From: Terriglobales bacterium
GTDB taxonomy: Bacteria; Acidobacteriota; Terriglobia; Terriglobales; Acidobacteriaceae
NCBI GenBank assembly: GCA_035624455.1
Contig: DASPRM010000037.1
Coordinates: 1 to 34,664 of the forward strand
Direction: 5' to 3'
DNA length: 34,664 bases
Made by a program: the position numbers and the translations under genes. Under the pieces are notes generated by a model. The model saw only the letters and a list, made by a program, of their open reading frames with translations. It ran no database searches and had not been told where the DNA came from. This document shows positions 1-34,664 of the stretch, one piece after another (position 1 is the first letter of the stretch; each line of letters starts with the position of its first letter).

Positions 1-3000
1 TCGAATCGCGCGCAATGATTCCACCGAGACTGGCAGGGCAAACTGCTCGCCCAGAAAGCCTGATACGAATCGCCCACCGCGAATCTCGCCACGATCCTCC
101 AAACGCCGGAAGGCCATCACCAGTTCGCGCCACTTGGGCATCATAGTTTCCCGGGTCAGCAGTTCGCGGAAGACCACTCCGTAGCGCCGCAGCAGCATCC
201 AGCAGGTGGCTTCGATGGCCCGCGTGCGGTCGCCCAAATCCACCGGATGCAGCACCGACCAGCGGCCGGTAGAATGCCGTGGCCGCGCGGAGCGTCCGCT
301 GCCCTGCCCGGAGCGACGCTTGGGATCGATCAGGGAACGCAGATTATCGAACCCATCAGCCGTCACCAGCCCGGCGGCCACCAGTTCCCATAGCGCGGTT
401 TCAACTTCCGACTTCAGCTTTCCGGTGCCGCGTACAATATCCGCAAAAAACGAGGCGCCGCGTTGGCGCAGGAAATCGAGCACCTGGCGAGCCCCGTGGC
501 TCAATTCGCGGTGATCCTCTGCCTGCTGCGGCCGGTGTGGCATCCACTCGGCTTCCTCGCGGAGAAAGAACGTGATCGGCGCAACGCTGGTAGGAATCAC
601 GCGCCGCGTTCTGGTCCCATCTGCCGATTCCGCGCCCTCGACTGTTGCCGGGTGTGGCGACAACCTGCCCCAGCCCACGGCTCCCGTCAGACAGAGTTGA
701 TCCAATGCCTTGGGATCGTATTCCTGCACTCGCCGCGCCAGCACCTGACGCTCCCAGGCATTCGCTGGAATCTCGAATCCCTGCAGCTGACGAAGGACTT
801 CCAGCAGCCCGCGCTCTCCGCTGGCCTGAGATCCCGGAGCCAGGTGCTGCCAGCGTGGCAGCCAGCGCATGAATTGCGCCGGCGTTATCGGCTCGATCTC
901 TTTGCGCAGGCGCCCCACGGTTAGCCGGTGAATGCGCGCCAGCAGCCTGCGCTCGCACCACTCCTCGACGTCGGAAGCAGTGCTGGTGTATTTGCCGCGA
1001 AGGATGGTTCCGGTTGCCTCCAGGCGGAGGAGCGCCTGATTGACATCGGCAGGGGCGAGGGTCAGCCTGGTTGCCAGATCTGCTGCTGAGACGGGGCCCG
1101 AGTGCATCATCCAGCCGTTGATCATGGCCAGCAGGGCGTCGGATCGAGTGGCAGGCGTTGAGCCGTCCATCTGGGGAAGGCTGGTTTCGAACTTTGCATC
1201 GGGATAGATCAGCGAGAAGGTTGCAGCCGTTTCCGCCGCGACCCAGAAACGAGTTTCCCCCTGCACCGCAACTGCAGCACGGGCATGGGCGTGGAGGCGG
1301 TCGAAGTAATTGCTCCAGGCCTGGGCGATCCGAAGCGGCGAATCGGGGTTTGCGTCCGCGATGGGCACGAGCGTGTTCTGCGGAATCGCGATCATGGTGA
1401 GCAGAGCGTCGTGGAGTTCGTCGGCGTCACGGACGTCGGGCCAGGCTTCTTCACGAACCTGAGCGATCGCGGAGGCATCAAGCTTTCCGACTTCCTCGAG
1501 CACAGAAGCCGGCAATAACTGACGCATCTGAACGGCGCGCGCGCGGCGTTCTTCCACCGGCGCGTCGTCGAGATAGGCATAAGGGTTGGAGTTGAGGATT
1601 TCGTGGGAAAACTGCGAGGGTACTGGTGTATCCACGGCCAGCGTCCGAATGGAACCGTCTTCGATTCCCCGCAGCACCTGTTTCAGGCCCTCAAGGTCCA
1701 TAGCTTCGTGCAGGGTATCTTTCATGACCTCGTTGACGAGCGGGTGATCGGGAATTTGGATGTCGCCGACGACGTTCTCCTGGCAAGCAGCGACTTCAGG
1801 AAATACCGAGGCCAGCAGATCGTCGGCGCGCATGCGTTGGATCTGAGGAGGAACCTTCTTGCCGCCCTGAAAGCGCAACAAGGCGAGAGAGCGGTTGGCA
1901 TCCCAGCGCCAGCGCGTCTGAAAGAAAGGAGAGCCGGTGAGGACGGCTTGCTCGAGCACAGGCTGCACCGTGTCGGCTTGCAGGAAATGAAAGACATCGC
2001 CGAGAGGAAAACTGTGCTGTTCAGCGAGCGAGATGTTGAGACCATCGTCGGTAGCGGCAGCTTGCAACTCGAAATTGAAGCTGCGGCAGAAACGCTTGCG
2101 GAGCGCAAGTCCCCAAGCGCGATTCACGCGCCCGCCGAAGGGGGCGTGAATGACAAGCTGCATGCCCCCGGATTCGTCGAAGAAGCGCTCGGCGATAACG
2201 GTCTGCTGGGTGGGAACCGCGCCTAATACTGCCCGCCCATTCCAGAGGTGCTGGATGAGTTGTTCAGCACCGGCGTCATCGAGGCCGCACTCGCGCTTCA
2301 GCCAGGCGACGGCGGCCGCGACTTCCGGCTGCGCCTGTGATTGGATGACGGTAGTGCTGCGCGGCAGCATGGCGCTGATTTCTTCGCGCAACTTGCTTAT
2401 ATGCGTGGAAAGCTCAGCGGTTCGTGAGGGAGCTTCGCCGCGCCAGAAGGGAATGCTTGGTGGCTGGCCGTGGGCATCTTCCACCAGCATTCGTCCGGCT
2501 GCGGCTTCCAGCCGGCTGATCCGCCAGGACGTGTTGCCCAGGAGCATGATTTCGCCCGCCATGCTCTCGACAGCGAAGTCTTCGTCCACGGTGCCAACGA
2601 CCGTTCCTTCGGCCATGGCGACAACGGTGTAGAGAGCCGTTTCAGGGATGGCGCCGCCGCTGGTAATGGCGGTCATGCGTGCGCCCCGACGAGCGCGCAA
2701 CCTGCGGTTGACACGGTCGCGATGAAGGTAAGCGCCATAGCGTCCGCGGCGGGCGGCGATGCCTTCCGAGAGCATCTCCAAGACTGCATCGAACTGCTGG
2801 CGCGACAGGTTGCGATAGGAATAGGCGCGGCGGATCAAGGCAAACAGCTCATCTTCATGCCAGCCAGAATCCGGGCTTCGCTCATCGGGGTGAGCTGCCT
2901 GCTGGGAGGCTTCTCCGCGCGTGCCGGCTTCCGGCGGCAACGATCCGGTTTCGGCGGCACAGGCGGCCACAATCTGCTGCGCCAGGATATCCATGGGGCT

Positions 3001-4269
3001 TTCTGGAACCAAAATGCGATCCAGATCTTGCTGATTGATGGCCCGGACCAGGGCGGCACATTCCACCAGTTCATCGCGGGTGGAGGCGAAGATGCGTCCC
3101 TTGGGAATGGCGCCTCTCCAGTGACCGGCACGGCCCACGCGCTGCAGCGCGACTGCGATCGAGCGTGGCGACCCGATCTGGCAGACCAGATCAACGAATC
3201 CCACGTCAATCCCCAGCTGGAGTGATGCGGTTGCCACCAGGACGCGGACTTCTCCTGCTTTCAGCTTGCGCTCCGCCTGCAGACGGAGCTTGCGAGAGAG
3301 GCTGCCGTGGTGCGCTGCTACGGCTTCTTCGCCGAGCCGTTCGGCGAGCTGATGGGCTACGCGCTCCGATTCGCGGCGGGTGTTTACGAAAACCAGCGTG
3401 GAACGATGCTGCCGTACCAGATCGGCGATGCGGTCGTAGAACTCGCCCCACATCTCGTTAGTAGCGACCGCACCCAGTTCGCCGTCCGGAACTTCGACCG
3501 CAAGATCGAGTTCGCGCTTATGCCCAACGTCGATGATCGCTGGCGCGGGCCGCTCGGCTCCGGTGAGGAATTGCGCGATCTGCTCAATCGGTTTCTGCGT
3601 CGCCGAGAGCCCGATCCGCACCGGCGTGCGGGCGGTCAGCGCTTCCAGCCGCTCCAATGAAAGCAGCAAGTGCGCGCCACGTTTATCGCCCGCGACAGCA
3701 TGAATTTCATCGACGATCACGGTTTCCACGTCGCGCAGCATGCGGCGGCTGCGCTCGGCGGTGAGGAGGATGTAGAGCGACTCGGGCGTGGTCACCAGGA
3801 TGTGCGGGGGGCGCCGCAGCATTTTCTGGCGCTCGTGCATGAGCGTGTCGCCGGTCCGGACCGCGCTGCGGACTTCGGGCATGAGGAAGCCGCGTTCGAC
3901 AGCGAGTTGCTGAATTTCGCCCAGAGGGACTTCGAGGTTTCTCTGAATGTCGTTGCCCAGGGCTTTGAGCGGAGAAATATAGAGGACTTCGGTGCGGTCC
4001 TGGAGTTCGCCGGTGAGGGCTTTGCGCACCAGTCGATCAATGCAGGCCAGAAAAGCAGCCAGCGTCTTGCCAGATCCAGTGGGTGCGGCGATGAGAGTGG
4101 TGCGGCCGGCAAGGATCGCGGGCCAGCCCTGCTCCTGCGGTTCGGTGGGTGTGGCGAAGCGTCGGATGAACCACTCGCGCACGACGGGATGCGCCCAAGC
4201 CAGGGGGTTCAGGGCGTCGAGCCCGAGGTTCACAGAATATTCAGGTGTGATTTCCGGCCGGGGAGGCAT
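1..4269 (-). CDS. lhr: Lhr-type ATP-dependent DNA helicase (large), C-terminus cut by the window edge
   Basis: Superfamily 2 helicase of the Lhr family, linked in known members to DNA repair. I translated the minus frame from the ATG at 4269; it stays open for all 1423 codons to base 1. The Walker A motif APTGSGKT is at residues 62-69, ISPLKALGND near 98-107, the Walker B/DEAH-type box DEIH at 187-190, and the motif VI segment QRVGRAGHW near 374-382, followed by ESPMDILAQQ, typical of the Lhr core. After the helicase core come about 900 residues of winged-helix and Lhr C-terminal sequence, ending in RGEIRGGRFVSGF. The family is usually about 1450-1550 residues, so perhaps 50-100 are missing. 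Upstream lies only decayed sequence, so it looks monocistronic at its 5' end. The plus-strand open frames over this gene are antisense shadows. Confidence 0.93.
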   Translation of the reverse strand, partial: MPPRPEITPEYSVNLGLDALNPLAWAHPVVREWFIRRFATPTEPQEQGWPAILAGRTTLIAAPTGSGKTLAAFLACIDRLVRKALTGELQDRTEVLYISPLKALGNDIQRNLEVPLGEIQQLAVERGFLMPEVRSAVRTGDTLMHERQKMLRRPPHILVTTPESLYILLTAERSRRMLRDVETVIVDEIHAVAGDKRGAHLLLSLERLEALTARTPVRIGLSATQKPIEQIAQFLTGAERPAPAIIDVGHKRELDLAVEVPDGELGAVATNEMWGEFYDRIADLVRQHRSTLVFVNTRRESERVAHQLAERLGEEAVAAHHGSLSRKLRLQAERKLKAGEVRVLVATASLQLGIDVGFVDLVCQIGSPRSIAVALQRVGRAGHWRGAIPKGRIFASTRDELVECAALVRAINQQDLDRILVPESPMDILAQQIVAACAAETGSLPPEAGTRGEASQQAAHPDERSPDSGWHEDELFALIRRAYSYRNLSRQQFDAVLEMLSEGIAARRGRYGAYLHRDRVNRRLRARRGARMTAITSGGAIPETALYTVVAMAEGTVVGTVDEDFAVESMAGEIMLLGNTSWRISRLEAAAGRMLVEDAHGQPPSIPFWRGEAPSRTAELSTHISKLREEISAMLPRSTTVIQSQAQPEVAAAVAWLKRECGLDDAGAEQLIQHLWNGRAVLGAVPTQQTVIAERFFDESGGMQLVIHAPFGGRVNRAWGLALRKRFCRSFNFELQAAATDDGLNISLAEQHSFPLGDVFHFLQADTVQPVLEQAVLTGSPFFQTRWRWDANRSLALLRFQGGKKVPPQIQRMRADDLLASVFPEVAACQENVVGDIQIPDHPLVNEVMKDTLHEAMDLEGLKQVLRGIEDGSIRTLAVDTPVPSQFSHEILNSNPYAYLDDAPVEERRARAVQMRQLLPASVLEEVGKLDASAIAQVREEAWPDVRDADELHDALLTMIAIPQNTLVPIADANPDSPLRIAQAWSNYFDRLHAHARAAVAVQGETRFWVAAETAATFSLIYPDAKFETSLPQMDGSTPATRSDALLAMINGWMMHSGPVSAADLATRLTLAPADVNQALLRLEATGTILRGKYTSTASDVEEWCERRLLARIHRLTVGRLRKEIEPITPAQFMRWLPRWQHLAPGSQASGERGLLEVLRQLQGFEIPANAWERQVLARRVQEYDPKALDQLCLTGAVGWGRLSPHPATVEGAESADGTRTRRVIPTSVAPITFFLREEAEWMPHRPQQAEDHRELSHGARQVLDFLRQRGASFFADIVRGTGKLKSEVETALWELVAAGLVTADGFDNLRSLIDPKRRSGQGSGRSARPRHSTGRWSVLHPVDLGDRTRAIEATCWMLLRRYGVVFRELLTRETMMPKWRELVMAFRRLEDRGEIRGGRFVSGFLGEQFALPVSVESLRAIR

Positions 4270-4341
4270 GATAGTTATTGTACGTGGAATCGTCGACTTT
4301 CGCCAGATCTTCGCCTTCTGATTTTCGCCCAGTTGACACGA

Positions 4342-4650
4342 TGTAAGAGCGGCTTAGCGATGGAATCGCTGTGCCACTATTTCGCGGTCGCACTGGCGAG
4401 GCGAAGAATTACCGTGAATGCGATCAGCCCGGGCTGGATTGAGGACAGCGTCCTGAACACCCTGCCCAAAGAGGCGCAGGACAAAATACGGCGCTGGCAG
4501 GAAGGCGACTGGAGCCCTATGGGCCGCCTGGGGACGCCGGAGGATGTCGGAAATGCCGTGGCGCTCCTTTGCTCGGACGAGGCAGGGTGGATCACCGGCC
4601 AGACTCTTGCCGTCGACGGCGGGGCCTCGCTGATGGAGAGCCTTATGCCC
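4342..4650 (+). pseudogene. 3' remnant of a short-chain dehydrogenase/reductase (SDR) gene
   Basis: The plus frame from about 4342 reads as the C-terminal third of a classical SDR (3-oxoacyl-ACP reductase-like). It begins just after where the catalytic YxxxK would lie, continues through AMESLCHYFAVAL, ITVNAISPG and GRLGTPEDVGNAVALLCSD, and ends in WITGQTLAVDGGASL. The Rossmann N-terminus with the glycine-rich NAD(P) motif and the catalytic Ser and Tyr are absent. The frame then runs on without a stop into sequence antisense to the next minus-strand gene remnant, so the 3' end of homology (about 4650) is an estimate. A deletion or rearrangement product is the simplest reading; it should have no activity. 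The exact junction on either side is not visible. Confidence 0.8.
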
Positions 4651-4769
4651 CTCGATCTGCAGGGTGTGACAGCGGAAGCGGCAGAAGACGCGTACGAGGG
4701 GATTTCAGAGCGACGACGCGACTGCGACGTTTTCGCGCCGCGGGCTCGTCGGCGGGCTCTCTGGGTGGA

Positions 4770-6178
4770 AGCTTCTATTTCTCTCGCCAATATATTTGCC
4801 GCGTGTATCAACAGCCGCGCGCGCGCGACGGGCACGCTGATGTTGTCCAAATATGCCGCGGTCAGATCTGGTTCGTTGCGTACCCCTACGCCGACCAAGT
4901 CTCTCATTTGGTACCAGGCCATGGGGTGTTCGGGACTCTCATCCTGGTCGGCACGTAACATAGCGTCTCCGAGTTCAAACCCCTGACGAAGCATCTCGCG
5001 CAGGACGCCTGTGTTCTTGGTTGCTGCGGCCCACTCCGCTCGTGAGGTAGCGATTCTCAGCTCCAGTTGAGGGTCCTTGGAATCGGCTATTAACTTTTCA
5101 GATTTTTGCAGTAGCTGATCGGCCCTCTCGGGATCTTTGTTGGTTACCCAGCTAGCGACCTGTGAATACACTGCTGCCTGCGCATTTGGATCGCTCAATC
5201 CCTGGGCTATCGCCAGCGAGCGGTTGGGATCGAAACGCCAGTTCTTCGGATTGCGACCCAGGGCCTCCTGGCTTTGGTTCTGCCAGGTTGGAATGGCAGG
5301 AGACGACGTAGAGGATCCCCATCCATCGCGTTGATCAATCGGTTTACGACTAATTCCAATGCCGCTTTAGCCTTTTCGGCTGCCACGAAGCCCGCGTTTG
5401 ATTCCAGCATCTCTGCGAATTGGTAGTCCTGCGCTAGCGAGGCCGGACTCTGCCGGTAGCATGCAGTTCCCTCATCGAGAAGCTCGCCAAGCAGGGGATC
5501 GTTAGGGCCGAGCCCCCGCTTGCTGGTTCGGCCATTGATGACGCGGCCGACGGTCATCATTGCGTCGTATGGGTAGGCGTTGTCTTCGCCCAGCTTACGT
5601 GCCTCTGCCCGGAGGAGAGGCAGGGCTTCCTTTCCTCTCTTTTCTGCGACAAGTCCGAAAAGAGAATCTGCGGCTCGCATGCGTTGGTCAGGCGTTAGCG
5701 GATCGTCATGGGAAACCCCGGGTTGCATCTTGCGGAACAGCTACAGGGCGTGATCGGGATCGGAGGCGGCAAGGGCGCTGACCGCTTTCTCCTGCGCGCC
5801 GGTTGTCATCTGACTGGGAAGTTGATTGGCGAGAGCGAACAATTCATCTGCCCAGGTGCGCGCCAGCTTCGGATTCAGGCGTCCCGCCGTGCGAACCTGC
5901 TCGGACAGGACAGAGACGCGGTCTTCCAGCGACAGCTCCTGATTTCCACCGTGGCTGCGCTTGAGCAAGCGGAGCGCCAGAGCTTTCTTGGCTCTGGCCT
6001 CGTTCTCCCGAGCCCGGGCTTCAGCTTTAGTCTCAGGTTCCGACTGCTTTGGAGTGCTGGCTTTTGTGATAGCAGACTTGGATTGCGTTATGGAGGCGAT
6101 CTCGCCGGATGATGTCGTTGCTTGTGCCCACGCACAGCTTGCGGCGAGAAGTGCGATGGCAATGGCTCGAATCGGCAT
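4770..6178 (-). pseudogene. Broken secreted alpha-helical protein of unknown function (amber codon plus frameshift)
   Basis: The likely start is the ATG at 6178, giving MPIRAIAIALLAASCAWAQ, a clear signal peptide. A charged, Ala/Glu-rich helical protein follows. The frame meets TAG at 5741-5743 (after SDPDHAL) and then continues in the same frame with LFRKMQPG, so a CAG-to-TAG change is likely. The G4 run at 5317-5320 (CCCC on plus) marks a frameshift: one frame reads INAMDG up to it, and another resumes with NQSQEALGRNPKNWRFD. The last frame stays plausible to about 4770 (PVARARLLIHAANILA) and then becomes antisense to the SDR remnant. I do not recognise the family; the repeated helical character recalls acidobacterial secreted proteins of no known role. 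Two independent lesions plus a lost 3' end make this a pseudogene, although single-base assembly errors could explain part of it. The 3' limit is approximate. Confidence 0.72.
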
Positions 6179-6300
6179 ACAGGCCAGGCTAGGGATCGCG
6201 CAAATTGTAATGCGAAAGGCAAGCGCCGAACACCGCTTCGTCCCTGCTTCCGGAATCAACTAAAATCGATCGCGGGTTCAAATTATCGCTGGAAAACGGC

Positions 6301-6636
6301 TTGTCGCAGACTCTCAAAGACATCGTGCGCTGCCCGCATTGTGGAGGCTCGGAGATTGTGTATTCTTGCGAGCCGAAGTGCTGCTTCAACCACGTCTGTG
6401 CCGACTGCCGCAGCACGTTTGAACTTAATACGAAGAAGACCGGCCGTTTCGATCACCAAGCGCAGATTGCCGCCCAGGAGCCATCCTCCGGCGAGCCCAC
6501 CACCGGCTGCGCCAACTGCGAGAGCCTGCAAATGGCGGTGCTCAGTTCAACCTCGGAGGAAACGCTGTTGGTGTGCGGCAACTGCCGCTCCGTCCTGTCG
6601 CTGGCGGTAGAGGAGTTCGTTGCGGGGGCGTTTTAG
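6301..6636 (+). CDS. Small zinc-ribbon protein of unknown function
   Basis: A 111-residue protein. It has CPHC near residues 11-14, a CCxxxxCxxC cluster near 27-36 (KCCFNHVCADC), and a second CxxC pair late in the chain (CANC, CGNC). This arrangement suggests two zinc ribbons joined by a polar linker, which are nucleic-acid- or protein-binding modules rather than an enzyme. The start is TTG at 6301: no ATG or GTG lies in frame before the first cysteine pair except a GTG almost on top of it, and upstream in-frame codons offer only CTG. The Shine-Dalgarno is weak. It is transcribed divergently from the broken secreted protein at 4770-6178. There is no family name I can assign. Confidence 0.72.
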   Translation: MSQTLKDIVRCPHCGGSEIVYSCEPKCCFNHVCADCRSTFELNTKKTGRFDHQAQIAAQEPSSGEPTTGCANCESLQMAVLSSTSEETLLVCGNCRSVLSLAVEEFVAGAF

Positions 6637-6685
6637 TTAATCAGCATTCAGCATTCAGCACGGGCATTCAGTCAAATTCAAGACG

Positions 6686-6907
6686 ATAGCACTCAGCATT
6701 CAGCAATCAGCTTCCACTGTCATCCTGAGCGAAGCGCCCGGGTCATCATCCGAACCGCGTTTTTGCGGTTCGCGGGCGCTGAGTCGAAGGATCTTGCGTT
6801 TTCTTAGCATTCTCAAACCCTGTCTCAGCCGCACGTCCAGATCCCCAATCATTTTCCATCATGTTCGGCTGACTGCTGAATGCTGATTGCTGATTGCTGA
6901 ATGCTAT
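6686..6907. repeat. Inverted heptamer arms around a cruciform repeat, between the zinc-ribbon gene and kdsC
   Basis: The 300-bp spacer 6637-6937 has no gene. The arm at 6686-6711 is built of CAGCATT-like heptamers, and the arm at 6882-6907 is its reverse complement with three mismatches in 26 positions. More loose heptamer copies lie at 6641-6665. The arms enclose the dispersed cruciform repeat at 6718-6805. The right arm ends 30 bases before the kdsC start, so the promoter of kdsC must lie inside or beyond the element. It resembles a MITE or a long imperfect hairpin; mobility is inference. Confidence 0.7.
6718..6805 (+). repeat. Dispersed cruciform repeat, copy 1
   Basis: Begins TGTCATCCTGAGCGAAGC and ends GTCGAAGGATCTTGCGTTTT. 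Inside, GCGCCCG (6734-6740) pairs with CGGGCGC (6773-6779), and CGAACCGC (6751-6758) pairs with GCGGTTCG (6765-6772) around a T-rich loop, giving a nested hairpin. Related copies are at 22450-22531 (opposite strand), 26617-26706 and 30950-31045. The outer ends are conserved and the inner hairpin sequence differs between copies but stays palindromic, which suggests selection on or descent of structure. Confidence 0.8.
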
Positions 6908-6937
6908 TTTGTGCAAAGCACCATTTACAATCCCTGC

Positions 6938-7576
6938 ATGTCACGAGAGCGCGCAAAGAAGATCAAGCTGATTCTCTTCGATGTGGACGGCGTAATGACC
7001 GATGGCGGCATTTGGCTGTTCCCGGCGCCCGCCGGCACACAGGAGTTGGGCCCACAGAAGTCGCGGCATGCCGACAAGGGTGGGTACGCCATCCACAGCG
7101 CCACTATGATCGAAGCCAAGGGCTTTCATGCGCACGACGGCGCGGGCATGTCGCTGGCACGGCTGGGCGGACTGAAGGTCGGGGTCATCACCAAGCGGAT
7201 CTCAGAGACGGTGGTGCTGCGGGCGCGCGATCTGCGTCTCGACTACGTGTATCAGGGAATCTCAGACAAACTGACGGTGCTTTACGAAATTGTAGAGAAA
7301 GAAGGTATCCGGCCGGAGAACGTTGCCTATGTCGGCGACGACGTGATCGATCTGCCGATCATGCGGCACTGTGGGCTGGCGATTGCCGTGCGCAATGCAC
7401 GGGAGGAGGTCAAGGACGAATCCCACTTTGTCACCGATCACCGCGGCGGCGAAGGCGCGTGCCGCGATGCCATCGAGTACGTGCTGCGCGCCCAGGGAAA
7501 GCTCGAGCAGGCGGTCGCGGCGTACATCGGCGAGCGCTCACCAAAACCGGCGGAGAAAGAGACCGCAAAGAAATAA
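6938..7576 (+). CDS. kdsC: 3-deoxy-D-manno-octulosonate 8-phosphate phosphatase (KdsC-like HAD hydrolase)
   Basis: Removes the phosphate from KDO-8-phosphate, the third step of CMP-KDO synthesis for the LPS inner core, in the cytosol. The 212-residue chain has the HAD motif I FDVDGVMTDG with nucleophile and acid Asp15 and Asp17, motif II in the VITKR region, and motif III/IV GDDVIDLP. A stretch of about 27 residues after the first motif (around FPAPAGTQELGP) is longer than in short KdsC proteins. The start chosen is the ATG at 6938, which places motif I at the usual distance from the N-terminus; the upstream in-frame ATG at 6887 falls within the repeat arm. A general HAD-IIIA phosphatase with another substrate is possible, but kdsD and kdsA in the same window support KdsC. 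Confidence 0.88.
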   Translation: MSRERAKKIKLILFDVDGVMTDGGIWLFPAPAGTQELGPQKSRHADKGGYAIHSATMIEAKGFHAHDGAGMSLARLGGLKVGVITKRISETVVLRARDLRLDYVYQGISDKLTVLYEIVEKEGIRPENVAYVGDDVIDLPIMRHCGLAIAVRNAREEVKDESHFVTDHRGGEGACRDAIEYVLRAQGKLEQAVAAYIGERSPKPAEKETAKK

Positions 7577-7577
7577 C

Positions 7578-7702
7578 AATCGGCAATCAGCACTCAGCAT
7601 TCAGCCAAACCCAACCCAACCACCGAGGCACGAAGGGAGAGTACTGCAGAGATCAGCTGAAGATCGGGCGGATTGCTGAATGCTGATAGCTGACTGCCGA
7701 TT
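7578..7702. repeat. Heptamer-armed inverted repeat directly after kdsC
   Basis: The left arm 7578-7605 and the right arm 7675-7702 are reverse complements over 28 bases with three mismatches. Both are made of CAGCATT/CAGCAAT-type heptamers. They flank a 69-base core with no coding sense. The left arm starts two bases after the kdsC stop codon, so the transcript end could fold as a long hairpin. It may act as a 3'-end stabiliser or be a small non-autonomous mobile element. Confidence 0.78.
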
Positions 7703-7705
7703 GCG

Positions 7706-7754
7706 AAAAACAACCCCCCGCGTTCGCTTGGGGCGTTGAGGATGAACGCGGGGG
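7706..7754 (-). terminator. Rho-independent terminator of the TPR gene
   Basis: Read on minus, CCCCCGCGTTC (7754-7744) pairs perfectly with GAACGCGGGGG (7725-7715), an 11-bp GC-rich stem with an 18-base loop. TTGTTTTT follows at once (7713-7706). It lies about 100 bases beyond the stop codon of the minus-strand TPR gene and points the right way to end it. Confidence 0.82.
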
Positions 7755-7857
7755 TCACCGTTTCCCCTTACTCACTGTCGCTTTCAGGAGGCTGGAATCT
7801 TCAAACTCCGAAGCGGGAAGAAAGTTGCGGATCGCACCGGAATTTTAACTCCTTTGT

Positions 7858-8706
7858 TTACTGCGGGATAGCCACCGGCTTTTGCGTCATTAGTTCGTTG
7901 AAACGGGGATCCTTGCGCAAGTTGGCAAAATCGGCATCCTTATAGACGTCCTGAATGTTGGGATACCCGTCCTCGATGGCCCGCCGCAAATAGAGGAGCG
8001 ACTGATCAAGCTGCCCCTGCTGGGCAAACATGCGGGCCAGCAGATAGGAATAATGAGCGCGATCTTCGGGAGACGACATGTGGGCAGTTATGCCGCCGGA
8101 TCCCTTGTGCTCGAAAATCGCGGGATCCAATTGCATCGCCCGGTTGTATTCCACCATGGAATTTTCAAATTCCTTCTTTGAGAAATAGGCGGTTCCTAAA
8201 TTGCTGTGAAAGGATGCCGAGGTGTCTCGAAGCGCAATCGCTTTCCGATAACTCTTGATGGCACGTGCGTATCTTTTCCCCTGGTAAAAAACCACCCCCA
8301 GATTGTTATAAGCGTCGGCGTAGTTCTTATCGGACTTGGTGGAGCGGTCGCAATTTTTCTTGGCATCGTCGTACCGCCCCATCTGTATCTGCGCGATGCA
8401 GATCTTGTTTTCCAAAACGGCGGTATCGTGGCCGTGTGCCGCCTTCTTGAGAGCTGCCTGATAGTAGTCGATGGCATCGAGATAGGATTTTTCCGAACGT
8501 AGCTGATCGCCTTGCGACTCCAGCTCCGATGCGGTTGCTGACGGCGAGGGAGGCTCCACGCGACGCAGGGGAGGTGGCGAGACAGGGACAGTCTGCACTC
8601 CCGGGTCCTGCAAATCCACAGGTGCGCCGGTCTGTGCTGCTGCAGGAAGGGCGAGCGTGCAGGCTAGCAACGGCAATGGCAGGCAGTTGAACTGAGGAAA
8701 TCTCAT
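7858..8706 (-). CDS. Secreted tetratricopeptide-repeat protein
   Basis: A 282-residue protein with an N-terminal signal peptide (hydrophobic core LPLPLLACTLALPAAAQ, cut near residue 25). A Pro-rich linker is followed by tandem TPR units from about residue 60 to 215. Typical repeat elements are visible: YLDAIDYYQAALKKA, YADAYNNLGVVFYQGKRYARAIKSYRKAIAL and FHSNLGTAYFSKKEFENSMVEYNRAMQLDP, then a variant unit near LARMFAQQGQLDQSLLYLRRAIEDGYPN. It is probably a periplasmic protein-interaction scaffold. The ATG at 8706 follows a GGGAG ribosome site. It lies downstream of the penicillin-binding protein gene on the same strand with a 200-bp gap, and ends in a good terminator at 7706-7754. The specific partner is unknown. 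Confidence 0.85.
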   Translation of the reverse strand: MRFPQFNCLPLPLLACTLALPAAAQTGAPVDLQDPGVQTVPVSPPPLRRVEPPSPSATASELESQGDQLRSEKSYLDAIDYYQAALKKAAHGHDTAVLENKICIAQIQMGRYDDAKKNCDRSTKSDKNYADAYNNLGVVFYQGKRYARAIKSYRKAIALRDTSASFHSNLGTAYFSKKEFENSMVEYNRAMQLDPAIFEHKGSGGITAHMSSPEDRAHYSYLLARMFAQQGQLDQSLLYLRRAIEDGYPNIQDVYKDADFANLRKDPRFNELMTQKPVAIPQ

Positions 8707-8764
8707 GTTGGGCTCCCTGATCGCGACTCACACGGGTGCGAATCCCCCACAAGCACTACTGACA

Positions 8765-8783
8765 CCGAAGTCTGTAACTTCGG
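8765..8783. other. Perfect 7-bp hairpin in the spacer upstream of the TPR gene
   Basis: CCGAAGT and ACTTCGG are separated by five bases. The hairpin sits about 60 bases upstream of the TPR gene start, within the 200-bp gap to the penicillin-binding protein gene, which also holds a short heptamer patch near 8812-8835. There is no U-run on the side needed for a terminator of either neighbouring minus-strand gene. The function is not clear. Confidence 0.4.
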
Positions 8784-8909
8784 ATGAAAAAAAGCAAATG
8801 GGGGGAAGCCATCAGCGGTCAGCCATCAGACAGCCAGCCAAACCACGGAGCAAGCCGGGTCCCTCGGAGTTTGCAGCGGCCGCATCACTAGGATGGAGGA
8901 ATCTATGAG

Positions 8910-11537
8910 CTATTGCGGAGATTGCTGAGGAGGGGGCTGGGTTTTGTTGCCGTCATTTTTGTCCTCGTCCTTGTCGCCTTTGAAGACGCCAGCGAGCTTT
9001 CCAAAGAAACCCTTCTTTTTCTTGTCCGGAGGGACTGGGAGGGCGGTCCCGGTCATTGGCTCTCCAGGCTGGCCGATGGCGGGTTGTCCGTTGTTGACTG
9101 GAGGCGACGAATTCTGAGACGGCGGTTTGGGTTCGAACACACCGAGAATCTTGGTCAGGATGCTTCCACCCTCGTTCTGCTCGCAGGTTTGCGTCGGCTC
9201 CGTACCGGCAATAAAGGCCACGTAGTAATCATCCGGACAAGCGGCAGTGGCCAACCGGTTGGTAACTTTATCCAGCCGGACGTTTACTACTCCTGCAGGC
9301 TGAGGGAATTCGCCGGTGGAGTATGCGGGAATTTTTACGGCACGCTTCATGAATTCCGCCCAGATGGGCGCTGCGGTCGCACTACCGGAAAGCTTGAGGT
9401 CGCTGTAATCGTCAAATCCCACCCACACGACGCACAGGAGCTTCGTGGTATAGCCGGCAAACCAGCCATCGTGAGAAGTGCCGGTCTTTCCAGCCGCGGG
9501 TGCTGTGAATCCGAATTGGCGCACAGGATAGCCGGTGCCGGTGTTGATGACGTTCTCCATCATGGTGGTCATGACGTAGGCGACACGCGGGTCAAGCACG
9601 ACCGTCTTGTCGGCAGAAAAGTTCTCGATGGGCTCGCCCTGGCTGCTGTGAACGGACTTGACGAATACCGGTGAAAGCCGGACGCCGCCATTGGCGAAAA
9701 CTGTGTAGGCGCTGCTCATATCGAGCGGAGTGGCATCGTAGGCGCCGAGCGCGATCGCCGGGGTCGCCTGGACCGACTTGATTCCTGCTGCCTTGGCCAT
9801 GGTGGCGACGTTGCTATAGCCAACCTGTTCCGCCAGCCGAACGGTCGCGTTGTTCAGGGAATGAGCCAAGGCATATTCGGCTGGGATTTGATCGTGATAT
9901 TCCTGCTTATAGTTGTGCGGCTCGTAGACTTGCGTGCCGCGATCGAAGATAAAGGTGCCAGGGGTATCGTCCAGCATCGAAGCGGGAGTAACAACCGTTG
10001 GGCTGGAAACCACTGCCGTGTTGACCGCGGTTGCATAAACAAAGGGCTTGAAAATGGAACCAGTGGGACGTTGCTTAACAGCGTGATTCAACTGGCTCAT
10101 GCCGTAATTGCGGCCGCCCACCAGAGCCAGCACTTCCCCTGTATGCGGGTCCATAACGATTAGGGCAACTTGGGCGATTGGACCCGAAGCTACCGTGGTT
10201 TCAACTTTGGCGTTTTTGCCCGTGCCGATCTTAGTTTTTTTGGTGCGCAGCTTGGTGACTTGCTGGTCTACCAGCTTGATGCCTGTTTCCACAGCTTCAG
10301 CAGCAGCTCTCTGGAGCTCAGGATCGAGGGTGGTGTAAACCTTGTATTGCTGCTCGTTGACGTCTTTCTCGCCATAGCGGCTGCCAACAAATTCACGCAC
10401 CAGATCGACAAAATACGGGGCGTCGCTGGCTTCAACGTTGGGAGGAGCCAGCTTTAAGGGAACGGCCTTGGCTTTGTCGGCCTGCTCGCGGGTGATGGCG
10501 CCGGTATCAACCATGCTTTCCAGCACCAGGTTCCTACGATCCAGGGCACGCTCGGGATGGCGGTAGGGATTCAGGTAGCTAGGGCGCTGGATGATTCCAG
10601 CCAGTAGGGCAGCTTCAGGCAATGTGATGCTCTGCAGGTCTTTATTGAAATACGACCGCGAAGCTTCCGCGAAACCATGAATCGTGAACGAACCGCGCTG
10701 ACCCATGTCGACCTGATTGGCATAGAGCTCGAAGATCTGCTGCTTGTTGAGTTTATGTTCCAGGTCGATGGCGATCATCATTTCGGTGAGCTTGCGTTTG
10801 ACGGTCTTTTCCGGCGTTAAGAAAAAGCCGCGGGAAATCTGCATAGTGAGGGTTGATCCACCCTGTCCCTTGTGGCGCTCCCGCAAATCGAAGAGGGCGG
10901 CGCCGAAAAGGCGTACGAAATTCACCCCGCCATGCTGGAAGAAGCGGCGATCTTCAATGGCAAGGACGGCGTCCACCATGACCTTGGGGATCTCCTGGTA
11001 GTGGACTACTTGGCGCTTGGCGCGTTCCTCGGCATCCAGAGCGGTGAGCAGAGGCGGCTCTAGTTCGTAGGCGGAAAGAGCGCCTGCGGAGCCCCCAGCA
11101 GTGATCTTGGTGACCTTGCCTCCCGAAATCTGAATGCTGGCGCCATCTTCATTGTGATAGGAGAGCGGTCCAGGCTTGATCTGGATTGCGCCGTCGGCAA
11201 GTTTGTAGGTCCCGACGCCTTCGCTCTTGGCACCCTCGGTGTATCCGGCGCGACGCAACTCGGACACGATCTCCTGAGACTCGATCCGGTCACCAACGGA
11301 AACTGCCCTGGGTCGGGCATAAATCCGCGCGGAGTTAGTGAAAATGGGGCCACGGATCCGCTGCTCCACCATGCGATCGTATTTGTTCCAGTAATACGAA
11401 AAGACAGCCAGGCAGATCACCAGGATCAGTGCCAACGCTGCCAAAGCAGCACGAATCAGAGGATTAGACAAAGAAAGAGCAATCCGCGACCCATTCTTGC
11501 CGGCTCGGAAGTTCGGGATTTTGATTTTTATGGCCAC
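8910..11537 (-). CDS. Class A penicillin-binding protein, PBP1B-like (transglycosylase/transpeptidase)
   Basis: A bifunctional peptidoglycan synthase anchored in the inner membrane with its catalytic domains in the periplasm. The 875-residue chain has a short cytosolic basic N-terminus, a membrane segment near 27-48, a PBP1B-type UB2H-like region near 64-150 (NSARIYARP), and the GT51 glycosyltransferase domain with EDRRFF (catalytic Glu195), GGSTLTMQ (227-233) and the KRKLTEM motif. The transpeptidase has SIFK (494-497), SLNN (560-563) and KTGT (684-687), all intact. The start is GTG at 11537. The tail from about 790 is low-complexity, with two short hydrophobic-basic stretches (ILTKILGVF and GFFGKLAGVFKG) and a Pro/Gln-rich end, which is unusual. 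The gene sits in a minus-strand series with proS upstream. Confidence 0.95.
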   Translation of the reverse strand: MAIKIKIPNFRAGKNGSRIALSLSNPLIRAALAALALILVICLAVFSYYWNKYDRMVEQRIRGPIFTNSARIYARPRAVSVGDRIESQEIVSELRRAGYTEGAKSEGVGTYKLADGAIQIKPGPLSYHNEDGASIQISGGKVTKITAGGSAGALSAYELEPPLLTALDAEERAKRQVVHYQEIPKVMVDAVLAIEDRRFFQHGGVNFVRLFGAALFDLRERHKGQGGSTLTMQISRGFFLTPEKTVKRKLTEMMIAIDLEHKLNKQQIFELYANQVDMGQRGSFTIHGFAEASRSYFNKDLQSITLPEAALLAGIIQRPSYLNPYRHPERALDRRNLVLESMVDTGAITREQADKAKAVPLKLAPPNVEASDAPYFVDLVREFVGSRYGEKDVNEQQYKVYTTLDPELQRAAAEAVETGIKLVDQQVTKLRTKKTKIGTGKNAKVETTVASGPIAQVALIVMDPHTGEVLALVGGRNYGMSQLNHAVKQRPTGSIFKPFVYATAVNTAVVSSPTVVTPASMLDDTPGTFIFDRGTQVYEPHNYKQEYHDQIPAEYALAHSLNNATVRLAEQVGYSNVATMAKAAGIKSVQATPAIALGAYDATPLDMSSAYTVFANGGVRLSPVFVKSVHSSQGEPIENFSADKTVVLDPRVAYVMTTMMENVINTGTGYPVRQFGFTAPAAGKTGTSHDGWFAGYTTKLLCVVWVGFDDYSDLKLSGSATAAPIWAEFMKRAVKIPAYSTGEFPQPAGVVNVRLDKVTNRLATAACPDDYYVAFIAGTEPTQTCEQNEGGSILTKILGVFEPKPPSQNSSPPVNNGQPAIGQPGEPMTGTALPVPPDKKKKGFFGKLAGVFKGDKDEDKNDGNKTQPPPQQSPQ

Positions 11538-11717
11538 AGGCTAAGCAGCGGAGACCCCGCTTCTATTTCAGACGATGCAGCGCGACAAAAAGTTATCTGA
11601 GTATTGCTTCTCGTAAGGAGCATCCTGGCCAGAGCGCATTGGTTCCTATTGTAAGGCACGCGGTCTATGCACGGTTATCCTCATTGGTGCTGGTCCACAA
11701 GTGTGAGCCGTTCAGTT

Positions 11718-12062
11718 TCAGATGACTGATTTGTTTTTGCTCGAGGGTGTGAAAGTCAAATCCAGGGGGTAAAACGGAAGATCGACGTGCATCGTGTACT
11801 GGGTGCTGATGGTTACGCTGTTGCCAGCGCGCTTGACTTCGATCTGCTCGGGAGTCACCGGGATGTCCAGCGACTGAGCTTTCTTGTAGATCGAGTTGCG
11901 CATATCGTTCTCGCTCTTGGAGGTGTAAGTGTTGATCTTCACCTCTTCGTCAATGGCGTCTTGTAACTGGTAATTGCTAACGTAGACGGGAATGACGAGG
12001 TAGCCGGCGTAGATGCCAGCCACGAGGACGAGAACCCCAAGCAGAGCCCTTATTTTCTTCAT
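11718..12062 (-). CDS. Small membrane-anchored protein of unknown function
   Basis: A 114-residue protein. Residues 1-28 (MKKIRALLGVLVLVAGIYAGYLVIP) form an uncleaved anchor or signal segment. The rest is a small soluble domain with a helical stretch (QLQDAIDEEVKINTYTSKSE) and a beta-rich end (NSVTISTQYTMHVDLPFYPLDLTF). The architecture resembles DUF4845-like small anchored proteins, but I cannot confirm a family. The ATG at 12062 lies 45 bases after the proS stop on the same strand, so the two are likely cotranscribed. The 180-bp gap to the penicillin-binding protein shows nothing clear. Confidence 0.75.
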   Translation of the reverse strand: MKKIRALLGVLVLVAGIYAGYLVIPVYVSNYQLQDAIDEEVKINTYTSKSENDMRNSIYKKAQSLDIPVTPEQIEVKRAGNSVTISTQYTMHVDLPFYPLDLTFTPSSKNKSVI

Positions 12063-12107
12063 ACCGACGCGAAACCAGAATTTCGACCGAGCGGTGATGT
12101 GAGAAGG

Positions 12108-13871
12108 CTAGGCTTCCAGCAACTTCCGCATCACGCTCACAACGTCGGGGATGTTAGCATCGCGACTTTGCCGTGTCGAGCGCGTCAATAGCTCAACCTG
12201 ACCTTTGGTAACCTTCTTGCCAACAGTGATCCGGAATGGGATACCGACCAGGTCAGCGTCCTTGAATTTCACTCCGGGGCGCTCATCCCGGTCATCTACA
12301 AGGACCTCAAACCCTGCTTTTTGCAGGTCTTGCGCAATCTCGAGAGCGGTCTGAAGCAGTTCATCTTCAGTCACGTTGGTAGGGGTAATCACGACTTCGA
12401 AGGGGGCAATGGCGGCAGGGAGCCAGAAGCCTTCTGCGTCATGGTTCTGCTCGATGGCAGAGGTCAGGATACGTTCCATCCCGATGCCATAGCTGCCCAT
12501 AATGGGAGTGACTTCCTTCCCATCCTGGTTGAGCACCCGCGATCCCATCGATTCCGAGTACTTGCAGCCAAGCTTGAAAATGTGACCGATCTCGACAGCC
12601 TTTGCTACTTTCAACGGCTTACCGCAATTCGGACAGCCTTCGCCCTCGGAAACGGTGCGCAGGTCAGCCCAGCCGGTGACATGAAAATCTTTCCCGGGGG
12701 TCAGATTTCTAACGTGGCAGTCCTCTTTGTTAGCGCCGGCAATCAGGTTCTTGCGCCCTTGTAACGCCTGGTCGAGCAGCAACCAAGGGCCAGGAGTGCC
12801 ATTGATCGAAGGGGCCCACTCGATTCCCAGGGGGCCTAGGAATCCTGGAGGCGCGCCGAAGAGTTGGTGGATCTCATCCTCCTGCATGGGGCGGAATTGC
12901 ATTCCACCCAAAGCCGAGGACAGCTTGGCTTCGTTCAACATGTGATCGCCGCGCATCAGAACGATCACCGGACGGGTCTGTGTCGAGCCGCTATGCTCCT
13001 CTGTGGTATCGATGGCCATATACGCCAGAGTCTTCATCTTGTTCGTGGGCGAGACCCCCAGAAAGCGAGCGACGTCTTCGATGGTCTTCTGGCCGGGAGT
13101 GCGAACCAGTTCGGGCGCTTTGGCAGTGGCCGGCAGGTCTTCCACGGCTTCTACCTTCGACGAAGCCTTTTCAAGATTGGCAGAGTACTGGCATCCCGCA
13201 CAGCTCACGACGAGATCTTCCCCCGCTTCGGTGTACACCATGAACTCATGCGATTGCGATCCGCCCATGGCGCCGGAGTGCGCTTCTACGACCTGGTACT
13301 TCAGCCCGCAGCGATCGAAGATGCGGCCGTAGACGTCATAGTGCTTTCGATAAGAGAGATCGAGGCCGGCGTCATCGATGTCGAAGGAGTAGGAGTCTTT
13401 CATGACGAACTGGCGCACACGCAGCAGACCTGATTTCGGCCGCGGCTCGTCGCGAAACTTGGTCTGAATCTGATACCAGATCTGAGGCAGCTGCTTGTAG
13501 CTGCGGAGTTCCTTGCGGGCGATTTCGGACATGACTTCTTCGGCGGTCATACCCAGGCAGAGGTCGGCGCCCTTGCGGTCCTTGAGGCGGAACATGTTTT
13601 CGCCCATCGCAGCCCAGCGGCCGCTGGCCTCCCAGATCTCGCGTGGATGCAATGCGGGCAAGTAAAACTCCTGCCCGATTTTGTTCATCTCCTGGCGGAC
13701 GATCTCGATGATCTTGAGCAGGGATCGCTGGCCCAGGAAAAGATAGCTATAGATTCCTGCGGAAAGCTGACGGATATAACCCGCGCGCAGCAAGTATTTG
13801 TGGCTGGCGACTTCGGCATCGGCCGGAGCTTCGCGCAGCGTGGGGATGAATAGTTGCGACCAACGATACAT
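12108..13871 (-). CDS. proS: Prolyl-tRNA synthetase, bacterial type with editing domain
   Basis: Charges tRNA-Pro with proline in the cytosol. The 587-residue chain opens with [35 protein letters not shown]-type sequence typical of the bacterial enzyme. The class II motif 2 region has [17 protein letters not shown], and motif 3 has [11 protein letters not shown]. The YbaK-like editing insertion lies at about residues 250-400 ([30 protein letters not shown]). The anticodon-binding domain closes the protein ([45 protein letters not shown]). The length matches the bacterial family. It is the first gene of a minus-strand run. Confidence 0.97.
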
Positions 13872-14234
13872 GCAGGAGCGTCCCTGGATTGGAATTCATG
13901 ATTGTAACGGAAAGCGCCGGCGGGGCAGCGATCAGCGGTCAGTTACTCAGAACCGAAAACCATTGAGACATGGGGGACTTGCCTTGGGGGTTGTCCTGGC
14001 AGACTTCGTATCGTTCCCGAGTGCTAATTAATGAATGTGAATGGTGATGGCCAGGTGAACGGTTTTTCCATCCGTGCAAGCAATCTTCAACTTCTTTGCG
14101 CCAAAGGAAAGCAAGTGAAGGCGGAGTCAATTCTGCAAGGAAATGCGGGTCCGAACTGGGATAGGCTACGGGCAAGTGTCTGGCGCTCACGCCAGTTTCT
14201 TGCAGGTGCAAATTTCAAGAAAAGGAGAAGTTCC
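13872..14234. other. Intergenic region between proS and the YidB-OmpA gene (divergent promoters)
   Basis: A 363-bp spacer between divergent genes that must carry both promoters. It has one short heptamer patch (GCGATCAGCGGTCAG at about 13928-13942) and GAGTGCTAA at 14019-14027. The latter matches half of a CIRCE element, but the other arm is missing. An open reading frame from 14031 is in frame with the downstream gene, but it lacks a ribosome site and family-like sequence before 14235. I see no convincing promoter boxes. Confidence 0.4.
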
Positions 14235-15227
14235 ATGGGTGCTCTCGATATGGTCTTGAATGAAGTGGAGAACCGCTTTGGCATGAGCACCACGAGCGCC
14301 GGTTCTCTTCTTTCCAGCCTTTTGACGTTCATCACACAGCAGGATGGTGGTTTGAGCGGATTTCTGGATCGCTTCCAGCGCGCTGGCCTGGGAAGTTGGG
14401 TCAAGTCGTGGCTGGGGGGTGATGCCAAAGCTATTGCTCCGGAAAGCGTAGAAAATGTTCTGGGCAGAAACACGATTGAAACCATGGCCACCAAGGCGGG
14501 TCTCTCAACTTCTACCGCGACGTCTGCCGTGGCTGCTATGTTGCCAGCCTTGATCCAAAAACTAGCGCCCGGGGGGACCATACCAACCCGCTTGCCCTCG
14601 GACATCATGTCGTACATTAGCGGTCCCACTGCGGCCCTCGCTTCCGGTACGCGGCAAGCGGTTTATGCCGCAGAGAGGGCGGCGGAGAAAACTGGAATCT
14701 CGCGTTGGTTGTGGCCGTTGCTGGCTCTGATAGTGCTTGCGCTACTGGGTTTGTGGTTCTGGAATCGTCGCGAACCGGTGAAAACATCGGCTTTCAATGT
14801 CCAAGAGCAACTGCGGCTGGCATCGGAGAGAGCCACAACGGCGCTGGCATCTTTGAAGCCGGGGTACAGTTCCCAGGACCTAGTGGGCGCTTTGAATCTG
14901 TATGTGATCAATTTTTCGACTGGGAGTGCGCAGCTTCCCAGCGAGAGCTACGATTTTCTGAACAAGGCGGCGGCTGCAATGCAGGCTGCGCCCTCGGGAA
15001 CGACGATCGAAGTAGGCGGTCACACCGACAACGTGGGAGACGCGTCAGCCAATGCGCAACTCTCGGAGAAGCGAGCCGATTCGGTGCGGGATTATCTGGT
15101 CAAGCAGGGAGTGAATCCCTCCGCTCTGGTGGCTAAAGGCTATGGAGACACGAGGCCTGTCGCCAGCAACGACACTGAGGAGGGCAGGTTCCGTAATCGA
15201 AGGATTGAATTTTCGGTCATGAGGTGA
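14235..15227 (+). CDS. YidB/DUF937-like domain fused through a membrane segment to an OmpA peptidoglycan-binding domain
   Basis: A 330-residue protein. Residues 1-130 match the YidB/DUF937 pattern (ALDMVLNEVENRFG, LLSSLLTFITQQDGGLSGFLDRF, GLGSWVKSWLGGD, LPALIQKLAPGG). A single membrane helix lies at 157-176 (WLWPLLALIVLALLGLWFW), followed by an OmpA C-terminal domain from about 215 to 330 (INFSTGSAQLP, EVGGHTDNVGD, LSEKRADSVRDYLV, GYGDTRPVASN, RNRRIEFSV). The predicted topology puts YidB in the cytosol and OmpA in the periplasm, bound to peptidoglycan. The start is the ATG at 14235, with AAGGAG about nine bases upstream. A strong terminator follows at 15250-15281. The role is unknown; the domain joining suggests linking a cytosolic function to the wall. 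Confidence 0.9.
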   Translation: MGALDMVLNEVENRFGMSTTSAGSLLSSLLTFITQQDGGLSGFLDRFQRAGLGSWVKSWLGGDAKAIAPESVENVLGRNTIETMATKAGLSTSTATSAVAAMLPALIQKLAPGGTIPTRLPSDIMSYISGPTAALASGTRQAVYAAERAAEKTGISRWLWPLLALIVLALLGLWFWNRREPVKTSAFNVQEQLRLASERATTALASLKPGYSSQDLVGALNLYVINFSTGSAQLPSESYDFLNKAAAAMQAAPSGTTIEVGGHTDNVGDASANAQLSEKRADSVRDYLVKQGVNPSALVAKGYGDTRPVASNDTEEGRFRNRRIEFSVMR

Positions 15228-15249
15228 TCGCGGTAGTCGATGAGGAATT

Positions 15250-15281
15250 GGCCCGTACAGCAGCGCTGTTCGGGCCTTTTT
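15250..15281 (+). terminator. Rho-independent terminator of the YidB-OmpA gene
   Basis: GGCCCG (15250-15255) pairs with CGGGCC (15271-15276). After one T-T mismatch, ACAGC (15257-15261) pairs with GCTGT (15265-15269) around an AGC loop. TTTTT follows directly. It starts 22 bases past the stop codon. Confidence 0.92.
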
Positions 15282-15378
15282 GTTCATCAGTTGCTTCGCG
15301 TTACTGAAGGCTAGGACCACCAGAGAGGTTGACCGTGGCATCAAAAATAAAGAAGCTGGCCCCTTGGAGGAGCAGGGA

Positions 15379-15579
15379 ATGGTACGGTCTTTGGTCGCAT
15401 TTGGATGGTTGCGGGATCTGGTGATCGTGGTTCTGGTTTTAGCAGGAAATTTCATTCGCCATACTTCTCCGTGGGTGGGAACTACCGTCATTGCGGGAGC
15501 GGTCGTAGTCTTCGTGGAGCGCTTCTTGTGGAACTGGTATCTGTTTGACCTGGAGAAACAGCAATCGGGCAATCAGTAG
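15379..15579 (+). CDS. 66-residue membrane protein
   Basis: A small protein beginning MVRSLVAFGWLRDLVIVVLVLAG, with two predicted membrane helices (about residues 8-25 and 32-52, the second VGTTVIAGAVVVFVERFLWNW) and a short charged end. The ATG at 15379 has GGAGG eight bases upstream, which decides it over the longer open frame starting near 15280 inside the terminator trail. No family is recognised. It lies alone between a terminator and a 320-bp spacer. It could be a small envelope or stress protein, but nothing in the sequence says which. Confidence 0.65.
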   Translation: MVRSLVAFGWLRDLVIVVLVLAGNFIRHTSPWVGTTVIAGAVVVFVERFLWNWYLFDLEKQQSGNQ

Positions 15580-15900
15580 TCAGGCGCAGCAACCACAACT
15601 GCGTCAGTACTCGGCACATAGGAACCTGCACCCGGCGTTCGGCACTCGCCGTTCGGCGCTGGTCACTAAGCACCAGGCATTCAGCACGCAAGTAAAGGGT
15701 GAGACGTAGAGGAACGGAGTTCGCCCAGAACGCGGCTATAGCTTGATCTCTCAGACCAGCGAAAAAACCCGGAAAGAGCGCCAGTTGGACTGATATCCTT
15801 TCGTGTTTACGAAAAGCGAGCGGCTACGTCTCATATCGTGTTGAGCGTGGAAACAACCAGCAACGATCGACTACCCGAATCGCATTCTCGAGGAGGGAAC
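15556..15900. other. Spacer with heptamer remnants and a small palindrome upstream of the aldo/keto reductase
   Basis: From 15556 to 15690 the sequence is a run of decayed heptamer units (CAATCAGTAGTCAGG, then GTTCGGCACTCGCCGTTCGGCGC and CAGGCATTCAGCACGC). At 15799-15814 TTTCGT and ACGAAA form a perfect 6-bp palindrome with a four-base gap, about 85 bases before the reductase start, a possible operator. TTGGAC at 15785 could be a -35 box, but no good -10 follows. There is no gene here. Confidence 0.4.
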
Positions 15901-16770
15901 TTGAAGCGCCGAGAATTTATCGTTCGCACTGCTTGCGGGCTGGGAGCGGCCTGGCTCAGTTCCAAGACTTTAAGGGCCGTTCCCCTGACCTCGGCCCCAC
16001 GCAAGTTCAGCGCCTCCGATACCGTGGTCCTGGGAAACACTGGTATTCGGACCAGCCGGCTGGCAATGGGAACCGGGACTGTGGGAGTCGGTCACCACTC
16101 GCATCAGACCGCGCTGGGCATCGATGGTCTTTCTCGTCTGTTACTGAATGGTTATGAAAACGGGCTGCGATTCTTTGATGCGGCTGATTCGTATGGCAGC
16201 CATCCGCATGTGGCTGAGGCACTCAAGCATGTTCCCCGCGACAAGGTCACGGTTTTGACCAAGACGTGGTCGCGTGATGGCGCCGGGGTTCGTGCCGACC
16301 TGGACCGTTTCCGCCGCGAACTGGGCGTCGACTACATCGATATCGCGCTGATGCATTGCCTTACCGAAAGCGATTGGACCGATCGCTACAAAGGCGCGAT
16401 GGACGCGCTTTCCGAAGCTAAGCAGAAAGGAGTCATTCGCGCGCACGGTTGCTCCTGCCATAGCATCGGCGCTCTGCGAGCTGCTGCCGCCTCACCGTGG
16501 GTAGAAGTAGATTTGGCGCGCATCAATCCGGTAGGAGCCGAAATGGATGCCGATCCTAAGACGGTGGCTGAAGTACTCAGCCAGATGCGGGCGGCCGGCA
16601 AAGCTGTGGTCGGTATGAAGATTCTGGGCGCGGGAGCGCTGCGCAACCGTCAGGATGAGGCGCTGAAGTACGCGCTATCACTGGACCTGCTGCACGCTTT
16701 TACAATCGGCGCGGAGAGCAAGACCGAGCAGGAAGATCTGATCAGAAGGATTGCGGCGGTGAGTGTTTAG
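15901..16770 (+). CDS. Tat-exported aldo/keto reductase family protein
   Basis: A 289-residue NAD(P)H-dependent oxidoreductase of the AKR fold. The N-terminus (L/M)KRREFIVRTACGLGAAWL is a twin-arginine signal, so the folded enzyme probably acts in the periplasm. The catalytic tetrad is visible: Asp93 and Tyr98 in FFDAADSYGSH, Lys121 in VLTKTWS, His152 in IALMHCL. The start chosen is TTG at 15901, because GAGGAGGG lies six to seven bases upstream and the Arg pair then falls at residues 3-4. An open frame reaches back to 15838 without a ribosome site. Tat-AKR proteins are frequent in Acidobacteria and Planctomycetes; the substrate is unknown. The chain is short for an AKR, and some C-terminal barrel elements may be reduced. 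Confidence 0.85.
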   Translation: MKRREFIVRTACGLGAAWLSSKTLRAVPLTSAPRKFSASDTVVLGNTGIRTSRLAMGTGTVGVGHHSHQTALGIDGLSRLLLNGYENGLRFFDAADSYGSHPHVAEALKHVPRDKVTVLTKTWSRDGAGVRADLDRFRRELGVDYIDIALMHCLTESDWTDRYKGAMDALSEAKQKGVIRAHGCSCHSIGALRAAAASPWVEVDLARINPVGAEMDADPKTVAEVLSQMRAAGKAVVGMKILGAGALRNRQDEALKYALSLDLLHAFTIGAESKTEQEDLIRRIAAVSV

Positions 16771-16772
16771 CC

Positions 16773-16812
16773 GTTAAATCGCTAATTGCTAAATGCTGAC
16801 TGTTTTTTCAGC
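16773..16812. repeat. Short heptamer tract at the convergent gene ends
   Basis: CGCTAATTGCTAAATGCTGACTG is a diverged tract of the GCTGATT heptamer. The following TTTTTTCAGC lets GCTGA pair with TCAGC across a T-rich loop. It lies between the reductase stop and the permease stop. It may help end the plus transcript, but the stem is short. Confidence 0.45.
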
Positions 16813-17650
16813 TAATCACCCGCTTCACGAATCCTCGAATCCCGATCCAAGACAAGATCAGCAGCGATAAAACGAGCGCGGCCAGAACGACAGGCGAGGG
16901 CATGTGCGGTAAAGCCGGCGTAAGCGCAGCGCGCAGACCTTCGCTCATGTACACCAACGGATTCAGGAGCACCAGCACTTGTAGCCAGCGCACGCTGTGT
17001 AGCAGCGCCCAGGGATAGTAGACGCAGCCCAAAAACGTAACCGGGATCACTACCACGGCGAAAATCAGATTAATCTGCTGCGGCTTGGCGATAGTGCCGA
17101 GCGCCAGGCCCATGGCTCCGGAAACGAGACCAGCCAGCACGATCACCGTTAGCAGGAATGCCCAGCTCGAAACGTGCACGTGCACCGGCATGGAGGGAAT
17201 GAAGTAGGCAAGAGGGAACACCACTCCAGCTGCGATCACACTTTGCACCGCGCTGAATACGATTTTTTCCGCGGCGACTCCTCCGGTTGGAAGCGGAGCC
17301 ATAATGCGGTCGAACAACTCTCCACCCACGCCGAGTTCAATCGCCAGCGGCAGGGCCACTGCCATGATTCCCTGGAACATGATGGCGATGGCCATCAGTC
17401 CGGGAAGGATGACCGTGCCGAAACTCACGCTGGAGCCTGTGGTGAACCCCTGGCCAATCCGCGGGAAAACGTAAGTGAATACGAAAACGAAAAACAGCGG
17501 GTTCATGACGGTGCGCACGACGAAGGCGGCAGCTTCGCGGCGCAGCACACATATATCGCGAAGCATGAGTCCACCGAAGGCGTGCGCATAGGCAGATGCG
17601 CGGTGCATCTGCGGCTCGGTTGTCGGCAAAGAAAGCGCTGCTTCAGTCAC
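16808..17650 (-). CDS. ABC-2 type transporter permease
   Basis: The membrane subunit of a two-component ABC exporter of the DrrB/NodJ type. The 280-residue chain has six hydrophobic segments, for example MNPLFFVFVFTYVFP, VILPGLMAIAIMFQGIMAVALPLAI, WAFLLTVIVLAGLVSGAMGLALG, INLIFAVVVIPVTFLGCVYYP and VVLAALVLSLLILSWIG. The ABC-2 signature-like stretch near LNPLVYMSEGLRAAL is present. GTG at 17650 overlaps the end of the ATPase gene by eight bases (GTGACTGA), so translation is probably coupled. It may export a drug, lipid or polysaccharide precursor; the sequence does not show which. Confidence 0.92.
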   Translation of the reverse strand: MTEAALSLPTTEPQMHRASAYAHAFGGLMLRDICVLRREAAAFVVRTVMNPLFFVFVFTYVFPRIGQGFTTGSSVSFGTVILPGLMAIAIMFQGIMAVALPLAIELGVGGELFDRIMAPLPTGGVAAEKIVFSAVQSVIAAGVVFPLAYFIPSMPVHVHVSSWAFLLTVIVLAGLVSGAMGLALGTIAKPQQINLIFAVVVIPVTFLGCVYYPWALLHSVRWLQVLVLLNPLVYMSEGLRAALTPALPHMPSPVVLAALVLSLLILSWIGIRGFVKRVIS

Positions 17651-18617
17651 GGAGTTCCCTCCCGGTTAGGCGGATGAAAACTGTCTCCAGAGTCGGCTCG
17701 GTCACGGCGACGTCGCGTAGGTCGTAGCCCTGCGCCACCTCCACTACCCGTGGCAGCAGGCCATCGCGGCTGCGGGCATAGACTCGGAATCCAGGCGGCG
17801 TCTGCTCCACCGCCTCCACACCCGGCAGCGAGCGCAATCCCTCAGCCAGCGACGCCGGCGCGTCGGAAAGGTGCATTTCCATCACCGTCTGCGCGCCGAC
17901 GCTTTGCTTGAGCTCCGCAGGTGTGCCGTTTACCAGAATCCTGCCGTGATCGATGATGGCCACGCGGTCGCAGAGCTGATCGGCTTCTTCCATATAGTGC
18001 GTGGTCAGCAGCACGGTGATTCCGCTGACGCGCATGTTGCGCACCAGTTCCCAGACAGCGAGCCGGCTTTGGGGATCGAGTCCGGCGGTGGGCTCGTCCA
18101 GGAAAAGAACCTTGGGCTGGTGAGCCACAGCGCGCGCAATCTGCAGGCGTTGCGCCATTCCGCCGGAAAGTTCGCGGACCAGGGCGCTGCCGCGCTCGAA
18201 CAATTTGAACTCGCGCAACAAATCATCGGAGCGTCGGCGCGCCGTCTCGGCTGCCATGCCGAAATAACGGCAGTGGAAGTAGATGTTCTCCCAGGCGGTG
18301 CAGGCGCGGTCCAGAGTGTTCTGCTGGGGTACGACGCCAATCAACAGCCGAGCCTGAGGTGGATCCTCTTGTACTTCCACGCCGTTGATCCAGATGCGTC
18401 CGCTGGTGGGAACAGTCCGAGTCGTGCAGCAGCCGATGGTTGTGGTTTTGCCCGCGCCGTTGGGACCGAGCAAGCCGAAAATTTCACCGTGAGAGACCTT
18501 GAGATCGATGGCATCAACGGCGGTCACTTTCTGCCGTCCTTCGTAGATCTTTACCAGCTTCTGGATTTGGATTGCGGAATCCGTATATGCCTCCCAGATT
18601 GCGGTTGCACTCGACAA
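17643..18617 (-). CDS. ABC transporter ATP-binding protein (DrrA/CcmA type)
   Basis: The 324-residue nucleotide-binding subunit paired with the permease at 16808-17650. It has Walker A GPNGAGKTT near residues 52-60, a Q-loop in GVVPQQNTLD, signature LSGGMAQR, Walker B VLFLDEPTAGLDP and an H-loop in LLTTHYMEEAD. The C-terminal 90 residues are the extension seen in DrrA-like exporters (VEVAQGYDLRDVAVTEPTLETVFIRLTGRELRD). The start is TTG at 18617; an in-frame stop just upstream (18630-18632) rules out anything much longer, and no other good start precedes Walker A. It follows the disrupted SDR gene by 12 bases, so the three were probably one operon. IGCCTT after Walker A, where most relatives have a Met-Leu pair, is a small oddity. 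Confidence 0.93.
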   Translation of the reverse strand: MSSATAIWEAYTDSAIQIQKLVKIYEGRQKVTAVDAIDLKVSHGEIFGLLGPNGAGKTTTIGCCTTRTVPTSGRIWINGVEVQEDPPQARLLIGVVPQQNTLDRACTAWENIYFHCRYFGMAAETARRRSDDLLREFKLFERGSALVRELSGGMAQRLQIARAVAHQPKVLFLDEPTAGLDPQSRLAVWELVRNMRVSGITVLLTTHYMEEADQLCDRVAIIDHGRILVNGTPAELKQSVGAQTVMEMHLSDAPASLAEGLRSLPGVEAVEQTPPGFRVYARSRDGLLPRVVEVAQGYDLRDVAVTEPTLETVFIRLTGRELRD

Positions 18618-18629
18618 TGAGTTACGACT

Positions 18630-19425
18630 CTACAGCACCGATTTCACCACGCCACCATCCGCTCTGACCGCAGCTCCAGTGATGACCGCTGACTGCGCGC
18701 TGGCGACGATAACCACGACCGCTGCGACCTCCTCCGGTGTTTCGAACCTTCTGAGCGGCGATGTTGGCCGCATCTCTTTGAAAAATTGCCTCTCAAGCTC
18801 GGCGGAGGTCAAATTTCGCTGCCGCGCGACCTCTTGCAAGAACGCGCCAGCGCCCTCCGAAGCGGTTGGTCCCACCAGAATTGAATTCACCGTGATTCCG
18901 CTACCTGCGAGCGATTCAGCCAGACCCCGAGCGATGGCTACCTGCGCCGTCTTGGTCATGCCGTAATGCACCATCTCCGCGGGAATGTGGACCGCCGACT
19001 CGCTGGATATGAAAATCACTCGGCCCCAATTCTTCTTCTGCATACCCGGCACATAGTGTCTCGTCAGGCGCACACCGCTCAGAATGTTTACCTCAAAGAA
19101 AGGCTGCCAATCCGCGTCCCGGGATTTCGAGGAATGGCTTCACCTCAAAGATGCCGAGATTGTTTATCAGTATGGCAGCTTCGGGTACCTGACTGAGAAA
19201 TGTCTCGACACCTTGCGCTGTGCCAAGGTCGGCGGCGACACCGCGCACACGGTCATTCTTTACGCTCTGTCGAATCTGCTCAAGTGCGGCGTCCACCCGA
19301 GCTTCGGTTCGGCCGTTGACCACCACCAATGCGGCCTCGTGAGCGAGCGCCGTGGCGATCGCCAGTCCGATCCCAGCAGTTGAGCCGGAAACAATTGCTA
19401 TCTTGTGTTTTATCCCGAGGTCCAT
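18630..19425 (-). pseudogene. SDR family oxidoreductase with a single frameshift
   Basis: The ATG at 19425 has GGAG about eight bases before it and starts MDLGIKHKIAIVSGSTAGIGLAIATAL, a classical SDR with the TGxxxGIG-type motif. NNLGIF stands where NNAG is usual. The frame then breaks after FLEIPG: the run CCCGGG at 19118-19123 has one base too many, and the correct sequence resumes in the next frame as DADWQPFFEVNILSGVRLTRHY. It then continues with the catalytic Ser (FISSESA) and YGMTK, and ends at 18630. With the extra base removed it would give 264 intact residues. All other motifs are preserved, so this is either a very recent mutation or a sequencing or assembly error. It is the first gene of the ABC exporter cluster. 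Confidence 0.82.
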
Positions 19426-19504
19426 TTCTTTCTCCTCTCGCCGCAAGCCTCCCTCGGACAATGTTCTCGAAGGATGTGGATTATGAGAAGAAATGCACGT
19501 CCGC

Positions 19505-19729
19505 TCAGCGCAGCGCTGGACGGGCAGAAAGTTGATCGAGAATCTGTTTTCCCAGCTTCTGCGCCAGGCCGAAGTGCGATTGATAATCCACAAACAGCCG
19601 GGTCAATTCCAGCGATTCTTCCGGCTTCAGGTGCGCGCGCAGCAGCATGTCGCGCACATGGACGGGATTGGGCAGGCGTGCTTCTTCGGTGAGCTCTTCC
19701 AAGGCGGTTTGGCGATTGTAGTGATACAT
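19505..19729 (-). CDS. 74-residue helical protein of unknown function
   Basis: The protein MYHYNRQTALEELTEEARLP... is rich in Leu, Glu and Arg and is predicted to be almost entirely helical, with no membrane segment or signal. The ATG at 19729 has GGAG about six bases upstream (GATGGAGCCGCC). It lies between the SDR gene and kdsD on the same strand. Codon use and the ribosome site argue for a real gene; the plus-strand frames across it look like shadows. I do not recognise a family. Confidence 0.6.
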   Translation of the reverse strand: MYHYNRQTALEELTEEARLPNPVHVRDMLLRAHLKPEESLELTRLFVDYQSHFGLAQKLGKQILDQLSARPALR

Positions 19730-19789
19730 GGCGGCTCCATCTGGTTAAGAAGATAGCTTGGGGCGCGGGAGAATACAAAAGTTAGAGAG

Positions 19790-19890
19790 CACTTGGCAGT
19801 CAGCACTCAGCCAAAGCGAAAACCGAGGAAAAAGGCGCGTTGTGGGAAACTGCAGATCCCTCGTCGCAGTGATTACTGATTGCTGAGTGT
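19790..19890. repeat. Heptamer-armed inverted repeat downstream of kdsD
   Basis: CTTGGCAGTCAGCACTCAGCC at the left and GATTACTGATTGCTGAGTG at the right are partly complementary (11 of 14 over the best segment). They enclose about 55 bases starting AAAGCGAAAACCGAGG. The overall plan is the same as at 7578-7702 but more decayed. It ends six bases from the kdsD stop codon. Confidence 0.55.
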
Positions 19891-19895
19891 TCTTC

Positions 19896-20861
19896 TCACA
19901 CCATCTCCGTTCCCCACAGATCGTGCAAATGGAGGATGCCCTGCACGCGGCGATCACCATCAACTACCACCAGCGAAGTTATTTTCTTCTCCTCCATGAT
20001 GTTCAGCGCGGTGATCGCGAATTGGTCGGGAGCGATCGTCTTCGGGTCGCGGGTCATGCATTCGGCGGCGGTCAGATCAAGCACGTCTTTGCCGCATCGC
20101 TCCAGCAGGCGCCGCAGGTCGCCATCGGAGATGATGCCCAGCAGAGTCTCGCCTTCGACTACCGTGGTGACGCCGAGTTTCTTGCGCGACATTTCGTAGA
20201 TAACGTCGGACATGCTGGTCTGGGGGGCCACGCGAGGCAGGGCATCGCCGGTGCGCATCAGGGTACGGACCCGCGCCAGACGCTTGCCCAGCTTGCCGCC
20301 GGGATGGAGATTGGCGAAGTCTTCCTCCTGAAAACCGCGTTTTTCGGCGAGTGCCATTGCCAGTGCATCTCCCAGGGCCAGCATGGTGGTGGTCGATGCG
20401 GTGGGTGCCAATCCCAGCGAGCATGCTTCCTGGGCTACCGAGCAATCCAGCACAATGTCGGCGGCTTGCGCAAGAGTGGAACGCATCTCCCCAGTCATCA
20501 CAATGAGCATGGCTTCGAGCCGTTTAATTTGGGGCAACAGGCTGAGGATTTCCTCAGTCTCACCGCTGTAGGAAAGGGCGATGACAATGTCGCCGTGCGC
20601 CAGCATGCCCAAGTCGCCGTGGCGAGCCTCGGCGGGATGCAGAAACAGCGATGGCGTGCCTGTGGAATTGAACGTGGCAGCCAGCTTGCGCGCCACCAGG
20701 CCACTTTTGCCCATGCCGGTGACCACGACGCGCCCGGCGCAGCAGTGCAGCATCTCGACAGCCTGAGTAAACCTGCCTGCCATGGGACCGGCCAGGCGAT
20801 CCGCCAGGGCATGAAGCGCGTCTGCTTCGATGCGCACCACATTTTCACCGATGTATTTCAT
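19896..20861 (-). CDS. kdsD: Arabinose-5-phosphate isomerase (KdsD/GutQ type)
   Basis: Converts ribulose 5-phosphate to arabinose 5-phosphate, the first step to KDO. The 321-residue chain has an N-terminal SIS sugar-isomerase domain (GRVVVTGMGKSGLVARKLAATFNSTGTPS, HGDLGMLAHGDIVIALSYSGETEEI) with the family's Lys and His positions in place. A tandem pair of CBS domains lies at about residues 195-320 (LPRVAPQTSMSDVIYEM, LLGIISDGDLRR, AECMTRDPKTIAPDQ, RVQGILHLHDLW). The start at 20861 (MKYIGENVVRIEAD) fits family N-termini; 20891 is in frame but only adds MHLLLTSPFH. Neither has a clear ribosome site. kdsA and pyrG lie upstream on the same strand. Confidence 0.94.
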   Translation of the reverse strand: MKYIGENVVRIEADALHALADRLAGPMAGRFTQAVEMLHCCAGRVVVTGMGKSGLVARKLAATFNSTGTPSLFLHPAEARHGDLGMLAHGDIVIALSYSGETEEILSLLPQIKRLEAMLIVMTGEMRSTLAQAADIVLDCSVAQEACSLGLAPTASTTTMLALGDALAMALAEKRGFQEEDFANLHPGGKLGKRLARVRTLMRTGDALPRVAPQTSMSDVIYEMSRKKLGVTTVVEGETLLGIISDGDLRRLLERCGKDVLDLTAAECMTRDPKTIAPDQFAITALNIMEEKKITSLVVVDGDRRVQGILHLHDLWGTEMV

Positions 20862-20885
20862 GTGGAAAGGAGATGTTAGCAGAAG

Positions 20886-21070
20886 ATGCACTCAGCACTC
20901 AGGAGTCAGCATTCAGCACTCAGTAATCAGGGCTTAGCATTCAGCGCTCAGTAATCACTTTGCAGCGACACTTTGCGTGAGGCGGAGAAAGCTTGTGTGG
21001 GACAGGCAATCTTGCCTGTCCATCTTCATTCAAGTCGAGACCTTGCGATCGTAGCTGATTGCTGAATTCT
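20886..21070. repeat. Heptamer tract and palindrome upstream of kdsD
   Basis: A long heptamer run (CAGCACTCAGGAGTCAGC onward, 20889-20958) faces a short reverse arm GCTGATTGCTGAATTC at 21053-21068. Between them, GGACAGGC (21000-21007) pairs with GCCTGTCC (21014-21021), a perfect 8-bp hairpin that extends to 10 bp with AA/TT. The 267-bp gap between kdsD and the secreted protein at 21129 has no gene. Confidence 0.65.
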
Positions 21071-21128
21071 ATCTAATCCCTCAACCGCTTCTTGCCGATA
21101 ACCACAGCAGCCCTGACTGGAGCTGTTC

Positions 21129-21590
21129 ATGAGAACCATTCTGCTTCTTTGCCTGGCCGTGGTGTGCCTTTATCTGCTTTCGAGTGAAGCCCGCGCCCTC
21201 GAAAATTCATACCAGACAGCGACCCTGATCGAAGCGAGGCGGACGCAAGCCGGTGAGGGAGTCGGCGGCGATTGCTTTGTGCTCGCTATCCGCCTGCGCG
21301 ATATTGTTTATTTTGCCCGCCAATGCGCCTTGTTCTCCTGGAATTCCTACGCGCCGTACGAATTTACCGAGAATGGCGAAGTGGAAGTGCGCCTGGAGAA
21401 CGACAAGATCTTTCTGCGGCGTCCGAACGGGAAGGAATTGAAAACGCGAGTGGTGCGCAGAGTGCGTGTGCCGCAGGAAGAAGACGTGCACACCCTGTGG
21501 AGAACGACGCTTCCGGCACCGCAGGAACTGCAACCCGCTTCGCCTGCATCCCCTAGTTCACCTGCGTCTGGGGCGGGCTCTTTACGCTGA
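21129..21590 (+). CDS. Small secreted protein of unknown function
   Basis: A 153-residue protein with a signal peptide ([23 protein letters not shown], cut before LENSYQ). A compact beta-rich domain follows ([66 protein letters not shown]), then a Ser/Pro/Ala-rich tail. Two cysteines (CF and QC, about residues 49 and 66) could form a disulphide in the periplasm. It is convergent with kdsA, and the 3' ends overlap by 38 bases. The ATG at 21129 follows a weak GGAG (CTGGAGCTGTTC). No family is recognised; similar short secreted proteins are common in Acidobacteria. Confidence 0.75.
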
Positions 21591-22407
21591 CGGCGCGCTG
21601 CACGGCCAGCAACTGATTCAGCACCTCGCGCAGGTTCTGCAGATCGAGAGCGTTGGGTCCGTCGGACTTGGCCTCGCGAGGATTGTCGTGAACCTCCAGG
21701 AAGATACCGTCCACGCCAGCGGCCACGGCGGCCCGCGCCAGTACAGGAATAAATTCTGGTTGCCCGCCTGAGATTGCCTCTCCATTCGACCCTGCAGCTG
21801 ACGGAAGTTGAACGGAATGGGTAGCGTCGAATACCACGGGCGCAAACTCGCGCATGATGGGGAGGGAGCGCATGTCTACGACAAGATTGTTGTAGCCGAA
21901 CGACGCGCCACGCTCGGACAGGAAGACGCTATTGTTTCCGGAATCACGAATCTTCCGGACGGCATGGCGCATGTCCCAGGGAGAAACAAACTGGCCTTTT
22001 TTGACGTTCACGGCGCGGCCAGTTTTGGCGGCGGCGACCAGCAGGTCCGTCTGGCGACAGAGAAACGCGGGAATCTGCAGGACGTGCGCGACCTCCGCCA
22101 CGCGTTGCACATCAGCCGTCTCGTGTACGTCAGTGAGTACTGGCACTCTCACCGTGGCAGCAACCTTGTGCAAGATGCGTAAGCCTTCGGCCAAGCCGGG
22201 TCCGCGAAAGCTCTTGAGGGAGGTGCGATTCGCCTTGTCGTAGGAGGCCTTAAAGATGTAGGGCAGCTTGAGCGAGCGGCAGACGCCGGCAATGCACTCT
22301 GCCATCTTGAGCGCATGCTCTTCGCTTTCGATGACGCACGGCCCGGCGATCAGGAACAGGGAACCTCCTCCGATGGTAACGTCGCCGACTTGGAAGGAGT
22401 GGGGCAC
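21553..22407 (-). CDS. kdsA: 2-dehydro-3-deoxyphosphooctonate aldolase (KDO-8-phosphate synthase)
   Basis: Condenses phosphoenolpyruvate with arabinose 5-phosphate to KDO-8-phosphate in the cytosol. The 284-residue chain is of normal length and has [10 protein letters not shown] near residue 20, [91 protein letters not shown] and [19 protein letters not shown], the standard KdsA blocks. The start is GTG at 22407. It lies 170 bases after pyrG, with a copy of the dispersed cruciform repeat in between, so cotranscription with pyrG is uncertain. Its product would go to KdsC, encoded at 6938-7576. Confidence 0.97.
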
Positions 22408-22449
22408 TGTTCACACACCAGATCGGAGCACAGAGTGCAGGAAAACAAA

Positions 22450-22531
22450 CACAAGATCCTTCGACTCCGCGCCAGCGACCCGCAAAAGCGCTGGTCGGAA
22501 AGACAGAACTTGCGCGTCGCTCAGGATGACA
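22450..22531 (-). repeat. Dispersed cruciform repeat, copy 2 (inverted)
   Basis: On minus it reads TGTCATCCTGAGCGACGCGC and ends GGAGTCGAAGGATCTTGTG. The inner part has CCAGCG and CGCTGG around a T-rich loop. It sits in the 169-bp gap between pyrG and kdsA and is the only one of the four copies in this orientation. Confidence 0.78.
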
Positions 22532-22576
22532 CCCAATGGTTCGTAGATCACCCCGGTCATGCATTTCGCCCCATGC

Positions 22577-24286
<1,710 letters not shown>

Positions 24287-24428
24287 TTAGTTGTGCGCCG
24301 TTCGGAGGGGTGCACGACCAATTATGCCTGAAAAGCGGCGCCAAGGGAACTATCTACCTGGCAGGACGCATCGAAATTCGTGAGGGATTCTCCCGACTAC
24401 AACGAATCGGCAGATAATAGGCTTAATC

Positions 24429-25400
24429 ATGGTCAAATTTCGCCAAAGCTACCCGCTCTTGATCGCCCTCGCATTCTTTTTGACAGTCTTCCCGTGTCCG
24501 CCTAGCCTCCATGCCGATGAAACCAAGCGGCTGATCCTGACCGACGGCTCCTATCAGGTAGTAACGAAATGGGAGGTAGTGGGCGACCGGGTGCGCTATC
24601 TGAGCGCCGAGCGCTACGAGTGGGAAGAGATGCCCAAATCAATGGTGGACTGGAATGCCACCGAGAAATGGGAGGCGGATAACAAGGCGGGCAAGTTGAA
24701 ATCCTCAATCCCGGATGTTAAACCCGAACCGGATGATGATGTCAGAACGCAGGATGTGCTGTCTCCGCAGGTGGCGCCCGGGCTCAGGCTGCCGGAAACG
24801 GGAGGGATCTTCATTCTCGACAACTTCCAGGGCCAGCCGCAACTGGTCGAGCTGACCCAGAACAGCGGGGATCTGAATAAAGACGTCAAGGGGAACATCC
24901 TGAAGAACACCATCAATCCGCTGGCGGGGAACAAACAGAGCATTGAGCTCAAAGGCGCGCGGTCTCCGATCCAGGGCCATCTGAGCCGGCCGACAGTCTT
25001 CATAAACTTCGATCCCAATGCAGAGGCGACCAAGCCGACGGCGGCGGTGGGATCGGGACACTACGGGCTTGTGAAACTGGAATCCAAGAAGGACGTTCGC
25101 GTGGTGGGCTCAATTAATGTCGCTATCACGGGCAAAATCTCGCAGAAAGAATCCATGATTTCCTGCTCCCGCGAGTCGATGACCGGCGGCTGGATCAAAC
25201 TCACTCCGAATGCCGACCTGCAGCCAGGCGAATACGCGGTGGTGGAGTTTTTGGGAGACAACGATATCAACCTGTTTTTGTGGGATTTCGGAATTAACCC
25301 CTCTGCACCGGCAAACGCTACGGCTTGGAAGCCCGCTGCGGTGACCTCCAAACAGGCAGACGACAAAGCACCGGAATTGCAGAATCGCAGGAAGGACTAG
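24429..25400 (+). CDS. Secreted protein of unknown function
   Basis: A 323-residue protein. The signal peptide (MVKFRQSYPLLIALAFFLTVFP...SLHA) is cut near residue 30. The following segment ETKRLILTDGSYQVVTKWEVVGDRVRYLSAERYEWEEMPKSMVDW resembles a small beta-rich domain seen at the start of several acidobacterial secreted proteins. The rest is a possible beta-sandwich (IFILDNFQGQPQLVEL, YGLVKLESKKDVRVVGSINVAI, LQPGEYAVVEFL, NDINLFLWDFGINP). It is isolated: divergent from pyrG and convergent with the diguanylate cyclase, with only seven bases between the stops. I know no defined function. Confidence 0.8.
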   Translation: MVKFRQSYPLLIALAFFLTVFPCPPSLHADETKRLILTDGSYQVVTKWEVVGDRVRYLSAERYEWEEMPKSMVDWNATEKWEADNKAGKLKSSIPDVKPEPDDDVRTQDVLSPQVAPGLRLPETGGIFILDNFQGQPQLVELTQNSGDLNKDVKGNILKNTINPLAGNKQSIELKGARSPIQGHLSRPTVFINFDPNAEATKPTAAVGSGHYGLVKLESKKDVRVVGSINVAITGKISQKESMISCSRESMTGGWIKLTPNADLQPGEYAVVEFLGDNDINLFLWDFGINPSAPANATAWKPAAVTSKQADDKAPELQNRRKD

Positions 25401-25407
25401 CACTTAG

Positions 25408-26463
25408 CTACGTTTTCAGCACTCCATGTTGCGCGACGCCGATATTGTCGCGAGTGGAATTCTTCACAACGTACATCATTTCATCGGCCTGGCGAATGAT
25501 CTCGTGGGCGCTCTTCGCATCCTCCGGATAGGAAGCCAAGCCGAAGCTGGCGCGCACGTTCAGGTTCAGATCCTCATCTTTTAACCAGAGATTCTGACGG
25601 AAGTATTCCAGCAGACGCTTAGCCACGATGGTCGCCGATTCTTTGCCCGTTTGCGGAAGCAGGATGACAAATTCGTCTCCGCCATAGCGGAAGGCGTAAT
25701 CGATCAAGCGCAGATGGGACTTGATTGCATAGCCGATCTCGGCCAGGAGCTTGCTGCCGATCAGGTGACCGTAGGTGTCGTTGACGCGCTTGAAGCGGTC
25801 GAGATCAATGAAGAGAACAGTAAATTCGTAGCCGAAACGCGCCGAGCGGTAAACCTCTGACTCCAGGGTCTTATATAAGTGGCGGGCGTTGTAGAGTCCC
25901 GTGCAGTCGTCGGTGATGGTGAGTTCCTGGATTTTTTCAACGGCGCGGGCGTTATCGATGGCGATGGCGGCGTAGTCGCATAAGGCCTGCAGGAAGAAGA
26001 GTTCGTTCTCATCGAACTCGCTCAGCCCGATGTTAATGAGCTGAATGACGCCCAGAACACGCTGCCGCGACTTCAGCGGCATGCAGACTATGGAGCGCGT
26101 CTTCCATTTGGTCATTTCGTCAATGCGCTTGGCGAAACGAGGATCGCTGTAGACGTCCGGGACGATGAGGGCCTCGCCGTGCTTGGCGACCCAACCCGCG
26201 ATGCCTTCCCCCATTTTGAGCCGTACCGTTTTTAGGGCCTCGGCGGCATCGCCGACAGCGATCGCGAAATAGAGCTCGCTCTTTTGATCATCGACCATCA
26301 GCAGCGACCAGGTGTCTGGGCGGAAGTATTCGGCTACCTTTTCCATGATGGTCTGCAGGACGGAGTCGAGGTTCAGCGAAGACGTCAGCGCCTTTGCGAC
26401 ATCGTGAAAGATATTCAGTTCGTGAAGCTGACGCTTTCGTTCGATGTCCGCACCCTGAGTCAT
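25408..26463 (-). CDS. GAF-GGDEF diguanylate cyclase
   Basis: Makes cyclic di-GMP from two GTP. The 351-residue cytosolic protein has a GAF sensor domain at about residues 30-175 (SLNLDSVLQTIMEKVAEYF, GEGIAGWVAKHGEALIVPDVYSDPRF, SIVCMPLKSRQRVLGVIQL). A short helical linker (NARAVEKIQELTITDD) leads to the GGDEF domain with an intact GGDEF active site at 261-265 (RYGGDEFVILLP). The inhibitory I-site RxxD is present at 252-255 (RLID), five residues before GGDEF, so product inhibition is expected. There is no membrane segment. The GAF ligand is unknown. The ATG at 26463 is the only good start. Confidence 0.95.
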   Translation of the reverse strand: MTQGADIERKRQLHELNIFHDVAKALTSSLNLDSVLQTIMEKVAEYFRPDTWSLLMVDDQKSELYFAIAVGDAAEALKTVRLKMGEGIAGWVAKHGEALIVPDVYSDPRFAKRIDEMTKWKTRSIVCMPLKSRQRVLGVIQLINIGLSEFDENELFFLQALCDYAAIAIDNARAVEKIQELTITDDCTGLYNARHLYKTLESEVYRSARFGYEFTVLFIDLDRFKRVNDTYGHLIGSKLLAEIGYAIKSHLRLIDYAFRYGGDEFVILLPQTGKESATIVAKRLLEYFRQNLWLKDEDLNLNVRASFGLASYPEDAKSAHEIIRQADEMMYVVKNSTRDNIGVAQHGVLKT

Positions 26464-26911
26464 GAAGCCGGAGCTCCGCGGTGGATGGGAAGAATGCTTG
26501 GCGGCATTATACGGGCCCTCTCCGGCTGCCTCAATATAGGGCAGTTACGAATGTCACACGGTTATAAGTATGATCGGGTGAAGTCTGATCGATGAAAATT
26601 AAGAGCTTCACGCTGGCATTCTGAGGGATGCGCCCGCCTGCTCCTCCGACCCGGGTTTTTAGCGGGTCGCGGGCGGAGTCGAAGGACCTTGCGATTTCTG
26701 TTCCTTCATTCAAAGGATCGCGGGCATATTGGTGCCAGAAGTGGAATGGCGTTCGAGGGCAATTGCGCTCAAAAATTTCCGCCTCAGGCCAACCGGTTTC
26801 CTGTTTGTCACCTTGATGACCGAAATCGCGTTTGACACCCATTTCCTGCAAAACCTATGATGGCAACCGATCCAAAAAAATTCCTTCGCGGCGGTATCGG
26901 GGGATCACAAC
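26464..26911. other. 448-bp intergenic region upstream of the RodZ-like gene
   Basis: Divergent promoters for the cyclase and the RodZ-like gene should lie here. The central part is the dispersed cruciform repeat copy 3 (26617-26706). The remainder (26707-26911) has no coding sense, hairpin or recognisable promoter that I can support; short open frames there lack ribosome sites and family-like sequence. Confidence 0.5.
26617..26706 (+). repeat. Dispersed cruciform repeat, copy 3
   Basis: CATTCTGAGGGATGCGCCCGCC starts the copy, and GGCGGAGTCGAAGGACCTTG with GCGATTTCTG ends it. GACCCG and CGGGTC flank a T-rich loop in the middle, and CGCCCGC/GCGGGCG form the outer stem. The ends match copies 1 and 4. 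Confidence 0.78.
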
Positions 26912-28033
26912 GTGGGAGGCTTTGGCGAACGGCTCCGGCGTGAGCGCGAGATGCGCGGCATCGCCCTCGACGAGATTTCTACCGCTACCAAAATCAGCAA
27001 CCGCTTTCTTCGCGCCCTGGAAGAAGAGAAATTCGATCTGCTGCCCGGCGGAATCTTCAACAAGGGGTTCGTTCGCGCCTACGCGAAATTTCTGGGGATC
27101 GACGAAGAGCAGGCGGTAGCCGACTACACCGCGGCCGCCGGCGTGCCGTTGGAATCTGAGCAGAATGGCGACCTCTCCGAGACGCTAGAGCGCTGGAAGC
27201 GGCCGGAGCCGGAGGAACTCAAGGAAAAGCGAAAGGAAGAGCGCTCTTCCTGGTCGGCGATTGCGGTTGTGGTGGTGCTTGGGTCTCTGGTTTTCGCGGG
27301 CTGGACCTATTACGCGAAGCGCAAAGCGGAGCACGAGGCACGCGAGACAGAAGCTGCTGCGGCTGCCCAAGCTGCCCAACAGGTCAGACCCCCAGCCCCG
27401 GTCGAAGCTGAGCCGGAGAAGCCCGCTGCGCCAGCTACCTCGCCGGTGGAAAAGCCTCGGGCTGCAGCACCTTCCGGCGCTACTTCTTCCGCCTCCAATC
27501 TCTCGAACAAACCAGCAGTTTCAGCCAGCGGTAAACCGACCACCGTTCCCGGATCAACCGGTAAGCCATTTGCTGCGGATAGCGGGGTGAAGGCCCCCAC
27601 GGCGACAATTTCGGCCGCAACAATCCCAGGAAATGCCAAACCCACGACAACATCCAAACCCGGAGCGGCAGCAACGAATCCCGCAGCAACCGTCGCCAGT
27701 GCCGCAAAGCCTGGCGAAACCAGCAGCAAGGAAGCCGCGGCACCCAAAGTCGAACCGGCCAAGACGGAAGCGCCACCTGCCAAGGCGCCCATACATTTAG
27801 TGCTGCGGGCGAAGCAGGACTCCTGGGTCTCAGTCACTGCCGACGGCAGGCTGGTGATGAAGGATACACTTGCTGCCGGGACGGAGAAATCCGTTCGTGC
27901 CACCGGCGAGGTGGTGTTGGTGTTGGGAAATGCAGCGGGGATCGAAGTTCTCTACAACGGCCGCGCCTTACCCGCACTAGGGGATCAAGGGCAAGTCAAG
28001 ACGGTCACGTTTACCCCGGAGGGATATCAATAG
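26912..28033 (+). CDS. RodZ-like protein (HTH, membrane segment, DUF4115)
   Basis: A 373-residue protein likely linking the MreB cytoskeleton to the wall. Residues 4-65 are the RodZ-type helix-turn-helix (FGERLRREREMRGIALDEISTATKISNRFLRALE, then GIFNKGFVRAYAKFLGID). A single membrane helix lies at about 114-133 (SAIAVVVVLGSLVFAGWTYY). A long Ala/Pro/Thr/Lys-rich periplasmic linker (about 140-290) is followed by a DUF4115 domain (LVLRAKQDSWVSVTADGRLVMKDTLAAGTEKSV, GIEVLYNGRALPALGDQGQVKTVTFTPEG). The start is GTG at 26912 after GGGGGAT; there is no earlier in-frame ATG with a ribosome site. The domain order matches RodZ, but the linker is long and identity is low, so no gene symbol is given. 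metK follows 200 bases downstream. Confidence 0.85.
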   Translation: MGGFGERLRREREMRGIALDEISTATKISNRFLRALEEEKFDLLPGGIFNKGFVRAYAKFLGIDEEQAVADYTAAAGVPLESEQNGDLSETLERWKRPEPEELKEKRKEERSSWSAIAVVVVLGSLVFAGWTYYAKRKAEHEARETEAAAAAQAAQQVRPPAPVEAEPEKPAAPATSPVEKPRAAAPSGATSSASNLSNKPAVSASGKPTTVPGSTGKPFAADSGVKAPTATISAATIPGNAKPTTTSKPGAAATNPAATVASAAKPGETSSKEAAAPKVEPAKTEAPPAKAPIHLVLRAKQDSWVSVTADGRLVMKDTLAAGTEKSVRATGEVVLVLGNAAGIEVLYNGRALPALGDQGQVKTVTFTPEGYQ

Positions 28034-28138
28034 GAACAGTCAGCACTTAGCAATCAGCGGGCAGGTTTTCCAGCCCTTGCCGTAGGGGGATTCCGTTCCC
28101 GAGTAATTCTCTATGAAAAGATTGCTGAGCGCTCGCTC

Positions 28139-28222
28139 CCTCTGTTACTTTTGAAAGGCTTGCGGTGGGCTGAGGCCCGATCTGGCTCTCGCCTAGACCT
28201 GAGTGCTTTTAAGTAACGGAGG
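28139..28222 (+). promoter_or_regulatory. metK leader RNA: 12-bp helix that buries the Shine-Dalgarno around a small three-way junction
   Basis: CCTCTGTTACTT (28139-28150) pairs with AAGTAACGGAGG (28211-28222), twelve pairs including one G-U wobble. The right strand contains the metK Shine-Dalgarno GGAGG (28218-28222). Inside, GGGC (28167-28170) pairs with GCCC (28175-28178) around TGAG, and CTGGC (28182-28186) pairs with GCC-T-AG (28191-28196) around TCTC, with one bulge. This would give a three-way junction whose closing stem blocks ribosome binding, as in translational riboswitches. I could not match it by eye to SAM-I, SAM-II, SAM-III or SAH riboswitch cores. The ligand is unknown; SAM or SAH is inferred from the downstream genes metK and ahcY. 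Confidence 0.6.
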
Positions 28223-28232
28223 AACATAGATC

Positions 28233-29414
<1,182 letters not shown>

Positions 29415-29430
29415 ATTTCGCGAGAAGGCA

Positions 29431-29586
29431 GAACCCAGGTTTTTGGGCTCCTGCGGGTGATCCGCAGGCGTGCGGAAGAAACAAGGACCCATCTTTCGGG
29501 GCGGCAACGCGAAGTTGGGCGTAACCAAGCACGCCCTATCACATTATCTTCAAATGCGGCTGGCCTGAGGTCTGGACACCAGCCGC
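29431..29586 (+). other. Multi-hairpin spacer between metK and ahcY
   Basis: Four hairpins lie in 156 bases. (1) 29431-29450 is GA-CCCA and TGGG-TC with one A-C mismatch. (2) CCTGCGG (29450-29456) pairs with CCGCAGG (29462-29468), perfect. (3) GGGCGT (29517-29522) pairs with ACGCCC (29531-29536). (4) GCGGCTGG (29556-29563) pairs with CCAGCCGC (29579-29586), 8 bp, ending 28 bases before the ahcY ATG. The first two could pair alternatively with each other's neighbours. It may be an attenuator, a processing site or a leader element of ahcY; it has no open frame. I do not see the SAH-riboswitch core GAGGAGCG. Confidence 0.5.
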
Positions 29587-29614
29587 CGTCTTCTTAGAAA
29601 GTGAACAGGAGAGT

Positions 29615-30892
29615 ATGGCTACGACAGCGACAAACGTTCCCTCGGATGTAAAGAGTTTTGAACTTGCGGATCTGGGTAAGAAGCGTATCGATTGGGCCAA
29701 CCAGTCGATGAAGGTGCTGCAGATCATCCGCAAGGAGTTCATCAAGAACCAACCTTTGCGCGGAATTCGGGTCTCCGCCTGCCTGCATGTGACCGCGGAG
29801 ACTGCAAACCTCATGATCACCTTGCGTGATGGCGGCGCCGACGTCGCCCTTTGCGCTTCCAATCCGCTTTCCACGCAGGATGATGTGGCTGCCTGCCTGG
29901 TGCGGGATTACAGCGTGCCCGTCTTCGCTATCAAGGGCGAGGACAACAGCACCTACTACTCGCATATCACCGCCGCGCTCGACCACAAACCGCAAATCAC
30001 CATGGATGACGGGGCCGATCTGGTAACGACCGCGCTGACCAAGCGCACGGACGTAGTGGACGGCATCATCGGCGGCACCGAAGAGACGACCACGGGCGTG
30101 ATCCGGCTGCGCGCCATGGCCAAGGAAGGCGTGCTGCGGTACCCGATCATTGCAGTCAACGATGCGGATACCAAGCATCTCTTCGACAATCGTTACGGCA
30201 CCGGGCAGTCCACGATCGATGGCATCATCCGCTCCACCAATTTCCTGCTTGCTGGCAGCAAATTTGTAGTCGTGGGATATGGCTGGTGCGGCCGTGGTCT
30301 GGCCAGCCGCGCACGCGGTCAGGGCGCAGAGGTTATCGTGACGGAAGTTGATCCCATCAAGGCGCTTGAGGCAGTCATGGATGGCTTCCGCGTAATGTCT
30401 ATGCAGGAAGCAGCCAAAATTGGCGACGTTTTCTGCACCGTCACCGGCAATAAGAATGTGATCGGCAAGGAACATCTCGAGCTGATGAAGGATGGCGCCA
30501 TCATCTCCAACTCCGGTCACTTCAATGTGGAGATCGACATCCCTGCGCTGGAGAAGCTGGCTTCTTCCAAACGCACGACGCGGCCATTCTGCGATGAATA
30601 CTCACTGAGAGATGGGCGGAAGATTGTCCTGCTCGGCGAAGGTCGCCTGATCAACCTCGCGGCGGCTGAAGGACATCCGGCCTCAGTCATGGATATGAGC
30701 TTCGCCGATCAGGCACTCTCCCTGGAGTTCCTGGTGAAGCATCACCAATCGCTGGATAAGAAGGTATATCGCGTGCCAGAGGAGCTCGATCGTCGCGTGG
30801 CGAAGCTGAAGCTGGAATCCATGGGAATCAAGATCGACCGCCTCACTCCTGAGCAGGAAGAGTACCTGGCCAGCTGGTCGGAGGGGACGTAG
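29615..30892 (+). CDS. ahcY: Adenosylhomocysteinase
   Basis: Splits S-adenosylhomocysteine to adenosine and homocysteine, relieving inhibition of methyltransferases. The 425-residue chain is the shorter form without the roughly 40-residue insertion of the longer bacterial and animal enzymes. It has [49 protein letters not shown], the substrate-binding [35 protein letters not shown] and the NAD motif [18 protein letters not shown] near residue 220. It ends in the family's [28 protein letters not shown]; the usual final Tyr-Arg/Tyr is replaced by SWSEGT. The ATG at 29615 follows GGAGAG. It is downstream of metK, so the two serve one SAM cycle. Confidence 0.97.
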
Positions 30893-30949
30893 GAGCAAAC
30901 AGCAGTCAAATTCAGCAATTAGCCCTTAGCAGTTAGGACAAAATCCGAT

Positions 30950-31045
30950 TGTCATCCGAGCGACGCGCTCGGCTTGCTCTTTTGACCCCTATGTTTCGCG
31001 GGTCGCGGGCGCGGGGTCGAAGTATCTTGCGTTTTCTGTCACTTC
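30950..31045 (+). repeat. Dispersed cruciform repeat, copy 4
   Basis: TGTCATCCGAGCGACGCGC starts the copy and GGGGTCGAAGTATCTTGCG with TTTTCTGTCAC ends it. GACCC and GGGTC surround a T-rich loop. Heptamer remnants lie at 30899-30936 just before it. Together with the next element it fills most of the 233-bp gap between ahcY and the Smr-domain gene; no gene is present. Confidence 0.78.
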
Positions 31046-31060
31046 AATTATGCGCCGCTG

Positions 31061-31097
31061 CCCAGGTTCGCGCCGCGCTTTTCGGCGCTAACCTGGG
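31061..31097. repeat. Palindrome of the CCCAGGTTAGCG family, left of the Smr gene
   Basis: CCCAGGTT (31061-31068), a C-T mismatch, then GCGCCG pair with CGGCGC and AACCTGGG (31083-31097): 14 pairs with a seven-base loop. It lies 29 bases beyond the stop codon of the minus-strand Smr gene, so it could act as its transcript end, though no U-run follows on minus. The related palindrome at 31579-31615 is upstream of the same gene. Confidence 0.75.
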
Positions 31098-31125
31098 CGA
31101 AGCCTGAATGATTGTTTTACTCCAC

Positions 31126-31467
31126 TCACAACACCACCATCGTGATTCCCTTGTTCCGCCTCCCGAGGTCTGAATCCTGCTTGAGATCAGGGTGTTCCCC
31201 CAACAGCCCCCAGGTCCGCTGATCCGAAACTGACCAGTCTTCGCCGAAAATACACGCCTGAATTTCTCCTTGATCCGTCATCTGTCGTAGCTTGCTCTGC
31301 AGCGCGATCCGAATGTCGCCTCCTGCGCCAGTCGACCCATAGCCATGGATCAGCTTTACGAGTGAATATCCCTTACGCCGCGCGAGTGCCAGCTCGCGAT
31401 CCATCTTAACCAGTGCCTCGGATATCGACGGCATTCCATCCTCGATGTTGACCGTCTTGATCTTCAT
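31126..31467 (-). CDS. Small Smr-domain protein
   Basis: A 113-residue protein carrying an Smr-like domain: a helix (EALVKMDRELALARRKGYSLVKLIHGYGSTG) with the family's HGxGxxG-type loop at HGYGSTGAGG, then IRIALQSKLRQM. Smr domains are found at the C-terminus of MutS2 and in stand-alone nucleases; the stand-alone small form here is probably a nucleic-acid enzyme or binder, but the conserved LDLHG start is not visible. The start chosen is the ATG at 31467 (MKIKTVNIEDG); 31476 adds only three residues. It is divergent from tldD, and palindromic repeats lie on both sides of it. Confidence 0.75.
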   Translation of the reverse strand: MKIKTVNIEDGMPSISEALVKMDRELALARRKGYSLVKLIHGYGSTGAGGDIRIALQSKLRQMTDQGEIQACIFGEDWSVSDQRTWGLLGEHPDLKQDSDLGRRNKGITMVVL

Positions 31468-31517
31468 GATGGGCATAAGGGGTCAGACCTCGGAAGTTAG
31501 CAATTGGGAAAAAACCT

Positions 31518-31565
31518 GTCGAGGCTGCGCCTCGACCTCCCGCCCTAGCCAAAAGAAGGCTAGGG
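31518..31565. repeat. Two perfect hairpins between the Smr gene and tldD
   Basis: GTCGAGGC (31518-31525) pairs with GCCTCGAC (31529-31536) around TGC. CCCTAGCC (31543-31550) pairs with GGCTAGGG (31558-31565) around AAAAGAA. Both are eight perfect pairs. With the palindrome at 31579-31615 they make three hairpins in a row in a divergent promoter region, where terminators are not expected. Confidence 0.7.
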
Positions 31566-31578
31566 GGCACCGCAATCA

Positions 31579-31615
31579 CCCAGGTTAGCGCCGAACTGCC
31601 CGTCGCTAACCTGGG
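31579..31615. repeat. Palindrome of the CCCAGGTTAGCG family, right of the Smr gene
   Basis: CCCAGGTTAGCG (31579-31590) pairs perfectly with CGCTAACCTGGG (31604-31615), 12 pairs with a 13-base loop. It shares its outer eight bases and overall plan with the palindrome at 31061-31097. A heptamer fragment (GATTGCTGAACACTAAATGC) follows at 31624-31643, just before tldD. Confidence 0.75.
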
Positions 31616-31657
31616 GCACCCGGATGATTGCTGAACACTAAATGCTATTCTCTACCC

Positions 31658-33124
31658 ATGAAAGAAATCGCTGGCTGGGCGCTGAATGTTGCCGATCTCG
31701 GCAAGGCGAAATATGCCGAAATCCGCATCGTAGACGACCGCCAGCGTGCGATGGCGACCAAGAATGGCAAGGTCGACCATGTCGCCGATTCCGAGTCGCT
31801 TGGTGCCGGAATCCGCGTGTTGGCGGGCGGCGCCTGGGGTTTTGCTGCCACTGAAAAGCTGACGAAGCCGGGAATCGAAGCGGCAGCTGCCGAGGCGATG
31901 AAGATTGCTCGCGCCTCAGCCCGGGTGAAGCAGCAGGATGTCAAGCTCGTTCCTGAGCAGGCTTACGTCGATGACTGGGCCAGTCCATGCCAGATCGATC
32001 CCTTTTCGATTGCAGTCGAGCAGAATCTTGAGCTCCTGCTTAAGGTTGATGCGGAGTTGCGTTCGGTGAATGGAGTAACGCTGGCAGAGACGAATCTCAA
32101 CTTCCGCCGCTATGAGCAGTGGTTCTACAACAACCAGGGCTCAGATATTCATCAGACGAAGACCACGACCGGCGTGGGATACGCGGCCTATTCGTTTGCC
32201 GGAGATGAAATTCAGAAGCGCTCTTATCCCAACTCCTACGGCGGCCAGTGGCAGGAGCGCGGCTATGAATTGATTCAGGAGCTAAAGCTGGTGGAGAACG
32301 CGCGTCGGATTGGGGAAGAGGCGGTGGCGTTGCACAAGGCGGACCGATGCCCCGAGGGCAGATTTGACATCATCCTTGATTCCTCGCAGCTGGGGCTACA
32401 GATTCACGAATCCATCGGACATCCCATTGAACTCGACCGCGTGCTGGGCATGGAAGCCAACTTCGCCGGCACTTCGTTTCTGACACTCGACAAATTGCGC
32501 AGACTGAAATACGGCAGCGACATCGTTAATGTAGTGGCCGACGCTACCGAATCCCACGGTCCCGGCTTGGGCACGTTCAAATATGACGATGAAGGCGTGC
32601 CCGCGCAATGCACACCGATCATTCGCAACGGACTTTTCACTGGTTACCTGAGCTCGCGCGACACAGCGGCTGCTATCGGCGACCGGCGTTCGGGAGGAAC
32701 TATGCGGGCGGAGGGCTGGAACCGTGTTCCCATGATCCGCATGACCAACGTCAGCATTCTGCCTGGGCAAGAACCGCTCACTCTGGAGCAGCTCATATCG
32801 AACACAGAGTACGCCATTTTATTTCAGACCAATCGTTCGTGGTCGATTGACGACAAGCGCTACAACTTTCAGTTCGGGACCGAGATCGGCTGGGAGATCA
32901 AGAATGGCAAGATCGGTCGCATGCTGAAGAATCCGTCTTATTCAGGCATTACGACGGAGTTCTGGAATTCCATGGACGTCATCTGCTCGCGTGACGAGTG
33001 GGTGTTGTGGGGCACACCCAATTGCGGCAAAGGACAACCGATGCAAGTGATGGGGACGGGCCATGGCGCGGCGCCGGCAAGATTTCGGGGCGTGCAAGTG
33101 GGGTCGGCATACAGGGGAGCGTAA
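31658..33124 (+). CDS. tldD: TldD-type metalloprotease subunit
   Basis: The catalytic half of the TldD/TldE (PmbA) protease, which in Escherichia coli trims the microcin B17 precursor and degrades CcdA. The 488-residue chain has the zinc-binding HExxxH at residues 250-255 (QIHESIGHPIELDRVLG), followed by the family's GTSFLTLDKL-type and DDEGVPAQ blocks, and ends GTGHGAAPARFRGVQVGSA. The start is the ATG at 31658 (MKEIAGWALNVADLGKAKYAEIRIV); ten further codons upstream fall in the repeat. Its TAA stop overlaps the tldE ATG by one base (TAATG), so the pair is translationally coupled. No RiPP precursor is visible nearby, so a housekeeping role is more likely here. Confidence 0.95.
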   Translation: MKEIAGWALNVADLGKAKYAEIRIVDDRQRAMATKNGKVDHVADSESLGAGIRVLAGGAWGFAATEKLTKPGIEAAAAEAMKIARASARVKQQDVKLVPEQAYVDDWASPCQIDPFSIAVEQNLELLLKVDAELRSVNGVTLAETNLNFRRYEQWFYNNQGSDIHQTKTTTGVGYAAYSFAGDEIQKRSYPNSYGGQWQERGYELIQELKLVENARRIGEEAVALHKADRCPEGRFDIILDSSQLGLQIHESIGHPIELDRVLGMEANFAGTSFLTLDKLRRLKYGSDIVNVVADATESHGPGLGTFKYDDEGVPAQCTPIIRNGLFTGYLSSRDTAAAIGDRRSGGTMRAEGWNRVPMIRMTNVSILPGQEPLTLEQLISNTEYAILFQTNRSWSIDDKRYNFQFGTEIGWEIKNGKIGRMLKNPSYSGITTEFWNSMDVICSRDEWVLWGTPNCGKGQPMQVMGTGHGAAPARFRGVQVGSAYRGA

Positions 33125-34506
33125 TGCTAACTTCCGACCAAGCCCACGATCTTTTCTCCCGCGTGCTGCGCTATTCCCAGGCGGACGAGACTGAGCTGCT
33201 GATCGCCGGCGGACGCAGTGCCCTGTCCCGTTTCGCTAATAACGCCATTACGCAAAACGTCGCTGAAGAGAATTACATTCTTTCGTTGCGGGTCGTCTTC
33301 GGCGGGCGAACTGCCCGTGCAACCACGAATAAATTTGACGAGGCCAGCATCGAGCGGCTGGTGAAGGCCGCCTCGGGTCTGGCGAAAGTCCAGCATCCTG
33401 ATGCAGATCTCCTGCCCCTGGCCGACAAGGCCGCATTTTCGCCGAATGGACATCCCATCAAGCGGGCATTCGGAGAATCAGCGAGCATCACTCCCGAAGA
33501 GCGAGCGCATGCCATCGAGCAAATGGTGAAAATTGCGGGCCGTCACAAACTCACCGCAGCAGGCATTTTCTCCTGCTCGGAGTCGATCGAGGCGGTGTTG
33601 AACTCGCGCCAGCTAGCGGCATTTCATACGCAGACGTCGTCAGAGATCTCAGTCACGATGCTGGGAAAAGATTCCTCGGGTTGGAACAAGGCCAATTCGC
33701 CCAACGTGCGGGATCTTGATGCCACGCATTTGGCCGAGATCGCCGCCGAAAAGGCGATGCAATCGGCCGGTCCCCGGGAGTTGCCTGCAGGCAAGTACAC
33801 GGTGATTCTCGAGCCGGCTGCCGTGCTCGACCTCGTCGGCTTCATGTTTTGGGACTGGGGCGGCCAGGCGGTCCTCGATGAGCGCTCGTTTCTGAATAAT
33901 CGCATCGCCCAGCAGGTTTTCGGGGAAAACATACAGATCGCCGACGACGTTTATCATCCGCTCCAAACGGGCGCTTCCTTCGATGGCGAGGGGGTCAGGC
34001 GCCAGCGTGTGCAGTTGGTCGAACACGGCATTGTCCGCCGCCTGGTGTATGCCCGGGGCACGGCGGAAAAGATGCGGAAGTCGCCCTGGGCAGCCAAGGT
34101 CGGCCCGATTGAGGCGACCGGTCATGGTTTTCCGCTGCCGAACGCGATGGGCGAAGCTCCCCTGAATATTGTTTTCACCGCTCCTGGCGAGACCCGGAGA
34201 GTGGAGCAGATGATAGCGGGCACCGAGCGTGGAATTCTGGTCACGCGCATGTGGTACATCCGCGAAGTCGATCCTTACGAGAAAATTCTCACCGGCATGA
34301 CCCGCGACGGCACGTTCCTTGTCGAGGACGGGAAAATTCGGGGCGGGCTCAGGAATTTTCGCTTCAATCAGAGCCTGATCGAGATGCTGCGCAACGTGGA
34401 ACAGATGAGCGAGCCCGTGCGCGCCAGCGGAGAGGAATCATTCGACATGGTGGTTCCCGCCATGAAGGTGCGCGATTTCAACTTCACCGAGGTCACGAAA
34501 TTCTGA
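33124..34506 (+). CDS. pmbA: TldE/PmbA-type partner of TldD
   Basis: The 460-residue second subunit of the protease. It lacks HExxxH, as expected for TldE, whose role is substrate-channel formation with TldD. The N-terminal domain (DETELLIAGGRSALSRFANNAITQNVAEE) parallels that of TldD, and the C-terminal half has VILEPAAVLDLVGFMFWDWGGQAVLDERSFL, DDVYHPLQTGASFDGEGVRRQRVQLVEHG and GTERGILVTRMWYIREVDP. The start is the ATG at 33124, which overlaps the tldD stop; a longer in-frame option from 32998 lies inside tldD. Both subunits are intact, so the complex should be active. Confidence 0.95.
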   Translation: MLTSDQAHDLFSRVLRYSQADETELLIAGGRSALSRFANNAITQNVAEENYILSLRVVFGGRTARATTNKFDEASIERLVKAASGLAKVQHPDADLLPLADKAAFSPNGHPIKRAFGESASITPEERAHAIEQMVKIAGRHKLTAAGIFSCSESIEAVLNSRQLAAFHTQTSSEISVTMLGKDSSGWNKANSPNVRDLDATHLAEIAAEKAMQSAGPRELPAGKYTVILEPAAVLDLVGFMFWDWGGQAVLDERSFLNNRIAQQVFGENIQIADDVYHPLQTGASFDGEGVRRQRVQLVEHGIVRRLVYARGTAEKMRKSPWAAKVGPIEATGHGFPLPNAMGEAPLNIVFTAPGETRRVEQMIAGTERGILVTRMWYIREVDPYEKILTGMTRDGTFLVEDGKIRGGLRNFRFNQSLIEMLRNVEQMSEPVRASGEESFDMVVPAMKVRDFNFTEVTKF

Positions 34507-34509
34507 GAA

Positions 34510-34546
34510 AGCAGTCAGCACTCAGAACCTATCTCACTAATGTGGC
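34510..34546. repeat. Heptamer patch and probable left end of an insertion sequence
   Basis: CAGTCAGCACTCAG is one heptamer pair after the tldE stop. GAACCTATCTCACTAATG follows directly and begins the unrelated sequence leading into a transposase gene, so it is a candidate terminal inverted repeat. The opposite end lies outside the window, so the boundary is inferred. Confidence 0.4.
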
Positions 34547-34586
34547 TCCTGAATAAATGCTTGCTTCGCGAGTGAAGTTGAAGCAA

Positions 34587-34664
34587 ATGAAAGGCATGGC
34601 TGATCTCACGGATGCGCAATGGGAATACGTCAGGCCGTTTTTGGAGTGGGAACAACAACAGAGA
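34587..34664 (+). mobile_element. N-terminus of an IS5/IS4-type transposase, cut by the right edge
   Basis: From the ATG at 34587 the frame reads MKGMADLTDAQWEYVRPFLE, then WEQQQR to the last base. LTDAQWEYVRPFL matches the opening of IS5-family (DUF4096-type) transposases, which start with an LTDxQW helix. An alternative in-frame ATG is at 34596. Only 26 codons are seen, so completeness cannot be judged. It follows tldE by 80 bases on the same strand. Confidence 0.72.

Follow-up and report, generated by a model that had tools for sequence, protein, structure and literature searches.

Intergenic arrays with a seven-base period flank a kdsC-like gene in the window (the whole 34,664-nucleotide stretch of DNA analysed). 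Comparison within and between genomes established the period of seven, an inward polarity, anchoring to stop codons and inverted pairing, the last for a third of the arms in this genome and for most arrays at kdsC loci. It also established that the heptad letters are exchanged between genera at one site, with both arms agreeing. We read these features, tentatively and with somewhat less than even confidence, as intergenic stem-loops at the ends of genes, formed by paired heptad arrays, that act in RNA and are renewed in place. The arms would be tandem arrays of fixed seven-base pitch (here TCAGCNN), and an inverted partner about 7–270 bases further on would allow the transcript to fold into a long hairpin. 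Such a hairpin may work at the RNA level, either where transcripts end or in the gaps between cistrons, and there protect the message upstream of it or bring it to an end. The arms would be renewed in place through slippage and a fold-back step in which one arm is the template for the other, not through transposition.

Heptad arrays in the window and their abundance

The genome containing the window comprises 4.39 Mb in 166 contigs and is coded G000; G codes denote genomes, g codes genera and L codes the loci compared, with G058 and G059 being class-level relatives of G000. Relatives of kdsC in named genomes belonged to Acidobacteriota in 30 of 32 cases, mostly labelled Acidobacteria, Acidobacteriaceae or Terriglobales, and G000 probably has the same affiliation. 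The features of the window are collected in Table 1.

Table 1. Heptad arrays, paired elements and the kdsC-like gene, in window coordinates
Feature	Position	Strand	Remarks
Heptad array, 3 TCAGCNN units	6641-6659	+	4 nt past stop codon of ORF 6301-6636
Element 1 left arm, AGCNN + TCAGCNN units	6686-6711	+	sequence comparison of arms
Element 1 core, middle part an independent dispersed repeat of GTCATCCTGAGC...GAAGGATCTTGC type	6718-6804	.	whole-genome search
Element 1 right arm, 5 exact units + outer partial unit	6868-6907	-	end 30 nt upstream of kdsC start
kdsC-like gene, HAD-family phosphatase, 212 aa	6938-7576	+	
Element 2 left arm, immediately past kdsC stop codon	7577-7605	+	
Element 2 core	7606-7674	.	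no further genome copy among 40 of 74 candidates scored
Element 2 right arm	7675-7703	-	
Single heptad array, short convergent spacer	16781-16799	-	10 and 8 nt to both stop codons
Weak left arm, degenerate, opposite 19870-19893	19786-19809	+	
Weak right arm, degenerate heptads	19870-19893	-	
Weak left arm, within longer degenerate array	20908-20923	+	
Weak right arm, two units	21055-21070	-	
Single array, 6 nt past stop codon	28040-28058	+	
Single array, 19 nt past stop codon, then diverged core-1 repeat copy	30912-30930	+	

The initial annotation had described the element 1 arms as inverted over 26 bases with 3 mismatches. The inverted match was recovered at 6686–6711/6882–6907, with a count of 2 mismatches over 26 nt. 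The element 2 arms (7578–7605/7675–7702) match over 28 nt with 3 mismatches, as claimed. The best 26-nt inverted match in the window at a spacing of up to 300 reaches 24/26, compared with 18–20 in eight shuffles of 2-mers, and an 18-base heptamer pattern with up to 3 mismatches has 17 matches against 0.04 expected. The weaker pairs reported near 19790–19890 and 20886–21070 are present, though degenerate (local scores 9 and 11; shuffled flanks of 57 exact arms average 6.7). That annotation mentions neither the arrays beginning at 6641, 16781, 28040 and 30912 nor the fact that arms are anchored to stop codons. A separate 40-nt inverted repeat, 85% complementary with its arms 475 nt apart, lies at 31061–31100/31576–31615, and both of its arms contain a shorter inverted repeat of their own. 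A plasmid collection search gave no match, and Rfam covariance models gave 0 matches, i.e. no known Rfam RNA family.

Read from the sequence, the TCAGCNN unit has five fixed and two variable letters and no G-tract. The pattern TYAGCNNTYAGCNNTYAGC with at most one mismatch has 245 matches genome-wide in G000 (100 were listed, exact ones first) and its reversed control has 1. Exact matches occur in 36 of the 61 genomes searched, G000 among them. A wider TYRGC pattern has at least one match in 166 of 200 family members, many genomes with 0–5 matches being not above their own control. Two period-7 arrays were found in stretches of genus g79 and five in stretches of g66. In unselected G000 contigs (165 kb), two inverted repeats are present, neither with period 7, and the 46 kb of non-coding DNA contain no period-7 array. 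The reversed control pattern CGRYTNNCGRYTNNCGRYT itself matches 134 + 130 times in G132 (genus g71), which suggests a second abundant heptad type in that genome.

Array counts are highly uneven within genera (g27: 221 in G115, 0 in G149; g9: 127 in G214, 0 in G106). Such unevenness favors a neutral by-product, in which period-7 slippage plus fold-back or template switching at replication would produce arrays that persist as harmless and functionless sequence. We regard this as possible but rather doubtful. It is in keeping with work cited in the excerpted text of PMC4692102, according to which many bacteria have an excess of heptameric repeats and slippage of the polymerase has been proposed. 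Against it, in none of four sets did neighboring units resemble each other significantly more than units in shuffled order, and in G058 they were less alike (2/45 identical; 138 of 5000 shuffles as low), unlike fresh slippage products. Fresh slippage was rejected on this ground.

Placement at gene ends and inverted pairing

Placement was counted on a gene map from our own simple codon-model caller. Among 57 arms in G000 (two arms at contig edges excluded), 39 have a gene 3′ end behind them at a median distance of 9 nt, and a stop codon lies within 25 nt behind 35. When arms are placed and oriented at random within the same spacers, the count is 9.0 (sd 2.1, maximum 17, 2000 trials). The corresponding counts are 6/20 in G058 (0.8 expected), 10/24 in G059 (3.3 expected) and 4/7 in the g66 stretches (0.6 expected). 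Sorted by gene end, the G000 arms within 25 nt number 35 behind a 3′ end and 8 behind a 5′ end, compared with 4 in front of a 3′ end and 0 in front of a 5′ end. Arms thus sit at spacer edges and are directed inward. The neutral by-product does not predict stop-codon anchoring with a fixed inward polarity. The excerpt of PMC13155455 places the peak of perfect inverted repeats in bacteria 50–80 bp past stop codons.

Spacers with arms are tandem in 24 cases, convergent in 21 and divergent in 5. Arm-free spacers of at least 60 nt are distributed 42, 15 and 20 in the unselected contigs and 78, 16 and 39 at element loci, in the same order. In G059, seven of 12 elements occupy short spacers of 77–104 nt between two genes, two of 12 lie between divergent genes, and in three, judged by eye, the outer unit is fused with a TAG stop codon. 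The same fusion is found 3′ of kdsC in g7, g84 and g92. Some right arms end a few bases short of the next start codon. Arguing against the hairpin are the elements between divergent genes (5/50 spacers), the right arms near start codons and the 165 kb of unselected sequence free of period-7 inverted repeats.

Neighboring arms no more than 400 nt apart are overwhelmingly arranged '+ then −' (TCAGC...GCTGA): 5/6 in G000, and 9/9 in G058 and 15/15 in G059 among the matches listed. Pooled over the three genomes, with the same restriction for G058 and G059, 29/30 are '+ then −', 1 is '+ then +' and 0 are '− then +', and the inverted pairing on which the annotation was built is therefore above chance. 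In G000, 18 of 57 arms have a partner inward of them on the opposite strand that matches at least 12 of the 15 fixed letters. The same count gives 0 on the outward opposite strand, 4 on the inward same strand and 5 on the outward same strand. Inverted pairs are real, yet they are a minority in G000, where about two thirds of the arms are single. The hairpin is therefore not the whole story, and neither the singles nor the number seven is accounted for by it.

Own arms were also compared with swapped arms. Own arms match better in G058 (0 of 5000 swaps reach the observed value; 4 of 5000 when G-U is counted), whereas in G000 and G059 (n=12 each) letter matching beyond the consensus is no better than for swapped arms. 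Letter-by-letter co-variation of arms inside one genome reached significance in G058 alone of these three and was set aside as a general property. Sets mixing genera (4 and 8 of 1000 shuffles) mainly reflect differences between genera.

The excess of singles over pairs in G000 suits the neutral by-product. It also suits the idea that each unit is a single-strand site of about seven bases for a putative OB-fold or cold-shock-type protein (or Rho), with pairing secondary: most G000 arms are unpaired, yet are anchored past stop codons on the sense strand. A precedent is CspB, of which, according to the excerpt of PMC4679880, a single molecule binds to each heptamer with only weak specificity for its sequence. 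We nevertheless consider single-strand sites unlikely.

One site, many heptads: the kdsC locus

A kdsC match was present in 184 of 200 genomes, and from these the kdsC loci of 70 genomes in 33 genera, G000 included, were chosen. They comprise 30 best matches and 40 hand-picked loci, mainly from multi-species genera and many of them array-rich. An array detector blind to sequence was run for periods 4 to 15 over 260 nt past the kdsC stop codon. Period-7 arrays were present in 13/70 of these 3′ spacers (9 genera), which is not the frequency of a random sample because the loci were chosen. The other periods gave 0–2/70, apart from the multiple 14 (9/70), and shuffles at most 0.1. Upstream of kdsC a period-7 array occurs in 15 spacers (8 genera), compared with 0–1 for other periods and 11 for period 14.

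Over the whole loci, 50 period-7 arrays were found in 14 genera. An inverted partner lies within 350 nt of 30 of these (10 genera), and a direct second copy accompanies 3. This preponderance of inverted over direct partners, across heptads, is not predicted by single-strand sites; the retention of the period while letters change speaks for them. The paired heptads are of at least seven kinds, including TYRGCNN, AGGAGGC, GGTTGTC, TTCGCTN, GTTGCTA, TTGGTAN and GCTCTCC. For 15 arrays with a right-hand partner, an equally good match was found in only 0–3 of 38–48 flanks from other genera. Since other-genus flanks so rarely match as well, the arms agree within a locus and differ between genera. Variation of letters and lengths by genus at one site is also what the neutral by-product would lead one to expect.

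The site is variable in other respects. No period-7 array lies 3′ of kdsC in the loci of g24 (5), g71 (4) or g22 (1). In g28, the same site carries by eye a TCAGC-type pair, unpartnered short arrays, a TTTCAAG-type inverted pair or no element, and in the g79 3′ spacer one non-heptad cassette is exchanged for another. Arrays upstream of kdsC in g66 have ends that align across three species, with changes mostly at the variable letters (by eye). In Acidobacteriaceae bacterium SbA1 (L057:3609-3804), the heptad element 3′ of kdsC is tandemly duplicated with a unit of about 100 bp.

Intergenic heptamer arrays have been described piecemeal before and discussed as G-quadruplexes or slippage products; a literature search found no description of such arrays in Acidobacteriota. 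The excerpted text of PMC4692102 reports G-rich heptameric repeats, GGGAATC and GGGGA(C/T)T, in Xanthomonas and Nostoc, intergenic and discussed as G-quadruplexes. As described there, they prefer positions on the sense strand no more than 50 bp from a stop codon, or on the antisense strand ahead of ORFs, and are under-represented between divergent ORFs; the excerpt gives no established function for them. Convergent inverted pairs number 70 and 75 in two Xanthomonas genomes and are few in Nostoc, and the repeats often accompany the same genes with varying length and sequence between species (same excerpt). The Xanthomonas type, the closest known system, resembles the present arrays in its seven-base intergenic units, its polarity rule and its convergent inverted pairs. 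It differs in its G-tracts: TCAGCNN lacks one and its arrays cannot form G-quadruplexes, has two variable letters and forms long stems, and at least seven heptads occur across genera here, of which one, AGGAGGC, is G-rich. A quadruplex account is therefore not general, because the same layout is found with G-tract-free letters and, around a single orthologous gene, with seven or more different heptads. The excerpt also reports transcript starts and stops to be more frequent at quadruplex-capable repeats than at others, and because this link is stronger for the quadruplex-capable type, a plain hairpin is not favored by it.

Two further systems are comparable. The P6b stem of the Nostoc trnL intron consists of heptanucleotide repeats, TDNGATT or NNTGAGT, whose class has been replaced repeatedly (excerpt of PMC4476775). 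It shares with the present arms a degenerate-heptad stem with variable letters, in which the class is swapped and the stem retained, and differs in being one locus inside a group I intron rather than many intergenic sites. The TAACTGA repeats of Beggiatoaceae, as excerpted from PMC4679880, are likewise intergenic heptad arrays near gene ends; they differ in being direct repeats, with one inverted set reported, mostly upstream of start codons.

A broader rule might be that several phyla keep seven-base-step inverted arrays at gene ends whatever the letters, as something that handles nucleic acid in seven-base steps would make or read them, with the letters free provided that both arms change together. 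We consider this rule rather improbable. The questions of why seven, why stop codons and why inverted become testable across genera.

RNA folding, mobility and turnover

The initial annotation had offered two explanations, RNA hairpins at transcript ends and a non-autonomous, MITE-like mobile element. The hairpin is the better of the two, and its function would be in the transcript. Folded as RNA, element 2 reaches −55.4 kcal/mol (z −6.1) and the entire spacer that contains element 1 −106.8 kcal/mol (z −5.7), with 0 of 200 shuffles as good in either case; the stretch 6682–6831 as a whole is only marginally more stable than its shuffles (z −1.3). In 7/35 pairs (3/11 in G058, 2/12 in G059 and 2/12 in G000, including element 1 of the window), four consecutive T are found no more than 15 nt behind the stem on one strand or the other. 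Since such a run is found in only 7/35, most pairs are not standard intrinsic terminators.

A mobile element of MITE or REP/BIME-like type, whose terminal inverted repeats would be the arms, would explain the arm-core-arm plan and the presence/absence variation at orthologous sites. Its terminal inverted repeats are indeed there, although variable in length and letters; copies sharing ends and interior were not found among the candidates scored for the two window elements. No match spanning both arms of element 1 was found in the whole G000 genome among the 40 of 187 candidates scored, which include at least 33 further matches to the middle and at least 9 to the arms. One copy of the core-1 repeat (30903–31037) covers a left-arm-like array and the middle at 73% identity, and counts for mobility. 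The middle of core 1 is accordingly a dispersed repeat that travels without the arm pair, because no scored match spans both arms. This repeat of about 87 bp (6718–6804) holds a perfect inner stem. For element 2, at least 13 further matches among the 40 of 74 candidates scored were all to arms, extending a few bases beyond at most, so that core 2 is without a further copy in that set. The cores of 12 G059 elements are mutually unrelated, and some cores in G000 and G058 share short pieces that appear by eye to be other repeats. The suggestion that the arms rather than the cores are the common unit is borne out.

Target-site duplications showed no excess over swapped flanks for 35 elements (12 + 12 + 11) in G000, G059 and G058; 98, 372 and 112 of 500 swaps, in the three genomes, reach the observed mean. 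The left arms that align in three species at the g66 site also speak against mobility. The MITE reading is not supported, given the missing duplications, the lack of two-armed copies among the candidates scored and the unrelated G059 cores, and we consider any mobile element very improbable.

REPs are fixed palindromes of 20–40 nt linked to Y1 transposases. The present elements resemble REP/BIME sequences as post-gene intergenic palindromes, with the dispersed repeat of about 87 bp inside some cores. They differ in having period-7 arms in place of fixed palindromes and in the lack of a copy with both arms among the candidates scored (40 of 187 for element 1, 40 of 74 for element 2). Spread of REP/BIME units by Y1 transposases finds no support in the arms, which are period-7 arrays of varying length in place of a fixed palindromic unit. 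Matches to Y1_Tnp, listed for 200 genomes, number 4 in G000 and 0 in G162, an array-rich genome with 290 array matches. G162 is a counterexample to a Y1 transposase as driver and weighs against mobility.

Closely related genomes were compared for empty sites (G138/G162, 91% identical over 48 kb aligned; G129/G207, 87% over 30 kb). The variation between orthologous sites expected of an insertion is real at the kdsC site, but heptads are replaced there too, and no clean empty site for an arm-core-arm element was found in either comparison. A four-unit TYRGC array of G162 begins 9 nt past a stop codon, at the very point up to which G138 is homologous. It is no clean element insertion, because a segment of about 1.86 kb with two genes differs along with it. 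In an array common to G207 and G129 the unit next to the stop codon is retained, and the units further away are of GCTAA type in one genome and of ACTAA type in the other. Renewal in place would lead to such a pattern, and the remaining spacer homology stops at that array. In both cases viewed, two only (L235-L236/L233-L234 and L221/L218-L219), homology stops inside the stop-proximal array or at its edge, as though the rapidly changing portion of the spacer were bounded by it. Overall, the pattern looks like in-place inheritance with fast turnover, rather than transposition of an arm-core-arm unit. Many spacers of G138 and G162 (L217-L224) differ by whole inverted-repeat cassettes, by eye of the GTCATCCTGAGC, CACGGAG and CCCGCCC types, and one type sometimes supplants another. 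The variation of these other cassettes, in the same spacers of 91% identical genomes, is a point in favor of mobility.

A candidate conserved structured RNA was observed just past element 2, on the minus strand of the window at 7698–7791 (L127:2259-2354:-). Its layout is CTCCTGAAA..GTGAGTAAGG..CGCCCCAAGC with a variable stem of 12–14 bp, and a U-tract mostly follows. Compensatory changes occur in 7 of 21 pairs in 25 aligned loci (alignment A1, from which L142 was left out as a false match), and a loop GGGU/ACCC match, seen by eye, suggests a pseudoknot. Rfam gave no hit to the candidate at any E value up to 1. Its model R1 was found in 13 of 41 genomes, once each in 12, and the candidate lies 3′ of a TPR gene convergent with kdsC.
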